Shown in pieces: positions 1 through 64,000 of a stretch of DNA of 64,000 nt. The notes under the pieces are model-generated. The model ran no database searches. It saw only the letters and a program-made list of their open reading frames with translations, and had not been told where the DNA came from. This DNA is from Polyangiaceae bacterium. GTDB lineage: Bacteria > Myxococcota_A > Polyangia > Polyangiales > Polyangiaceae. The stretch lies in assembly GCA_020846005.1 (NCBI GenBank), contig JADLEQ010000043.1:1-64000 (forward strand), in the 5' to 3' direction. Each line of letters starts with the position of its first letter. The stretch's first letter is position 1. Both the position numbers and the translations under genes were made by a program.

Positions 1-127
1 GAGGGCGAGGGCGAGGGCGAGGGAGAGCGCGGGGGAGAGCGCGGGGGAGAGCGCGGGGGAGAGCGCGGGGGAGAGCGCGGGGGAGAGCGCGGGGGAGAGC
101 GCGGGGGAGAGCGCGGGGGAGAGCGCG
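1..127. repeat. 12-nt GC-rich tandem repeat at the window edge
   Basis: GAGGGC hexamers at the left edge run into eight exact copies of the 12-nt unit GAGAGCGCGGGG (23-118), then a decaying ninth copy. The unit length divides by three. An open plus frame runs from the edge to a TGA at 205-207 and reads Glu-Gly, then Glu-Arg-Gly-Gly, repeats. It could be the tail of a gene lying upstream of the window, but no start or domain is visible, so I do not call it a gene. Nothing else recognisable lies between here and 321. Confidence 0.85.
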
Positions 128-321
128 AGCGCGAGGGCGGGGGGGGGGCGGGGAGAGCGGGGGCGGGGCGGGAAAGGACGCAACCGGGTGTGCGGGCGCG
201 CCGATGAGGGGCCCGTGTCGTGGTGTGCAGCGCCGACGCTCCGCGCTGCGCACGGCCGTATTCGTCGCCGTCGTCTGCAGTCCAACGAACGCCCAGAGCG
301 GAAGGAAAGTGTTGGTGGATC

Positions 322-2424
322 ATGAAGCCGAATGAGAGCCGAGAGGGGGCCGCCAGTGCGGCCAGCGAGGGTGGTCGGGCGCATCGCTGCCGTGCCCGTG
401 CAACGATGATCACGCTCGCGCTGATGGCGCTCGCGTGGATCGCGGGGTGTCGCCGGCCGGCGCCGGAGGCGCGCGCGCCTCGATCAGCGGAAGCCGAGAC
501 GCTCGCGGCGGTGGCGGCCAGCGACGACGTCATCCCCGCTCGGCACCTCCGAGTCGCCGAGCCTCTACACTCGGCGCGCGAGCCAGGCGCGCGGCCGGAC
601 GTGCAGGCCACCTCGGACGACCTGCCCGTCGGGCCCGAGGATCCAGTGTGGGGAAGCGCCACGGCGCCGGTCACGGTGCTCCAGTTCCAGGACCTGGAGT
701 GCAGCTCTTGCGCAAAGGCGAGCCGGACCGTCGAGCAGCTCCAGCAACACTACGGACCGGATCGGCTCCGTGTCGTCCACAAGCACAACCCGCTGCCCTT
801 CCATTCGAACGCCACGCCCGCCGCGCTCGCGGCGCAGGCGGTGTTCGAGCTCGCCGGCGCGCCCACGTTCTTCGCCTTCACCCGCGAACTCTACCAGCGC
901 CAGGACCGGCTGTCCGACTCCCTCTACGTGGAGGTCGCGCGCTCGCTCGGCATCGACGCAGACACGCTCCGGCGCCACGCCGCCGGCGCGCGCGCCCGCG
1001 CGAAGCTCCAGGCGGACCAAGCGCTGGCCGTGCGCGTGGGCGTGAAGGGGACGCCGGCCTTTCGCGTCAACGGCCTGGTGGTCTCGGGCGCGCAGTCCTT
1101 CGAGACGTTCCGCGCCATCATCGACGCCGAGCTGGTCGAGGCGGAGCGCACCCGGATCGACGGCGCCCCGCCGGCCGCCGTCTACGCGCGGCGCGTCCAG
1201 GCGAACCGCCGCTCCCCCGCGCCGACCGGGAAGGCCGCGTCGCCGCCGCCGGACACGACGGTGTGGCGCATCCCGGTCGGCGACTCACCCGTCGCGGGGC
1301 CGAGCACCGCGCTGGTGACGATCATCGAGTTCGCGGACTTCCAGTGCCCCTTCTCCAGGCGAGCTCAGGCCACGCTCGCCGAGCTCCTGGCTCGCCACCC
1401 CGGCAAGCTGCGCCTCGTGTGGAAGCACTACCCGCTGCCGCTCCACGAGCGCGCGGCGCCGGCGGCGCTGCTCGCCCTCGAGGCCCGCGCGGCGGGCGGC
1501 GACGCCGGGTTCTTCGCGGCGGTGAGCGCCCTCTTCCGGTCGTCCCCCGCGCTCGAGGACGCCGACCTGGTGAACGTCGGCGGGACGCTCGGCCTCGATC
1601 CAGCTCGTGTCGAGCGCGCGCTCGCCTCGGCGGCCTACCGGCGGGCGATCGACGCGGATCTGCGCATGGTCGAGGACTTCGGCGTCACCGGCACACCGAC
1701 CTTCTACATCAACGGGCGCCGGCTGAGCGGCGCGCAGCCCATCGACCGGTTCGAGGCGATCGTCGGTGAGGAGCTCGCGAGGGCCGAGGCGCTGGTCGCC
1801 CGGGGCGTCGCGCCGGCTCGCATCTACGACCACGTCACGAAGGACGGCCGGGGCCCGGCGGTGCCGGAGACGAAGCAGGTCGCTGCCCCCTCGCGCGCGA
1901 ACCCCTCGCGCGGGCCGGCGCGAGCCCCGATCGTGGTGCAGGTGTGGTCGGACTTCGAGTGCCCGTTCTGCCAGAAGGTGCTGCCCACGCTGGAGGCGCT
2001 CGAGCAGGCGTACCCTGGTCAGGTGCGCGTGGTGTGGCGGAACCTGCCGCTCGCCTTCCACGCCCGAGCGCGGCGCGCCGCGCAGGCGGCGATGGAGGCG
2101 TTCGCGCAGAAGGGGGACGCTGGCTTCTGGCGGATGCACGGGCGCCTCTACCAGGACCGTGCCGCGCTCGAGCGCTCGGATCTCGAGCGCCATGCTGCCG
2201 AGCTCGGGCTCGACCTGGCGCGCTTCGCGGCGGCGCTCGACGGCGGCGCGCACGAGGCGCAGATCGCGGCGGACGAGGCGGAGGCCCGCCGCGCGGGCAT
2301 CACGGCCACCCCATCTTTCGTCATCAACGGCTACTTCCTCGCCGGGGCGCAGCCGCTCGCGAGCTTCAAGCGCGTGGTGGACTACGCGTTGGCGCACCCC
2401 CTGCCGCGCCCCCCCGCCCGCTGA
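322..2424 (+). CDS. lipoprotein with three tandem DsbA-like thioredoxin domains
   Basis: About 700 aa. The ATG at 322 follows an AAGGAAAG ribosome-binding site. The N-terminus has a long basic lead, a hydrophobic core and a lipobox ending Ile-Ala-Gly-Cys, so an exported, lipid-anchored protein is inferred; an internal ATG at 406 would give a more compact signal peptide. Three DsbA/thioredoxin-fold repeats follow, with active-site motifs CSSC (residues 127-130), CPFS (342-345) and CPFC (547-550). Each has a cis-proline TP motif and a downstream F-x-(V/I)-N-G strand (GTPAF, GTPTF, ATPSF). Only the first and third repeats keep both cysteines. The family makes, breaks or isomerises disulfides in exported proteins. 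Single-domain DsbA-like proteins are about 200 aa, so this is a triplication. purB follows 76 bp downstream with no functional link evident. Confidence 0.85.
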
Positions 2425-2500
2425 GCCCCGGCGGCGCCTCACGCACCACGGAGACGCCGCCCTCGCGCTCGCCCCACGCTCGCGCTACGCCCCGCCCGCG

Positions 2501-3808
<1,308 letters not shown>

Positions 3809-3917
3809 TTGCGGATCGGCCGCCGGCTCGAGGGGGCCCGCCCCGAGCGCGCCGACAGCGCGCGCCGCTGGGGGCCTGGCGCGCTCTGCGCCGGTCCTTA
3901 TCTTGCCCGCGTTCACC

Positions 3918-4799
3918 ATGCTGAAGCGCGTCGTCCTGTTCCTGCTCACCAACCTCGCCATCCTCGTCGTCCTGAGCGTCGCCTTCGGCGTGCTCAGCGC
4001 CAGCGGGGCGCTCGAGGGCTTCGACTCCGCCTACGTCCCCCTCGCGGTGATGGCCACGCTCTTCGGCTTCGGCGGGTCGATGCTCTCGCTGCTGCTGAGC
4101 AAGTGGGTCGCCAGGCGAGCCACCGGCGCCGAGGTGATCGCGACCCCGCGCACGGAGGTCGAGGCGTGGCTGGTTCGGACGGTGGATCGGCAGGCGCGCG
4201 CGGTCGGTATCACCACGCCGGAGGTCGCCATCTACGAGAGCCCGGAGCCCAACGCCTTCGCCACCGGGGCCACGCGCAATTCCGCGCTCGTCGCCGTGAG
4301 CACGGGGCTCCTGCAGCGCCTCCGCCGAGAGGAGGTGGAGGCCGTCCTCGCGCACGAGGTGAGCCACGCCGCCAACGGTGACATGGTAACGCTCGCGCTG
4401 ATGCAGGGCGTGGTGAACACGTTCGTCATCTTCTTCTCGCGGGTCATCGGCAACCTGGTGGACACGGCGCTGTCGCGCGGCGAGGAGCGGCGGGGGCCGG
4501 GCATCGGGTACGGGGTGTCGGTGGTCGTGGCGGAGCTCGCGCTCGGACTGCTGGCGACGCTCCTCGTCATGGCGTTCAGCCGCTGGCGCGAGTACCGCGC
4601 GGACGCTGGCGCGGCGCGCCTCGCCGGGGCGCCCCGGATGATCGCGGCGCTCGGGCGGCTCGGGAGCGAGGGCACCGACCTGCCGCAGTCGATGGCCGCT
4701 TTCGGCATCCGCGGCGGGCGCAGCGGCCTCCTCCGGCTGTTCTCCAGCCACCCGCCGATCGAGGACCGTATCCGGCGCCTGCAGGCGGCCGGGCGGTGA
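3918..4799 (+). CDS. htpX: HtpX membrane zinc metalloprotease
   Basis: 293 aa, the standard length for this M48 family. HtpX is an inner-membrane endoprotease with a cytosolic catalytic side that degrades misfolded membrane proteins under stress. Two N-terminal hydrophobic helices lie at about 5-26 and 36-58. The zinc motif HEVSH is at residues 146-150, a second hydrophobic pair follows, and a YRADAGAARL segment supplies the third metal ligand region (Glu/Asp). The ATG at 3918 gives the canonical start; upstream in-frame sequence is non-coding in character. The gene converges on the phosphoesterase lipoprotein, with a GC hairpin in the 24-bp gap. The heat-shock chaperone gene dnaK is in the window but not adjacent. 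Confidence 0.93.
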   Translation: MLKRVVLFLLTNLAILVVLSVAFGVLSASGALEGFDSAYVPLAVMATLFGFGGSMLSLLLSKWVARRATGAEVIATPRTEVEAWLVRTVDRQARAVGITTPEVAIYESPEPNAFATGATRNSALVAVSTGLLQRLRREEVEAVLAHEVSHAANGDMVTLALMQGVVNTFVIFFSRVIGNLVDTALSRGEERRGPGIGYGVSVVVAELALGLLATLLVMAFSRWREYRADAGAARLAGAPRMIAALGRLGSEGTDLPQSMAAFGIRGGRSGLLRLFSSHPPIEDRIRRLQAAGR

Positions 4800-4804
4800 G
4801 CGAC

Positions 4805-4823
4805 CGCCGGGTCGCGCCCGGCG
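4805..4823. terminator. GC stem-loop between convergent genes
   Basis: A perfect 7-bp stem CGCCGGG/CCCGGCG with a 5-nt loop fills the gap between the htpX stop and the stop of the opposing phosphoesterase gene. There is no T-tract on either side, so intrinsic termination would be atypical. A bidirectional 3'-end hairpin is the simplest reading. Confidence 0.45.
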
Positions 4824-7667
4824 CTACTCCCGGGGCGCTTGCCGCGCGGCCTCGCGCTGGCGCGCTCGCCACCGCTGCTCGATCCCGCGGATCTGGCGGG
4901 GGGTGAGCTTCGTGAGCTGCTGCCGCCGCATCCACCGCCACACCTGGGCGGAGAGCCCGGGCTGCTCGTCGACCTCCTCGAACTCCCACGAGTCGGTGAG
5001 CTCCTTCTCCTCGCGGGTGCCCCCGGCGCCGCACTCGAGCGGCCACTGCCGCGGCGTGTACGTCCACGGTGTGAAGTCCGGCGTCGAGGTGAAGGCGTCG
5101 AGCGGGAGCGCGGCGGTCGCGACCTGGTGGTTCGGGTACTCGAGCCCGAGGAGGTGGGCGAGGAGCTTCTGGTTGCTGGAGGCGTCGAGATGCCCCTTCG
5201 TCACGTAGCCGCGCTTCACCCACGGGGAGACGAGGACATACGGCGTCCGGTGACTGTCGATGTGCTCGCCGCCTTGCAGCGGATCATCCTGCGTGATGAT
5301 GATGAGCGAGCGCGGCCACACGGGCGAGTGGGTGATGGCGTCCACCATCATGCCGGTCGCCTCGTCGTTCACCGCGCAGTAGATCTCGGGAGTGGCCCGG
5401 TCGTCGCCGACGCCGAAGGCGTGGTCGTTCGTGAGCGTCATGTAGACGACCTGCCCCAGGTCGCAGAGCACGCGGAGCCGCCCCGCAGTGTGGCAGGCCT
5501 TCTCGAGATCGTTGTACCCGATGTTCTGCACCGGGCCGCCCGGGTAGCCGAGGTCGATGGGGTTGTGCTGGGCCGGCAGCTCCGCCGGGATCCCGACGCC
5601 CTCACCCAGCATGTCGAAGGCGATCCCGGCGCGCCCGAGCCAGTCGAACATCGACCCCTCCTCGGGCTTGCCCACGTCGATCAGGCCCCCGCCGGGGATG
5701 CCGCGCGAGTCCCGCCCCGCGCCCGAGACGGCCCACGTCCGCTCGTTGAAATCGTTGGTGCGGCCGTGGGTCACCCACACATGCCCCTGCGTCGACTGGA
5801 CGGCGGAGGTGTAGTAGTTGTCGCCGACGGTGAACGTGCGCGCGAGGGTGCGCATGTTCTTCCAGATGCGCTCCACGTCGGCCGGGTCGGCCTTGAGCAT
5901 GATGTCGGCGCGGCCCTCGACCCCGGGCAGATCGCCGAAGATGGAGTCGAAGTTCTTGTTCTCGCGGACGATGATGAAGACGTGGTCGATGACCCGGGAG
6001 GGCCCGGCGTCGTTCGTCGCGGGGACAGGGAAGTCGTCCGCGCCCGCGGGGCAGGTGATCTCCGGAGCGCCCGAGCGAGCGGCGCGGCCGTTCGCCTCCA
6101 CGCGCGCCTCGCCGTCCACGAGCGCGGCGGCGCTCGGCCGCTGCACCACCTGGACGCCGCCGCGCATGAGGTCGCTGATCTCGCCATCGCCGATCGGCAG
6201 GGGGACCGGGTTCGGCCCGGTGCCATGCCCCCGCATGCTACCTACGACGACGCGACCGTCCCCGAGCACGCCGACGGCGCTCGGCCACCACGCCGTCGGG
6301 ACGCGACCGAGGGGCGTGATGGTGGGCGGCGCCGTGGCGAGGTCCACGTCGTAGGCCGCGATGGCGTTGACGCCGGAGAGCGCCACGTAGAGGCGGCTCG
6401 CGGCGGTGTCGAACGCGAGCGCGGACGGCTCGAGGCCGAGCAGCTCGGCGTTCGGGTCGACGGGGAGGGTCGTGACGGAGCCGTCGGAGCGATCGACGAC
6501 GCTCAGCGAGTCCCCCAGGTCGTTGCCGACCACCAGCCAGCGCGCGTCGAGGAAGGCCACACCCTGCGGGTTCTTGCCCGTGTCGAACGTCCGCGCGACC
6601 ATCGGCGAGGTGGGGTCGGTGGCGTCCACCTCGACGAGCTTGCGCGCCGCCCACAGCGTGACCCACGCGCGCGTGCCCGTCGTGTCGAGCGGATCCACCC
6701 ACACGCCGAACGTCTCGTCCTTGGGGAGCGTCGCCTGCCCGAGGAGCTGGCGGACGTTGGCCGAGGTAGGGTCCACGTCGTAGACGAGCAGCGCCTTCTC
6801 GTCGACGCTGCTCACGAACAAGCGCTTGCCGTCGGGCGAAGCCGCGAGCCCAGCCACGTACCAGGCCTCGCCGTCCGCCGCGGGCGGCAGGGAGATCGAC
6901 CGCGCGTCGTCGCGAGCGAGGGCGCCGGTCGCCGTGTCGAGCGAGAGCGCCTGGACGACGCCGTCGTCCGTCGCGACGTACACCAGATCGGGTGGCACGA
7001 ACGCGAGGCCCCAGTTCAGCGTGCTGGGAGCCTGGAACTCCACGCGCCCGGTGACTGGATCGCCCGCCCCGACGCGGCTCGCGTCGACCGCGCGGACGGC
7101 GTGGTCGACGATGCCGGAGTCGACGAGCACGAGGAGGGACGTGCCCGGCACGACCAGCATGCCCGTCGTGATGCCGCCGAGCAGCTCCGCCTCGGAGAAG
7201 ATCCACTCGGCTCCGGCGGGGGTGATCCGCCTGCCGTCGGGCAGCACCCACGTCCCCGGCTGGCCGGAGACGGGCCCCGCGTAGGCGAGCGCCTCGCCCG
7301 ACGGCGCGGAGGCCGTGCAGCGACCCTCGACCGGCGCCGGATCGCGGCCGCGCCAGGCGGGGCACGCCTCGGCGTGGGGGATCTCGTTCCAGAGGCCGAG
7401 GTTCTGACACGCATACGGGGTATCCAGCTCGGAGCAGCTCTCGGGGGGGCAGACGTACGCGCACGAGGTGGGGCGGCGGTAGAACTCGTAGGGATCCTCA
7501 CCAGCGCGGGCCCCCGCCCCGGCGAAGCCGCCGCCGCCGTCGTCTCCGCCGTCCGCGGGCGCGCCGCCCGCGCCGGCCGCGCGTCCCGGCGCGTCGTCGG
7601 CTCCGCAGCTCGCGGTGAGGAGGGCCAGGAGGGGCGTCAGGACCGCGGCGATGAAGGGAGCGCGCAT
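4824..7667 (-). CDS. beta-propeller/phosphoesterase (PF04185-type) lipoprotein
   Basis: 947 aa. The start at 7667 opens with a signal peptide and a lipobox ending Thr-Ala-Ser-Cys. A Gly/Asp-rich linker and a small Cys-rich segment (about 60-110) follow. A YVTN/surface-antigen-like beta-propeller spans about 120-500, with repeated units such as VYVATDDG, LFVSSVDEK and YVALSGVNAIAAYD. The C-terminal part resembles the phosphoesterase/phospholipase-C family: VRENKNFDSIFGD near 565, a GDNYYTS segment, and IIITQDDPLQGGEHID near 790 followed by HRTPYVLVSPW. These supply the metal ligands of the alkaline-phosphatase-like fold. I infer a surface or periplasmic hydrolase of phosphoesters; the substrate is unknown. 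It diverges from the dehydrogenase gene across a 123-bp intergenic region. Confidence 0.8.
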   Translation of the reverse strand: MRAPFIAAVLTPLLALLTASCGADDAPGRAAGAGGAPADGGDDGGGGFAGAGARAGEDPYEFYRRPTSCAYVCPPESCSELDTPYACQNLGLWNEIPHAEACPAWRGRDPAPVEGRCTASAPSGEALAYAGPVSGQPGTWVLPDGRRITPAGAEWIFSEAELLGGITTGMLVVPGTSLLVLVDSGIVDHAVRAVDASRVGAGDPVTGRVEFQAPSTLNWGLAFVPPDLVYVATDDGVVQALSLDTATGALARDDARSISLPPAADGEAWYVAGLAASPDGKRLFVSSVDEKALLVYDVDPTSANVRQLLGQATLPKDETFGVWVDPLDTTGTRAWVTLWAARKLVEVDATDPTSPMVARTFDTGKNPQGVAFLDARWLVVGNDLGDSLSVVDRSDGSVTTLPVDPNAELLGLEPSALAFDTAASRLYVALSGVNAIAAYDVDLATAPPTITPLGRVPTAWWPSAVGVLGDGRVVVGSMRGHGTGPNPVPLPIGDGEISDLMRGGVQVVQRPSAAALVDGEARVEANGRAARSGAPEITCPAGADDFPVPATNDAGPSRVIDHVFIIVRENKNFDSIFGDLPGVEGRADIMLKADPADVERIWKNMRTLARTFTVGDNYYTSAVQSTQGHVWVTHGRTNDFNERTWAVSGAGRDSRGIPGGGLIDVGKPEEGSMFDWLGRAGIAFDMLGEGVGIPAELPAQHNPIDLGYPGGPVQNIGYNDLEKACHTAGRLRVLCDLGQVVYMTLTNDHAFGVGDDRATPEIYCAVNDEATGMMVDAITHSPVWPRSLIIITQDDPLQGGEHIDSHRTPYVLVSPWVKRGYVTKGHLDASSNQKLLAHLLGLEYPNHQVATAALPLDAFTSTPDFTPWTYTPRQWPLECGAGGTREEKELTDSWEFEEVDEQPGLSAQVWRWMRRQQLTKLTPRQIRGIEQRWRARQREAARQAPRE

Positions 7668-7790
7668 GGAGAGAGCATGCCACGGCCGCGTGCGCGGAGC
7701 GTGACACTCGCGCGGCGGCCGGCGTCGCGGCCCCGCCCCCCGGGCGGCGCCCCTGCTACCCTCGCGCGGCCCGGCTCGGAGTGACCCCCA

Positions 7791-8783
7791 GTGCCACCGC
7801 ACCGCATCGTCGTCCTCGACGCCCACGCCATCGATCTCGCCGAGCTCTCCTGGAGCTGCCTCGATCGCCTGGGGCGCGTCGAGCTGCACCCTCGGAGCGC
7901 CGGGTGTGTCGTCGATCACGCGCGAGGCGCTCCCCTCGTGCTCACGAACAAGGCCGTCCTCGATCGGGCCACCTTCGAGGCGCTCCCCGAGCTCCGGTAC
8001 GTGGGCCTGCTCTCGACCGGGACGAACGTCGTCGACCTCGAGGCGGCCCATGCGCGCGGCGTCGTCGTCACCAACGTCCCCGACTACGCCGCGCGGAGCG
8101 TCGCGCAGCATGTCTTCGCGCTCTTGCTCGCGCACACGAACCGGGTCGCCGAGCACGCGCGCGCCGTCGCCGAGGGCGCGTGGGCGGCCTCGCCCGACTT
8201 CTCCTTCACCGTCGCCCCGCTGCGGGAGCTCGCGGGGCGGACGCTCGGCGTGGTCGGGCTGGGGTCGATCGGGCGCCTGGTGGCGGAGCTCGGCGTGGCG
8301 CATGGCATGCGCGTGATCGCGGCGCGCCCGCGGCCGGACGCCCCCGCCCCTCGCACGGATCTCGCCGCGGCGGTCGAGCGCGTGCCCCTGGACGAGCTCT
8401 TCGCCGCCGCGGACGTGCTCTCGCTCCACTGCCCGCTCGTCCCGGAGACGCGGCAGCTCGTCGACGCGAGGCGCCTCGCGCTGATGAAGCCGGACGCCGT
8501 CCTCGTGAACACCGCCCGAGGCGGCCTGGTCGACGAGGCGGCGGTGCGCGCCGAGCTCGACGCCGGGCGCCTGGGAGCCGTGTTGCTCGATGTCCTCTCG
8601 GTCGAGCCGCCGGTCCTGGGCAGCCCCCTGCTCGGAGCGCCCCGCTGTGTGGTCACCCCTCACGTCGCGTGGGCGACGCGCGAGGCGCGCGCCCGGCTCA
8701 TCGAGCGGGCGGCTGCGAACGTCGAGGCGTTCCTGGCCGGGCGCCCGCGCAACGTCGTCGCCGGGCCCGGCAGCGGACGGTGA
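7791..8783 (+). CDS. D-2-hydroxyacid dehydrogenase (glycerate dehydrogenase-like)
   Basis: 330 aa, normal length for the family. It uses NAD(H) to interconvert 2-ketoacids and D-2-hydroxyacids. The Rossmann motif GLGSIG is at residues 156-161. The catalytic triad segments are visible: Arg in NTARGGLVD, Glu in the SVEPP loop, and His in TPHVAW. The N-terminal substrate domain has the LLSTGTNVVD and VPDYAARSVAQ blocks typical of hydroxypyruvate/glycerate dehydrogenases of the HprA type. The start is GTG at 7791 with GGAG about 9 nt upstream. The exact substrate cannot be read from the sequence. Confidence 0.9.
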   Translation: MPPHRIVVLDAHAIDLAELSWSCLDRLGRVELHPRSAGCVVDHARGAPLVLTNKAVLDRATFEALPELRYVGLLSTGTNVVDLEAAHARGVVVTNVPDYAARSVAQHVFALLLAHTNRVAEHARAVAEGAWAASPDFSFTVAPLRELAGRTLGVVGLGSIGRLVAELGVAHGMRVIAARPRPDAPAPRTDLAAAVERVPLDELFAAADVLSLHCPLVPETRQLVDARRLALMKPDAVLVNTARGGLVDEAAVRAELDAGRLGAVLLDVLSVEPPVLGSPLLGAPRCVVTPHVAWATREARARLIERAAANVEAFLAGRPRNVVAGPGSGR

Positions 8784-8785
8784 CC

Positions 8786-8810
8786 GCGCGCCGAGCGGTG
8801 CGGGGCGCGC
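8786..8810. terminator. GC stem-loop between convergent genes
   Basis: Inverted repeat GCGCGCC/GGCGCGC with an 11-nt loop, lying just after the dehydrogenase stop and just before the stop of the opposing FGE-like gene. No T-tract. In such GC-rich DNA a 7-bp stem can arise by chance, so this is a moderate call resting on its position. Confidence 0.35.
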
Positions 8811-8816
8811 CCGGCT

Positions 8817-9821
8817 CTACTGCTTCGCCGGGTCCGAGCAGCAGCGGAACCCGACCTCGTAGCCGAGGTAGTCCTCCGCGTGGGACTGCGCGATCGCCCG
8901 GCAGCGGTTACGCACGGGGCCCCACCACCCACCCTTCAGCGCCGAGCGGTGCGGCGGTTGGCGCCACATCTGCGAGACCCACTCGTTGACGTTGCCGTTC
9001 AGCTCGTAGATCCCGAACGGCGACGCGCACGCCTCGCCGTCCCCGACCTCCCGGCGGCCGTCGAGGCGGTCGAGTTCCTCGGCGCAAGCGGTGTTCGCGG
9101 CGCACTGCGGCTCGGGGAGCAGCCCGCGACGGCGCGTGACGAACGGCTTGTCGATGTTGCACTGCTCGGCGTCGCGCCGGTAGCCCGTCGCGTACGGCCG
9201 CATGTCCTCGCCCTCGCACGCGAAGGTGAACTCGCTCTCCGTGCAGAGCCGCTTGCCTTCCTCCTCGCAGAGGCGCGACGCCGTCGTCCAGTCGACGAGC
9301 ACGCGCGGCTTCTCGCCCTTCCTCCCCGGGTACTCCCACTTATCCATGCAGAAGCGCATGAGCCGGGGCGGGCCCTCGTCCAGGCAGCGCGACGGCTCCT
9401 CGAAGCGCAGGCAGCGGTTTGGATCGTCCTCGCCGCCCTCGCGCTTCACGTACTCCGCGCACCGCTGCTCGGCGTTCCGGCAGTGGAGCCCGTACACGAG
9501 CGCCATCTCAGGCGGGCAGACTCCGCCGTCGGCCCCGCCGCCCCCGGCGGGATCCCCCGAGCCGGCGGGCGCCGCGGAGGGCGCCGAGGCCGCGGAGGGA
9601 GTCGCCGGGGCGGCCGAGCCCGCGGGGGTCGACGGGTCGTCGGCGCTCCGTGCCGGCGCCGCGGAAGGGGCTGGTCGCGGGGCGCGCCGCCGGGCGCTCG
9701 GCGCCGGGCGCGTCGAGGCGGCTGCGCTCGCGCTGGCGGAGGGCGTCACGGCGTCACACGAGACCAGCGACGCGGCGAGGGTGCCGGCGCCGAGCAGCGC
9801 CGCGACGTGGACCCGGGACAT
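8817..9821 (-). CDS. FGE/sulfatase-modifying-like lipoprotein (copy A)
   Basis: 334 aa. Signal peptide with lipobox Leu-Val-Ser-Cys, then an Ala/Pro/Ser-rich spacer to about residue 95, then a formylglycine-generating-enzyme-type (SUMF1, PF03781) domain. Family landmarks are MRFCMDKWEYPG, the RLCTESEF helix, FACEGED, the YELNGNVNEWV core and ALKGGWWG, ending in GFRCC. In true aerobic FGE a CxxxxC copper site follows the GG(S/W) strand. Here that stretch (GWWGPVRNRC) lacks the first cysteine, so formylglycine activity is doubtful and a binding or structural role is as likely. Two paralogues in this window (14697-15557 and 38189-39139) share a terminal SHA...RCC block. It lies upstream of nhaA on the same strand, 71 bp apart. 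Confidence 0.8.
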   Translation of the reverse strand: MSRVHVAALLGAGTLAASLVSCDAVTPSASASAAASTRPAPSARRRAPRPAPSAAPARSADDPSTPAGSAAPATPSAASAPSAAPAGSGDPAGGGGADGGVCPPEMALVYGLHCRNAEQRCAEYVKREGGEDDPNRCLRFEEPSRCLDEGPPRLMRFCMDKWEYPGRKGEKPRVLVDWTTASRLCEEEGKRLCTESEFTFACEGEDMRPYATGYRRDAEQCNIDKPFVTRRRGLLPEPQCAANTACAEELDRLDGRREVGDGEACASPFGIYELNGNVNEWVSQMWRQPPHRSALKGGWWGPVRNRCRAIAQSHAEDYLGYEVGFRCCSDPAKQ

Positions 9822-9892
9822 CGGTGGCTACCTCGCGCGAGCGCCGCCTGCCGGGCAAGAAAGCGGCGGAAGCGGCGCGCGCCCCCGGCGAG

Positions 9893-11284
<1,392 letters not shown>

Positions 11285-11305
11285 CGGACCCCTACATAGG
11301 GTCCG
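11285..11305 (-). promoter_or_regulatory. inverted repeat abutting the nhaA start codon
   Basis: A perfect 7-bp dyad CGGACCC/GGGTCCG with a 7-nt loop ends at the base before the nhaA ATG. In the mRNA the 3' arm contains the only purine-rich Shine-Dalgarno-like stretch (AGGGG), so folding would hide the ribosome-binding site. As DNA it could equally be an operator over a TATGTA -10-like hexamer that lies in the loop. Function is inferred from position only. Confidence 0.5.
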
Positions 11306-11361
11306 AGCTGACCTCGCGCCAAGACCCTAGGCGCGCCGCGTGGACGCCGCGACCGAGGGCG

Positions 11362-12270
11362 TCAGCGCGTGGCGGACTGCCCGGCGCGGAGGAGCACGCG
11401 GAAGTACGCGCGGCGGTGGCGTGGATCGGCTTCGGCGGGGCGCGCGCCGACGCCGGAGACCTGCTGCGTCGCGGTGACGATGATCAGGTTCCGCGGGTCG
11501 ATCCCGGCGTCGACCAGCACTTGGCGCAGGGTCCGCGCGCGCTCCCCAGCGAGCGTCGGCGACTCGCCCGCCGCGATCTGGCCGACGATCGCCACGCACT
11601 CGACCGTCGTGTCGGAGCGCAGCCGCTGCGCGGCAGCGACCGCAGCGCGGCGCGCGTCGTCCGAGAGCGCCGCGGCCCCCTCGGTGAAGGCATACTCCTC
11701 GGCCTTCTCCGCGACCTCGTTCGGGCCCATCGTGGGCGGGCCGCCCATGGCGTCGAGCTTGTCGCAGCCCACCGGGCCGCTCGGGCCTGCGACCGGCGCC
11801 GCGCCGGGGACGAAGTCCGGGACGGCGACTCGCAGCGGCTGCGCGGTGCAGCTCTCGGCAGGCGGCGCCGCGGACTGGCACGCGACGCGCTGATGCTTCT
11901 CGAAGTGCGCGGTGAGCTCCGCCTCGTACTTGGCGCCGACGGAGAACTCGGCCGTCGCGTCCGACGGCGTGTACCGCGACCCCGCACGCGGCACCTCCGG
12001 CGAGTAGATGATCTGGTAGACGACGTGCGGGGCGGGCAGATCGGACTCGCGGATCTTCGTGACGGACCTCAGCCGGCACTGGCCCTCCCACGCCTCCACG
12101 CCGCACCCGCTGGCGGAGGGCCCGCCGCACGCGCCGAGCGACGCCACGCCCCCGGCCGAGATCGAGCCCGACGCCACGAAGAGCAGCGTCGCGGCGCCGA
12201 CGCGGCGCACCAACTTGCGGCGAGGATCCCTCGCAGTCCGCCGGTCCGTCCGTTCCGCCGCTGCTGTCAT
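11362..12270 (-). CDS. OmpA-C-like lipoprotein
   Basis: 302 aa. The arginine-rich lead and hydrophobic segment end in a lipobox (Ser-Leu-Gly-Ala-Cys), with more cysteines just after it. The C-terminal third (about 205-295) resembles a degenerate OmpA/peptidoglycan-binding domain: a strand VECVAIVGQIAAGE, then LAGERARTLRQVLVDAGI, a strand NLIIVTATQQ and a DPRHRRAYFRVLL end. In typical OmpA domains the second element begins with the N-x-x-LS-x-x-RA motif; here it is LAGERARTL. The middle carries several Cys and shows no known domain. It lies 77 bp upstream of nhaA on the same strand. A role tethering the outer membrane to the wall is inferred. Confidence 0.6.
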   Translation of the reverse strand: MTAAAERTDRRTARDPRRKLVRRVGAATLLFVASGSISAGGVASLGACGGPSASGCGVEAWEGQCRLRSVTKIRESDLPAPHVVYQIIYSPEVPRAGSRYTPSDATAEFSVGAKYEAELTAHFEKHQRVACQSAAPPAESCTAQPLRVAVPDFVPGAAPVAGPSGPVGCDKLDAMGGPPTMGPNEVAEKAEEYAFTEGAAALSDDARRAAVAAAQRLRSDTTVECVAIVGQIAAGESPTLAGERARTLRQVLVDAGIDPRNLIIVTATQQVSGVGARPAEADPRHRRAYFRVLLRAGQSATR

Positions 12271-12384
12271 GGCGAGAGGGTCACGCCGCCCAGCGGGCGC
12301 GTCAAGCGGCGCGCACCCTCGGCCCGGTCGTACCCCCGACGCCTCTCGCCCGCGCGCCGCGCGGGGACGTCTCGGGGGGGTCGG

Positions 12385-13233
12385 TCAGCGCGCGCGTGGC
12401 TCGAGGGCGAGCCCCTCGTGGGCGACGATGACCTCGACGCGCGCCGACCGGCTCTGCATCCACTCGCGACTGCGGTCGCCGATCGCGTCGAGATCGGAGT
12501 CGCTGCGATCCGGGTCGTGGTGGAAGAGCGCGAGCGTGCCGGGGAGCGCCTTCGCGCCGAGCTCGAGCACCTCGTCGATCACCGAGTGACCCCACCCGCG
12601 CTTGGCTGGCATGTCCCCGTGGACGTACTGCGAGTCGTGGACCAGCAGCCCGACCCCCTCCGTGAAGCGGGCGAGCTCGTCGAGCGTGGTCACGATCTTC
12701 GCTGGCGCGGTGAGCTCGTTGTCGGTGAGATAAGCGAACGAGCTGCCGTCGTCGTCGTCGATGCGGAAGCCCTGGGACGCTCCCGGGTGGTTCAGCGCGA
12801 TGCGACGCACCGTCGCCGAGCCGACCCGCCACGAGTCCGACTCGGGTCGCGCGAACTCGATGCGCGCCGGGATGTCGGCCGCGCTGACCGGGAAGTGGAT
12901 GTCGTCGAAGATGGTGCGCTGGAAGCGCTCCTGCGCGTCGCTCGCCAGCGGGTGGACGACGAGGTGCGTCTGCTTCAGCCACAGCGGGCCGAAGAACGGC
13001 AGCCCGAGCACGTGATCCCAGTGGGTGTGCGAGAGCATGAGGTTCACCGGGCCGGCGAAGCGCTCCCGGAGGAGCGCACCCCCGAGCCCACGGATCCCGG
13101 TGCCGGCGTCCAGCACGATGAGCGCGCCGTCTGCCAGGCGCACCTCCACGCACGAGGTGTTTCCCCCGTACCGAACCGTCGAAGGCCCGGGCGCAGGGAC
13201 CGAGCCGCGGACGCCATGGAACACCACGCGCAT
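12385..13233 (-). CDS. MBL-fold metallo-hydrolase
   Basis: 282 aa, cytoplasmic, no signal peptide. The start at 13233 gives MRVVFHGVRGSVPAPG, the usual opening of the RNase Z/PDE-like branch of the metallo-beta-lactamase fold. The metal motif SHTHWDH is followed by later ligands in LNHPG, LVHDSQY and the ALFHHDP segment. Close relatives are annotated as phosphodiesterases or two-component-linked hydrolases; the substrate is unknown. A frame extension to 13308 exists, but its sequence does not match the family. Confidence 0.8.
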   Translation of the reverse strand: MRVVFHGVRGSVPAPGPSTVRYGGNTSCVEVRLADGALIVLDAGTGIRGLGGALLRERFAGPVNLMLSHTHWDHVLGLPFFGPLWLKQTHLVVHPLASDAQERFQRTIFDDIHFPVSAADIPARIEFARPESDSWRVGSATVRRIALNHPGASQGFRIDDDDGSSFAYLTDNELTAPAKIVTTLDELARFTEGVGLLVHDSQYVHGDMPAKRGWGHSVIDEVLELGAKALPGTLALFHHDPDRSDSDLDAIGDRSREWMQSRSARVEVIVAHEGLALEPRAR

Positions 13234-13447
13234 GAGCCGCCGCGGACCATAGCAGCACCCGGGTCGACCACGGTATGGCTCGGCGCGGGCTCCCGTCGGG
13301 GCGGGCACCTGCCGCGACCGGGGCGAGCGCCGCCCCCGGGCTCCGTGCGCGAGGCGGGCGCCGACGGCCGGGAGGTGCCCGGAGGTGCCCGGGGCGCCCG
13401 GAGGCGTTCGACCCGGGGCTCACTCGGCGGTCGACGCGCCGGAGGGC

Positions 13448-14074
13448 TCACTCCGTGAGGGCGCGGGAGAGCGCCTGCGCCGTCTCGGAGAGTACCGCCT
13501 CCACCTCGCCGCGTGAGTAGTCGAGACGTCGCGCGAGCGCCAGCAAGGCCAGCGCCTCCGGATCGCCGAGGTTGCCGTCCGCCAGCGCGACCAGCGACGC
13601 GAAGCCGAGCGCCTCCTCGCGCGCGATGAAGTCGCCGAAGCGCGGCGCGAGCGAGTCGAGCCGGCGCTCGAGGCCGTCGCGCTCGAGGCCCTCACGCAGC
13701 TCGTCGAGCAGCGCGCGCACCGCCGCGCGCGAAGCCCGCGAACCAGCTGCCGCCGCGATCAGGTCGGCGAGCGCGGCGAGCTCGGCCTCATCCGTGCCGT
13801 CCGCCGCCGCCACGAGGAAGCCCGCCTCGAGCAGGTCGCGGAAGTGAGCCTCCGCGTCGTCGAGGCCGTCGTGCTCGGTGTCGCCGCGCGCCTCGCGCCC
13901 GGCGCCCGCGAGCTCGGGGAGGCGCCCGGCGAGGCTCGCTGGACCGATCGACGGCGCGGCGGCCTCGAGCGCGCGCCTCGCGACGACGGTGCGCACCGCG
14001 CGCTCGCGGGTCTCGGGGTCGGCGGCCGGCAGGGGCGGGTGCGAGAGCAGCGGCATCCCGAGCGCCTGTAGCAC
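13448..14074 (-). CDS. TerB-like domain protein
   Basis: 208 aa, start GTG at 14074 (an ATG lies six codons on). Strongly acidic and Ala/Leu/Glu-rich. Residues about 90-205 form an all-helical block with the TerB layout: DEAELAALADLIAAAA, a second helix pair, and an acidic LVALADGNLGDPEALALLALARRLDYS segment where TerB proteins coordinate metal through Asp/Glu. TerB belongs to tellurite-resistance and stress modules, but no other ter genes are nearby. The role is unknown; assignment rests on helix pattern and acidic motif. Confidence 0.55.
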   Translation of the reverse strand: MLQALGMPLLSHPPLPAADPETRERAVRTVVARRALEAAAPSIGPASLAGRLPELAGAGREARGDTEHDGLDDAEAHFRDLLEAGFLVAAADGTDEAELAALADLIAAAAGSRASRAAVRALLDELREGLERDGLERRLDSLAPRFGDFIAREEALGFASLVALADGNLGDPEALALLALARRLDYSRGEVEAVLSETAQALSRALTE

Positions 14075-14127
14075 GGTCGCGCCCGCGCGGTGACGGCGCC
14101 TGTACCCGGGCGCGGCGTGGCGGTAGC

Positions 14128-14700
14128 ATGCGACGGATGTCGTCCCTCGCGCCCGGACTGCTCCTCGCGGCGCCGCCGCTCCACGATCCGAACTTCGATC
14201 GGTCGGTGGTGCTGCTCGCCGCGCACGGGCCAGACGGCGCGTTCGGTTGGGTGCTCAACGGCCGCGAGCTCATGCCGTTCGGCGAGCTGCTGGTCCGCGC
14301 CGAGGTGGCCGAAGCGCCGCTCGACGTGCCAGGCGCGGTGCGCGTCGGCGGGCCGGTGTCGCCCGAGCAGGTGTGGCTCGTCTACCGCAGCGAGGACCGC
14401 CTGGCAGGCGTCGAGGGGCAGTTCGACGTAGGGGCGGGCATCGTCGCCACCGCGTCGCGGCGCGTCCTCGAGCTGGTGGCGCGCGGGCGCGTGCCGCGCG
14501 GGCTAGTCGGCCTGGTCGGCTACGCGGGGTGGGCCCCCGAGCAGCTCGAGAACGAGATCCGCAACGGCGCGTGGCTCCCGAGCGACGTCGAGCCGTCGCT
14601 GGTGTTCGAGGTGCCGATCGCCGAGCTCTGGCAGCGCTCCTACGAGCGCCTCGGGACGACGCCGATCGCGTTCACGACCCGCACGGTCGGCGCGGCGTGA
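14128..14700 (+). CDS. YqgE/AlgH family protein
   Basis: 190 aa, typical for the family (E. coli YqgE 187 aa). Landmarks: GLLLAAPPLHDPNFDRSVVLL at the N-terminus, FGWVLN, the VRVGGPVSPEQ block, and VGYAGWAPEQLENEI near the C-terminus. Some homologues affect alginate expression in Pseudomonas; biochemical function is not settled. ATG at 14128 is taken; ATG at 14137 is an equally good start. Its stop overlaps the GTG of the next gene by four bases, which implies coupled translation. Confidence 0.9.
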   Translation: MRRMSSLAPGLLLAAPPLHDPNFDRSVVLLAAHGPDGAFGWVLNGRELMPFGELLVRAEVAEAPLDVPGAVRVGGPVSPEQVWLVYRSEDRLAGVEGQFDVGAGIVATASRRVLELVARGRVPRGLVGLVGYAGWAPEQLENEIRNGAWLPSDVEPSLVFEVPIAELWQRSYERLGTTPIAFTTRTVGAA

Positions 14701-15557
14701 GATCGCGGCGGCGGGTCGCCGCTGCGGTCGCCGTCGCGGTCACGTGTGTCGCCGCGACGAGCGCCTTGCCCGCGCCGAGCGCCGAGCCCGCGCGCCGCTG
14801 CCCGCGGGAGATGGTCGACACGGGACGGGTGTGCATCGACCGCTACGAGGCGTCGATGGTCGACACGACCACCGGCCAGCCGCTCTCACCCTACTATCCC
14901 CCGGATCCCGTCGCGTCGCGTCGCGTGCGCCTCGTGTGGGAGGTCGAGCGGCGGAGCGTAGGGGACGAGGCCGCTCGCGATCTCGCGCTCCCCGATCTGC
15001 CGGCGTGGCAGCGAACGCACGACTTCTCCCCGCGGGCCGTCAGCGTGTCCGGGGCCGTGCCGCAGGCGTACGTCTCGCACGCCCTCGCGAAGGCGGCGTG
15101 CGCGGCGGCGGGCAAGCGCCTGTGCGCGCACGACGAGTGGGTGCACGCATGTCGCGGCGCGAGCCGTCGCCGGTTCCCGTATGGCGCCGAGTGGGAGGCG
15201 GGGCGCTGCAACACGAATCGCGCGCGCCACCCCGCAGCCATCCTCCACGGCAGCGCGTCCCTCGGGCTGCTCGATCCGCGCCTGAACCTCGTGCACGAAG
15301 GGGCCGCGCCGCTGCTCGAGCGCACCGGGGCGAGGCCAGCGTGCGCGAGCGCCTGGCGGGGTGACCGCGCGTTCGACCTGGTCGGCAACCTGGACGAGTG
15401 GGTCGACGACGAGAAGCCAGCGTTCGTCGGTGGCTTCTACGCGCGCGCCGGCCGCAAGGGGTGCGACGCGCGCATCTCGTCCCATGCCCCCGCGTACTTC
15501 GACTACTCGACCGGCGCGCGCTGCTGTCGCGACCGGCGCGCTGCGCGCGCCAGGTAA
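14697..15557 (+). CDS. FGE/sulfatase-modifying-like exported protein (copy B)
   Basis: 286 aa. The GTG at 14697 overlaps the yqgE stop (GTGA). The basic start and hydrophobic core (AAAVAVAVTCVAATSALPAPSAEPA) form a Sec signal; a Cys sits in the core but no clear lipobox follows. The body is an FGE-type domain: CIDRYEASM, a HALAKAACAAAGKRLC helix, ACRGASRRRFPYG, DLVGNLDEWVDD, and GGFYAR...SHAPAYFDYSTGARCC. The FGE copper cysteines are absent, as in copies A and C. Coupling to yqgE is unusual and gives the only operon context of the three. Confidence 0.8.
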   Translation: MRSRRRVAAAVAVAVTCVAATSALPAPSAEPARRCPREMVDTGRVCIDRYEASMVDTTTGQPLSPYYPPDPVASRRVRLVWEVERRSVGDEAARDLALPDLPAWQRTHDFSPRAVSVSGAVPQAYVSHALAKAACAAAGKRLCAHDEWVHACRGASRRRFPYGAEWEAGRCNTNRARHPAAILHGSASLGLLDPRLNLVHEGAAPLLERTGARPACASAWRGDRAFDLVGNLDEWVDDEKPAFVGGFYARAGRKGCDARISSHAPAYFDYSTGARCCRDRRAARAR

Positions 15558-15601
15558 GGGACCCCCGCGCCGCCGGAGGACCGGCGGCGGCGGGGACCGG
15601 G

Positions 15602-15674
<73 letters not shown>

Positions 15675-15691
15675 GGTCGGGAGGGGCCGGG

Positions 15692-15719
15692 AGACTAGTC
15701 GCCCGGTGGGTCGTGTCAA
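15692..15719 (-). promoter_or_regulatory. sigma-70-type promoter of tRNA-Ala
   Basis: On the minus strand a perfect -35 TTGACA is spaced 16 bp from TAGTCT, placing the start of transcription about 10 nt upstream of the mature tRNA 5' end. This is the closest match to the housekeeping consensus seen in the window, as expected for a tRNA gene. Confidence 0.7.
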
Positions 15720-15823
15720 CCATTCGCGTCAGCCGGCCCGCCCGGGCTCCGCCGCCGGGCGAGCCCCGCGGCGCCGGCCATGCCGCCGCGGAGGACCGCA
15801 CCATCCACGTTTCGTGCCAGCCG

Positions 15824-15851
15824 TTGACCCTGGGATCGCGGTGGTTATCTT
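15824..15851 (+). promoter_or_regulatory. putative housekeeping promoter of dnaK
   Basis: TTGACC, a 16-bp spacer, then TATCTT on the plus strand. It predicts an mRNA leader of about 135 nt. I see no CIRCE inverted repeat and no sigma-32-type CCCCAT -10 box in the interval, so heat control, if any, is not by those known elements. Confidence 0.5.
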
Positions 15852-15992
15852 CCGGCCGTTCTCCCGCAGAAATCCCGCGGGGGATCAGCACTTCGCCCAC
15901 GCCGCCCGGCGTGGCTCGTTCGTGGCGGCGCCCGATCACCGGCGGCTCGGGCGCCTCGCCGTAGCTCCTACGCGCCGGGGAGATTCGCGAAC

Positions 15993-17903
15993 ATGGGCAG
16001 GATCATCGGTATCGACCTCGGCACGACCAACAGCGTCGTCGCCATCATGGAAGGCAAGGAGCCGAAGGTCATCGTGAACGAGGAGGGGTCTCGGCTCACG
16101 CCGTCGGTCGTCGCCTGGGACGACAAGAGCGAGGTCCTCGTCGGGACGATCGCCAAGCGTCAGGCCGTGACCAACCCGGAGAACACGATCTACTCCGCGA
16201 AGCGGTTCATCGGGCGGAGGTTCGAGGAGATCTCGAGCGAGACCAAGCGGGTGCCATACGGCGTCGTGGCCGGCCGGAACGGGGACGCCTGGATCGAGGT
16301 CCGGGGCAAGGCCATGGCGCCGCCGGAGGTGAGCGCCAAGGTGCTGATGAAGCTGAAGAAGGCGGCGGAGGACTACCTCGGCGAGAAGGTGACGGAGGCC
16401 GTCATCACCGTCCCGGCTTACTTCAACGACTCCCAGCGCCAGGCGACGAAGGACGCCGGCAAGATCGCCGGGCTCGACGTGAAGCGCATCATCAACGAGC
16501 CGACGGCGGCCGCGCTGGCCTACGGCCTCGACCGCAAGGCGAACGAGATCATCGCCGTCTACGACTTCGGCGGCGGCACGTTCGACATCTCGATCCTCGA
16601 GGTGGGCGACAACGTAGTCCAGGTGATCAGCACCAACGGCGACACGCACCTCGGTGGCGACGACGTCGACCACCTGGTGATGGAGTGGCTGATCGCGGAG
16701 TTCAAGAAGCAGTCGGGGCTCGACGTCTCGAACGACAAGATGGTCATCCAGCGCCTCAAGGACGCCGCGGAGCAGGCCAAGATCGAGCTCTCCACGAAGC
16801 AGGAGACGACGATCAACCTCCCGTTCCTCACCGCCGACGCCAGCGGGCCGAAGCACCTGCAGCAGACGCTCTCGCGGGCGAAGCTCGAGCAGATGATCCG
16901 CCCCCTGATCGAGCGGACGATGGAGCCCGTCCGGCGCGCGCTGGAAGACGCGAAGAAGAAGCCGTCCGAGATCGACGAGGTGGTGCTCGTCGGTGGCTCG
17001 ACGCGCATGCCGCTCGTGCAGGAGACGGTGCAGAAGTTCTTCGGCAAAGAGCCCCACCGCGGCGTGAACCCGGACGAGGTCGTCGCCATCGGGGCCGCGG
17101 TCCAGGGCGGCGTGCTCGGCGGCCAGGTGCAGGACGTGGTCCTCCTCGACGTGACGCCGCTCTCCCTCGGCGTGGAGACGCTCGGTGGCGTGATGACGGT
17201 GATGATCCAGCGCAACACCACCATCCCGACGCAGAAGAAGGAGATCTACTCCACCGCCAGCGACAGCCAGACGAGCGTCGAGATCCATGTGCTCCAGGGT
17301 GAGCGCACCGAGGCGCGCCACAACCGCACCCTCGGCAAGTTCCACCTGGAGGGGCTGCCGCCGGCTCCGCGCGGCATGCCGAAGATCGAGGTCACGTTCG
17401 ACATCGACGCGAACGGCATCCTCTCGGTCGCCGCCAAGGACATGGCCACCGGGAAGGATCAGCGGATCACGATCACCGCCAACAGCGGCATCGACCAGTC
17501 CGAGATCGATCGGATGGTGAAGGAGGCGGCGGCGCACGAGGCCGAGGACCGCAAGCGACGCGACGAGGTCGAGCGCCGGAACAAGCTCGACAACCTCTGC
17601 TACACGATCGAGCGTCAAATCTCGGACAACAAGGACAAGCTCGGCGGCGTCGACGTGGGTCGGATCGAGTCGCTCATCAAGGAAGGGCGCTCCGCCGTCG
17701 AGAAGCAGGACGACGCGGAGGTCCAGCGCGTGCTCGCCGATCTGGAGAAGGAAGCGCACGCCATGGCCTCGAAGCTCTACGAGTCGGCCGGCGCGCCCGG
17801 CGCCGGCGCGCCGCCCGACGGCGGGAACGGGGCCACGGACGCCGCCGCCGGCAAGAAGAAGGGCGGCGACGTGATCGACGCCGAGTTCGAGGAGACGAAC
17901 TGA
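15993..17903 (+). CDS. dnaK: chaperone DnaK (Hsp70)
   Basis: 636 aa, full length. ATP-dependent folding chaperone of the cytoplasm, normally working with DnaJ and GrpE, neither of which is here. Signature segments are all intact: [10 protein letters not shown] at the N-terminus, [22 protein letters not shown], then the substrate-binding domain beginning [14 protein letters not shown], and a C-terminal helical lid. The tail is GA-rich and ends Glu-Phe-Glu-Glu-Thr-Asn rather than the common EEVKE/EEVD-type acidic tail. GGGGAG lies 9 nt before the ATG. Because dnaJ/grpE are not adjacent, this may be one of several DnaK paralogues, which are common in myxobacteria. Confidence 0.97.
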
Positions 17904-17979
17904 GGCTCCTCCGGCGCGACGGGTGGTGGCGGCGGCCTCGAGCCGCGCGCTGCCGCCCCGTCGCGCGTCGCTGTCGCCC

Positions 17980-19182
17980 ATGGACGCCGAAGTCGTCATC
18001 GTAGGCGCGGGTCCGGCGGGGCTCGCCACGGCGGCGTTCCTGCTCCACCACCGCCCGGAGCTGCGCGGGCGCGTGGTCGTCGTCGAGAAGCGCCGCTTCC
18101 CGAGGGAGAAGCCGTGCGCCGGCGCGATCGGGAGGCGCGGCGAGGCGCTGCTCGGCTCGATTGGGATCGAGGTCGGCGCTCCGGGCGTGATCGTCACGGG
18201 TGTCGCCTATCGAGCCCGCGGGCGCGAGCGGGTGGTCCGCGAGCCGGGCCCCGTCGGGCGGGTCGTGCGACGCCTCGAGTGGGACCACGCGCTCGCGCGA
18301 GCGGTGGTGGCGCGGGGCGCGGTGCTCGTCGAGGAGGCGCCGGTCGACACCGTGCGTGTCGCGAGCGGGCACGCCGAGGTGTCGTGGCGGGGCGGCGCGG
18401 TGCGGGCCCGCGCGGTGGTCGGCGCCGATGGGGTCGGCAGCGTGGTGCGCAAGCACGCGCTCGGTCCGATCGAGCCGAAGTGGTACGCGCAAGCGGTGGA
18501 GGTCGACACCCCGGAGGTCGAGGGGGACGCCGCGCGCGACCTGCTCGTGTTCGACACCACGCGCGCGGACCTGAACGGCTACACGTGGCACTTCCCCACG
18601 CTCGTCGGCGGCGAGCCGCTCGTCTGCCGCGGCGCGTACCTCCTCCGGCCGCGCGGGCGGGGCGGCGTCGAGATCGACCGCGTCCTCGCCGACGAGCTCG
18701 AGGCCCGGGGACTCCGCCCCGGCGACTACGGCAAGAAGCGCTTCGCCGAGCGCGGGTTCGATCCGCTCGCGCCAGTGTCCGTCCCGCGGGTGCTGCTGGT
18801 CGGCGAGGCGTCGGGGATCGACGCGGTGACGGGCGAGGGGATCGCTCAGGCGTTGCAGTACGGGGCGACGGCGGGGCGCTACCTCGCGCGCCGACTCGCG
18901 ACGGGGGCGCTCGGCTTCGAGGACTTCCGCCGCGAGCTCGGCGGGGCGAGCGTGGGTCGCGATCTCCGGGTCCGCGAGCTCGGCTGCGAGCTCTTCTACG
19001 GGCAGCACCGCGAGCACCTCGAGCGCTTCCTCCTCGCGCAGCCCGAGTTCATCCGGGTGGGGCTCCGGCACTTCTCGGGGCGGCCGTGGGGCGCCGGTCC
19101 GCTGCTCCGGGCGAGCGCCGGCGCGGCGGGCTGGACGCTCCGCTGGTTCGTCGGCGGTGCACCGGCCCCGCTGGCGGAGTGA
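17980..19182 (+). CDS. geranylgeranyl-reductase-family FAD oxidoreductase
   Basis: 400 aa. N-terminal FAD-binding motif VIVGAGPAGLATA, then KRRFPREKPCAGAI, the Pro-Cys-containing block of the geranylgeranyl reductase family. A second FAD segment is VVGADGVGS. The third, RVLLVGEASGIDAVTGEGIAQAL, is the DG-type motif of p-hydroxybenzoate-hydroxylase-fold enzymes. Members reduce isoprenoid side chains or act in lipid/quinone metabolism; the substrate here is unknown. The ATG at 17980 is preferred over an upstream in-frame codon because the Rossmann strand follows it directly. It lies 76 bp after dnaK, possibly by read-through. Confidence 0.82.
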   Translation: MDAEVVIVGAGPAGLATAAFLLHHRPELRGRVVVVEKRRFPREKPCAGAIGRRGEALLGSIGIEVGAPGVIVTGVAYRARGRERVVREPGPVGRVVRRLEWDHALARAVVARGAVLVEEAPVDTVRVASGHAEVSWRGGAVRARAVVGADGVGSVVRKHALGPIEPKWYAQAVEVDTPEVEGDAARDLLVFDTTRADLNGYTWHFPTLVGGEPLVCRGAYLLRPRGRGGVEIDRVLADELEARGLRPGDYGKKRFAERGFDPLAPVSVPRVLLVGEASGIDAVTGEGIAQALQYGATAGRYLARRLATGALGFEDFRRELGGASVGRDLRVRELGCELFYGQHREHLERFLLAQPEFIRVGLRHFSGRPWGAGPLLRASAGAAGWTLRWFVGGAPAPLAE

Positions 19183-19230
19183 CGGGCGGGGGGCGTGCCT
19201 TCCCGGCGCCGCGCCGCTACGCTCGGACGC

Positions 19231-21117
19231 ATGGCGCTTCGTGCTCGTTCCCTCGGACCGATCCTCGCTCTCCTCGCCGTGAGCTGCGGTGGGGGGCAGC
19301 CCGCGCCCACCGCGCCACCGCCGGCGCCCGCCGCGGGCGACGAGCCGCGCGCGGAGGTGCCCGCGGCCGAGGCAGGCCCCGTGGTCGCGGCGCCCGACCT
19401 GTCGCCGGTGCGGCGGCCCGAGGGCGTGGTGCTGCTCGGCAGGATCCGGGATCCTGGGGTCCTCGCCGACGCCGCCGTCGCGTGGAGCAAGGCGCCGTAC
19501 GACTGGCGTGCCCGGCTCGGGCGCAAGATCCCGGGCATGGATCGCGCGCTCCACACGAGCGCGCCGATCGAGCTCGTGGGTCGGATGGCGCCCGGCGTGT
19601 CGCTCGAGCGCGGCTTCGAGCTGGCCTTTACGGTGGGCCTCCGGGATCCACGTGTCGTCGTCGACGGCCTGCGCGGCGTGGGCGAGGCCGTCGAACAGAC
19701 CGGCCCCGGGTCGTGGCGGTTCTCCGACGGCGGGCTCGAGTGCGCGATCACGGCGTCGGTGGGCGCGGCGCCCTCGCGCGCGGTGTGCGCGCACGGCGCG
19801 ACGGCGCTCGAGTCGCTCCTCCCGTACGCGACCCGCGGCCTGCCGCTGGAGAACCTCGGCGCGGCGGACGCGCACCTCGAGCTGCTCGGTCCGCCGCTCC
19901 AGGCCGCCGCCGGGCCCGACCTCCGGCGCCTGCGCTCGCTCGGAGTCGGGTTCGTCATGAACGAGCTCGCGACCGACTCCCCCGCGCTCGACGCCCCGCT
20001 CGGCGAAATCGTGCAGGCGCTCGCCGACGAGCTGCTCTTGCTGGTCGACGACTTCGAGAAGCTCACCGTCGACCTCGCGCTCGCGGACGGCGGGCTGCGG
20101 GCGACGGTCGGCGTCGACCTGCGCTCGCGCACCTCGTGGATGGGGGGCACGCTGGCCGCCCATGCGGCGCGGGCGGGCGCCCCGCCCGAGATCTTCCACC
20201 GCCTCCCCGCTGACGTCGCCGACGCGGGCTGGACGTCGGGTGGCGTCCCCGAGCGGACCGCCCCGCTGCGCCGCGCGCTCGGTCGGCTCGTCCAGGGCGC
20301 CGCTGTCCACGCCAAGCTCCCGCCGCTGGTGGGGCAGAAGGCGAGCGCGCTCGTCGACGAGCTGTGGGAGAGCGCGCCGATCGCGTACGGGACGATCCCC
20401 GTCGCGAGCGCGCCCGCCGGGGCGCCCGCCGAGCTGGAGGAGCTCGCGCGCATCGTCGGGACGCGCGTGTTGGGCATCGAGGCGAAGTCGGATCGGTACC
20501 GCCGCGTGATCGAGCAGATCGTCGCGCTCTATCAGGATCCGAGTCTCCGGAAGGCTGCCGCCAAGCAGGGCGCGAAGGCGGCGGACTTCCCCAAGGTGAC
20601 CAAGCGCGCGTCGAAGCTGGTGAAGGGCGCGACCGTGTGGGAGGTGACCCTCCAGCCGAAGCCGGTGAAGGGGAAGACCCGAAAGGCCGTGAGCTTGCTC
20701 ACGCTGGTGCTCGCACCGGACGGCGAGCGCACCTGGATCGCGTTCGGCGTCGACGAGGCGGCCCTCTCGAAGACGCTGCAGGGGATCCTGGCCGGGGCCA
20801 GCCCGCTCCGCGGGAGGCCGGGCGCTACGGCGACGGGCGGGCAGCCGGCGATCGCGGGCGGGTTCCTCACGATCGCCAGCTCGGCCCCCGGCGCGGCGGA
20901 GGCCTCCGACCGAACGGACGTGCCGCGTATCCTCGGGCGGCTCCCGCACCGAGGCCAAACCCCCATCCCGTATCTCATCCGGGTGGAGCCCCGCGGCGCC
21001 GGCGTACGCTTGGAGGAGGTCGTCACGGTCCCGCGTGAGGCCGCCGAGGACCTCGGCGTGTTCCTCCGGACCCTGTCCGAGGACGAGCCGCGGGCGGAGA
21101 CGACCGCCTCCCGCTGA
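19231..21117 (+). CDS. large lipoprotein of unknown function
   Basis: 628 aa. Signal peptide and lipobox Ala-Val-Ser-Cys, then a Pro/Ala-rich spacer, then a globular region from about residue 60 to the end. The sequence is Ala/Leu/Arg-rich with repeated blocks in which a strand is followed by a proline-bounded helix, and it has few cysteines. A basic stretch near residues 430-490 (several Lys) stands out from the otherwise acidic protein. I recognise no domain; general resemblance to DUF3352-like periplasmic proteins is possible but not demonstrated. It starts 48 bp after the flavoprotein gene, so co-transcription with it is plausible. Confidence 0.6.
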   Translation: MALRARSLGPILALLAVSCGGGQPAPTAPPPAPAAGDEPRAEVPAAEAGPVVAAPDLSPVRRPEGVVLLGRIRDPGVLADAAVAWSKAPYDWRARLGRKIPGMDRALHTSAPIELVGRMAPGVSLERGFELAFTVGLRDPRVVVDGLRGVGEAVEQTGPGSWRFSDGGLECAITASVGAAPSRAVCAHGATALESLLPYATRGLPLENLGAADAHLELLGPPLQAAAGPDLRRLRSLGVGFVMNELATDSPALDAPLGEIVQALADELLLLVDDFEKLTVDLALADGGLRATVGVDLRSRTSWMGGTLAAHAARAGAPPEIFHRLPADVADAGWTSGGVPERTAPLRRALGRLVQGAAVHAKLPPLVGQKASALVDELWESAPIAYGTIPVASAPAGAPAELEELARIVGTRVLGIEAKSDRYRRVIEQIVALYQDPSLRKAAAKQGAKAADFPKVTKRASKLVKGATVWEVTLQPKPVKGKTRKAVSLLTLVLAPDGERTWIAFGVDEAALSKTLQGILAGASPLRGRPGATATGGQPAIAGGFLTIASSAPGAAEASDRTDVPRILGRLPHRGQTPIPYLIRVEPRGAGVRLEEVVTVPREAAEDLGVFLRTLSEDEPRAETTASR

Positions 21118-21217
21118 CGGCCCACCGGCACGCCCTCCCGACACCGGCCAACGGGCCGGCGTGCGCCCCGCGATTCTTGGCCCGCGCCGGGGTAGTCGCT
21201 GTAAGGCGCTATCCTAC

Positions 21218-23047
21218 ATGTACGCCCTCAGACTACATCAGCTCCTGGCGCTCTCCCTGGCCGTGGTCGTCCTGGGGTGGGGGCAGGTCGCCCGGGCCTG
21301 GGTGGAGGTCGACGTCGAGTCGGACACCGCGACGATCGAGGTCGATCGCGCCGGGAAGGCGACGGTGCGCCACGAGCTGGTGCTGCGGGTGCGAGGCGGG
21401 CCGCTACCCGCGTACGAGCTGAAGGGCGTCGACGCCGACGCCGCCCCGCTCCCGGACGCGACGGTCGCGGCCCTGCTCCAGTCCGGAGGCGCCGCTGCCG
21501 CGCGCCCGCTCCTGGTCGAGCGCCAGCGCGACGATGTGCTCCGCCTGGAGACCGATGACGACCAGGGACTGCGCCGCGGCCGATACCTGATGACGTTCGG
21601 GTACACCACCGATCTGGCGGCGCGCCAGGCGCTCCGTCCGTCGGGCAACGCGGTGGAGCTGCGGTGGGTCGGGCCACGGTTCGAGGAGGGCGTCGGCGCG
21701 GCGAAGGTCGCGCTGCGCGTCCCGACGGCGCCGACCGCCCCGCGCGTCGCCGAGGCGGACCCGACGCAGGTCGCGCTTGGGCTCGCCGAAGATCCGGGCG
21801 CCACGCTGGTGTCGACGCTGCGACGCGGCGCGGCCGACGACGAGCTCGAGCTCGTCCGGCCCCACGTGGCGAAGGGCGAACCGGTGGTCTACCGCGTCCT
21901 CGCCTCGTCGCGCGCGTTCGACGCGTTCGGCGCCGACGAGACCTCGACGCTCGCCGAGGAGCCCGCGCCGGTGGTCCCCGAGCGTGCCGCTCACGAGCGC
22001 CTCGCCGTCCTCGGGGTCTCGGTGCTCGTGGCGATGCTCTACGCGCTCGCGCTGGGCCTGTCGTGGCGGGATGCGCGGCGCGCGGCCGCGGTGGCGGGCG
22101 CCTCGCCGCGCGCGCTCGCGCCGCTACCCGTCGCCTGGCGGGCGCCGCTCGCGGGGCTCGCGCTGGGCGGCGCGTTCTCCGCGGGCGGGCTGGGCGCGCC
22201 GCCGGCAGCGGCCGGCGCCCTGCTGGTCGCCGCGATCGGGCTCGGGACGCTGCTGCCGTCGCGGCGCGCGGCGGCCGCTCGCGGCCCAGGGCGGTGGCTG
22301 CCGCTCGGCGACGCCGAGGCGTTCGCGGATCGCGAGCGCCGGCGGGCCGTGTCCTGGCTCGACGCGGGCGGCGCGCGCGGCTTCGCGGTGCTCGTCGGCG
22401 TCACGGCCGCGGTCGTCGTGGGCGCGGCGGCGCTGTTCCCGGCCTCGCCGGAGCAGGCCGTCCTGCTGTTGCTCACGACGACCAGCCTCGTCCCGGTGTT
22501 CTTCACGGGCCGCTCCTCCGAGCAGGCCGGGCCTGCAGGAGCCGGGGCGCTCTCCAGTCTGCGGGCGGTAGCCGACCGGCTGCGCGGCGACGGCGTGCGC
22601 GTGGTGGCGCAGGGGCGGCACCCGATCGGCGCCGACGTGCCGGACGAGATCCGGTTGGAGCTGGTGCCGAAGCGATCCCGCGCCGGGCTGGTCGCGGTCG
22701 AGGTGTGCCTCGAGCCGCACCGCGGCGCGGGGGGCGTGCCGTGTGTCCTGGTGCGCGTGCGTGACGGGAGCGACGCCCGCACGGCGCTGCCCGAGGGGCT
22801 CGTGTGGGCGCGCGGTCGGCGCAGCGACGAGCGGGTGACCATCCTCCGCCCGCGGCTCCCGACGGTCGACATGGCTCACGCGCTCGCACGGCGCGTCGTG
22901 GGGTTGCTCGAGCGGCCAGCGGACGAGGCGGGCGCACCTCAACGCCCGACCACGCGCGCGAGCTCCTCCGGGAGCGCGAGGTCGACCGCGAAGCCCTCGA
23001 GCCCCGGGGCGCCAGCCCACGCGATGCGGCTCGCGTGTAGCGCGTGA
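21218..23047 (+). CDS. exported multi-pass membrane protein, unknown function
   Basis: 609 aa. The start at 21218 opens with a cleavable-looking signal ending Ala-Arg-Ala-Trp. Residues about 25-260 form a beta-rich extracytoplasmic domain (alternating Val/Glu strands such as VDVESDTATIEVDR). Hydrophobic helices follow at about 267-290, 310-350 (a pair) and 385-430 (a pair), then a soluble C-terminal domain. The layout recalls membrane-anchored envelope sensors, but no family is recognised. The last 36 codons overlap the opposing pseudouridine synthase gene and become Ser/Pro-rich, so the natural C-terminus may have been extended by loss of an earlier stop. Confidence 0.6.
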   Translation: MYALRLHQLLALSLAVVVLGWGQVARAWVEVDVESDTATIEVDRAGKATVRHELVLRVRGGPLPAYELKGVDADAAPLPDATVAALLQSGGAAAARPLLVERQRDDVLRLETDDDQGLRRGRYLMTFGYTTDLAARQALRPSGNAVELRWVGPRFEEGVGAAKVALRVPTAPTAPRVAEADPTQVALGLAEDPGATLVSTLRRGAADDELELVRPHVAKGEPVVYRVLASSRAFDAFGADETSTLAEEPAPVVPERAAHERLAVLGVSVLVAMLYALALGLSWRDARRAAAVAGASPRALAPLPVAWRAPLAGLALGGAFSAGGLGAPPAAAGALLVAAIGLGTLLPSRRAAAARGPGRWLPLGDAEAFADRERRRAVSWLDAGGARGFAVLVGVTAAVVVGAAALFPASPEQAVLLLLTTTSLVPVFFTGRSSEQAGPAGAGALSSLRAVADRLRGDGVRVVAQGRHPIGADVPDEIRLELVPKRSRAGLVAVEVCLEPHRGAGGVPCVLVRVRDGSDARTALPEGLVWARGRRSDERVTILRPRLPTVDMAHALARRVVGLLERPADEAGAPQRPTTRASSSGSARSTAKPSSPGAPAHAMRLACSA

Positions 23048-23877
23048 CGACTCCCGAGCGAAGGCTCGAACGCGCCGCCGTACAGCGCGTCCCCGACGAT
23101 CGGGCAGCCGAGGGTCGCGAGATGGACCCGCACTTGGTGGCGATACGCCGGTGACGCCTGCGCCTCGATCAGGCTGCGTGCCCCGCGGACCAGGACTCGA
23201 TAGCGCGTGCGCGCGGCGTGGCCCGCGGTCGTCCCCGCGGCGACCGTCACCCGCCTCCCAGAGCGCGCCCTGGGGACCAGCGCGAGCGCGATCTCGCCGG
23301 CGTCGTCGGGCGGGGCGCCGCTCACCACGGCGAGGTACCGCTTGTCGAGCTCGCCGGCGCCGAGCGCGGCGACGAGCCGATCGTGCGCCGGCTGAGTGCG
23401 CGCCACGACGAGGAGCCCGCTCGTCTCCGTGTCGAGTCGGTGAACGAGCCCGGCGTCCTCCGGACGGCGGCCCAGCCCGACGACCTCCGGGAAGCGTGCC
23501 GCGATCGCGTTCGCCAGCGTGCCGGTCTCGCCCGCGCGGAGCGGGACCGTCGGCTGACCCGCCGGCTTCGCGACGACGACGTACGCCTCGGCGACGAAGC
23601 GGACGTCGAGCACCGCGTGGGGCTCCGGCTCGAGGCGCGCGGCGATCGGCGCGACCTCGACCGTCGCGCCGGGCACCGCCACGTCTCCCTTGCGCGACAC
23701 GCGGCCGTCGCAGCGGACGGCGCCTGCAGCGAAGCGCTCCGCGACCGCCCGGCGCCCGAGCGTCACCAGGCGCCGCTGCACGACCGCATCCAGGCGCGCG
23801 CCGCCCTCGCGCTCCGTCACGACGAAGGAGAGCGGCGCCGCGCCCGCGTTCGGCGCGCTCGAGCGGCCGCTCGTCAC
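22939..23877 (-). CDS. RluA-family pseudouridine synthase
   Basis: 312 aa. Converts uridine to pseudouridine in rRNA or tRNA. The catalytic aspartate lies in HRLDTETSGLL, preceded by VVVAKPAGQPT and followed by KRYLAVV and the YRHQVRVHLATLGCPIVGDALYGG block, all diagnostic for the RluA/C/D group. An N-terminal S4-like segment (RLDAVVQRRLVTLGRRAV) binds RNA. The GTG start at 23877 overlaps the previous gene's TGA (GTGA); the open frame runs further up but inside the neighbour. Its 3' end overlaps the opposing membrane protein by 109 bp. Which uridine it modifies cannot be told from sequence. Confidence 0.88.
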   Translation of the reverse strand: MTSGRSSAPNAGAAPLSFVVTEREGGARLDAVVQRRLVTLGRRAVAERFAAGAVRCDGRVSRKGDVAVPGATVEVAPIAARLEPEPHAVLDVRFVAEAYVVVAKPAGQPTVPLRAGETGTLANAIAARFPEVVGLGRRPEDAGLVHRLDTETSGLLVVARTQPAHDRLVAALGAGELDKRYLAVVSGAPPDDAGEIALALVPRARSGRRVTVAAGTTAGHAARTRYRVLVRGARSLIEAQASPAYRHQVRVHLATLGCPIVGDALYGGAFEPSLGSRHALHASRIAWAGAPGLEGFAVDLALPEELARVVGR

Positions 23878-25226
23878 CAGGTGCCCGCGAGCCCCACGAC
23901 CGGCTCGGCCCCCCACGGCGTCGGCGCTGCGCCCATCCACGGCACGAGCTGGGCGCGCGCCTGCTCGGCGCGGGGCGCGCGCCGCTCCGGTCGGGTCCAC
24001 CACCAGCCGGCGAATCCGCCCACGATCGCGCCTCCCGCGACCGCGCCGACGAACCCGCGGCGCTCGGCGTCGTCCGGCTCCTCGAATACCAGCGGGCTCG
24101 CCAGCGCCGCACCCGTGAGCGCGCCGAGCATCGCCGACAGGTCGATGAGCAACACCCGCGATCCGGAGACCTCGACCTGCGTGGCGAGCGCGCCGCTCGC
24201 AATCACCCCGAGCCCCGTGCCCCAGCCGAGACCCCGCGCCGGCGATCCCCCCGGCTCGTCGGTGAGCGCGAGCTCGGCGAGCGCGCCGAGCACGCCTCCG
24301 TAGAGCCCGCCCGAGTGCGCGAGCGCCGCGTCACCCTCACTCGCCGACTCCACGCCGATCGAGATCGTCGCGAGGGTGACGCCGCTCACCGCGCCCACCA
24401 GCCCATACACATATCGATCCTCGGTGGGACGGACGTCGTAGCCGCGCGCCAGGAAGAGCCCCGACGCCGTCGGCCACCACATCCCCGCTGCGAGGTACCA
24501 CGCGTCGCCGAGCCCAATGTTCCACTCGTCGGCCACGATCATCGACGCGCCGAGACCCATGCCCGTGCCGAGGGCGACCAGCGGGTAGACCAGGCGTGGA
24601 TCTCCACCGCCGCCGACCCGCTCGACCGAGAGCCCAGCGTAGCCGCCGAGGATCGCGGAGCTGAGCGCCAGGACGGCGCGGCCGTCCGAGCGTGTCGGTC
24701 GCGCCGTGGCGCGGTCGTCGTCCTCGAGGTCGTCGCCGGCCGAACCTCCCGGGCGTCGCGACCCCTCGGCCACCAGGTCGCGCAGCATGATCATCGCGCG
24801 CACCTCGAGGTCGGCCGGGTCAAGCTCCTCGCTGCGGACCAGCAGCACGCGCGACCCGGGCGCGACGGCCACGATGCGCAGACGAAGCGTGTCCCCCATC
24901 AGCTCGATCCTCGGCGACACGATCCAGCGCTCCGCCGCCTCGCCGATCAGTCCGTCCTCCGAGAGGCTCGCCGCGTTGGCCTCCCGCCGCTCGGAGACAT
25001 CGAGGTCGAGGCCGAGATCCTGGGCCGCTTCGCGGATGACGGAGTCGACGAGCTGCAGCAGCCGTCGCGTCGACTGGCCCGACTGTGCCCGGTCGCGCGC
25101 GAGCCCTGTCGCGGTGTCGAGCTCGACCGCCGGGACCAGCGCGACGGCGGTGGAGCCACCCGCGTGTGCGGGAGCGGTCACCGCGCACGCGGCGAGCAGC
25201 AGGCCGAGCGTGGCGAGCCGGCGCAC
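23874..25226 (-). CDS. exported protein with hydrophobic Gly/Ala-rich C-terminal half
   Basis: 450 aa. Sec signal peptide (LATLGLLLAACAVTAPAHA). Residues about 24-165 look like a soluble periplasmic domain with AMP-like or SH3-like strands (IVSPRIELMGDTLRLRIVAV). An acidic linker follows (GDDLEDDDRA). From about 185 on there are repeated hydrophobic Gly-rich stretches, such as VYGLVGAVSGVTLATISIG and GFVGAVAGGAIVGGFAGWWW, which could be membrane helices or beta-barrel strands. No family recognised. It is translationally coupled to the pseudouridine synthase by a four-base overlap, an odd pairing. Confidence 0.55.
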   Translation of the reverse strand: MRRLATLGLLLAACAVTAPAHAGGSTAVALVPAVELDTATGLARDRAQSGQSTRRLLQLVDSVIREAAQDLGLDLDVSERREANAASLSEDGLIGEAAERWIVSPRIELMGDTLRLRIVAVAPGSRVLLVRSEELDPADLEVRAMIMLRDLVAEGSRRPGGSAGDDLEDDDRATARPTRSDGRAVLALSSAILGGYAGLSVERVGGGGDPRLVYPLVALGTGMGLGASMIVADEWNIGLGDAWYLAAGMWWPTASGLFLARGYDVRPTEDRYVYGLVGAVSGVTLATISIGVESASEGDAALAHSGGLYGGVLGALAELALTDEPGGSPARGLGWGTGLGVIASGALATQVEVSGSRVLLIDLSAMLGALTGAALASPLVFEEPDDAERRGFVGAVAGGAIVGGFAGWWWTRPERRAPRAEQARAQLVPWMGAAPTPWGAEPVVGLAGTW

Positions 25227-25303
25227 GCGAGGAGCCTACTACGCGCCTCGCCGCGCGTCCCGCGGTCACCTCGCGCGCCGCGCTGCCGCCGTGGCGCAGC
25301 CGC

Positions 25304-26893
25304 TCAGAACATCACGGTCGCGTTGATCCAGACGTCGAAGCCGCCGGAGTCATCCACGAGGAAGCGACGGCCGGGCGTGTTGATGGCCGCACGGTAGTTC
25401 GGGTTCGGGATGCCGGTCGCGCTGACGCCGCCGACCGTCGTGCTCGAGCTGGTGCGGCACGGGCCCGCCTTGAAGCGGTTGTCGTCGAAGTCCGGGTTGC
25501 AGGCCTGGTCGAACGCCACGATGTGCGACTGCACCAGCGTGTAGCCGCCGCCCACGTTGAACTTCACGTACTCACCGGCTTGCCACGTCATCTCGGTCGA
25601 GAAGGTGTAGATGCCGTGCTGCTGCACGTCCGTCAGGCCGGTGAAGTAGACTCGCTGCGAGTTCGGGTTCACGACGGACGGGTCCTCGAGGCAGCTCGGA
25701 TCGTTGAGGTCTGTCTCGCAGGCCGGGTTCTGCTGGAACTCGGCGAACTGCGGCATCCGGAGCGAGCGCGCGTCGCTGGAGCCGAGGGCGTCGAAGAGCT
25801 CGGAGTAGTCGCGCCCCTCGGAGCGGTAGGCGCCCGTGAAGCGGAAATCGATGGTGAAGCGCTGGAACTGGTCGCGCACCTCCCACGGGATCACCATCAT
25901 CCCGAAGATCAGCGAACCCTGGAGCGGCGGGTGGTTGACGAGCGATCCCTTGAGATCGGTGCGGCCGTAGTCGCTCGCCTCCGTCGGGAACTCGAAGAGG
26001 GCGCGGAACCCGCCGTAGGGCTCGATGTACTTCACGCGCTTGGAGATGAAGGTGTGCGCCTCGAGGCCGGTGACGCCCCGGCTCACGCCCGGCTCACGCC
26101 CGCCGGAGAAGTTGCCCTCGAGCGATCGCCCGCCGATCGCCGGCTCGGCCATCTCTCCGCTGACGCCGTTGCGGTTGATGTCGCTCGGGTCGGCGCACTT
26201 GCGCTGGGGGCCGAGCTGGTTGAGGCCGTCCGCCGTGTCGCTGCAGGCGTGCATCGGCTCGGACACGTCGAAGCGCCCCTCGAAGCCGACGACCCACGTC
26301 GGCTTCGACGAGTCGCGGTACTGGTTGAAGATGCCGAACTCGAGGCCGACCGCGAAGTACTCGACGCCGCTTCGGGTCGGGGACTTGAACGGCAGCCGGA
26401 AGAGCTGCTCTCCCGGGGCTCCCGCGAGCACGAGCGACTGCTGGCCGGTGCTGCCCTCCAGCCCCGCGAGCTTGCGCTCGTCCGACAGGATGATGGGCAT
26501 GCGGAGGACGAGCGCGATGTCCTTGTAGACGCCGACCTCCGCGCGGGTGTTGAGCCGGCTCGTGGCCTGGGAGTACTCCGCCACGTTCATCGAGTCGGTC
26601 ACGTACCCGCCGGTCGAGAAGCTGTCCTGCAGGAGGTGCGACTCGCGCCGGATCTTCGCGCTGCGGGTCGTGTACTGGTACCCGAGCGAGAGGTTCAGGT
26701 CGAAGTCGTCGTAGTCGTCGAACGCGTCGACGACCTGCGTCACTTCGCCGGGCTCCGCCAGCACCGACGGCTCCGTCGTCTTGCGAGGCTCCTCCGCCCC
26801 GGCCGTGCCGGCAGCGGCGAGGGCCGCCAGCACGAGGGGACCGAGTGCCGTCGCGGGCCTGCCCGCGCGTCGCCTGCTGTCGAGTATGGCCAT
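25304..26893 (-). CDS. predicted outer-membrane beta-barrel protein
   Basis: 529 aa. After a basic N-terminus and hydrophobic signal ending Gly-Thr-Ala-Gly-Ala, the protein has many amphipathic strands with alternating aromatic residues (LNLSLGYQYTT, FTIDFRFTGAYR, VKFNVGGGYTLV, YFAVGLEFGIF). It ends with Ile-Asn-Ala-Thr-Val-Met-Phe, a terminal Phe as the barrel-assembly machinery expects. Asp/Asn-rich loops with a few cysteines lie between strands. It resembles no named porin. The start at 26893 gives the best signal peptide; the frame is open to 26974. Between two envelope genes on the same strand. Confidence 0.65.
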   Translation of the reverse strand: MAILDSRRRAGRPATALGPLVLAALAAAGTAGAEEPRKTTEPSVLAEPGEVTQVVDAFDDYDDFDLNLSLGYQYTTRSAKIRRESHLLQDSFSTGGYVTDSMNVAEYSQATSRLNTRAEVGVYKDIALVLRMPIILSDERKLAGLEGSTGQQSLVLAGAPGEQLFRLPFKSPTRSGVEYFAVGLEFGIFNQYRDSSKPTWVVGFEGRFDVSEPMHACSDTADGLNQLGPQRKCADPSDINRNGVSGEMAEPAIGGRSLEGNFSGGREPGVSRGVTGLEAHTFISKRVKYIEPYGGFRALFEFPTEASDYGRTDLKGSLVNHPPLQGSLIFGMMVIPWEVRDQFQRFTIDFRFTGAYRSEGRDYSELFDALGSSDARSLRMPQFAEFQQNPACETDLNDPSCLEDPSVVNPNSQRVYFTGLTDVQQHGIYTFSTEMTWQAGEYVKFNVGGGYTLVQSHIVAFDQACNPDFDDNRFKAGPCRTSSSTTVGGVSATGIPNPNYRAAINTPGRRFLVDDSGGFDVWINATVMF

Positions 26894-26957
26894 CGAAGCG
26901 TCGCCCGTCGTTGGACCCGCACGGTAGCGGCCCGGGCGGTCCGTCGTCAACGGCTCG

Positions 26958-27917
26958 TCAGCCGCCGGACGCACCCGGGCGGGCGGGGCCGCCCGGGGCG
27001 GGCACGGCGCGGGCCCGCGCCTCGGCGGCCCGGACCCGAAGAAGCAGCGACTCCCGGGCGCCCTCGGCCTCCAGCTCGACCGCCGCGCGGGCCGCCGCGC
27101 AGGCGAGCCGCGCGGCCCGGCGGGCCTCCACGTGGCGCGCCGCCCGCCCGCCGAGCCCCGGGCCCGGGGCGACCACCTCCGCGGCGGCGTCCGCCGACCC
27201 GGCCGCCGCGCGCTCGCACGCCGCGAGCAGCGCGCCCGCGGCGCCGCTCCGGCCCCGACTCAGCACGGCTCGCCCCGCAGGGCCTGCCACCCGGTCCGAC
27301 GCCGGGGCCCTCGCCCCGGCCGCCGCGCCGACCCAGGCCTCGCCCACGCCGACCTCGACGACGGTCCGCAGCTCGCCCGCCGTCACCGTCGCCCCGACGC
27401 TCACCCGCCCCCCCGCGGCGCGCACGGTGCCCGCCGGTGTCGCGAGCACGACCTCCGCGCCCGGCCGCTCGCCCGCACCGGGCAAGAGCGTGACCCGCCC
27501 CGACGCGACGATGACGACCTCCTCGCCCTCGGGGCAGGCGACGAAGCGCCCCGGGCCAGCCAGCTCGAGCTCTCGACCGCTCACCGTGTGCTTGAGGAAC
27601 GCCGTCGCCCCCGGGGGCAGCTCGACGGGCTCGACGGCGAGCGCCCCCGGCGCGAGCTCCGCCCCGGCCGACGTCACCTGACCCGACACGCGCACGACGC
27701 GGCACGCCGGGCGCACGCTCGCCCCGGGCGGGCCGGCCCGGGGCGAGCCGCTCGGCGGCGGTGGCGCGCTGCCGCCGCGTGACGCACCGCTCGAGGTGGC
27801 GGGCGCCGACGCGCCCGGCGGTGGCGTGTCTCGGGCCTCGCACGCAGCCGCCCCGAGCCCCAGCGCGACCAGCGCTGCGGTGCGCGCCCGCCACCCGTCG
27901 CGACCGGACTTCACCAT
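26958..27917 (-). CDS. FecR-like lipoprotein
   Basis: 319 aa. Signal peptide with lipobox Gly-Ala-Ala-Ala-Cys, then a Pro/Ser/Gly spacer to about 70. Residues about 70-200 match the FecR beta-helix-like domain: GQVTSAGAELAPGALAVEPVELPPGATAFLK, then strands VVIVASGRVTLLPG and VLATPAGTVRAAGGRVSVG. The C-terminal region is Ala/Arg/Glu-rich and probably helical. FecR domains sense ligand or envelope state and usually pass a signal to an anti-sigma partner, but no FecI-type sigma gene is here. It starts 6 bp after the phosphatase stop, so the two are probably co-expressed. Confidence 0.65.
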   Translation of the reverse strand: MVKSGRDGWRARTAALVALGLGAAACEARDTPPPGASAPATSSGASRGGSAPPPPSGSPRAGPPGASVRPACRVVRVSGQVTSAGAELAPGALAVEPVELPPGATAFLKHTVSGRELELAGPGRFVACPEGEEVVIVASGRVTLLPGAGERPGAEVVLATPAGTVRAAGGRVSVGATVTAGELRTVVEVGVGEAWVGAAAGARAPASDRVAGPAGRAVLSRGRSGAAGALLAACERAAAGSADAAAEVVAPGPGLGGRAARHVEARRAARLACAAARAAVELEAEGARESLLLRVRAAEARARAVPAPGGPARPGASGG

Positions 27918-27923
27918 GCGAAC

Positions 27924-29264
27924 TCAGCCGGGCAGCGCGGGGACGAGCGTCTTGCGGTTCTCGTCGTCGTCTTCGTCGTAGAGCTCGGCCGTCACGTCCT
28001 CCGCGGCGAGCTCCCGGGCCTGATCGAGGACGCGGTTCGTCTCGGCGAGGCGGTCCGCGAGCACGCCGGTGAACTGCCACAGCAGCTTGACGGCGAGCTG
28101 GTGCTCCTTGCGCAGGATCTCGAAGAAGTCCGAGCGGCGGATCACCATGACCTCGCACACGCCGCTGGCGCTCACCGTCGCCGAGCGGGGCTGGCTCCGG
28201 ATGAGCGCCATCTCGCCGAAGTGCTCCCCCTCGCCGAGCGTCTTCAGCTGGGTGCCTCCCGCGGCGACCGCGACCTGCCCGGTGAGGACGATGTAGAGCG
28301 CCTCGCCGAGCTCCCCCTCGCGCACGATCGCCTCGCCATCGGCGTAGGCGGCGACGGTCGTCACCTGCAGGACGCGCAAGATCTCGCGGTCGTTCAGCGG
28401 ACGGAACAGCGGCATCCGCGCGAGCGTGTCGCGCTGGCGCTGCAGGCGGCGCGCCCGGTTCTCGTCCCGCACGCCGACCTCGCCGTAGCCGACGATGACG
28501 GTCGTGATGTTGTCGGAGCCGCCGGCCTCGTTCGCCGCCCCGATCAGCCGCTTCGCGGCCTCCTCGGCCTCCGGCACGCTGAGGAGCCTGCCGAGCTCGG
28601 TGAGCCGCTCGTCCTCGAAGTACTGGCTGAGGCCGTCCGAGCACAGCAAGAAGCGATCGCCCCCCGTCACGTCGATGACGATCGTCTCGGGCTCGGCGTG
28701 CTCGTACACCCCGACGGCGCGAGTGATGGCGTTGCGTGGCGCGAGCTGCTCCACCTGCTCCTTCGAGAGCTTGCGTCGCTTGATGAGCTCGTTGTGGACG
28801 TTGTGGTCCTCGGTGATCTGCTCGATCACGCCGTCGCGGAGCAGGTAGATGCGGCTGTCGCCCACCCAGACGACGAAGGCCGTCGCGCCGACCAGCAGCA
28901 CGCCGACGAGGGTCGTACCCATGCCGCGCTTGCTCGCGTCCTTGTTGGCTTCTGCGTGCACCCGGGCCGAGGCGCGGTTCACCGCGAACTCGAGCATGTT
29001 GAGGAGGTCACGCCGCGTCACCTTGGCGCCGCCGCTGCGCGCCTCGGCGAAGTCGCGGATGAGGTCCGCCTCGCGCTTCACCTCCTCGTGCACCGTTCGC
29101 ACCGCGAGGGCGCTCGCGACCTCGCCTGCCGCGTGGCCCCCCATGCCATCGCAGACCAGGTACAGGCCCAGCTTGCGATCCACGAGGAAGTTGTCTTCGT
29201 TGTGGTCGCGCTGCCGCCCCACGTCCGTGAGAGCCGCGAAGAGACTCGAATCGGTCCCGCTCAT
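27924..29264 (-). CDS. PP2C-type Ser/Thr phosphatase fused to a cNMP-binding domain
   Basis: 446 aa. N-terminal PPM/PP2C phosphatase (about 1-255) with metal motifs DVGRQRDHNEDNF, LVCDGMGGHAAGE and GGSDNIT. Acidic residues bind Mn2+/Mg2+ and dephosphorylate Ser/Thr-phosphoproteins. A cyclic-nucleotide-binding domain follows (about 280-405) with the phosphate-cassette-like GEHFGEMALIRSQPRSATV. The tail is acidic. The fusion suggests that phosphatase activity responds to cAMP/cGMP or that the module reports to Ser/Thr kinases, which myxobacteria have in large numbers. No kinase gene is adjacent. The FecR-like lipoprotein follows 6 bp downstream. Confidence 0.88.
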   Translation of the reverse strand: MSGTDSSLFAALTDVGRQRDHNEDNFLVDRKLGLYLVCDGMGGHAAGEVASALAVRTVHEEVKREADLIRDFAEARSGGAKVTRRDLLNMLEFAVNRASARVHAEANKDASKRGMGTTLVGVLLVGATAFVVWVGDSRIYLLRDGVIEQITEDHNVHNELIKRRKLSKEQVEQLAPRNAITRAVGVYEHAEPETIVIDVTGGDRFLLCSDGLSQYFEDERLTELGRLLSVPEAEEAAKRLIGAANEAGGSDNITTVIVGYGEVGVRDENRARRLQRQRDTLARMPLFRPLNDREILRVLQVTTVAAYADGEAIVREGELGEALYIVLTGQVAVAAGGTQLKTLGEGEHFGEMALIRSQPRSATVSASGVCEVMVIRRSDFFEILRKEHQLAVKLLWQFTGVLADRLAETNRVLDQARELAAEDVTAELYDEDDDENRKTLVPALPG

Positions 29265-29370
29265 CGGGCGCGGAGAATACTCGGACGGCGGCGGGTCGCC
29301 TAGCTGCCGCCGCGTGAGGGCCCGGCGACCGGGGCCGGCGGCCGGGCCGAGCCGGAGCGCGCCGGGCGCG

Positions 29371-30063
29371 TCAGATCGCGCCCAGCTCGAGCAGGCTCGT
29401 GGCGCCTCCCCGGGCCACGACGACGTGGTCGAGCAGCGGCAGCGCGACGGCGCGGCAGGCGAGCGCGAGCTGGCGCGTCATCGCCACATCCTCCGCGGAC
29501 GCCGTCGGATCGCCGCTCGGGTGGTTGTGCACCAGCACGATGGCGCTCGCGGCGTCCCGCAGCGCGGGTCCGAGCACGTCGCGCGCCGTGAGGGCGCAGC
29601 CGTGCAGCCCGCCCCGCGCCACGCCGTGCGCGGCGACGAGCCCGTTCCTGCCGTCGAGGCAGAGCAACCACACCTCCTCGTGGGCCAGCAGGGTGAGCCG
29701 CGGCCGCGCCCACGCGACGACGGCCGCGAAGCTCGAGAGCTCCTCGCGGCGCTCGTCCGCGGCGGCGATCGCCGCGCGCTGCCCGAGCTCGAGCGCCGCG
29801 CGGAGTCGCCGCGCGCCGTCCGTCCCCAGGGCGCGGACGAGGCGCGCGTCCTCCACCCGACCCAGCGCGGCCAGGCCCCCCGAGGCGTCGAGCAACGCGC
29901 GGGCGCGACGCGGCGTCCGGTGCCCGAGCGCGAGCGCGACGATCGCGGCGTCTTCCGCGCCGGGCGGGGCCCGCAGCGTGCGACGGCGCGCCGGCGCCGC
30001 GCCGCGGACCAAGACGAGCGGGCGTGAGGGACCTGCCGCGCGAGCAGGCGAGCTGGAGGCCAT
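29371..30063 (-). CDS. radC: RadC family JAB-domain protein
   Basis: 230 aa, standard length. The metal motif LVHNHPSGDP with a downstream Asp (DVAMTRQL) is the JAMM/MPN signature of RadC. The upstream helix-hairpin-like part (ALLDASGGLAALG) matches the UPF0758 N-terminus. Once linked to DNA repair, RadC proteins have no established role in it; some are found on mobile elements, others, like this one, in housekeeping surroundings. Start at 30063, 111 bp below the cinA-like stop. Confidence 0.85.
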   Translation of the reverse strand: MASSSPARAAGPSRPLVLVRGAAPARRRTLRAPPGAEDAAIVALALGHRTPRRARALLDASGGLAALGRVEDARLVRALGTDGARRLRAALELGQRAAIAAADERREELSSFAAVVAWARPRLTLLAHEEVWLLCLDGRNGLVAAHGVARGGLHGCALTARDVLGPALRDAASAIVLVHNHPSGDPTASAEDVAMTRQLALACRAVALPLLDHVVVARGGATSLLELGAI

Positions 30064-30173
30064 GACCCGCGCGCCTGCGCGGCGCGTGCCGGCGCGCTCG
30101 CCCCGGGAACGCGGCGACGCGTCATGGCGATCGCCGGCGCCCGGGCGGCGGATCGCCGGCGGCCTCGCCCGGC

Positions 30174-30926
30174 TCACTCCACGCGGTGCACCGCGGACAC
30201 GTCGACGAGCTCGAGCAGTCGGCGCACCGCCGCGTCGACGGGCCCCGGGTCGCGGGCGTCGAAGGTGAGCTTCGTCTTGTAGGCGCTGTCGAACCACTTC
30301 GGATACGACCCCACCTCGACCTCCGGGTGCTCGGCGACGACCCGGTCGATGCGCTCCTTCACGTCGGCCTCCTCGAGCGTCAGGTACACCGCCCGGGTCA
30401 CGAACGGCCGCGGCCCGCGGAGCCAGGCGCGCAGCACGACCAGCTTCGAGCGGAACACCTCGGGCACCCCCGGTAACACCCAGACGTTCTCCAGCAGGAT
30501 CGTGGGCCAGCGCACGTCCGGCGTGGTGGCGAGCGTGCAGCCCTCCGGGACGAGGGCCATGCGCAGGTGCGCCTCGGAGCACCGCTCGCCGTACGCGAGG
30601 CGGATCATCTGCGCGAGCCGATCGTCCGTGACGACCCGCCGGTCGAACGCGCGGGCGACGGCCTCGATCGTCAGATCGTCGTGGGTCGGGCCGATTCCGC
30701 CGCTCGTGACGAGCACGCCGAAGCGGCTCGCGAGCTCGCGCACCTCGGCGACGAGGATCGACATGTCGTCCGGCACGACGACGACGCGCGCGAGCTGGAC
30801 GCCCAGCGAGCGCAGCGTGCGCGCGAGCTCTACGATGTTCTCGTCCCGGATCTTGCCGCTCAGGAGCTCGTTGCCGATGACGAGGAGCGCGGCGTCGTCG
30901 ACGACCCGGGGCGTGGGCTCGCTCAT
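30174..30926 (-). CDS. CinA/MoaB-like molybdopterin-binding domain protein
   Basis: 250 aa. MoCF-type domain: [17 protein letters not shown] at the N-terminus, the strand [21 protein letters not shown], and [14 protein letters not shown]. This is the N-terminal half of CinA (about 410 aa); the C-terminal deamidase domain is absent. Such short forms occur widely and are proposed pyrophosphatases or nucleotide-pool cleaners; the function is not settled. The ATG overlaps the xseB stop by four bases (ATGA), so it is the last gene of a coupled chain. Confidence 0.85.
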
Positions 30927-31207
30927 GGGTCGTCGAGCTCACGCGTCTCCGGCACGCCGCCCTGGACGCCGAGGAGCTCCTCGACGCGCTGCTCGGCGGC
31001 GTCCAGCCGAGCCTGCGCCGCGCGAGCGAGCCGCGTCCCCTCCTCGAACCGCGCCACCGACTCCTCCAGCGGGAGGTTCCCCGACTCGAGCTCCTCGACG
31101 ATCCGCGCGAGACGCTCCAGCGCCCCCTCGAACGAAGCCGGCTCGTCGGCGGGCGGGGTGGGGGCGACGGGGTCGGGGGAACGGGGCGCGCGGCGGGGGG
31201 AGCTCAT
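30923..31207 (-). CDS. xseB: exodeoxyribonuclease VII small subunit
   Basis: 94 aa. The XseB fold is a helical hairpin, visible as [38 protein letters not shown], ending in a coiled helix [11 protein letters not shown] Pro-rich N-terminus of about 24 aa precedes it. XseB assembles with the catalytic XseA, which is not in this window. The start overlaps the HEAT-repeat gene's stop, and its stop overlaps the cinA-like start, each by four bases. Confidence 0.88.
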
Positions 31208-33099
31208 CGTGGTGCGGAGCCCGGAGCCTGGTCACGCTCGGCGGCCGCGACAAGCCGCACGGTGAAATCCCGGGTCGGCAGCCCCGGCAGGACGGCGACG
31301 CCGTCCGGGTCGAGCGCGGCTGGCCACGCCCAGCTCTCGGTGAGGATCAGCGCGTCCGGCGCCGGGAGGCCGGTCTCCGGGGCGACCGAGACCCAGGCCA
31401 CGTCGCGGCCTCGCGCGTCGTCGAGCGCGAGGGGGCCGGCCAGCAGCGCGCGCCGCGCCAGCTCCCGGGTCGCGATGTCGGGCTCCAGCGCGGCGGCGAG
31501 CCCGAGCGTGCGCCGCCGCGCGCGCTCGGGCCGAGCCGCGAGCGCGGCCACGATCGCGCGGCGCACCGTGGGCTCGATCTCGGTGGCGTAGGCGTCGTCG
31601 AGGCGCCCCACGACGCCGGACGCACGGCTCGCGGCCAGCCCCCGCGCCGCGTGCGCGCGGAGCAGGACGTCCGGCGAGGCGAGCGCGTCCCGCACTCGTC
31701 GGTCGGTGCTCGCCAGATCGCGCTGCGCCAGGCGCCAGGCCGCGATGGGCGCCGTCGCGGGGCGCTCGAGGAGCCGCACGAGGATCTCCGTCGGGACGAG
31801 GGCCGCCGCGTCGTCGTCGCGTAGCGCGAGGGCGAACGCGGTCGAGTTCGCCCCGGCGACCTCCGCGACCAGGCGCCGCGCGGCGGCCGCGAGCGCCGCT
31901 CCCGACGCCGCGCGGGCGGCGCCGCGGGCGATCACCGGATCCGGCGACTCGACGAGCGCGGCCGCGCGCGCGGGGTCGAGCAGCGCGCGCGACCAGGCCG
32001 CCGCCGCGCGGAGCGCGGGATCGGTGGCGCGGAGCGACCGCTCGATGCTGTCGTCGAGGGGTGCCTCCCCGTGCCCCGCGGCGGCCGCGCGGAGCGCGAG
32101 CGCGCGGAGCGCGAGCGCGCGCGTCGGCGCGCGGCTGGACGCGCGGAGCAGCGCCGCCAGGGTGTCGTCCGTCGTCGACGACGCGAGCCGCGCCATCGCG
32201 TCGACGCGAGTCGCCTCCCCGTCCAGCCAGCGCTCGAGGCCGGCCGCCGATCGTGGCGCCTCGCCGCGGACCGGTTCGCCCACGTCGCCGTCGCCGCCCG
32301 GCGCTCGCGCGAGGGCGAGCACACGGGCCGCGGCCGCCTGGTGCGCCGGGCTCGGCGGCCGCGTACGCCAGCGCCGCGCGACCTCGACCGTCTCGAGGTC
32401 GCCGAGCCAGGTGAGCGCGACCAGCGCCTCGGCCTGCAGGGCGCCCCGCCCGTGGCGCACGGCGCGTCGCAGCGGACCGAACGCGCGCTGATCACCGAGA
32501 CGCATCGCCAGCGCGACGAACGCGCGGCCCGGCGGCGCGGCTCGAGGGGCCAGGCCGGCGAGGTCTGCGGGTGGGTAGGCGACGAAGGCCTCGATCGCGG
32601 CGTCCGCGGCGGGTCCGCTCCCGCCCAGCGCCTTCGCCAGGATCCGGATCCCGCTCGGGGTACCCACCGCCGCGAGGGCCAGCGCCGCGGTGCCGCGGGC
32701 GAGCGACCCGTAGTCGAGTGGGTCGCCCGCCCAGGCCACGCCGCCGAGTACGCGCGCGAGCGCGGCCTCCGCGACCGGGTGCGCGCCGTGGCGGCCGAGC
32801 GCCCGCACGGCGGCGAGGCGCACGGCCGGCGGTCGCGCCGCGTCGCTGGTGACCGCCTCGAGTCGCTCGAGCGCCGTCGTCGAGCCGAGCGTCGCCAGCC
32901 GATCGACGCCCGCGCGCATCCGCCCCTCGTCTCCGCTCGCCGCGAGCAGCCGGTCCGCTGCTGGGAGCCCGGCGGCCTCCAGCGGCGGCGCCAGCTGCGC
33001 GTGCGGGCGGGCGCGGGGGACGGGCCGCCCCACCTGGGCGTTCGCGGCGGCGGCAGCCGCCCAAGTCGCCCAGGCGATGGCGACGCCGCGCCGGATCAT
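31204..33099 (-). CDS. exported HEAT-repeat protein
   Basis: 631 aa. Signal peptide ([16 protein letters not shown]), then an almost entirely alpha-helical Ala/Leu/Arg-rich protein with HEAT-like repeats of about 30 aa. Recurrent helices with conserved A-x-x-A-L and D/R positions recur from about 60 to 560 (for example [40 protein letters not shown]). Such solenoids act as protein-binding scaffolds. A C-terminal 60-residue segment differs and may be beta-rich. Start at 33099 overlaps the TSP3 gene's stop (ATGA). A periplasmic partner of the TSP3/OmpA protein is the natural inference. Confidence 0.65.
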
Positions 33100-35099
33100 C
33101 GCGGTGGCGGGGCTGGGGCCGGCTTCGGCGGTGGAGCCGCAGCGGGCTTCGGCTGCGGGCCAGCGGGTGGGGCAGGGGGTGGGGCAGGGGGTGGGGGGGG
33201 GAGCAGCGGGAGGAACCCGATCCCTGCGGCCCGCGCCCCGGGGAGCCCCTGCACCACCGACCACGCCACGCTCTCCGCGGCGTCGTCCCGATAGGATAGC
33301 GCGCGCAGGCGCTCCACGATCGCGAACGCCTGCCCGAGCGCTGCCTGCTCCGCCTCCGGCGTGTCGCCGCGCGCGCGGACGCCCACCAGGATCGTCAGGG
33401 CAGGATCGCGCGCCAGCTCGCGGGCGAGCGCGCGCAGGACGCCGTCGCTCGCCGCGGCCGGCTCCGTCCCCGTCGCGCCGCCGACGAACTCCACGCGGCC
33501 CCGCACCTCCAGCACCGGCTCGGCGCCGCCCTTGCGCACGATCTCGACGAGCGGACGCTTCTTCTGCGCGCCAGCGGCGTCGGCGTCGGGGCAACCGTCG
33601 GTGTCCGCGTCACCGTCGAAGTCCTCTGCCTCGTCGGGGCAGCGGTCTTCGGCGTCCGGGTAGGTGTCGCCGTCTCGATCGGGCGAGGGGCAGCCGGAGA
33701 GCGCGGGATCCTCGCGGGGCGGCCCGGGGAGCTTCGGGCACGCGTCCTCGGTGTCCGGGATGCGATCGGCGTCGTCGTCGAGGTCGGGGCAGCCGTCGGC
33801 GTCCTGGTGGCCGTCGAGGTCCTCGGGCTGCTCGGGGCAACGGTCCTTCGCGTCGACGACGCCGTCGGCGTCGAGATCCCGGATCGGGCAGCCGCGCTCC
33901 GCCGCGGGGCGGTCCCCGGCGGGCTCGCGCGGGCAGGCGTCCTCCGCGTCCGGCACGCCGTCGTCGTCGTCGTCGCGCTCGGGGCAGCCGTCTTCGTCCT
34001 CGTGCTCGTCCTCATCCTCGGGCTCGCGGCGGCAGCGGTCGCGATCGTCCGGCACGCCGTCGTCGTCGTCGTCGAAGTCGGGGCAGCCGTCCGTGTCCTC
34101 GAAGCCGTCGCGGTCCTCGGCGAGGTCCGGGCACTCGTCCTCGTCGTCCGGCAGAGCGTCGGCGTCCACGTCGCGCAGCCGTGGCGACCACGCCACTCCC
34201 CCGACGACCCGCACGAGCGGCGACCCGATCGCGTCACCGAGCGGGAGCTCCGCGCCGGCGAACACCGACGCATCGCCGAACCGGCGCCGCGCGCCCGCGC
34301 CGACCGCGGCCGGTGAGTGGCGCGGCGCCGCGAACGATGGGCCGAGCGCGACCGCGCCGTGCGACTCCACGGTCACCAGCCACTGGCCGCTGTCGTCGAG
34401 CCCGAAGGCCTGCGGGCGGAGCGCGAGGCCGCCCGACCACGGCAGCGAGTGGCCGACCTCGTCGCCGCCGAAGGTCTCGAGATCGGTCCGGACCCGGACG
34501 CCCGCCGCGCCGTGCAGGTCGATCGCGAGCAGCCGGAGCTCGAGCAGGGCGCGCAGCTCTCCGACCGGCGCGCCCTCGCCCACGGTGCTCCCCGGGTCGC
34601 CCGTCGGCAACGACAGCGCGGTGAGCGCGCCGAGCCCGAAGCCGCCGTACTCGTCCGGCGGCAGGAGCGACGCCTTCGCGAGCAGGCGCGCGTCCCCGAG
34701 CGCCGTGCGCGGCAGTCGCCCGAGGCCGAGCGAGGCGCGCGCCGCGTCCGGTGCGTCCTCGCGCTGGTAGACGACCGTCGGGAGCGCCAGGCCGAGCGCC
34801 AGCCGATCCGCCGCGCCGAGCGACGCCACGTAGTCGACCGCCACCTGGTCCGTGACCACGCCGCCGAGCCGCTCGCCCGCGGGGTCGTCCACGTCGATCG
34901 GGCGGTGCGCCCAGGACGCCCAAACGCCGAGATCCACCTCGCCGAGCTCCGGCACCGCCGTCCGCTCGAGGGCAAGGCCGCCGTGCGGATCGAGCGGCGG
35001 AGCCCAGGTCCGCAGGTCGAGCGACGGCGCTGGCTCGGCGCGCGCGGCGGCCGCCGCGGCGGAGACGAGGAGGAAGAAAGCGCCGGATCGGCGGAGCAT
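33096..35099 (-). CDS. outer-membrane protein with TSP3 calcium repeats and OmpA-like end
   Basis: 667 aa. Signal peptide ([17 protein letters not shown]). Residues about 25-305 look like a beta-barrel with amphipathic strands. From 308 to about 506 come thrombospondin-type-3 repeats, each with DxDxDG-type Ca2+ loops and CP spacers (for example [14 protein letters not shown]). Next is a divergent OmpA-like block (about 520-613) with a VEFVGG strand, long helix and [11 protein letters not shown], lacking the standard peptidoglycan-binding Asp/Arg pair. A Pro-rich tail ends the protein. It is the first gene of a four-gene chain joined by ATGA overlaps; the divergent murA lies 90 bp away. Confidence 0.78.
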
Positions 35100-35189
35100 G
35101 GCGGGCAGCCTAGCAAACCTCGCCCGGCGCGTGCGGACGGGCCCGCCTCCTCCACCCCAGCCGGCGCCCGTCCGTGGTACACGGGCGCC

Positions 35190-36461
35190 GTGAAGGCGAT
35201 CCGCATCCGTGGCTCGCGCCCGCTCTCCGGCACGATCCGGGTCGGTGGCGCGAAGAACGCGGCCCTCCCCATCCTCTGCGCCACGCTGCTCTCGGACGGC
35301 GCGAGCCTGCTCCGCAACGTCCCCGCGCTCCGCGACATCGACACCACCGCGGCGCTCCTCCGCTTCCTCGGCCGCGACGTGATCGTCGCCGCGCCCGAGG
35401 TCCGCGTCGCGCCAGCGACCCGCGTCGCCCGCCCCGAGGCGCCGTACGAGCTCGTCCGGCAGATGCGCGCGAGCGTGCTCGTGCTCGGTCCGCTCGTGGC
35501 GCGATACGGCCGCGCGAAGGTGTCGCTCCCCGGCGGCTGCGCCATCGGCGCGCGCCCCGTCGACCAGCACCTCATGGGCCTGGAGGCGCTCGGCGCCAAG
35601 ATCACCGTCGAGCACGGCTACGTGATCGCCGAGGCGCCGCGCCTCCGGGGCGCCGAGATCGTGTTCGACATGCCGACGGTCACGGGCACCGAGAACCTGC
35701 TCATGGCGGCGGCGCTCGCCCGCGGCAGGACGACGCTGGTGAACTGCGCGCGGGAGCCCGAGGTGGTGGAGCTCGCGGCGGTGCTCAACAAGATGGGCGC
35801 CGAGGTGCAGGGCGCCGGCTCGTCCGTAATCCACGTCGTCGGTCGCGACGAGCTCGACCCGTTCGATCACGCCATCCAGTCCGATCGGATCGAGGCCGGC
35901 ACGTTCATGGCCGCGATCGGCGCCGCGGGGGGGGACGTGCTGCTCGAGGAGGCCCCCCTCGACGATCTCGAGCCGGTGGTCGCCAAGCTGCGACAGGCGG
36001 GCGTCGAGATCGAGCGCGAGGGCGCGCACGCGCGGGTCCGCCGGCTCGGGCCGATCCGGGCGGTCGACGTGACGACCGCGCCGCACCCGGGCTTCCCGAC
36101 GGACATGCAGGCGCAGCTCATGGCGATGATGACGGTCGCCACGGGTCGGAGCGTGATGGTCGAGACGATCTTCGAGAACCGCTTCATGCACGTGCCGGAG
36201 CTCGTCCGCATGGGCGCCGACATCGAGACCCACCACAACACCGCGATCATCCAGGGCGTGCAGCGCCTCTCCGGCGCGGGCGTGATGGCCACGGACCTGC
36301 GCGCCAGCGCCTCGCTCGTCATCGCGGGCCTGATCGCCGAGGGCGAGACGATCGTGCACCGGGTCTACCACCTGGATCGCGGCTACGAGCGCATCGAGGA
36401 GAAGCTCGCCGGCGCGGGCGCCGACGTGACGCGCATCGACGCGAACGGCGAGGAAGCGTGA
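35190..36461 (+). CDS. murA: UDP-N-acetylglucosamine 1-carboxyvinyltransferase
   Basis: 423 aa. Transfers enolpyruvate from PEP to UDP-GlcNAc, the first committed step of peptidoglycan synthesis. The GTG start at 35190 gives the usual opening MKAIRIRG...GAKNAALP. Catalytic Cys117 sits in the loop [15 protein letters not shown], so the enzyme should be fosfomycin-sensitive in principle. Further conserved blocks are [31 protein letters not shown] and [14 protein letters not shown]. The stop overlaps the hisG start by four bases. Confidence 0.96.
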
Positions 36462-37108
36462 GCGCGGGCGGCCGCGATCCGCTCCGCATCGCCGTGCCGA
36501 AGGGGCGTGTCCTCTCCGGCCTCGCGCGCCTCTTCGCGCGAGCGGGGATCGACTGCGGCGACCTGCTCGCCGACGACCGCCGCCTCGTGCGGGACAGCGG
36601 CGACGGCCGGCTGCGCTTCTACCTGCTCAAGCCGGACGACGTGCCCACCTGGGTGGAGTACGGCGCAGCCGATCTCGGCGTGAGCGGGCGCGACGTGCTG
36701 ATGGAGCGGCGCTACCGCCTCTACCAGCTGGTCGAGCTCGGCATCGGGAGGTGCCGCCTCGTCGTCGCGACGCGCAAGGGAGCCGTCGTGCCCGACGCGC
36801 CGCGCATCGCCACCAAGTATCGGGAGCTCGCCGCCGCGCACTTCGGCGCGCGCGGGATCCAGGCGGAGATCGTCTACGTGCAGGGCTCGGTCGAGCTCGC
36901 GCCGCTCACCGGCCTGGCGGACGCCATCGTCGATCTCGTCGAGACGGGCACGACCCTGGTCGAGAACGACCTGGAGGAGCGCGAGACGATCGCCGAGATC
37001 TCGAGCGTCCTCGTCGCCAATCCGGCGCTCTACAAGCTGCGGCTCGCCGAGGCGCGGGGCGTCGTGGAGCGGCTGCGGGCGGCGGTCGAGTCCGCGGGCG
37101 AGGCGTGA
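36458..37108 (+). CDS. hisG: ATP phosphoribosyltransferase, short form
   Basis: 216 aa. First enzyme of histidine synthesis, joining ATP and PRPP. Visible blocks: IAVPKGRVL at the N-terminus, [35 protein letters not shown] (PRPP loop) and [21 protein letters not shown]. The C-terminal regulatory ACT-like domain of long HisG is absent, so by family rule it needs the regulatory subunit HisZ, which is not in this window. GTG at 36458 overlaps the murA stop (GTGA). No other his gene is adjacent. Confidence 0.93.
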
Positions 37109-37148
37109 GGCTCCGGGGCGCGGGAGCGCTCGCGCGCGCAGATCGCGC

Positions 37149-38072
37149 TCACTGGTCGCAGACGCAGCTCCAGATCAACAGCCACGCGCAGTGGCCTCCC
37201 GTATAGGTTCCTCCCCCTTCCGGGATGTTGTCGGGGCACAAGCAGAAATTGTTACACTCCGTCGGATCGCAGGTGAAAGGACCCAGGACGGGCTGGCAGC
37301 GGCCCGCGACGCACTGAGGTCCGAACACCCCCCCGCCGCAGTTCGTGCTCGGGCAGCACGGCGTCACCGTGCCGCCCGTCCCCCCGCCGCCGCCCGTCCC
37401 CCCGCCGCCGCCCGTTGCGCCCGTCCCCCCGGTGGCACCCGTCCCCCCGGTACCTCCGGTAGGTACGCAGGTCGAGCCGCTCCGGACGTACCCCGAGCGG
37501 CAGGCGAAGTCGCACAGGCCTCCGGCGCACGCGGCGTCGGAGTTGGCGGGGGGCGCGCCGCACGGCGTGCAGCCGATCGTCGAGCAGCCCACGTCGGGGC
37601 TGGGCGCGACGCACGCCTGGTTGCACAGCTTCTCCCCGGGCGGACACCCCGCCGTGCCGCCGGAGCCGCCGCTCGCCGAGCCCGCCGAGCCTCCGCTGGT
37701 GGCGCCGGACGACCCGCCGCTCGTCGAGCCCGCAGCGCCCCCGCTGGCGGCGCCGGACGATCCGCCGCTCGCGGCCCCGGACGACCCGCCGCTCGTCGAG
37801 CCCGCCGTTCCGCCGCCGGACGAGCCGGACGAGCCGCCGGCTCCCCCCGTGCCCGCCGAAGCATCCCCCGCGGCGCCGCTCGCTGACGCGTCCGCCTGCG
37901 CTCCCGCGCCACCGCCGGCGTTCCCGCTAGCGCCGGAGCCGCCCGTCCCCTGGCGGAGGAGCGAGTCGTCCACGTCAGGGCTCTGTGCGCAGGACGCAGG
38001 CACCATCGCGACCGCGAGCGACGCCGCGACGACGGAGAGGAGATCGGAGCGCGAAGCAGCCACGCCCAGCAT
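37149..38072 (-). CDS. Gly/Ser-rich Cys-motif lipoprotein
   Basis: 307 aa. Signal peptide and lipobox Val-Pro-Ala-Ser-Cys. Residues about 40-140 are a low-complexity Gly/Ser/Ala/Thr linker (repeats of SGGSSGA). A Cys-rich module follows: CPPGEKLCNQACVAP...CGAPP...CDFACRSGYV, the kind of CxxG-Cx-CV motif common in myxobacterial surface proteins. After a second Gly/Thr linker comes a last module (CCPSTNCGGGVFGPQCVAGRC...CDPTECNNFC) and a short C-terminal GGHCAWLLIWSCVCDQ. Cell-surface exposed, function unknown. Confidence 0.65.
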   Translation of the reverse strand: MLGVAASRSDLLSVVAASLAVAMVPASCAQSPDVDDSLLRQGTGGSGASGNAGGGAGAQADASASGAAGDASAGTGGAGGSSGSSGGGTAGSTSGGSSGAASGGSSGAASGGAAGSTSGGSSGATSGGSAGSASGGSGGTAGCPPGEKLCNQACVAPSPDVGCSTIGCTPCGAPPANSDAACAGGLCDFACRSGYVRSGSTCVPTGGTGGTGATGGTGATGGGGGTGGGGGTGGTVTPCCPSTNCGGGVFGPQCVAGRCQPVLGPFTCDPTECNNFCLCPDNIPEGGGTYTGGHCAWLLIWSCVCDQ

Positions 38073-38188
38073 GTTACCCGTCGGCGCGGCGCGTGCACGC
38101 GGCGACGCGTGCACGCCGCGGCGCGTGAGCGGCGGGCGGCGTCGCTCGTTCGGGCGCCGGCGGAAGTCTCCCGCCAGCCTGTCACGCC

Positions 38189-39139
38189 TCACCGCGCGCC
38201 GCGCGACGGGTCCGCGCAGCACCGGAACCCGACGAAGTAGTATCGCCACTCGGGGGCGTGGCTCGTCGTGACCGGTCGGCACGCGTTGCGGACGTGCCCC
38301 CACGCGCCGCCCTTCAGCGCGGCCCAGCGACCGCGCTCCGTCGCGCGCTCCCGATCGGCGCGCACCCACTCGTCGACGTTGCCCGTGAGGTCGAGCACGC
38401 CGAAGCCGCTCGCGCACGACGGGCGGCTCCCGCTCGGTGCGCTGCGGTCCAGGCGGCTCACCTCGGCGTCGCGCTCGTCGCGGGAGGCCGAGTGCAGGGC
38501 GCTCAGGCGGGGAGACACCCAGGCGTGATCGAGGTTGCACGCGTCCGCGGAGCGCGCCCACCCGTAGGGGAAGGGCGTCTCGGCCGGGCCCTCGCAGGCA
38601 GCCGTCCACTCACGCTCCTGGCAGAGGCGCTGTCCGCGCGCCTCGCACGCCCGCGCCGCCTCGTGCCAGCTCGTCATCACCGCCGGCTTCGCGCCCGGCG
38701 CGTTCGGGTACTCGTGCCGATCGATGCAGAAGTCGAGCGCCTCGCGCGGCGCCCGGCAGTCCGACGATCCCTCCGCGAAGCGGTGGCAGATCGTGATGTG
38801 GTTCGACCGGTCGCGCTCCTCGTGCAGGCACCTGCGGAGCATCGTCGGGCAGAAGTCGTGCTGGACGTGCACGGCGCCGGGCGGACACACCGCGTCGCCA
38901 GCGGGTGGCGGCGACGCGCGCGCGGACGCCAGGGGCGGCGCGACGGGGGAGGCCGCGGGGGGCCGGGCCGCCGAGGCCTCGGCGGGCGCCGCGCGCTCCG
39001 TCCCCGGGGCGACGGCGGGCGGCGCAGTGCTCGAACGATCCGGCGAGCGATCCGCGGGTCGCGCGCTCGTGCAGGCGCCCAGGCCGGCGCTCACGCCGAT
39101 CCCTACGCGGGCGATCCGGCGAGCCCAGGCTCCGAACAC
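38189..39139 (-). CDS. FGE/sulfatase-modifying-like lipoprotein (copy C)
   Basis: 316 aa. GTG at 39139 opens a signal with lipobox Gly-Leu-Gly-Ala-Cys; the exact start is uncertain because the frame is open further upstream. After an Ala/Pro spacer (to about 100) comes an FGE-type domain: HEYPNAPGAK, ACEARGQRLCQEREW, ACEGPAETPFPYG, VLDLTGNVDEWV, ALKGGAWGHVRNACRP, then TSHAPEWRYYFVGFRCC. As in copies A and B, the FGE copper-binding CxxxxC is replaced (WGHVRNAC). Next to it on the same strand is the ComEA-like gene, 56 bp upstream. Confidence 0.78.
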   Translation of the reverse strand: MFGAWARRIARVGIGVSAGLGACTSARPADRSPDRSSTAPPAVAPGTERAAPAEASAARPPAASPVAPPLASARASPPPAGDAVCPPGAVHVQHDFCPTMLRRCLHEERDRSNHITICHRFAEGSSDCRAPREALDFCIDRHEYPNAPGAKPAVMTSWHEAARACEARGQRLCQEREWTAACEGPAETPFPYGWARSADACNLDHAWVSPRLSALHSASRDERDAEVSRLDRSAPSGSRPSCASGFGVLDLTGNVDEWVRADRERATERGRWAALKGGAWGHVRNACRPVTTSHAPEWRYYFVGFRCCADPSRGAR

Positions 39140-39195
39140 CCCTGAAGCCTCGCGCGGTGTCCGGCTCGCGCGCAAGCGCGGCCGACGGCCCTGGC

Positions 39196-39984
39196 TCAGC
39201 GGGCGACGGGCGGCGCGCTCGTGGCGTGCGCGGCGCTCGCGGATCCCGATGGCGCGACGGCGCCCGCCGCCGGGGCTCCGGGTGGCGGGTCGAGGAGCAT
39301 GCGCTCGCGCATCCTCTTCAGGGCGCGGACGCCGATGCCGCGGACGCGGAGCAGATCGTTCACGTGACGGAAGCGGCCGCCGCGCTTCTCGCGCAGGCGC
39401 ACGATCTCCTCGGCGCGGCGCAGGCCGATGCCGGGGAGCTCGGCGATCTCCTCGGCGGTGGCGAGGTTCAGCACGACGCGTCCGTCTGCCGTCGTGCCGG
39501 GGGTCGCCCCCCAACGGATCTTGCCGTGACCCCTGCGCGCGCAGGGATCCGCGCCGGGCGGCGCGGTAGCCGACGGCGCGGTCGTCAGGCCGGCGAAGAT
39601 CGCGGCCGGCGCCTCCGGCTCGCCGGCGCGGTCCGTCCCGTGGGCGGGGCGCGTGCCGCCGCCGGATCGCTCACGCCCCGGCTCGGTGGCGGCGAGCCAC
39701 GCCTCGCCGAGGTCGTGGCGGAGCAGCGCCGCGCTAGCAGACGGGAGCACGAACGTCACCGGGCCGTGCCGCCGCGCGAGCGACCACGTACCGATCCCCG
39801 CGAGGAGGATCATACCCAGGCCGACGCCGGCCAGCTTCGCCGCCGCCGGTGCCCAGAGGCTCTCGGAATACCAGCGCCTCCAGCGCGAGAGGACGGGGGC
39901 CGCGCCCGGGCCCCCGTCCACCGCCGTCGGCAGATCACCACGCGGGTCGCGCGGCGCGGGCTCTCTCTCGATACCGACGTGCAT
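39196..39984 (-). CDS. ComEA-like helix-hairpin-helix protein
   Basis: 262 aa. One transmembrane helix near 45-65 (LAGVGLGMILLAGIGTWSL) follows a cytosolic N-terminus. A periplasmic linker rich in Ala/Gly/Pro leads to a C-terminal HhH domain (about 178-235): LNLATAEEIAELPGIGLRRAEEIVRLREKRGGRFRHVNDLL, matching ComEA, which binds incoming DNA during natural transformation. The end is a further Ala/Pro tail. Start at 39984 is chosen because upstream sequence is Arg/Thr-rich and non-coding in character. No other com genes are here. Confidence 0.8.
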   Translation of the reverse strand: MHVGIEREPAPRDPRGDLPTAVDGGPGAAPVLSRWRRWYSESLWAPAAAKLAGVGLGMILLAGIGTWSLARRHGPVTFVLPSASAALLRHDLGEAWLAATEPGRERSGGGTRPAHGTDRAGEPEAPAAIFAGLTTAPSATAPPGADPCARRGHGKIRWGATPGTTADGRVVLNLATAEEIAELPGIGLRRAEEIVRLREKRGGRFRHVNDLLRVRGIGVRALKRMRERMLLDPPPGAPAAGAVAPSGSASAAHATSAPPVAR

Positions 39985-39997
39985 CGCGGCGCTCCGT

Positions 39998-40243
39998 TCA
40001 GCCGACCGCCGCGTACGGCTCGTCGAGGTGCAGGTCGCTCTGACCGTTGCCGTTCGAGCGCGAGCTCGCCTCGTCGCGCGGGTGGTAGTCACGGATGACG
40101 ACCTCGCCGCTCACCGGCACCGCGTCCAGCTTGAGGGTGATCGAGCCGTCGCTGTTGACGAAGGCGGCTCCCACCCGGTTCCAGTACGAGCGGCCCTGCC
40201 GCTCGCTCACCACGTACGCGATCTTCAGCTTCCCCTGGGTCAT
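39998..40243 (-). CDS. 81-aa conserved small protein
   Basis: 81 aa, cytoplasmic, no signal. The core reads SYWNRVGAAFVNSDGSITLKLDAVPVSGEVVIRDY, a beta-rich pattern I recognise as recurring in short uncharacterised proteins of myxobacteria and relatives. The tail is Ser/Asn/Asp-rich. It has the strongest Shine-Dalgarno of the window, AAAAGGAG, 8 nt before the ATG. Its stop lies 13 bp before the ComEA-like gene start. An 8-bp hairpin is in its leader (next feature). Function unknown. Confidence 0.7.
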   Translation of the reverse strand: MTQGKLKIAYVVSERQGRSYWNRVGAAFVNSDGSITLKLDAVPVSGEVVIRDYHPRDEASSRSNGNGQSDLHLDEPYAAVG

Positions 40244-40274
40244 GTCGATTCTCCTTTTCGGTTCTCTTGGGTCT

Positions 40275-40293
40275 CGAGGCCGAAGCGGCCTCG
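40275..40293 (-). promoter_or_regulatory. perfect 8-bp hairpin in the leader of the 81-aa gene
   Basis: CGAGGCCG/CGGCCTCG with a 3-nt loop, about 30 nt upstream of the small gene's ATG and downstream of any promoter in the 208-bp divergent region. No T-tract follows, so it is not a classical terminator. An mRNA leader structure or operator is possible. The rest of 40294-40451 shows no clear promoter. Confidence 0.45.
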
Positions 40294-40451
40294 GCCAGGG
40301 CAGGTGCGAGGCGCGTGCCGCGTATGAGGAGCGTGGATCTCCGCGCTTCCTCCCCGCCCCCCGGTGGCGGACCGCTGGCCGCGGGCGGCGGCCGCCACCT
40401 GCCCCCGGCCGCACCTGCTCGCCGACCCTCCTCGGTGCATACTCAGTCGTC

Positions 40452-41189
40452 GTGACTCGCCGCGTCTCACCTCCAGCAGCTCGACCGCGGGTGGGCGCCG
40501 CTCGGGGCCTCGCCGCGCTCGGCGTGGCCATGATGGTTGCCGGCTGCGGCTCGGAGGCGGCGCGCCGGCCGCCCGGGATCGCGCCCTCGCCCCGCACGGT
40601 CACCGTCGCCGAGCCCGGCGGTGACGCGCACGATCCGCACCGGGCCGCCCTCGAGCGGCTGCTGGAGCAGCCCTGGGGCTGGCGGAGCGACAAGGACGAT
40701 CAGGTCCACGCGCCCCTGCCCGACTGGGAGCACTGGAAGCGCGTCCGCTACTGGGGCATCCAGCACTTCGCTGGCTGGCGCTACGGCGACGACCACCACG
40801 CCGTCACGATCCTCGTCGTGCAGGAGCTGCCGAGCGGAGCCAAGCGCGACAGCGAGACGTGCCTCGAGCGCTTCGAGGCGTGGGCGCGCCCGCGCGTGAA
40901 CGCCTACGACGTGAAGCTCGGCCCGATCAGCGTCCACCACGGCAAGTGGCGGGGCGAGGCGCTCGTCGTCAAGGAGATGGACGGCCACGTGGACGCCGGC
41001 TTCGGCAGGAAGCGCTGGTCGGCGGCGTGGACTGCCTACCCCGCCTACCCGAACGCCTGCCTCGTCTACGCCGTGGCGGTGCAGTGGGGCGAGCACGAGG
41101 CGCAGGCGCGCGCCGTGCGCGATCGCTGGGTCCGCGAGGCGTTCGAGCGCATGGAGCCGCTCACGAAGGAGCGCCCGTACCGGAGGTGA
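40452..41189 (+). CDS. lipoprotein of unknown function
   Basis: 245 aa. GTG at 40452 (a long in-frame extension lies upstream, in the divergent leader). Signal and lipobox Val-Ala-Gly-Cys. After a short Pro-rich spacer, a compact domain of about 180 aa: WEHWKRVRYWGIQHFAGWRYGD, then DDHHAVTILVVQEL, RFEAWARPRVNAYDVKLGPI and HHGKWRGEALVVKEMDGHVDAGFGRKRW. It is Trp/His-rich and probably alpha/beta. No known family recognised. ygiQ starts 60 bp downstream on the same strand. Confidence 0.6.
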   Translation: MTRRVSPPAARPRVGAARGLAALGVAMMVAGCGSEAARRPPGIAPSPRTVTVAEPGGDAHDPHRAALERLLEQPWGWRSDKDDQVHAPLPDWEHWKRVRYWGIQHFAGWRYGDDHHAVTILVVQELPSGAKRDSETCLERFEAWARPRVNAYDVKLGPISVHHGKWRGEALVVKEMDGHVDAGFGRKRWSAAWTAYPAYPNACLVYAVAVQWGEHEAQARAVRDRWVREAFERMEPLTKERPYRR

Positions 41190-41249
41190 GCGCCGGGCGC
41201 CGCCGCCGCGACCCGCGGGGCGCGGTGGCGCCCGGCGGGGGCGGCTGCC

Positions 41250-43211
41250 ATGCTGCGCGCCGTGCCGCGCTCCCCGCGCTCCCTCGTCGCGTCCGCGGGG
41301 TTCCTCCCCACGACGCCCGCCGATCTCCGCGCTCGCGGCTGGGACCGCCTCGACGTCCTCATCGTCACGGGCGACGCGTACGTCGATCACCCGGCGTTTG
41401 GGCCCGTCCTGGTCGCGCGCTTCCTCGAGGCGCGGGGGCTCCGCGTCGGCCTGGTCGCCCAACCTCGCTGGGACACGGTCGACGACGTCGCGCGCCTGGG
41501 CGCTCCCCGGCTGTTCGTCGGCGTGAGCGCCGGCAACCTCGACAGTATGCTCAACAAGCTGACGGCGCAGAAGAAGCCGCGCTCCGAGGACCGCTACTCC
41601 CCGGACGGGCAGGTCGGTCTCCGCCCGAACCGCGCGAGCGTCGTCTACGCGAACCTCTGCCGGAGGGCCTTCCCGGGGGTGCCCGTCGTGCTGGGCGGGA
41701 TCGAGGCGTCGCTCCGCCGGATCGCCCACTACGACTACTGGGCGGACGCCGTCCGCCGCTCCGTGCTGCTCGACGCCAAGGCGGATCTGCTGGTGTTCGG
41801 GATGGGCGAGCTCACCGCGTGGCGTGTCGCCGAGCGGCTGGCGGCGGGCGCACGCGTCCAGGACCTGCGCGATCTCCCCGGTACCGCATACCCCCTGCGC
41901 GGGTCGGGCGCGCTGGAGGCCGCCCTCGCCCGGTCGGTCACTCGGGTCGGCGAGGCCGGCGTCGTCGTGCTCCCATCGTTCGCCGAGGTGTCCACGGACC
42001 CGGCGGCGTTCTCTCGGATGACCCGCGCGTTCCAGCTCGAGACGAACCCGCTCAACGCGCGGCCGCTCCTCCAGCGGTTCGACTCCGAGGCGGTCTACTA
42101 CAACCCACCCGCCGGGCCGCTCACCACCGCGGAGATGGACGCGCTCTACGCCCTGCCGTTCCAGCGACGCCCGCATCCGAGCTACGGCGCGGCGAAGATC
42201 CCCGCGTTCGAGACGGTGAGGGAGTCGGTGGTCGCGACGCGCGGCTGCTTCGGCGGGTGCTCGTTCTGCAGCATCACCGAGCACGAGGGCCGCATCGTCC
42301 AGAGCCGCTCGGCGGAGAGCGTGGTCGCGGAGGTCCGCCGCCTGAGCCGAATGGACGACTTCTCCGGCACGATCACCGACGTGGGCGGCCCCACCGCGAA
42401 CATGTACCAGCTCCGCTGCACGGACGCCGAGGCCGAGCGGCAGTGCCGGCGCCTCTCCTGCGTGCACCCCACGATCTGCAAGAACCTCGGGACCGATCAG
42501 GGCGCGTACGTGGACCTGCTCCGCCGCGTCCGGGAGACGAAGGGCGTGAGGCGCGTGTTCGTGGCGAGCGGCGTGCGGACGGATCTGGCGCTCCGCTCGC
42601 CCGCGCTCATCGAGGCGCTCGCCCGCCACCACGTCGGCGGGCAGCTCAGCGTGGCGCCCGAGCACCACGATCCGGAGGTCCTCCGCCGCATGAAGAAGCC
42701 GCCCGTCGAGATCTACGATCGCTTCGTCGAGCGGTTCTGCGACGCCAGCGAGCGCGCCGGAAAGCGGCAGTTCCTCGTCCCCTACTTCATCGCCGGGCAC
42801 CCCGGCTCCGGCTTCGCGGACACCGTCTCGCTCGCGCTCTGGCTCAAGCGCCGGGACGTGCGGCCGCGCCAGGTGCAGGAGCTCATCCCGACACCGATGT
42901 CGCTCGCGACGTCGATGTACTACACCGGGCTCGACCCGATGACGGGAGAGGCGGTGGAGGTCGTGCGCGATCTCCGCGAGAAGCGCATGCTGAAGGCCCT
43001 CCTGCAGTGGTGGGACGAGGCGCAGTGGCCGCTCGCGCGCGAAGCGCTGGCCAGGGCGGGCCGCACGGACCTCATCGGCCGCGCCCGGCGCTGCCTGATC
43101 CCGCCCGCGGACCGCGCCGTCGGCAGCCCGGTGCGCGCCGGCGACGCCCGGGCACGGGCCCCGCGGCGCCCGTCCGCGCGCGCGCTCACCAGCCGGCCAG
43201 GATCCGCGTGA
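41250..43211 (+). CDS. ygiQ: YgiQ family radical SAM protein
   Basis: 653 aa. The CxxxCxxC iron-sulfur motif, Cys333-Phe-Gly-Gly-Cys337-Ser-Phe-Cys340, is that of radical S-adenosylmethionine enzymes. N-terminal UPF0313 domain: [17 protein letters not shown] and [23 protein letters not shown]. Also [10 protein letters not shown] and the [18 protein letters not shown] block after the SAM barrel. The physiological reaction of YgiQ is not known. Its last 26 bp overlap an opposing small membrane-protein gene. Confidence 0.92.
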
Positions 43212-43431
43212 CGACGTAGCCGCACGCGCCGGTGATCCAGAGCGCGGAGCGGAGGCGAAGGCCCGCGTCGAGCCCCCACCAGGGGGCGAGCGGCGGCACG
43301 ACGAGGGCGACGGGGCCGCGCCACCAAGGCTTGCGCGCGGTGAGGCCGATCGCCAGCCAGAGGTGCGCCGTGACCAGGGTCGCGAACGACGCGACGAGCC
43401 CGATCACGATGGCCAGGGTGGCGGGGTCCAT
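43186..43431 (-). CDS. small two-helix membrane protein
   Basis: 81 aa from the ATG at 43431 (a GTG/ATG frame reaches 43473). Two hydrophobic helices (about 2-24 and 36-50), the first with [17 protein letters not shown], the second with [14 protein letters not shown]; the end is basic and hydrophobic. No family recognised. The 3' end overlaps ygiQ by 26 bp. It is transcribed away from the S55 peptidase gene across a region holding an 11-nt tandem array. Confidence 0.45.
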
Positions 43432-43499
43432 GCGCGCCCGCCCGAGCGTGCCGGCGCGGCGAGCCGCGAGCAACCCGCCCGGCCCCGATTCGCGCCGCC

Positions 43500-43576
43500 G
43501 AGCCGCCGGCGAGCCGCCGGCGAGCCGCCGCCGAGTCGCCGCCGAGTCGCCGCCGAGTCGCCGCTGAGTCGCCGCG
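43500..43576. repeat. 11-nt tandem repeat, seven copies
   Basis: Seven head-to-tail copies of an 11-nt unit: GAGCCGCCGGC three times with slight drift, then GAGTCGCCGCC and variants. It lies in the 215-bp intergenic region between the divergent membrane-protein and S55-peptidase genes, ending 70 bp before the peptidase GTG. The period is near one helical turn and not a multiple of three, so copy-number change would rotate flanking sites. Confidence 0.85.
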
Positions 43577-43646
43577 CCGCCCGAACCACGCCGCGGGCGC
43601 GCCCCCGGTGGTCCCGCGCGCCCGGGGCCGCTATGCTCGCGCGACC

Positions 43647-45524
43647 GTGCGCACCTCCCCGCTCCTCGCCGTCGCGCTCCTCACCGGCCTGCTGGCCCCG
43701 CTCCCGTGGACGCTCGACCCCGCGCACGCCGATGGCGTCGCCACGCGGCCCGACGTGCTCCCCGTGTCCGAGGTGAAGCCCGGGATGAAGGGCTACGGGC
43801 TGACGGTCTTCGAGGGGACCCGCCCGGAGAAGTTCGACGTCGAGGTCATCGGCGTGCTGAAGACCTTCGCCCCCAAGCAGGAGCTCATCCTCGTCAAGAC
43901 GACGCACCCGCGCCTCGAGATCGTGAAGGTGGTCGCCGGCATGAGCGGCAGCCCCATCTTCCTCAACGGGAAGATGGCGGGCGCGTACGCCTACGGCTGG
44001 GGCTTCGGGAAGGAGCCGGTCGCGGGCGTGACGCCCATCCGCAACATGCTCGACGACATGGACCGCCCGCTGCCCAAGCAGCTCGACGGCTTCCCGATCA
44101 CCTTGCTGCCGAAGGGCAAGGCGGATCGTCGCTTCGCGCGGGCCGAGAGCCACGGGCGCTGGCGCGGTCGCCTCACCGACTACGACCCCAAGGAGCACGC
44201 CACCCAGCTCGCAGCGGCTCGCAAGCAGTCCGGCCCCGACGTGAGCAGCCCGTTCGCTCCGGTGGCGACGCCCCTGCTGGTCGGCGGGTTCAGCGCGAGC
44301 GCCGTCGAGCTGGCGCGCCAGCACCTGGCGCCGCTCGGCCTCGAGCCGCTGCAGGCCGGCGGCGGGGACGGCTCGACCGAGGACGACGCGCCGAAGCGCT
44401 ACGTGGACGGCGGCGCGGTGGGCGTGCAGCTCATCCGTGGCGACATGAGCGCCACCGGCCTCGGCACGGTGACGAAGGTCGAGGGCGATCGGCTGGTCGG
44501 CTTCGGCCACCCGATGATGCAGGCCGGCTACACGCTGATGCCGACCGCGGTCGGCCGCATCCTGTGGTTTCTCGCGAGCGACGCGCGGTCGTTCAAGATC
44601 GGGTACCCGGTGCGCAACGTAGGGGCGATGATCGGGGACCGGCAGTCGTCGATCGTGGTGTCGCACTCCGCGCAGGCGCCGGTCGTGCCCATCAAGCTCA
44701 AGGTGAAGGGTGTCCCGGGCGCGCCGTACACGGAGTGGAGCTTCGAGGTCGCGCACGAGAAGTTCATGGCGCCGATCTTCATGGCGATCGCGCTCGGCAG
44801 CGCCCTCACGACGACCGCCAGCGAGCGCATGGACGTCTCGTGGACGTCCCACAGCAAGCTCCGCGTAAAGGGGCACGGCGAGATCGCGCTCGAGGACTTC
44901 GGCGTCGCCGTCGGGGGGACGCCGGAGGCCGGCGAGATGTTCCGCACCAGCTTGATCCGGAACGTCGGCATGCTGCTGAACAACCCGTGGGAGCCGGCGA
45001 TCATCGAGAGCGCCGAGATGGAGATCGAGTTCCGGTACGCGCGCGAGATCCTGAGGATCAAGAGCGTCGAGTCGCTCGATCCCGAGCTCGAGCCGGGCGA
45101 GCCGGCGCGCCTGCGGATCACCTTCGTGCCGTGGAACGGCAAGGAGTTCACCAAGACGGTCGAGGTGCCGCTCGGCAAGGACCTGGCCGGGCAGATGGTG
45201 TCCCTCGCCGTGCAGCCCGGCTACATGCACTACCCCGACCTCCCCCAGCCGGACGACGTAGCGCAGCTGGTCAAGAACATGGGCGCCAAGCCGTTCCCGC
45301 CCCAGTCGGTCATCGTCAGCCACTCCCGTGGGGAGGCCGGCGTGACCTACAAGCAGCGCGTGGTCCGCAACCTGCCGCCGGGCGCCGTGGACGCGCTCCG
45401 CCCCTCCACGGGCGCCGAGGGCCCGATCGGCTTCACGCCGCTCGAGCGCACCATCGTCCCGATGCCCGCGTTCGTGATCGGCTGGGGCGGCGCCCAGGTC
45501 CGCGTCCGCCCCGTCGTGAAATAG
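43647..45524 (+). CDS. SpoIVB-type serine peptidase (family S55)
   Basis: 625 aa. The start at GTG 43647 gives a Sec signal (LLAVALLTGLLAPLPWTLDPAHA). The S55 domain of about 220 aa holds the catalytic Ser in GMSGSPIFLNGKMAGAYAYGWGFGK (Ser100/Ser102 region), then PVAGVTPI, the conserved block of SpoIVB peptidase. The remainder (about 230-625) has strands resembling an S55-associated C-terminal domain, including GFGHPMMQAGYT. Bacillus SpoIVB is PDZ-anchored and triggers SigK processing in spores; here there is no PDZ domain and no sporulation context is proven. Myxobacteria carry several S55 paralogues of unknown use. Confidence 0.82.
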   Translation: MRTSPLLAVALLTGLLAPLPWTLDPAHADGVATRPDVLPVSEVKPGMKGYGLTVFEGTRPEKFDVEVIGVLKTFAPKQELILVKTTHPRLEIVKVVAGMSGSPIFLNGKMAGAYAYGWGFGKEPVAGVTPIRNMLDDMDRPLPKQLDGFPITLLPKGKADRRFARAESHGRWRGRLTDYDPKEHATQLAAARKQSGPDVSSPFAPVATPLLVGGFSASAVELARQHLAPLGLEPLQAGGGDGSTEDDAPKRYVDGGAVGVQLIRGDMSATGLGTVTKVEGDRLVGFGHPMMQAGYTLMPTAVGRILWFLASDARSFKIGYPVRNVGAMIGDRQSSIVVSHSAQAPVVPIKLKVKGVPGAPYTEWSFEVAHEKFMAPIFMAIALGSALTTTASERMDVSWTSHSKLRVKGHGEIALEDFGVAVGGTPEAGEMFRTSLIRNVGMLLNNPWEPAIIESAEMEIEFRYAREILRIKSVESLDPELEPGEPARLRITFVPWNGKEFTKTVEVPLGKDLAGQMVSLAVQPGYMHYPDLPQPDDVAQLVKNMGAKPFPPQSVIVSHSRGEAGVTYKQRVVRNLPPGAVDALRPSTGAEGPIGFTPLERTIVPMPAFVIGWGGAQVRVRPVVK

Positions 45525-45590
45525 CGCCGCGGACTCCCGCCCGCTCCACCGACCCCGGCGCCTCCAGGCCACCTCGCGTATCCTCCGCGG

Positions 45591-46556
45591 GTGTCGATCG
45601 AGCCGCCGGACGACGCGCGCCACGAGCCGGGCCCCGAGCGGCGATGGCAGGAGAGCTGGTACTTCAACTTCAGCGATCCACGGAGCGGGCTGTTCGGGCT
45701 CCTGCGGACGGGTCTGCGACCGAACGAGGGCCGGGCCGACGCGCTCGTCCTCACCGTGCTCGACGGCCGCCCGCACTACGTCTATCCGGGCGTCGGCTGC
45801 CGATACACGCCGGGGCGCTCGGACGACGTCGCCCGGGGGCTCCGGGTCGGGCGGCTCGACCTCCGCGCGGTCGAGCCCCTGGCGCGCTGGCAGCTCACGC
45901 TCCGCGGCGAGGACGCGCTCGACCTCGACTTCCGCTGCGTGGCTCCCCCGTACGACTACCCCGGGCGCGGCGCGGGCGCCGAGGGCTTCGCCTCTTCGAT
46001 GGCCGCGCGCCACTTTGAGCAGGTCGGCCACGTCAGCGGGTGGCTGCGCCTCCACGGGCGCACCTTCGAGCTCGACGGCTACGGCCAGCGCGACAAGAGC
46101 TGGGGCGTGCGCGACTGGACGACGCTCGCCGGGTGGGACTGGGTGAGCGCCCACTTCGGCCCCGAGCTCGCGCTCAACGTGCTCGAGGTGCGAGAGGGCG
46201 CGGGATCCCACGCCGCCGGGTTCGTGTGGGTCGACGGCCGCGTCGAGGCGGTCCGCGCGCACCGCCTCCGCTGGGACTGGGGGCGCCGGCCGCACGTTCC
46301 GGCGCGAGGCCGCCTCGACATCGAGACCGAGCGCGGTGACCGGCTCGAGGTCGAGGCCACCACGCGCGGCCGCTTCCCCCTGTACCGAGGCGGCGCGCTG
46401 CTCGAAGAGATCGCCGCGGACTACGTCGCGCGCCGAGCCGGGCGCACCTACCGTGGCACGGGTGTCCTCGAGCACGTGTGGCGGCCGCCGCTCGTCGAGC
46501 GCCTGCGGCGGGGCCCCGAGCTCGCGAGCGCGCTCCTCGGGGCGATGGCCGGATGA
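45591..46556 (+). CDS. lipocalin-like (AttH/CrtC/DUF7064-type) protein
   Basis: 321 aa, start GTG at 45591, no signal peptide. Beta-rich fold with the hallmark ELDGYGQRDKSWGVRDW, found in the tocopherol-cyclase/hydroxyneurosporene-synthase-like lipocalin superfamily, plus ESWYFNFSDP at the N-terminus and an end strand GVLEHVW. Members bind hydrophobic ligands or act as carotenoid hydratases; no substrate is evident. It overlaps the next gene by four bases (ATGA), so the two are translated together, which points to one function with the PEP-synthase/rifampin-phosphotransferase-like partner. Confidence 0.68.
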   Translation: MSIEPPDDARHEPGPERRWQESWYFNFSDPRSGLFGLLRTGLRPNEGRADALVLTVLDGRPHYVYPGVGCRYTPGRSDDVARGLRVGRLDLRAVEPLARWQLTLRGEDALDLDFRCVAPPYDYPGRGAGAEGFASSMAARHFEQVGHVSGWLRLHGRTFELDGYGQRDKSWGVRDWTTLAGWDWVSAHFGPELALNVLEVREGAGSHAAGFVWVDGRVEAVRAHRLRWDWGRRPHVPARGRLDIETERGDRLEVEATTRGRFPLYRGGALLEEIAADYVARRAGRTYRGTGVLEHVWRPPLVERLRRGPELASALLGAMAG

Positions 46557-49033
46557 GCTCGCGCGTGGTGCGGCTCGCCGCGGACACGCCGGCGCGGCGC
46601 GAACGGCTGGGCGGCAAGGCGTGCGGCCTCGTGCGGCTGCTCGCCGCAGGGCTCCCCGTGCCGCCAGCGTGGTGCGTCCCCGCGGACCTTCCGCTGGACG
46701 CCGAGCTCGAGGACGAACTCTCCGCGCTGTGGGCGAGCTGGGTCGCTCGCGATCCGATGACTCGCCTCGCGGTGCGGTCGTCCTCGCCCGACGAGGACGG
46801 CGAGACGGCGTCCGGCGCCGGAGTGTTCCCGACGGTGCTCGGTGTGCACGGCGCGTCGGCGCTCCACGCAGCCGTCCGGAGCGTGCGCGCCGGCGCGGAC
46901 ACGGCCGCGGCGCGCGCGTATCGCCGCGCCCGGGGGCTCGGCGCGGCGGGCCCGATGGCCGTGATCGTCCAGCACCTGGTCCGCGCCGACGTGGCCGGGG
47001 TGCTGCACACGGCGAACCCCCTCCGTCCCTTCGCGCGCGAGTACGTCGTCGACGCCGCGTGGGGGCTCGGCGAGGGCGTGGTGTCCGGGCGTGTCGATCC
47101 CGACCGCTTCATCCTCGATCCCGCGGGGCACGTGCGCGGGTTCCACCTCGGCGCGAAGGGGCACGCGGTGCGCCTCGGGGACGGCGGGCCCGAGGCGCAC
47201 CGCGTGCCGGCGGCGGACGGAGCGCGCGCCTGCCTCACCGCGGATGAGCTATGTCGCCTCGCTGAGCTCGGGCGCCGGGTCGACGCCCACGTCGGCGCTC
47301 GCGCAGACCTCGAGTGGGCGCTCGCCGGGGGTCGGCTCCACGTGCTCCAGCACCGCCCCATCGTGGGGCTCCCGCCCGCGACACCCCGCGTCGTGTGCTC
47401 GCGGCGCTTCGGGGATGAATACCTGGCTGGGTACGTGCTACCTCTCGGGCGGACGTTCCTGGTCCGGTGGATCCGCGACGTGACGTTCCACGACTTCGCG
47501 CGCCGGATCGGCCGCCGCGACCTGCTCGCCGTGGAGCCGCTCGAGCACCACGAGGGGTACGCCTACGTCCGGAGCGACTACGTGCTCTCGCTCGCGCGGG
47601 GCATTCCGCGAGCGGCGCGTCACGGGCCTCCCGCGGCGTGGTTCCCCGCGTCGTTCCGGCCGCGCCTCGCCGCCGAGCCCTTCGACCCGCTCGCGTGCGC
47701 TCGCTGGGCGCTCGCGCCGTGGCTCGAGCCCGGGGCGTCGCTGCTGGAGAACCCGCGGGCGCTCGCTGCGCACTGCGCGAGCATCGAGGCCGAGATCGCG
47801 CCCCGCCTCCGCGAGGAGCTCGGCGCGCTGTCGACCGACCGCTGGGAGCGCGAGCTCGACCGCGTCGACACGCTCGGCCGGGATCACTTCCGCGTGATCC
47901 GGTGGGGCATGGCGCACCACGGGCCGCTCCTGCACGCGCTCCTCGAGCGATGGCTCGCGAGCTGGGCCGGGGACGCCGACGGCTCACTCTACCACGCCGT
48001 CGTCGCCGGGCTCGGGGGGACCCGGACCGCCGAGGTGAACCGAGATCTGTGGCACCTCGGTCGACTCGCCCGCGACCACGGCGAGGCCAGCGAGCCGTTC
48101 TCCGAGGCGCTCGAGCGGTTCCTCGCGCGACACGGCCACCGCTCGTGCTCGCGAGAGATCTCCGAGCCGCGGTGGCGCGAGGCGCCAGACCTCGTGCGCG
48201 CGCTCGCGCGGACGCACGCCGCGGGGGGCGACCTCGCCCCGGACCCGGAGTCTCGCGCGCGTGAGGCGGCCGCTCGTCGCGACGCCGCCGAGCGCCGGAT
48301 CCTAGAGCGCGCGCGCGACCCCCTCCGGCGCGGGCTGATGCTGCGGTTGGCGCGCCTCGCGCGAGAGTACACGCGCTATCGCGAGGACCAGCGCTACTAC
48401 CTTGACTACGTGCTGTGTCACTGCCGTCGCCTCGTGCTCGAGATGGGCCGGCGGTTGGTCGCCGCCGGCGCGCTCGCCGAAGCGAACGACGTCTTCCTGC
48501 TCGAGATCGGCGAGCTCCGCTCCCTCGCGCGCGCCCCGCGCCGCGACGCGGCGCTCGCCGCGACGATCGAGGCTCGACGCGCCCACTGGCTGCGCCACCG
48601 GGACCGCCTCCCGGCGACGTTCCTCTACGACGGCGTCGAGACGGAGGGTGAGGGCGAGCCCGGCGAGACCTCCGGCGCGCCCGAGGGCACGGAGCGGTAC
48701 GTCGGCGTGTCGCAGGGCCGCGCCCGCGGGCCGGCGCGGATCGTCGTCGACGTGTCAGCGCTGGCGACGGTGCGTCCGGGCGACGTGCTCGTGGCGCCCA
48801 CGCTCGACCCCGCGTGGACCTCGGCGCTCGCAGTGGTGAGCGGCCTCGTCACGGAGACGGGCGGGACGCTGAGCCACGGCGCGGTGCTCGCGCGCGAGTA
48901 CGGCGTGCCCGCCGTCGCCGGCGTCCCCGGCGCGACCCGGCGCTTCGCGAACGGCGAGCTGCTCGAGCTCGACGGTGGGCGCGGGACGCTGCGGGCGGTG
49001 AGCGCCGCGGGGGGCGTCCCCGGGGGCGGCTGA
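46553..49033 (+). CDS. rifampin-phosphotransferase/PEP-synthase-like enzyme
   Basis: 826 aa. N-terminal ATP-grasp (PPDK_N) domain, about 1-290: GGKACGLVRLLAAGLPVP, RSSSPDEDGETASGAGVF, ADVAGVLHTANP, AAWGLGEGVVSGRVDPDRF and DLEWALAGGRLHVLQHRP. A helical middle region follows, including RYREDQRYYLDYVLCHCRR and EANDVFLLEIGEL. The C-terminal PEP-utiliser swivelling domain has the phospho-histidine His775 in GGTLSHGAVLAREYGVPAVAGV. There is no PEP/pyruvate TIM barrel, so the domain order matches rifampin phosphotransferase rather than PpsA. It should form a phosphohistidine from ATP and pass phosphate to an unknown acceptor, perhaps bound by the lipocalin-like partner. Confidence 0.78.
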   Translation: MSSRVVRLAADTPARRERLGGKACGLVRLLAAGLPVPPAWCVPADLPLDAELEDELSALWASWVARDPMTRLAVRSSSPDEDGETASGAGVFPTVLGVHGASALHAAVRSVRAGADTAAARAYRRARGLGAAGPMAVIVQHLVRADVAGVLHTANPLRPFAREYVVDAAWGLGEGVVSGRVDPDRFILDPAGHVRGFHLGAKGHAVRLGDGGPEAHRVPAADGARACLTADELCRLAELGRRVDAHVGARADLEWALAGGRLHVLQHRPIVGLPPATPRVVCSRRFGDEYLAGYVLPLGRTFLVRWIRDVTFHDFARRIGRRDLLAVEPLEHHEGYAYVRSDYVLSLARGIPRAARHGPPAAWFPASFRPRLAAEPFDPLACARWALAPWLEPGASLLENPRALAAHCASIEAEIAPRLREELGALSTDRWERELDRVDTLGRDHFRVIRWGMAHHGPLLHALLERWLASWAGDADGSLYHAVVAGLGGTRTAEVNRDLWHLGRLARDHGEASEPFSEALERFLARHGHRSCSREISEPRWREAPDLVRALARTHAAGGDLAPDPESRAREAAARRDAAERRILERARDPLRRGLMLRLARLAREYTRYREDQRYYLDYVLCHCRRLVLEMGRRLVAAGALAEANDVFLLEIGELRSLARAPRRDAALAATIEARRAHWLRHRDRLPATFLYDGVETEGEGEPGETSGAPEGTERYVGVSQGRARGPARIVVDVSALATVRPGDVLVAPTLDPAWTSALAVVSGLVTETGGTLSHGAVLAREYGVPAVAGVPGATRRFANGELLELDGGRGTLRAVSAAGGVPGGG

Positions 49034-49438
49034 GCGCGCGCAGAGGAGCCCGCGGAACGTCGTCCCCGAGCGTCGCCTCGGGAGGTCCTCCCCGCCGCAC
49101 AGCGTGCTCTGAGGCTCCGCGAACGCCGCCGCGTTCCTTGCGTGGGCCCATGCGCCCAGGTGTCCTCCGCCCAGGTTCCGGGTGGCGCGCGGTCTCCCGC
49201 GACGAGCTCGAGGGGGGCGGGCCGCGTGGGCAGCGATCGCGCTCGTGGCGGGTCGCGCGCCGAGGCCTCACGGGGGAGGGTACAAGGGGTGCACGGTCCG
49301 CTGTTCGGCCGGCGCGACCAGGAGCCGAAGGCGATGGCCGCGGCCGAGCCCCGCGTGGTGACGGACGTGCCGGTCGTGCTCGCGCAGCTCCCGCGGCGCT
49401 AGCGAGCCGAGGCCGCGCCATTCGCTGCTGGGTGTCGG
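49034..49438. other. intergenic interval with no identifiable gene
   Basis: 405 bp between the phosphotransferase-like gene and the decayed genes. Short Arg/Gly-rich open frames exist but none shows a family motif or a convincing start. A 30-residue plus-strand stretch ending near 49402 (AAAEPRVVTDVPVVLAQLP) could be leftover coding sequence. No terminator, RNA or repeat is recognised. Confidence 0.5.
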
Positions 49439-50047
49439 GTGGGCGGAACGGCGAGCCGATCCGGTGCGCGCGGTGGACGGTGGGGCCGTCGTCGGGGCGG
49501 GGGGGCGCTCGTCCAGCTGCGCACGGACGGTTCCGTGGCGTGGACGCACGAGCTCGGGGGCGAGGTCGTCGCCGCGCCCACGGTCGACGTGGCGGCCGTC
49601 GCCTGCGTGGCGACGGAGGGCGGCCTCCTCCACGCGGTGCGCGACGCCGGCGTGAGCGCGACGCGGCTGTGGACGCTGCGCCTCGGCGCGGAGGTCGCGG
49701 AGGCTCCGGAGGTGGGTGCGCTGGGCGTGCTGCACGTCGCCCTGCGGACGGCGGCGCAAGTCGGGGTCGGGCGCGCCCCGGGCGCGCGGCGCGGGACGTT
49801 CCTGCCCGCGTCGTGCGAGGGCGCGACGCGCCTTGGCAGACGGGAGGTCGAGCTCTGCCCCGGAGAGGCCGCGTGCCACGCGAGCGCCGATTGCGCGCGG
49901 CGCACGGGCTGCCGCGGCCCCGAGTACCGCCGGCCGCCGGCGTGCGCGGCGCCGATCTGGAAGCACGGTGGCGAGACGGCGCAGAGCGCGCTGCTCGCGG
50001 CCGGCACCGCCGAGTGCATCCAGCGCGGGTGCGGAGGCTGCCGGTGA
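49439..50047 (+). pseudogene. probable remnant: beta-propeller piece joined to a Cys-rich tail
   Basis: 202 codons open. Residues about 22-108 look like PQQ-type beta-propeller blades (LVQLRTDGSVAWTHELGGEV, then LWTLRLGAEVAEAPEVGALGVLHVALR), but only two blades instead of six to eight remain. Then comes an abrupt switch to a Cys-rich region with eight cysteines. The N-terminal 20 residues are Gly/Arg low-complexity. No signal peptide is present. I read this as a degraded or chimeric gene; the opposite strand looks like the antisense of a coding frame, which supports the plus strand. It ends in GTGA overlapping the next frame. Confidence 0.4.
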
Positions 50048-50570
50048 GCCGCGCCACGGCCGCGTCCACCGCCGTACGGGTGTTGTGGCTCGCTGCCTGC
50101 GGGGGCTCGGCGACGAGCGGGGCCGGGGGCGGATCGGGCGCGTCGAGCGGGGGCTCGGGCGGCGGCTCGGGCTCGGACGGGGCCTCGGGCTCGGGCCGGG
50201 GGGGGGGCTGGGATGCCTCGGGCTGGGATGCGGCGGGATGGGGGGGCGGCCAGCCGACGGGGTATCCGGACGGAGGAGTGCCGGCGTGGAGCGATGGCCG
50301 TGCGGCCACGGGCCGTACCCTCCGGTGGGCTGCGACCCGGGGTATTGGTGCTTCTCGGGGTTCGCGCCTGGATGCGTGGACCTGTGGGGTACACGCACTC
50401 AACGTCCTCCGGCGCGCGACGACGCCTGCCCTCTGGTCTGCGGCTGCGATGGGAAGCAGTGCTGCAACGACTGTGCAGCCAACGCCGCGGGCACGGGAGT
50501 CTGGCGCCGAGGGAAGCGCCAGCGATCGCTCACGCCGAGCTCGCCCGGTGCGGTGGCGCGCGCCGCGTGA
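50044..50570 (+). pseudogene. frameshifted lipoprotein with Kazal-like Cys tail
   Basis: The first frame (GTG 50044) encodes a lipoprotein start (VLWLAACGGSATSG), a Gly/Ser linker and PTGYPDGGVPAWSDG. Near 50293-50301 the coding signal moves to the next frame, which continues PCGHGPYPPVGCDPGYWCFSGFAPGC and then ACPLVCGCDGKQCCNDCAANAAG, a Kazal/serpin-inhibitor-like module, to a TGA at 50568-50570. A single-base loss (or a sequencing error) in GATGGCCGTGCGG would explain it. If the read is correct, the gene is broken. Confidence 0.55.
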
Positions 50571-50583
50571 GGAGGGTCGCCGC

Positions 50584-50898
50584 TCAGCGTCGCCGGCGCG
50601 GCGCGACGAGGGCCTTCGCTGCGTGGCGCGCGAGCGACGGGAGCGCAGCGAGCGATCGAGTGAGCGAGAGCGCGAGGGCCAGCGGGGTCGTGCCGCGCGC
50701 CTCGATCGCGACCCGCTCGCCGCTCGCCACGTCCTCGAGCGCGCCGCGCGCTACGGTGCGGCTCCCATCGCTGCGGATCTCGACGATCATGCGCGCGACG
50801 ACCGGCGGATCCCCCGGTCGCTCCGCGAGCGTCGACGCGGGCCGGGGGCGCTCGACTTCCGTCGGTCCGGCGGGCGGGGTGCTCTCGGGCGAGCTCAC
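50584..50898 (-). CDS. small protein coupled to boxC
   Basis: 104 aa. GTG at 50898 overlaps the boxC stop (GTGA). After a Pro/Glu-rich N-terminus: VVARMIVEIRSDGSRTVARGALEDVASGERVAIEARG, a beta-strand pattern, then an Ala/Leu helix LALSLTRSLAALPSLARHAAKAL and a basic tail. No signal peptide, no known domain. The tight coupling suggests a role with benzoyl-CoA epoxide breakdown, perhaps assembly or membrane attachment. Confidence 0.6.
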   Translation of the reverse strand: MSSPESTPPAGPTEVERPRPASTLAERPGDPPVVARMIVEIRSDGSRTVARGALEDVASGERVAIEARGTTPLALALSLTRSLAALPSLARHAAKALVAPRRRR

Positions 50899-52568
50899 GT
50901 CCGCCGGTAGTCGAAGGCCGGGCGCTCGGGCTTGCCGTAGAGCGTGAGCGCGCCCTTCTCGCCCACCGCGTTGGGTCGCTGGAAGATCCAGTTCTGCCAC
51001 GCGGTGAGGCGGCCGAAGATCTTGGTCTCCATCGTCTCGGGTCCGGCGAAGCGCAGCGACGCCTCCATGCCCGTGAGCGCGTCCGGCGAGAACGCGGCGC
51101 GCTCCTCGATGGCGACGCGCACCTCGTCCTCCCAGTCGAGGTCGTCCGGCGTGAAGGTGACGAGCCCGGCTTCCCGGGCCGCGGCAGTGTCGAGCAGCTC
51201 CGTCCGATCGCGCAGGCGCTCGGCGAGCTCGGGGCGCGCGAGGAAGCGAGTCTGCAGCCGCGTGAGGCCGTTCGACATCGGGAGCGGGCCGAAGCTCATC
51301 GCCGAGAGCCCGAGCCGCGGGCCGGTGGCTGCGTCGAGCATGAACGAGCGATCTGCCGCCAGGACGAGCTCGAAGAGCGAGCCGGCGAAGCACGAGCCGG
51401 GCTCGATCACCGCGAACATCGTCCGCGCCGTGAGGTCGAGGCGCTTGAGCACGCGCTTCGTGTGGAGCACGATCTCGTTGGCGAACCAGTCCGTCTCGCG
51501 CGCCGCGAGGAGCGCGCGATCGCTAGCGCGGACGGCCTCCGGGTCGCCCGCCGTCTTCAGCACCAGGAGGCCTACCTCCTGGTGGTTGAAGCGCAGATCG
51601 AGGAGCGCGTCGTCGAGCTCTCGGAAGGCGCGGAGCGCCCACACGGACGATCCCGCGTCGCGCAGCGCCGCAGGAGTGGGCGGGGGCGGACCCTCGGGCG
51701 CGTGGAGCACGATCTCGGCCACGCGTCGCGCGCGGTCGATCGAGAGCCGGACGTGACGATAGACGATCTCGTCCCCCTCACGCCGCGGGTCGAGCGGCTC
51801 GAGCACCACGCCGGGGCCGGGCTTCTCCGCCGAGCGGGAGGCGAGCTCCGCCGCCGCAGCGCGCACGCGCTCGTCGAAGCGGCTCTTCGGCACGCTCTCG
51901 TCGACGAGGCCCCACTCGACCGCGCGTGCGCCCCGCACGCCCTCCGCCACCGTGCTGAACACGTCGGCGAGATCGCGGCGGACCTTGCGCTTGTCGACCA
52001 GGCGGGTGAGGCCGCCCGTGCCGGGGAGCACGCCGAGGAGTGGCACCTCCGGCAGGCTCACGGTGCTCGATCCGTCCTCGACCAGCAGGATCCGCTCGCA
52101 CGCGATCGCGAGCTCGTAGCCGCCGCCCGAAGCCGTCCCGTTCAACGCGGCGAGGCTCGGGACGTGCGACTCGGCCGCGAGCTCCTCCAGGTAGAGGCGG
52201 GTCTCGTTGGTGAACTTGCAGAAGTTCACCTTGAAGGCGTGAGACGACTTGCCCAGCATGTAGATGTTGGCGCCCGAGCAGAAGATCCGCTCACGCAGGC
52301 TCGTCACCACGAGCACGCGCACCTCGGGGTGCTCGAAGCGGACGCGCTGCAGCGCGTCCGCCAGCTCGATGTCCACGCCGAGATCGTAGCTGTTCAGCTT
52401 GAGCGAGTACCCGGGGCGGAGGCCGCCGTCGTCCGGGATGTTCATCACCAGACGCGCGAGGCGCCCGCCGCCGGGGAGCGCCTCGAACGAGAGCTGCCAG
52501 TGGCGATAGCGCGAAGGGTGGGTCTCGAAGCGGATCGGATCGAAGTCGACGGGGGAGTCGGTCGCCAC
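50895..52568 (-). CDS. boxC: benzoyl-CoA-dihydrodiol lyase
   Basis: 557 aa, the normal BoxC length. In the aerobic box pathway BoxC opens 2,3-epoxybenzoyl-CoA, yielding 3,4-dehydroadipyl-CoA semialdehyde and formate. Two enoyl-CoA-hydratase (crotonase) domains: the first has IFCSGANIYMLG and NGTASGGGYELAIACERI; the second holds FAVIEPGSCFAGSLFELVLAADR. The C-terminal block TAWQNWIFQRPNAVGEKGALTLYG is diagnostic. boxA and boxB (the epoxidase) are not in this window, so the pathway is split or elsewhere. It lies 99 bp downstream of the five-repeat Cys-rich lipoprotein gene on the same strand. Confidence 0.92.
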   Translation of the reverse strand: MATDSPVDFDPIRFETHPSRYRHWQLSFEALPGGGRLARLVMNIPDDGGLRPGYSLKLNSYDLGVDIELADALQRVRFEHPEVRVLVVTSLRERIFCSGANIYMLGKSSHAFKVNFCKFTNETRLYLEELAAESHVPSLAALNGTASGGGYELAIACERILLVEDGSSTVSLPEVPLLGVLPGTGGLTRLVDKRKVRRDLADVFSTVAEGVRGARAVEWGLVDESVPKSRFDERVRAAAAELASRSAEKPGPGVVLEPLDPRREGDEIVYRHVRLSIDRARRVAEIVLHAPEGPPPPTPAALRDAGSSVWALRAFRELDDALLDLRFNHQEVGLLVLKTAGDPEAVRASDRALLAARETDWFANEIVLHTKRVLKRLDLTARTMFAVIEPGSCFAGSLFELVLAADRSFMLDAATGPRLGLSAMSFGPLPMSNGLTRLQTRFLARPELAERLRDRTELLDTAAAREAGLVTFTPDDLDWEDEVRVAIEERAAFSPDALTGMEASLRFAGPETMETKIFGRLTAWQNWIFQRPNAVGEKGALTLYGKPERPAFDYRRT

Positions 52569-52667
52569 GGGGGCCTCTCGGGTTGGGGCGCGCGGAGCGC
52601 CGGGCCCAGGAACCTAGGGCCGGGTCGCCGGAACGTCGAGCCACCTGCGTCGGCGCGGGGGGCGAGG

Positions 52668-53603
52668 TCAGCAGCCGGCGTACGCGGCCTCGCACTCCTC
52701 CTGGCTCACGAAGAGCGCGCCGCAGTCGGCGCCGGCGCACGAGCAGCCGCCGATCCCGACGCAGGCGCGCCCGTCCCACTTGGTCCCGAGGAACATCGCG
52801 CAGAAGCCCTCGCCGAAGGCGTCCTGCGCGGAGCACCCAGCCGCGCAGATGCCGTCGTCGCAGCCCCCGCCGGGGGGCACGCAGACGCCGCAGCTCGGGT
52901 TGCAGCACGTCTCGCCGGCGGGGCAGGTCACCGAGCCGCACTCCTGGCCCCCGCAGCTCCCGGGTGGGGCGCACGGGGCGCCGGCCGGGGCGCAGCTCCC
53001 GCAAGCCGGATCGCAGCAGGTATCGCCCGGCGCGCAGCGCACCGCGCCGCACGGCACGCCGCATGGCGCGGCGGGGCACTTCTGTCCCTTGGGCGCGCAC
53101 GCGCCGCACGACTCGTCGCAACACTGCTCGCTGCCGCTGCAGCTCGCCGTCCCACAAGTGACCGGCGCGCACTCCTCCTCGGTGCAGCCGACGCCCGGCG
53201 GCGTGCACGTCCCGCAGCTCGGGTTGCAGCAGGACTCGCCTGGAGCGCACACCACCGCGCCGCAGCGCGCCGGGCCGCCGGCGTCGACGCACGCGAGCGT
53301 CGAGCAGCCGTCTCCGGGGCGGACGCACGTCCCGCAGCTCGCGTTGCAGCACTCGAAGCCCGGCGCGCAGCTCACCGAGCCGCAGGACTCGCCCCCAACG
53401 CCGCCCTGCCCGCCGCCGCCCTGCCCGCCGCCGCCCTGCCCGCCGCCGCCCTGCCCGCCGCCGCCCTGCCCGGCGCCGCCCGCGCCCGCGCTCCCACCGC
53501 CGTCGGCGGCGCCCGCGCCCGAATCGAACTGCCCGCCGCAGCCCGCGAGCGCGAGCCCGACCGCGCCCCAGCCGATGAGCCTCACGGTGTTGCGTCTCGC
53601 CAT
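52668..53603 (-). CDS. lipoprotein with five CC-type cysteine repeats
   Basis: 311 aa. Signal peptide and lipobox Leu-Ala-Gly-Cys, then a Gly/Gln linker (GGGGQ repeats). Five repeats of about 30 aa follow, each CGxVxCxxGxxCCNxxCGxCxPPGxxC, with the CC and CG spacing constant (about residues 72-245). A distinct Cys-rich end module (CAMFLGTKWDGRACVGIGGCSC) ends in Gly-Cys. All cysteines would be paired outside the cytoplasm. It resembles myxobacterial surface repeats; ligand unknown. Divergent to the next large lipoprotein gene across 97 bp. Confidence 0.7.
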   Translation of the reverse strand: MARRNTVRLIGWGAVGLALAGCGGQFDSGAGAADGGGSAGAGGAGQGGGGQGGGGQGGGGQGGGGQGGVGGESCGSVSCAPGFECCNASCGTCVRPGDGCSTLACVDAGGPARCGAVVCAPGESCCNPSCGTCTPPGVGCTEEECAPVTCGTASCSGSEQCCDESCGACAPKGQKCPAAPCGVPCGAVRCAPGDTCCDPACGSCAPAGAPCAPPGSCGGQECGSVTCPAGETCCNPSCGVCVPPGGGCDDGICAAGCSAQDAFGEGFCAMFLGTKWDGRACVGIGGCSCAGADCGALFVSQEECEAAYAGC

Positions 53604-53700
53604 CGTCGTCCGTTCTGCCGGGCCCGGCCGGCGCGCCCCAGTATGACCGTGATCGCGGGCCGGGGCGAACGGCCGTGCCGAGTTGGGGTAGACTCCGCCC

Positions 53701-55476
53701 GTGTTCGGGAGTCGGCTGCCCTGGAGCGGGTCCGCGGTGATGGCGCTCGCGTTCGCGCTCGCCCTGGGGGGGTGTTCGTCCGCCGACGCGGAGGGCAAGT
53801 GCGCGGCCTCCTGTTCCGCGGACGGCCTCACCCTCACGCGCTGCGAGGGGGGCCACGAGGTCACCGTCGAGTGCCTGCGCGATTTCGGCCAGCTCTGCGA
53901 GGTCGATCGTTGCGTGGATCCCTGGCGCTACGGCGCACCGCAGTGGGGGACATGCCCCTCCGATCCGCTCGCGACCGACGAGACGCTCGCAGAGAAGGCG
54001 AGCTATTACGACGACGCCGCGGTGCGGCTCCACCTCCACCCCGACCTCGGCTGGGTGATGGGTGTACGCCTGAGAGGCGCCGAGCGCCCGTGTGCAGCGG
54101 GGGAGTCGCCGCCGTGCGTCGACCCCGTCGAGCCCGCGGTCGATGAGCGCCTCGCCACGGTAGCGGACGTCGAGACGTGGCAGAGCGGCGAGAACGACGG
54201 CCTGTGGAGCGCGCTCTACCTCGCCTCACAGGCGTTCCGCTACGGGGCCACCCGATCGAGCGTGGCGCTGGGGACGTTGCGTCGCCTGCTGGAGGCGGAA
54301 CGCGACCGAATGCGCATCACCGGAGTGCCCGGCCTCTTCACCCGCCAGTACGTCCGGCCCGGCGTGACCGGCCTCTCCTGCCCGACGGACGACGCGGCCT
54401 ACACGACCGACGCCGAGAAGGACGACAACCGCTGGGTGCAGATCCGGGACGACGGCTGCGCCTGGACGGTGAGCCGCGAGACGGGCACCTGGGCTCGCTC
54501 GGACCACTGCGGGCTCGAGGCCTACGCCGGGTGGTGTTGGCTCGACAACGTCAGCAAGGACGAATACTCGGGCCACGTGTTCGGCCTCGCCGCGGTCGTC
54601 CGGCTGGTGGACGACGCAGAGGTCCACGGGCTCGCCGCCGAGCTGCTCGGCGACTTCGGCGCGCATCTGGTCGAGAACTCGCTCACGCTCGTCGACTGGG
54701 ACGGCCGTGTGACGGAGCACGGCAAGTTCTCGCCGCTGGCGTTCGACGACTACCCCGGGTTCAACGCCGCGATGGCGCTCGGCTTCCTGAAGACCGCGGT
54801 GGAGGCCACCGGGCGCGCCGATCTGCGCGCCTACTACGACGACTGCCTCCTCGCGCGCCAGGGAGCGCCGACGTGCACGCTGGGCTCCCTCACGCCGAGC
54901 GGGTCGTTCGTCGAGTACCTCGGCACACCAGGGCTGTATGTCGGCCCCGAGGGCTGCGAGGCCAACTACAACAACATCTCGATGCACCTGCTCTCGCTGC
55001 ACGATCTGCTGTGGTTCGAGCGCGATCCGGTGGCGCGGGGCGCCGCCCAACGCTCCCTCGACGTGGACGTGATGCGGGCCCCGGGCGAGCCCCGCGCGAT
55101 CCTGGGTCAGCACAACGCGCTGTTCGACTTCATCTGGGCTGCGCAGAAGGCGCTCGGCCCGGGGACGGACGGCCCCGCCTTCGAGGCGGTCGAGGACGGG
55201 GTGTGCATGCTGCGGCAGTTCCGCGCGAGCCAGGCGCAGGTCGACCTCACCCCTCCCCCGCGCTACCAGCCCTACTGCAAGAGCCGCTTCGACGAGGACG
55301 TGGCCGAGCACCCCCGCCAGATCGGCGAGCGGTGCACCGCGAACTTCGTCTGGTGGGGGGATCCCTATCAGTTGGGGTCGTGCACGCGGGACGCGCGCCG
55401 CATCCACCCGCCGACGGGCTACCTGCTCGCCTACTGGATGGCGCGGTACTTCGGCTTCGTCGACGAAGCGCAGTGA
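53701..55476 (+). CDS. large helical lipoprotein, unknown function
   Basis: 591 aa. GTG at 53701; signal with lipobox Ala-Leu-Gly-Gly-Cys, then a small Cys cluster (CAASCSADGLTLTRCEGG). From about 90 on, a globular domain with recurring helix-turn patterns (GENDGLWSALYLASQAFRYGA, FGLAAVVRLVDDAEV, GFNAAMALGFLKTAVEATG, LLSLHDLLWFERDP), suggesting an (alpha/alpha)-barrel like those of glycosidases. Conserved-looking Asp/His-rich loops (HGKFSPLAFDDYPG, NYNNISMH) could be catalytic. I cannot assign a family. The C-terminus YWMARYFGFVDEAQ is followed by a GC hairpin. Confidence 0.55.
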   Translation: MFGSRLPWSGSAVMALAFALALGGCSSADAEGKCAASCSADGLTLTRCEGGHEVTVECLRDFGQLCEVDRCVDPWRYGAPQWGTCPSDPLATDETLAEKASYYDDAAVRLHLHPDLGWVMGVRLRGAERPCAAGESPPCVDPVEPAVDERLATVADVETWQSGENDGLWSALYLASQAFRYGATRSSVALGTLRRLLEAERDRMRITGVPGLFTRQYVRPGVTGLSCPTDDAAYTTDAEKDDNRWVQIRDDGCAWTVSRETGTWARSDHCGLEAYAGWCWLDNVSKDEYSGHVFGLAAVVRLVDDAEVHGLAAELLGDFGAHLVENSLTLVDWDGRVTEHGKFSPLAFDDYPGFNAAMALGFLKTAVEATGRADLRAYYDDCLLARQGAPTCTLGSLTPSGSFVEYLGTPGLYVGPEGCEANYNNISMHLLSLHDLLWFERDPVARGAAQRSLDVDVMRAPGEPRAILGQHNALFDFIWAAQKALGPGTDGPAFEAVEDGVCMLRQFRASQAQVDLTPPPRYQPYCKSRFDEDVAEHPRQIGERCTANFVWWGDPYQLGSCTRDARRIHPPTGYLLAYWMARYFGFVDEAQ

Positions 55477-55480
55477 GTCG

Positions 55481-55500
55481 GCGCGCCGCCGCGGGCGCGC
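55481..55500. terminator. GC stem-loop between convergent genes
   Basis: Perfect 7-bp stem GCGCGCC/GGCGCGC with a 6-nt loop in the 37-bp gap between the large lipoprotein and the opposing M19 dipeptidase stop. No T-tract. It is the same stem sequence as the hairpin at 8786-8810. Confidence 0.45.
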
Positions 55501-55513
55501 GGGGCGCCCGGGC

Positions 55514-56545
55514 TCACGGGGCGGGGGGGCACAGCACGCGCAGCGCGTTGCCCGCGAACACCTTGCGCACGAGCTCCTCGCTCATCCCGGCGGCGAGCAA
55601 CGCGCGCGCGAGGCGCGGGTAGCCCGTCGCGTCGCGCAACCCCGCAGGCGGCCGGATCCCGCCCTCGAAGTCCGACCCGATGGCGACGTGGTCCTCGCCG
55701 GCGACGCGCACGAGGTGCCGGATGTGCCCGACGACGTCGGCTAGCCTGGCGGGGCGCCCGCGGGCGACGAAGGGGCCGTGGAAATTGACGCCCACGACGC
55801 CGCCGGTGGCCGCGATGCCGCGCGCGTCCTCGTCGCGGAGGTTGCGCGGGTGCGCAGCGCGGGCGCGAGCGTTGGAGTGCGTGGCGAGGATGGGGCGGCC
55901 GAGCCGCTGCGCGAGGGCGATGGCGTCCGCGGTCGCCCGATCGGACATGTGGGACACGTCGACGATCGCGCCCGCAGCGTACGCGCGCTCGATGACCTCG
56001 CGGCCGCGCTCGGTCAGCCCGCGCTCCGAGGGCTCCGGCTCCCCCGAGGAGCTGGCCAGCGCGTTGTCGCGCGCGTGCACGAGCCCGACGACCCGCACGC
56101 CGCGCTCCACCCACGCCGCGGTCGACTCTGGGGCCCGCGCGAGGTGCGGGGCGCCCTCGAACGAGAAGAAGGTCGCCACCTCGCCCGGAGCCACGCCGCA
56201 CGCGCGCGGGACGTACGGCCGCGTCTTCGGCAGGAGGTCGACCATGCGGCCGAGCGACGCCTCGTAGTGCTCCGCCTGTGGGCCGCCGGGGGCCACCGTC
56301 GCCGGGACGAACAGCGGGAGCACCACTCCCACCACGCCCGCCCGCAGCAGATCCGCGGCGCGGAACTGGCCCGTCCCCTCGGCCAGCCCGCGCTCGCGGT
56401 GCACGACCTGGTACGGCAGATCCACGTGGAGATCGACGACCGGGAACCTCGGCTCGGTCGCGGCCGTCGGGAGCGCCACCGCGAGGGTCCCGGCGATCGC
56501 GGCGGCCGCGGGCCACACGCGGGAGGGGCGGCGCTTCGCCGTCAT
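55514..56545 (-). CDS. membrane dipeptidase (family M19)
   Basis: 343 aa. Signal-like N-terminus (AAAAIAGTLAVALPTAATEP), then the renal-dipeptidase fold: VVDLHVDLPYQV (His-x-Asp metal ligands), SFEGAPHL, IVDVSHMSDRATADAI, ATHSNARA and AIGSDFEGGIRPP with the last metal Asp. These zinc enzymes cut dipeptides, often with D-amino acids or dehydropeptides. The ATG overlaps the M18 stop by four bases, so the two peptidases are coupled. Confidence 0.85.
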   Translation of the reverse strand: MTAKRRPSRVWPAAAAIAGTLAVALPTAATEPRFPVVDLHVDLPYQVVHRERGLAEGTGQFRAADLLRAGVVGVVLPLFVPATVAPGGPQAEHYEASLGRMVDLLPKTRPYVPRACGVAPGEVATFFSFEGAPHLARAPESTAAWVERGVRVVGLVHARDNALASSSGEPEPSERGLTERGREVIERAYAAGAIVDVSHMSDRATADAIALAQRLGRPILATHSNARARAAHPRNLRDEDARGIAATGGVVGVNFHGPFVARGRPARLADVVGHIRHLVRVAGEDHVAIGSDFEGGIRPPAGLRDATGYPRLARALLAAGMSEELVRKVFAGNALRVLCPPAP

Positions 56546-57876
56546 GCCTCCGCCGCCGGGACGTGATCGCCGCGCAGCATCGCGGCGAGCGCCTGCACGA
56601 GGTGCGGGGCGTCGGCCGCCGCCGCCACCTCCCGGCACGAGTGCATGCTCAGCATCGGGTTGCCCACGTCGACCGCGCGGACGCCGAGGAGCGCGGCGCT
56701 CATCGGGCCGATCGTGCTGCCGCAGGGCACGTCCGAGCGCGTGACGAATCGCTGCGTCGGGATCCCGCCGGCCGCGCACGCCGCGAGGAAGGCGGCCTCG
56801 CTCGGCGCGTCGCTCGCGTACGACATGTTCGTGTTCACCTTGAGCACCGGGCCGCCCCCGAGCCGAGGCGCGTGCTGCCGATCGTGCTTGTCGGCGTAGT
56901 TCGGGTGCAGCGCGTGCGCCATGTCGACGCTCACCAGGATCGATCGCGCGGCGGCCCGCGCGAAGGCGTCGTGGGAAGGCGTGACCGCCATCGTCGCTCG
57001 CTCGAGGACGCTCGCGAGCAGGCGCGATTTGGCCCCGGCGAGGCTCTGGCTCCCGCACTCCTCGTGATCGAAGAGCGCGACGACCCGGGTCGCCGCCGCG
57101 GGCGGCCCGGCGGTGAGCAGCGCCGAGAGCGCGGCGTGGCTCCCGGCGAGGTCGTCGAGGCGGGCAGACGCCAGGAGCGCCTCGCCCGCCCCGAGGCGCG
57201 CGGGCGGCGCGGCGTCGAGGAGCATGAGGTCGAACGCCGCGACATCCTTCGCCGTGAGCGTCTCGCCGCCGGTCGCCAGCGCCGCGGCGACGAAGGCCTC
57301 GAGCCCGAGCCCCTCGGCGGTGCCGTCGACGAGCGAGAACGTCGGCGGCAGGTGCGTCTGCGGGTTGAGCACCAGCCCGGACGTGTTCACCGCGCGGTCG
57401 AGGTGGATCGCGAGGCTCGACACGCGGGCGACGGGCCGCTCGACGTGGATCAACCGGGTCGTGCCGTCGGCGAGGGTGACGCGCCCGGCCAGCGAGAGAT
57501 CGCGGTCGAGCCAGGTGTGCAGGAGCACGCCTCCGTAGGGCTCCACGGCGAGCTGGCGGTGCCCGTGCGCCACGAGATCCGGCACCGGCTTGAGGCGTAG
57601 ATTCGGGGAGTCGGTATGCGCCCCCAGGATCACGAACCCGCCGTCGGCCGGCGGGCGTGTCCCGAGCTCGAGCGCCACGATCGTCCCGCCTCCGCGGACG
57701 ACGTACGCCCGTGCCCCCGCCTCGAGCGCGAAGGGCTCGCGCTCGTCGAGCGCACGATACCCCGCCGCCTCCAGCCGCCGCGCCGCCTCGCGCACCGCAT
57801 GGTACGGCGTCGGCGAGCGGGCGAGGAACTCGAGGAGGTCCGAGGCGGTGGCGGCGGGCGGAGGGGCGAGGCTCAC
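56542..57876 (-). CDS. apeB: M18 family aminopeptidase
   Basis: 444 aa, typical for aspartyl/methionyl aminopeptidase-like M18 enzymes. Co-catalytic metal motifs: VILGAHTDSPNLRLKP, ALFDHEECGSQS and SVDMAHALHPNY, with HTDSP carrying the first His/Asp pair. Processing of N-terminal residues from peptides, in the cytoplasm. Coupled downstream to the M19 dipeptidase. Symbol given by family resemblance. Confidence 0.87.
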   Translation of the reverse strand: MSLAPPPAATASDLLEFLARSPTPYHAVREAARRLEAAGYRALDEREPFALEAGARAYVVRGGGTIVALELGTRPPADGGFVILGAHTDSPNLRLKPVPDLVAHGHRQLAVEPYGGVLLHTWLDRDLSLAGRVTLADGTTRLIHVERPVARVSSLAIHLDRAVNTSGLVLNPQTHLPPTFSLVDGTAEGLGLEAFVAAALATGGETLTAKDVAAFDLMLLDAAPPARLGAGEALLASARLDDLAGSHAALSALLTAGPPAAATRVVALFDHEECGSQSLAGAKSRLLASVLERATMAVTPSHDAFARAAARSILVSVDMAHALHPNYADKHDRQHAPRLGGGPVLKVNTNMSYASDAPSEAAFLAACAAGGIPTQRFVTRSDVPCGSTIGPMSAALLGVRAVDVGNPMLSMHSCREVAAAADAPHLVQALAAMLRGDHVPAAEA

Positions 57877-57922
57877 CCCGCCACTCTAGCAGGCGGCTCC
57901 TGGCGCCGCCCCGGCCCGGCCG

Positions 57923-59167
57923 TCACTCGAAGTCCGCGAACGTCTCGCAGACCCAGAGCGTGCCCTCGTCGCCGACCGCGATCCCGACGCCGAGCGCCTC
58001 GAAGCGCGGGACGAGCAGGTTGTCGCGGTGGGACGGGCTCGACCACAGCGCGCGGTGCGCCCTCACGATCGAGCGAGCGTGCGCGACGTTCTCCCCGGTC
58101 GCGAGCAGGGCGAGCCCCGTCGCGGCGACGCGGCGCGCGGGATCGCCGTCGCCCACGTCGTGGCCTACACGCCGGGCGCCGCGCATGGCGTCCGCGTGCG
58201 CCTGGGCGACGCGATCGAGCGCGGAGTCGCGGCGCAGCGGGGCCAGACGCTCCGCGGCGCGCGCTCCGTTGATCATCGCCGTGAGCGCAGACGTCGCGTC
58301 TCGTGCTGAGCGTGCGTCGTCCTCTCCGGGGACTGCGGACTCCTGCCATCCGAGCGGCGGCGTGACCCCCGCGTGCAGCCAGGCCTCGAGGACGGGCCGC
58401 GGTCCCGTCGGGCCGCTCGCCAGCATCTGTACGAGCCAGCTCCCCGCGCGGTCCGGCGAGAACGTCGCGCGCGCGGTGCCGTCGCGCTCGAAGCGAGTCT
58501 CGACCGACCGCGGGCGGCCCGCGGGGCCGAGGACCACGAGCTTGGGCCGGGAGTAGCCGGGCGGGAGGCGCGCCGTCACCGCGAGCTTCGCCCCCGGCGC
58601 CGCGCTGGTCGGTAGCGGCTCGAGCGACGCGAGCGAGTCGACCCCGATCGCCACGACGATGTCGTGCCCGTCGTCGCTGGCCACGCGCGCGACGCCGCAG
58701 CGCCGCTCGCCGCCGTCGTCGAACGAGGCCCGCCAGCGCTCCAGCCGGGCGCGGAGATCGGCGGCCTCGACCTCGCCGCCCGAGAGCGTCCACAAGCGTG
58801 GCCAGACGTATGGCGCCCCGAGGGCGCGGAGCGCGTACGTCACCGCCGCGATCTCCGGTGTCTCGCGGCCCGCGGCGAGCTCCGCGGCGACCCACGCCGC
58901 CGCCGTCGCGAGCGAAGCGTCTGCGGCGCCGCAGACCTCCGACAGCGCGCGCGTCGCTGGATCCGCCGGGGCCTCGCGCGGTGCGCGGGTGGCGGGCGCC
59001 CACCCGCTCGCGACCGGGGCCGCGCTGGCGCTCGGCGCCACCGGGGGATCGGCCCAGTCCGCGGCGGGGGCGATCGACGACTGGCCGCCCCGCGTGGCGC
59101 CGCAACCGATCGCGACGGCGATCGCGACGGCTGGAGCGGCGCGACCGAGGCGATCACGGGAGAGCAC
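57923..59167 (-). CDS. CAP-domain (SCP/PR1-like) lipoprotein
   Basis: 414 aa. GTG at 59167; signal with lipobox Ala-Ile-Gly-Cys. An Ala/Pro spacer leads to a middle region of about 200 aa with no recognised domain. The C-terminal CAP domain (about 290-410) shows TAMINGARAAERLAPLRRDSALDRVAQAHADAM, GHDV and ENVAHARSIVRAHRALWSSPSHRDNLL, ending VCETFADFE. Secreted CAP proteins bind lipids or act in cell-cell interactions; bacterial roles are poorly known. It is 46 bp upstream of the M18 gene, within a run of six minus-strand genes. Confidence 0.75.
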   Translation of the reverse strand: MLSRDRLGRAAPAVAIAVAIGCGATRGGQSSIAPAADWADPPVAPSASAAPVASGWAPATRAPREAPADPATRALSEVCGAADASLATAAAWVAAELAAGRETPEIAAVTYALRALGAPYVWPRLWTLSGGEVEAADLRARLERWRASFDDGGERRCGVARVASDDGHDIVVAIGVDSLASLEPLPTSAAPGAKLAVTARLPPGYSRPKLVVLGPAGRPRSVETRFERDGTARATFSPDRAGSWLVQMLASGPTGPRPVLEAWLHAGVTPPLGWQESAVPGEDDARSARDATSALTAMINGARAAERLAPLRRDSALDRVAQAHADAMRGARRVGHDVGDGDPARRVAATGLALLATGENVAHARSIVRAHRALWSSPSHRDNLLVPRFEALGVGIAVGDEGTLWVCETFADFE

Positions 59168-59220
59168 CCGCGCATCGTAACGGAAGCTCGCGCTCACGCA
59201 CGCCCTCGCGGCGGGTCCCC

Positions 59221-59838
59221 TCAGGCCGTGGGCCGCGCCCCGGAGTACCGCCACCGGCTTGCGGCCGCACCCAGGCCGAGCAGCGCGAGCGCCACGCCCA
59301 GCGCGATCCCGCCCTCTCTGCGCCGCGCTGCGCGGGTCGCCTCCCAGCTCGCGCGCGCCTCCGCCGCGCTCTCGCGGACCGCCGCCGCCCGCGCGGCGAC
59401 GACCTCGCCCGTCGCCGGGGATCCCAGGGATTCGAGCAGCGGATCGATCGATCGCGCGGCCTCCTCGTGGGACGCCCGCGCCTCCGCCAGGAAGTCCGGC
59501 GCGGACGCGAACCCGTCGCCGAAGCGCAGCCCGCCGAGCAACGCCACGCCGGCCCCCGCGAAGGTCGCGAGGAGCCCGACGATGGAGACCGCCGACGCGA
59601 CGACCCCGCGACGTGGCTCCGGGAGGCGCGGCGCGCCGAAGAGCGCGCGGCGCGCCGCCCACGGCCCGAACACGGCAGCGACGACCGCCAGCTCGCCGAG
59701 CGCGCCGTCGAGCTCGAACTCCACGCCGATGGAGCGGAGCGAGGTGAGCACGACGATCAGCGCGACGAACCCAGCCGCGAGGAGCAGCCCGTCGATCCAG
59801 TCGAACGCCAGCGAGCGAGCCGGGGACTTGGCGGACAC
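59221..59838 (-). CDS. membrane protein of unknown function
   Basis: 205 aa, start GTG at 59838. Four hydrophobic helices: about 12-32 (IDGLLLAAGFVALIVVL), 42-60, 75-100 (VASAVSIVGLLATFAGAGVALLGG) and a last one at 175-195 (GIALGVALALLGLGAAAS), separated by an Ala/Glu-rich soluble stretch. Between the histidine kinase and the CAP lipoprotein genes on one strand. No family recognised. Confidence 0.55.
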   Translation of the reverse strand: MSAKSPARSLAFDWIDGLLLAAGFVALIVVLTSLRSIGVEFELDGALGELAVVAAVFGPWAARRALFGAPRLPEPRRGVVASAVSIVGLLATFAGAGVALLGGLRFGDGFASAPDFLAEARASHEEAARSIDPLLESLGSPATGEVVAARAAAVRESAAEARASWEATRAARRREGGIALGVALALLGLGAAASRWRYSGARPTA

Positions 59839-59929
59839 CGAAGCCAGCCTAGCGCGGAAGCGCGGCCCGCGGGCCTCCACGCGCGGGAGCGCCGGCGAGG
59901 GGGGCAGCGCGGGGTGGGCAGCGGCCGCG

Positions 59930-61255
59930 TCACTCGTCCGCGGGCACCGCGGGCACCCGTAGCGTGAACGTCGAGCCGTCGCCGAGCCGGCTCTCCACGC
60001 ACACGTCGATCTGGAGCAGCCCCGCGAGGGTGCGCACCACGGCGAGGCCGATGCCGGCGCCGCCGTGCTCGCGCACGGCCGAGCCGTCGACTTGCACATA
60101 CGGCTCGAAGATGCGCCCGAGATCGGCCTCGGCGATCCCGCGCCCCGTGTCGCTGACGGAGAGGACGACATGCCCCCTCTCCCGCGCCGCGGCGATCGTC
60201 ACGCGCCCGCCATCGGCGGTGAACTTGATCGCGTTGGCGACCAGGTTGACGAGGATCTGCTCGAGCTGCTGCCGATCGGTGCGGAGCAGCGGGAGCTCGG
60301 AAGCCAGCTCCGAGCGGATCTCGAGATCTCGAGCGCCGACCACGCGCCGCCCCGTCTCGGCGACGCCCTGGACCACCTCCCGGGCGTCCACGGCGGACAG
60401 CGTCACCTCGTGGCGAAGCGCCTCGGCGCGCGCCAAGACGAGCAGGGAGTCGATGAGCTCGAGCAGGTCCGTCGCGCTCTTGCGGATGGTCGTCGTCGCC
60501 TCGGCCTGGCGCGGCGTGAGCGGGTCGTACACGCCCTCGAGGAGCAGCTCGCCCATGCCCAGGATGCCGTGCAGCGGCGTTCTGAGCTCGTGGGTGACGT
60601 TCGCCGTGAACTCGCTGCGCGTCCGCCCCGCCTCGACCAGCTCGCGGGCGCGCGCCGCCAACGCGCGCTCGTTGTCTCGCAGCCGCCCGACCATCGTCGC
60701 GACGTACAGGCCCGGCGCGAAGGTCGACACGCCCATCACCAGGACCAGCACGACCACGTGGGCGGTGGTGACGGAGTCCGGCCCGGGCACGAGCGGCGGG
60801 ACCGCCGGCAGCGCGCCCACGTGCACGGCGACCGCCATCGTCGCGTAGAACACGAAGCAGCCGAGCACGACCGTCGCCGTGAGCCCCACGTTGGTGAGGA
60901 GCGCCATCACGGCCACCTCGATGAAGTAGAGCGAGACGAGCGGCGACAGGATGCCGCCGGTGAAGTACACGGCGCCGGTCATCACGACGACGTCGGCGAG
61001 GATGTTCAGCGCGGAGAGCTCTACGAGCCACCAGCGCCAACGCCAGGCGGCCAGGGCCAGCGTGTTGGTGGCTACCTTCGCGCCTACCAGGACGTACGCC
61101 CACGGGCCCCCGGGCAGGATGCCGCCCACGTCGGCGGCGACCGTGACGCCGAGCAGCGCCAGCACCGTGCCGTAGCCGGTGACGATGCCGCCCGCCAGCT
61201 TGGGCCGAAACTCCTCGCTCGCGACCTCCGCGATGAACGCGGGCCAGCGGATCAC
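59930..61255 (-). CDS. sensor histidine kinase
   Basis: 441 aa. N-terminal half has about six transmembrane helices with short loops and no large periplasmic domain, so an intramembrane or cytosolic stimulus is likely. HisKA H-box NVTHELRTPLHGILG with phospho-His222, then HATPase: N-box LVNLVANAIKF, G1 VSDTGRGI and G2 GAGIGLAVVRTL. GTG at 61255 overlaps the response-regulator stop (GTGA), a classic two-component pair. No output domain is encoded in the regulator, so the signal probably goes to a further partner. Confidence 0.92.
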   Translation of the reverse strand: MIRWPAFIAEVASEEFRPKLAGGIVTGYGTVLALLGVTVAADVGGILPGGPWAYVLVGAKVATNTLALAAWRWRWWLVELSALNILADVVVMTGAVYFTGGILSPLVSLYFIEVAVMALLTNVGLTATVVLGCFVFYATMAVAVHVGALPAVPPLVPGPDSVTTAHVVVLVLVMGVSTFAPGLYVATMVGRLRDNERALAARARELVEAGRTRSEFTANVTHELRTPLHGILGMGELLLEGVYDPLTPRQAEATTTIRKSATDLLELIDSLLVLARAEALRHEVTLSAVDAREVVQGVAETGRRVVGARDLEIRSELASELPLLRTDRQQLEQILVNLVANAIKFTADGGRVTIAAARERGHVVLSVSDTGRGIAEADLGRIFEPYVQVDGSAVREHGGAGIGLAVVRTLAGLLQIDVCVESRLGDGSTFTLRVPAVPADE

Positions 61256-61635
61256 GCTGGCAGCAGGCGCTCGATGCTGGCGAGCATGGCGCTCATCTGG
61301 AAGGGCTTTACCAGGTAGGCGTCGGCGCGCAGCTCGTCCCGCGCGTAGCCCTGGTCGCGCTTGCCCTGGAGCACCGCGCTCATCAGGACGACGGGGGCCC
61401 GCACCTTCGACTCCGGGCGCTTCAAGTCGAAGCACACCTCGAAGCCGCTCTTCAGCGGCAGCAGGACATCGCAGAGGACGAGATCCGGCTCGACCATGCG
61501 GGCGTACTCGACGCCGTCCACGCCGTTGGTCGCGGAGATCACGTGGTAGCCCTTCGCCGTGAGGAAGTCCCCGATCATCCGGAGCCCGACCGGGTCATCC
61601 TCGATGACGAGGATCTTCTTGGCCTGATCGCTCAC
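61252..61635 (-). CDS. single-domain response regulator
   Basis: 127 aa, receiver (REC) domain only. Phospho-acceptor Asp56 in LVLCDVLLP, acid pair Asp13/Asp14, Ser86 and Lys110 in LVKPF are all in place. GTG at 61635 is preceded by GAGAGGT. With no DNA-binding output domain it must act by protein-protein contact or phosphotransfer. First gene of the six-gene minus-strand run; two tandem arrays lie upstream. Confidence 0.93.
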   Translation of the reverse strand: MSDQAKKILVIEDDPVGLRMIGDFLTAKGYHVISATNGVDGVEYARMVEPDLVLCDVLLPLKSGFEVCFDLKRPESKVRAPVVLMSAVLQGKRDQGYARDELRADAYLVKPFQMSAMLASIERLLPA

Positions 61636-61724
61636 GATTACCTCTCATGATACCACGCCACCACGCAGTCGGCTCCCGGTCTCATCGCCGCGCGATCCCG
61701 GCCGCCTGGCCGATCGCGCCGCGG

Positions 61725-61784
61725 CTGGTGTCGCCGCTGGTGCCGCCGCTGGTGCCGCCGCTGGTGCCGCCACTGGTGCCGCCA
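61725..61784. repeat. 12-nt tandem repeat, five copies
   Basis: Five units of CTGGTGCCGCCG with minor changes (the first CTGGTGTCGCCG). On the minus strand in one frame it would read Gly-Gly-Thr-Ser repeats, like linkers in myxobacterial surface proteins, so it may be decayed coding sequence. It lies in the 486-bp gap between the response regulator and the small membrane-protein gene. Confidence 0.8.
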
Positions 61785-61815
61785 CGAGGCTGCCGAGTTG
61801 CATGAGCGGCCGCGT

Positions 61816-62088
61816 GACGCGCCCGCGTGATGGGCCCGGGTGACGCGCCCGCGTGATGGGCCCGCGTGACGAGTCCGCGCGACGAGTCCGCGTGACCAGT
61901 CCCGGCGACGAGCTCCGGTGACGAGCTCCGGTGACGAGCTCCGGTGACGAGTCCGCGCGACGAGCTCCGGTGACGAGTCCGCGCGACGAGTCCGCGCGAC
62001 GAGTCCCGGCGACGAGTCCCGGTGACGAGTCTCGGTGACGAGTCCCGGTGACGAGTCCCGGTGACGAGTCCGCGTGACGAGTCCACGT
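61816..62088. repeat. 13-nt tandem repeat, 21 copies
   Basis: Twenty-one consecutive 13-nt units, 273 bp in all. The dominant forms are GACGAGTCCGCGC, GACGAGCTCCGGT and GACGAGTCCCGGT; the first four units alternate GACGCGCCCGCGT and GATGGGCCCGNGT. The first six bases are best conserved. Thirteen is not a multiple of three, so it is not built as a protein repeat, although the cycling frames stay open. There are no spacers, so it is not a CRISPR array. Position: 180 bp upstream of the response-regulator start and 33 bp after the stop of the next gene. Confidence 0.92.
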
Positions 62089-62121
62089 GACGCCGCGGGG
62101 GGCGCTGCCGGGGGCCGCTGA

Positions 62122-62646
62122 TCACTGGTGCTTGGCGGTGATCCGCAGGTTCGGGAGGACCAGGCGCTTCGCCGGGTCCTCGAGCGCTGTCGTGATCGCG
62201 AGCTCGTCGATCCCCTCCGCGGGGACCGCGAGATCGCAGTCGAGCGGGTTCCACGACGGGCTCCCCTCCGTGCGCGCGCGGCCGACGGTGATGAGCTCGC
62301 AGCGCAGCGTCGCCACGTCCTTCCCGCCGCGGCGGCCGACCGCGGTGAGCAGCACCCGGTTCGAACCGTCCGCGTCGAGCGAGTCCGCGGCCGCCACGAA
62401 CGCGAGCTTCCCGCCGCTCACCTTCACGGGCGCGGACATCGTGCCGAAGGAGCTCACCGCGAACGTGTGCGCGTCGGCGCCGCCCCACTTCCTCCACAGG
62501 GCCCGCCCGACCAGCGCCGCGATCAAGAGCACGACGACGACCCTCCCGACGATGCTCCAGGGCGAGGCGCGCTCGACCGCGCTTCCCCCGGTGGGGTCGA
62601 GGTGGGGGCCCGAGGGGGCTTCCGGCTGGGATTGAGTGTGCTGCAT
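62122..62646 (-). CDS. single-pass membrane protein of unknown function
   Basis: 174 aa. A short Pro/Ser/Gln N-terminus precedes one hydrophobic helix (about 31-50, IVGRVVVVLLIAALVGRAL). The following soluble domain (about 60-170) is beta-rich and has two cysteines (LRCELITVGR, DCDLAVPAEG), suggestive of a small extracytoplasmic fold with one disulfide. No family recognised. 7 bp after the MYXO-CTERM protein stop on the same strand. Confidence 0.55.
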   Translation of the reverse strand: MQHTQSQPEAPSGPHLDPTGGSAVERASPWSIVGRVVVVLLIAALVGRALWRKWGGADAHTFAVSSFGTMSAPVKVSGGKLAFVAAADSLDADGSNRVLLTAVGRRGGKDVATLRCELITVGRARTEGSPSWNPLDCDLAVPAEGIDELAITTALEDPAKRLVLPNLRITAKHQ

Positions 62647-62653
62647 GGCGGAC

Positions 62654-64000
62654 CTATCGCGGCGGACGAACGGCGCGCCGCCCCGTGCGGCGCGCGAGCC
62701 CGAGGCCGCAGACTAGCGCGAGGAGCCCGCCGCGGGGCGGGCCGCTCGCAGCAGGGACGCGGCACGCGCAGCCGCCCTCGTCGGCGCTCGCTCCGCCCGC
62801 TGACGCTGCGGCGCCTCCACCCGCGTCGGCGCCGACGGCGCCGGCGCCGGCCGTGCCGCCCGACGGCGCCCCCCCCGAGGATGCGCCGCCCGACGGCGCC
62901 CCTCCGCTCGACGTCCCACCGGACGGCGCGCCCCCGCTCGAGGCGCCGCCGCTCGAGGCGCCGCCGCTCGAGGTGCCGCCGCTCGAGGTGCCGCCGCTCG
63001 AGGTGCCGCCGCTCGAGGCGCCGCCGCTCGAGGTGCCGCCGCTCGAGGCGCCGCCGCTCGAGGCGCCGCCGCTCGAGGTGCCGCCGCTCGAGGTGCCGCC
63101 GCCGCTCCCATCGTCGTGCTCGCGCGCTCCCACGTCGGGCGCGCCGTCGCTCGGTCGCGGCTGGGCGGTGCCCGGCGCCTCCACGGTGCGACCGGGCGGG
63201 TGGAAGAGCGGCGACGCGAGCGGCTGCGGGAACGGGTGGCCAGCAGGGCTCGCCGGGGCCGCGATCCCGGCGCCACGGAGCGGGCTCGCGGCGGACGGTG
63301 TGAGATCGTGCGCGGCGAGGTCGACGAAGGCCGGGTCGGTGCCGACCACGGTGTCCGTCCACGTGTCGGGGATCGCCGTGTGGGACGGCGTGACCCAGTT
63401 GTGGCTGCCAAAGATCGCCGAGCCCCCACCCACCCAGTCTGCCTCCACCTCGCGCACCAGGATCGCCGAGCCCCCGCCCTCCACGTAGAATGCGTTGCCG
63501 TGCGCCTCCAGGCTCTCGATGCCGTCGAACAAACGGAACACCGCCGACCCGCCCGCCTGCTGGATCACGGTGTTGTGGACGAATCGATATCGTCCCCGCG
63601 TCTCGCCGGTGCCGTCCCCACCGAATCGCGCGACCGGGAAGGTGTTGCGCTTGTAGAGCACGTTCCCGACGATGTCGGAGTGTTCGCGCGCGAGATCGGG
63701 ATCCTGGCCGTCGGGGCCGATGAGCTCGAGCTCGTGGTAGAGCGCGCCCTCGATCCAATTGTAGTAGATCTCGTTCCGCTCCGCGCGTGACTTCACGGCG
63801 TTCCCGCCGTTCGTGTCGTGCACCCAGCAGTGCTGCATACGGAAGACCGAGCCGGGGTGGGCCGTCTCGTCCGTCGCCATGTAGATGGAGTGATCGTACG
63901 TGCCGTCGCCGGCGTGGTGCACCTCGACGTACTCGAGGAGCAAGCTCCCGGAGTCCTCGTCGGCCCCGAGGATGCCGTGCTGGGGGCAGTCGTGCACCAC
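62654..64000 (-). CDS. parallel beta-helix surface protein with MYXO-CTERM tail (5' end outside the window)
   Basis: 448 aa visible; the 5' end lies beyond base 64000. The N-terminal visible part is a right-handed beta-helix type domain with repeating coils (EYVEVHHAGDGTYDHSIYM, RYRFVHNTVIQQAGGSAVFRLFD, SLEAHGNAFYVEGGGSAILV). This fold is common in carbohydrate-active and surface proteins. A Gly/Ser linker of about 16 pentapeptide repeats follows. The C-terminus is a MYXO-CTERM-type sorting signal: Glu-Gly-Gly-Cys-Ala-Cys, a hydrophobic GLLALVCGLGLA and a twin-Arg basic end. This anchors proteins on the myxobacterial surface. Catalytic role unknown. Confidence 0.8.
   Translation of the reverse strand: MVHDCPQHGILGADEDSGSLLLEYVEVHHAGDGTYDHSIYMATDETAHPGSVFRMQHCWVHDTNGGNAVKSRAERNEIYYNWIEGALYHELELIGPDGQDPDLAREHSDIVGNVLYKRNTFPVARFGGDGTGETRGRYRFVHNTVIQQAGGSAVFRLFDGIESLEAHGNAFYVEGGGSAILVREVEADWVGGGSAIFGSHNWVTPSHTAIPDTWTDTVVGTDPAFVDLAAHDLTPSAASPLRGAGIAAPASPAGHPFPQPLASPLFHPPGRTVEAPGTAQPRPSDGAPDVGAREHDDGSGGGTSSGGTSSGGASSGGASSGGTSSGGASSGGTSSGGTSSGGTSSGGASSGGASSGGAPSGGTSSGGAPSGGASSGGAPSGGTAGAGAVGADAGGGAAASAGGASADEGGCACRVPAASGPPRGGLLALVCGLGLARRTGRRAVRPPR
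62863..63109. repeat. 15-nt coding repeat encoding Gly-Gly-(Thr/Ala)-Ser-Ser
   Basis: About 16 in-frame copies of a 15-nt unit (CTCGAGGTGCCGCCG on the plus strand) within the next gene. They encode the flexible linker GG(T/A)(S/P)S ahead of the sorting tail. Confidence 0.85.

What the first reader, a model, noticed from the sequence alone, without database searches (positions are those of the whole stretch)
45591..49033. Lipocalin-like protein coupled to a rifampin-phosphotransferase-like enzyme
The two genes overlap by ATGA. The enzyme has the ATP-grasp plus C-terminal phospho-His775 domain but no PEP/pyruvate barrel, the order found in rifampin phosphotransferase. The partner is a hydrophobic-ligand fold. 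A plausible hypothesis is that the pair phosphorylates a lipophilic small molecule or secondary metabolite held by the lipocalin. I know of no described system of this makeup.
Basis: inference. Interest (0 to 1): 0.65.

Follow-up and report, generated by a model that had tools for sequence, protein, structure and literature searches.

The report
Kinase–lyase pair for ATP-driven dehydration
Two overlapping genes encode an enzyme that probably puts a phosphate on an alcohol and a partner that probably strips the phosphate off again to leave a double bond, an ATP-paid way to remove water from inert lipid-like molecules that was known only from anaerobic cholesterol breakdown, where a different type of kinase does the first step.

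Summary
Gene A (45591-46556, 321 aa) and gene B (46553-49033, 826 aa) overlap by ATGA. B is a rifampin-phosphotransferase-like dikinase: ATP-grasp, a substrate domain, a C-terminal swivel with His775 and no pyruvate barrel. The RPH catalytic residues checked are kept or conservatively replaced. A has the predicted AttH/CrtC double-lipocalin fold, but it looks like an enzyme rather than a carrier. Its best sequence match among solved structures, and its best Foldseek match, is 25-phosphosteroid lyase, which eliminates phosphate from a tertiary phosphoester. A keeps the RDxSWG motif, whose Asp is Asn in the product-bound lyase structure. Close homologues of B lie beside an A homologue in all four genomes found (two phyla). 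A second, separate clade of dikinases sits beside DUF7065 proteins in nine Actinomycetota loci, in the opposite gene order. Other DUF7065/25-PSL proteins sit next to APH kinases, or beside a split dikinase. Best explanation: a two-enzyme, ATP-to-AMP-driven dehydration, in which B phosphorylates a (probably tertiary) alcohol on a lipophilic substrate and A eliminates phosphate to an alkene. The substrate is unknown. The pair is a new variant of a known kind.

The parts
45591..46556 (+). Gene A, 321 aa: DUF7065+DUF7064 protein, predicted phosphoester C-O lyase of the AttH/CrtC double-lipocalin superfamily, 25-phosphosteroid-lyase-like
   Evidence: Pfam PF23213 E 1.9e-22 and PF23212 E 5.5e-16; phmmer to PDB 9fzn 25-PSL E 1.4e-7, profile E 3.4e-11; AF2 pLDDT 91.5, top Foldseek hit 9g4c E 5e-14; VIA Z 24.6 to 25-PSL, within about 2 Z of AttH and pericyclases
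46083..46115 (+). Motif G165-QRDKSWGVRD-175 of gene A; R167, D168, S170, W171, G172, R174 invariant; D168 aligns with the Asp that is Asn in 25-PSL structure 9g4c
   Evidence: Alignment of 31 homologues, RDxSW core found in the further DUF7065 genes listed, HMMER alignments to 9fzn/9g4c
46553..46556 (+). ATGA overlap: start codon of B / stop codon of A
   Evidence: Sequence; same 4-bp overlap in L013 and L014, GTGA in L046
46553..49033 (+). Gene B, 826 aa: rifampin-phosphotransferase-like dikinase (ATP-grasp, substrate domain, C-terminal phospho-His swivel)
   Evidence: Pfam, NCBIfam relatives RPH/RedH/PigC below cut-off, AF2 pLDDT 87.3, top Foldseek hits 5hv1/5fbs RPH E 4e-39/3e-36, VIA Z 34.5
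46616..46618 (+). Lys22 of B (ATP triphosphate lysine, RPH Lys22)
   Evidence: GGKA motif, conserved in the ATP-grasp-bearing relatives checked; role in RPH from PMC4844700
48380..48394 (+). R610-E611-D-Q-R614 of B, counterpart of RPH Arg666-Glu667-x-x-Lys670 (phosphoryl-transfer site)
   Evidence: HMMER alignment to 5fbs, conservation, RPH mutagenesis in PMC4844700
48875..48877 (+). His775 of B, predicted phosphohistidine (RPH His825)
   Evidence: Alignment to 5fbs; invariant in 16 sequences and in all paired kinases that reach it

Best explanation
The pair is a two-enzyme ATP-dependent dehydratase. B is a swivelling dikinase. It moves the beta-phosphate of ATP onto His775 (releasing AMP and Pi) and then onto a hydroxyl, most likely tertiary, of a lipophilic, probably terpenoid- or steroid-like molecule. 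A binds the phosphoester in its double-lipocalin cavity and eliminates phosphate, with D168 and the neighbouring Arg residues as candidates for catalysis, leaving an alkene. Translational coupling would keep the two at matched levels so that an unstable, high-energy phosphoester is consumed at once. Spending two anhydride bonds may be the point of the dikinase: the APH-type 25-hydroxysteroid kinase is fully reversible, with an equilibrium constant below one, because tertiary phosphoesters are as energy-rich as ATP. Shown here: gene structure, predicted folds, conserved residues and recurrent pairing. Inferred: both activities, their order, and that the substrate is a tertiary alcohol. Unknown: the substrate.
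For: (1) A's best sequence match among solved structures is 25-PSL, and so is its best Foldseek match; one entry holds phosphate plus the alkene product desmost-1,4-diene-3-one. (2) The RDxSWG Asp altered in that structure is kept in A and invariant across 31 homologues, including a true 25-PSL orthologue. (3) B keeps the RPH catalytic set: K22, R75, E289 (RPH Gln337), R610, E611, R614 (RPH Lys670), H775. (4) Pairing: all 4 close B homologues, in Myxococcota and Actinomycetota; a second clade of 9 Actinomycetota DUF7065 genes, all beside an RPH-like dikinase in reverse gene order; DUF7065 between the halves of a split dikinase in G217. Kinase and lyase trees each need at least two separate paired lineages or later losses. 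(5) Kinase-type swap: DUF7065 genes overlap APH kinases in G245/G255, and a 25-PSL orthologue (439 bits) neighbours an APH kinase in G196. (6) In G140 the pair is followed directly by two type II DMSO-reductase-family molybdoenzymes, the family that makes the tertiary alcohol in the known pathway (PMC8449060). (7) Thermodynamic rationale from PMC8449060.
Against: A is a remote relative of 25-PSL (about 20% identity; 97 bits against a cut-off of 150 for Rv3169_fam). By VIA-align it is no closer to 25-PSL than to AttH or the pericyclases, so another reaction of the same fold is possible. Twelve of 16 members of A's own subfamily have no dikinase beside them. G140 has about 25 such molybdoenzymes, which weakens the meaning of two beside the pair. 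The window genome has none of them at E 1e-60, no squalene cyclase and one P450, and its neighbouring genes suggest no pathway. Phosphate-binding residues of 25-PSL could not be compared in 3D. No activity has been measured.
Confidence: 0.6

Rival explanations
1. A is a hydratase, isomerase or cyclase of the same fold (like kievitone hydratase, CrtC or Fsa2/CghA), and B phosphorylates or activates a different intermediate of the same pathway, for example as a condensing ligase like PigC/RedH.
For: Same-fold enzymes score as well as 25-PSL by VIA-align; B's best NCBIfam relatives include RedH and PigC alongside RPH.
Against: Sequence searches favour 25-PSL, not hydratases or pericyclases. The recurrent partner of DUF7065/25-PSL proteins is a kinase, of two unrelated types.
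Confidence: 0.17
2. One reading: A only holds or presents a lipophilic molecule, and B phosphorylates it as the end product (trapping, detoxification or tailoring).
For: Fold suits hydrophobic ligands; RPH phosphorylates a hydrophobic drug.
Against: RPH needs no carrier; the nearest characterised relatives of A are enzymes; the catalytic-motif Asp is invariant.
Confidence: 0.1
3. B is an antibiotic or xenobiotic resistance kinase (RPH-like) and A is an accessory immunity factor.
For: Overall RPH architecture.
Against: B is far below the RPH equivalog cut-off (274 vs 999 bits). In other genomes DUF7065-kinase loci sit with catabolic-looking genes: CoA-transferase, FAD dehydrogenases, ABC and TRAP transporters.
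Confidence: 0.06
4. Reverse direction: A adds phosphate (or water) to an alkene and B recovers phosphate, making phospho-His or ATP.
For: 25-HSK is reversible and its phosphoester can phosphorylate ADP (PMC8449060); a homologous component (HpeH) transfers phosphate from product to acceptor (PMC12167813).
Against: Dikinases of this family work towards phosphoester plus AMP and Pi; enzymatic addition of phosphate to an alkene is unknown to me.
Confidence: 0.04

Closest known systems
25-hydroxysteroid kinase / 25-phosphosteroid lyase tandem of Sterolibacterium denitrificans (PMC8449060, PMC11061730; PDB 9fzn, 9g2i, 9g4c)
   Same: Kinase plus phosphate-eliminating lyase; A is a remote homologue of the lyase with the same RDxSWG motif
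   Different: The known kinase is a ~43 kDa monomeric phosphotransferase with a ternary-complex mechanism; here it is an 826-aa RPH-type dikinase predicted to go through phospho-His and to make AMP. No lyase candidate lies near the known kinase gene; here the two overlap. Substrate here unknown.
Rifampin phosphotransferase RPH (5fbs, 5hv1; PMC4844700)
   Same: Domain order, catalytic residues, no pyruvate barrel
   Different: 22-24% identity, diverged substrate domain, partnered with a lyase-like protein
Two-component phenol dikinases HpeHI, CreHI, PpsAB (PMC12167813)
   Same: RPH-like dikinases that phosphorylate a hydroxyl to start catabolism; ATP to AMP; split forms as in L126/L202
   Different: Act on phenols, followed by other chemistry; no DUF7065 partner described in the passages read
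Prodigiosin/undecylprodigiosin ligases PigC/RedH
   Same: ATP-grasp plus C-terminal swivel domain profile matches
   Different: B scores 238-302 bits against cut-offs of 1300-1350; no lyase partner known to me
AttH/CrtC-type double lipocalins: AttH 2ich, kievitone hydratase 7a0q, pericyclases Fsa2/CghA/Phm7
   Same: Fold; kievitone hydratase makes a tertiary alcohol on a prenyl chain (PMC5805349)
   Different: 11-16% identity; no kinase partner known to me

Membership tests
Rifampin phosphotransferase-like dikinases | ATP-grasp + substrate domain + C-terminal swivel, no PEP barrel | tested here: met
Rifampin phosphotransferase-like dikinases | Catalytic Lys22, Arg117, Arg666-Glu667, His825 | tested here: met
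   K22, R75, R610-E611, H775 (roles)
Rifampin phosphotransferase (true RPH, equivalog) | Score over NCBIfam NF041857 cut-off | tested here: not met
   273.9 bits vs 999
Rifampin phosphotransferase (true RPH, equivalog) | Phosphorylates rifamycin C21-OH | not testable with these tools
   -
PEP synthase / PPDK | C-terminal PEP/pyruvate barrel with central His domain | tested here: not met
   No barrel domain; His domain is C-terminal
25-phosphosteroid lyase / Rv3169 family | Score over NCBIfam NF053593 cut-off | tested here: not met
   97.3 bits vs 150; homologous but outside the family
25-phosphosteroid lyase superfamily (DUF7065/DUF7064) | Pfam DUF7065 + DUF7064 over gathering cut-off, same fold | tested here: met
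   80.6 and 59.5 bits; Foldseek E 5e-14, prob 1.00 to 9g4c
25-phosphosteroid lyase superfamily (DUF7065/DUF7064) | RDxSWG motif with the Asp that is Asn in 9g4c | tested here: met
25-HSK/25-PSL ATP-dependent dehydration system | Kinase of the 25-HSK (~43 kDa phosphotransferase) type | tested here: not met
   B is an ATP-grasp/swivel dikinase
25-HSK/25-PSL ATP-dependent dehydration system | Phosphorylation then phosphate elimination of a tertiary alcohol | not testable with these tools
   -
25-HSK/25-PSL ATP-dependent dehydration system | Preceding molybdenum C25 hydroxylase in the genome | tested here: not met
   None in the window genome at E 1e-60; relatives present next to the pair in G140

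The most novel reading that the evidence does not exclude
A widespread, undescribed class of dikinase-driven dehydratases, with single-gene, split and ~1,500-aa two-swivel kinase forms. It uses two phosphoanhydride bonds to remove water irreversibly from tertiary alcohols of terpenoids or steroids, evolved separately from the APH-type kinase system and was paired at least twice with DUF7065 lyases.
Probability: 0.45. Interest if true: 0.75.

Novelty: new variant of a known kind. Interest (0 to 1): 0.62.

Why it matters
It would give a first functional handle on Pfam DUF7065/DUF7064 and on a group of RPH-like 'PEP synthases' that databases misname. It also shows ATP-paid dehydration as a modular strategy (a kinase of one of two unrelated types plus a lipocalin-fold lyase) rather than a peculiarity of anaerobic cholesterol degraders. 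It suggests a simple reason for using a dikinase, namely the poor equilibrium of tertiary phosphoester formation, and it provides a testable enzyme pair for removing tertiary hydroxyls from terpenoids.

Tried and rejected
The pair as chance neighbours: rejected, since it recurs across two phyla with the same 4-bp overlap and, in another clade, in reverse order. A as a passive carrier: disfavoured (nearest characterised relatives are enzymes, invariant motif). B as PEP synthase: rejected (no barrel). Window genome as a sterol degrader of the known anaerobic type: no support (no type II molybdoenzyme at E 1e-60, no squalene cyclase, one P450). The other RPH-like genes of the same phylum that I fetched (L048-L064) had no DUF7065 neighbour, so pairing is a property of particular clades. 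Flanking window genes (SpoIVB-like protease, radical SAM protein, BoxC) gave no pathway clue. Literature searches on DUF7064 and Rv3169 gave nothing on function. I could not read a paper on the 25-PSL structure; only PDB titles and sequences were used.

Full report
OBSERVATION. Gene A (45591-46556) and gene B (46553-49033) are real, coding-like ORFs that overlap in ATGA. The first-listed start of B (46478) is only the longest ORF; the ATG at 46553 matches the starts of its homologues. B carries Pfam PPDK_N and PEP-utilizers and no pyruvate barrel; A carries DUF7065 + DUF7064, with Lipocalin_9 below cut-off. In the whole 5.7-Mb genome there is one DUF7065/Rv3169-type gene and two PPDK_N genes, one of which is B, so adjacency by chance is very unlikely.

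WHAT B IS. NCBIfam puts B near RPH, RedH, PigC and 'PEP synthase' subfamilies but far below all their cut-offs. The AF2 model (pLDDT 87) matches RPH over the whole length (Foldseek E 4e-39; VIA Z 34.5 over 690 residues, with a high rmsd, as expected if the domains sit in a different relative position). From the HMMER alignment to 5fbs, the conservation table and the mutagenesis in PMC4844700, the RPH residues Lys22, Arg117, Gln337, Arg666, Glu667, Lys670 and His825 correspond to K22, R75, E289, R610, E611, R614 and H775 of B. The ATP half-reaction and the His-phosphate relay are therefore expected to work. The substrate domain has diverged.

WHAT A IS. phmmer against all solved structures gives 25-phosphosteroid lyase (25-PSL; E 1.4e-7; profile E 3e-11) and, weakly, AttH. 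The AF2 model (pLDDT 91.5) gives 25-PSL entries as the top five Foldseek hits, including 9g4c, solved with phosphate and the alkene product desmost-1,4-diene-3-one. VIA-align scores AttH, the pericyclases, 25-PSL and kievitone hydratase all at Z 24-27, so the fold alone does not fix the reaction; sequence favours 25-PSL. The RDxSWG motif, in which 9g4c has Asn for Asp, is invariant in 31 aligned homologues including a 25-PSL orthologue.

CONSERVATION OF THE PAIR. A scan of about 85,000 genomes with B found two relatives, an Actinomycetota MAG (L013) and a Deltaproteobacteria MAG (L014 = G140); both have A immediately upstream with the same ATGA overlap. That scan looks for short exact peptides, so it can miss relatives. 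A scan of 377 genomes of the phylum added G072, also paired, although there a contig end cuts B. A's own subfamily (416 bits or more, next tier 137 or less) has 16 members in the sampled genomes, 12 of them without B nearby. In 346 Actinomycetota genomes, a second clade of DUF7065 genes (9 of 9, supported 99/98) lies beside RPH-like dikinases in the order kinase-lyase, opposite to the window. In both the kinase and the lyase tree the paired genes fall in separate lineages; one ancient pairing with later losses is not excluded. In G217 a DUF7065 gene lies between two halves of a dikinase: ATP-grasp + swivel, and substrate domain + swivel. Three Actinomycetota kinases are about 1,500 aa; the two scanned have one ATP-grasp domain and two PEP-utilizers domains.

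KINASE SWAP. DUF7065 genes of G245 and G255 overlap APH-family kinase genes by 4 bp. A true 25-PSL orthologue in G196 neighbours an APH kinase related to PDB 3ats and 9fsg. Two unrelated kinase types as partners of one lyase superfamily argue that what the partner supplies is a phosphorylated substrate.

MECHANISM. In S. denitrificans, a molybdoenzyme hydroxylates the tertiary C25, a kinase phosphorylates it and a lyase eliminates phosphate (PMC8449060, PMC11061730). That kinase is fully reversible with an equilibrium constant below one. A dikinase, which ends in AMP and Pi (AMP shown for homologous HpeHI, PMC12167813), would make the same step favourable; this rationale is my inference. In G140 the pair is directly followed by two type II DMSO-reductase-family molybdoenzymes related to ethylbenzene dehydrogenase, fitting that cascade, but that genome holds about 25 such genes. 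The window genome has none, so the alcohol there must come from elsewhere. I therefore commit to 'phosphorylation then elimination of an alcohol' (0.6) and leave the substrate open.

LIMITS.

Noticed in passing
L193:6481-11013, L194:330-4856, L199:6374-10846: Kinases of ~1,500 aa next to DUF7065 genes in Actinomycetota; L193 and L194 were scanned and have one ATP-grasp and two PEP-utilizers domains, and L199 matches B's C-terminal half twice: apparently one ATP site serving two swivel/substrate modules.
   Followed up: partly
L126:3869-7582 and L202:3534-6034: Split dikinases flanking or beside DUF7065 genes; in L126 both halves carry their own swivel His domain.
   Followed up: partly
G140 (L014 contig and others): About 25 type II DMSO-reductase-family molybdoenzyme genes in one 6.5-Mb genome, an unusually large set.
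   Followed up: partly
L124:7019-9225: 25-phosphosteroid lyase orthologue next to an APH kinase in Myxococcota, a likely kinase-lyase pair outside the known denitrifiers.
   Followed up: partly
L096, L097, L107, L108, L113, L122: Another DUF7065 clade sits beside a DctP-type (TRAP transporter) gene in six loci, with two further conserved downstream genes.
   Followed up: no
L013:101-1258 and L111:6057-7592: Alpha-L-fucosidase-family genes near two members of A's subfamily.
   Followed up: no
window 50895-52568 (-): BoxC, 2,3-epoxybenzoyl-CoA dihydrolase, over its NCBIfam cut-off.
   Followed up: no
window 43608-45524 (+): Protein with a SpoIVB-peptidase (S55)-like stretch directly upstream of the pair.
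   Followed up: no
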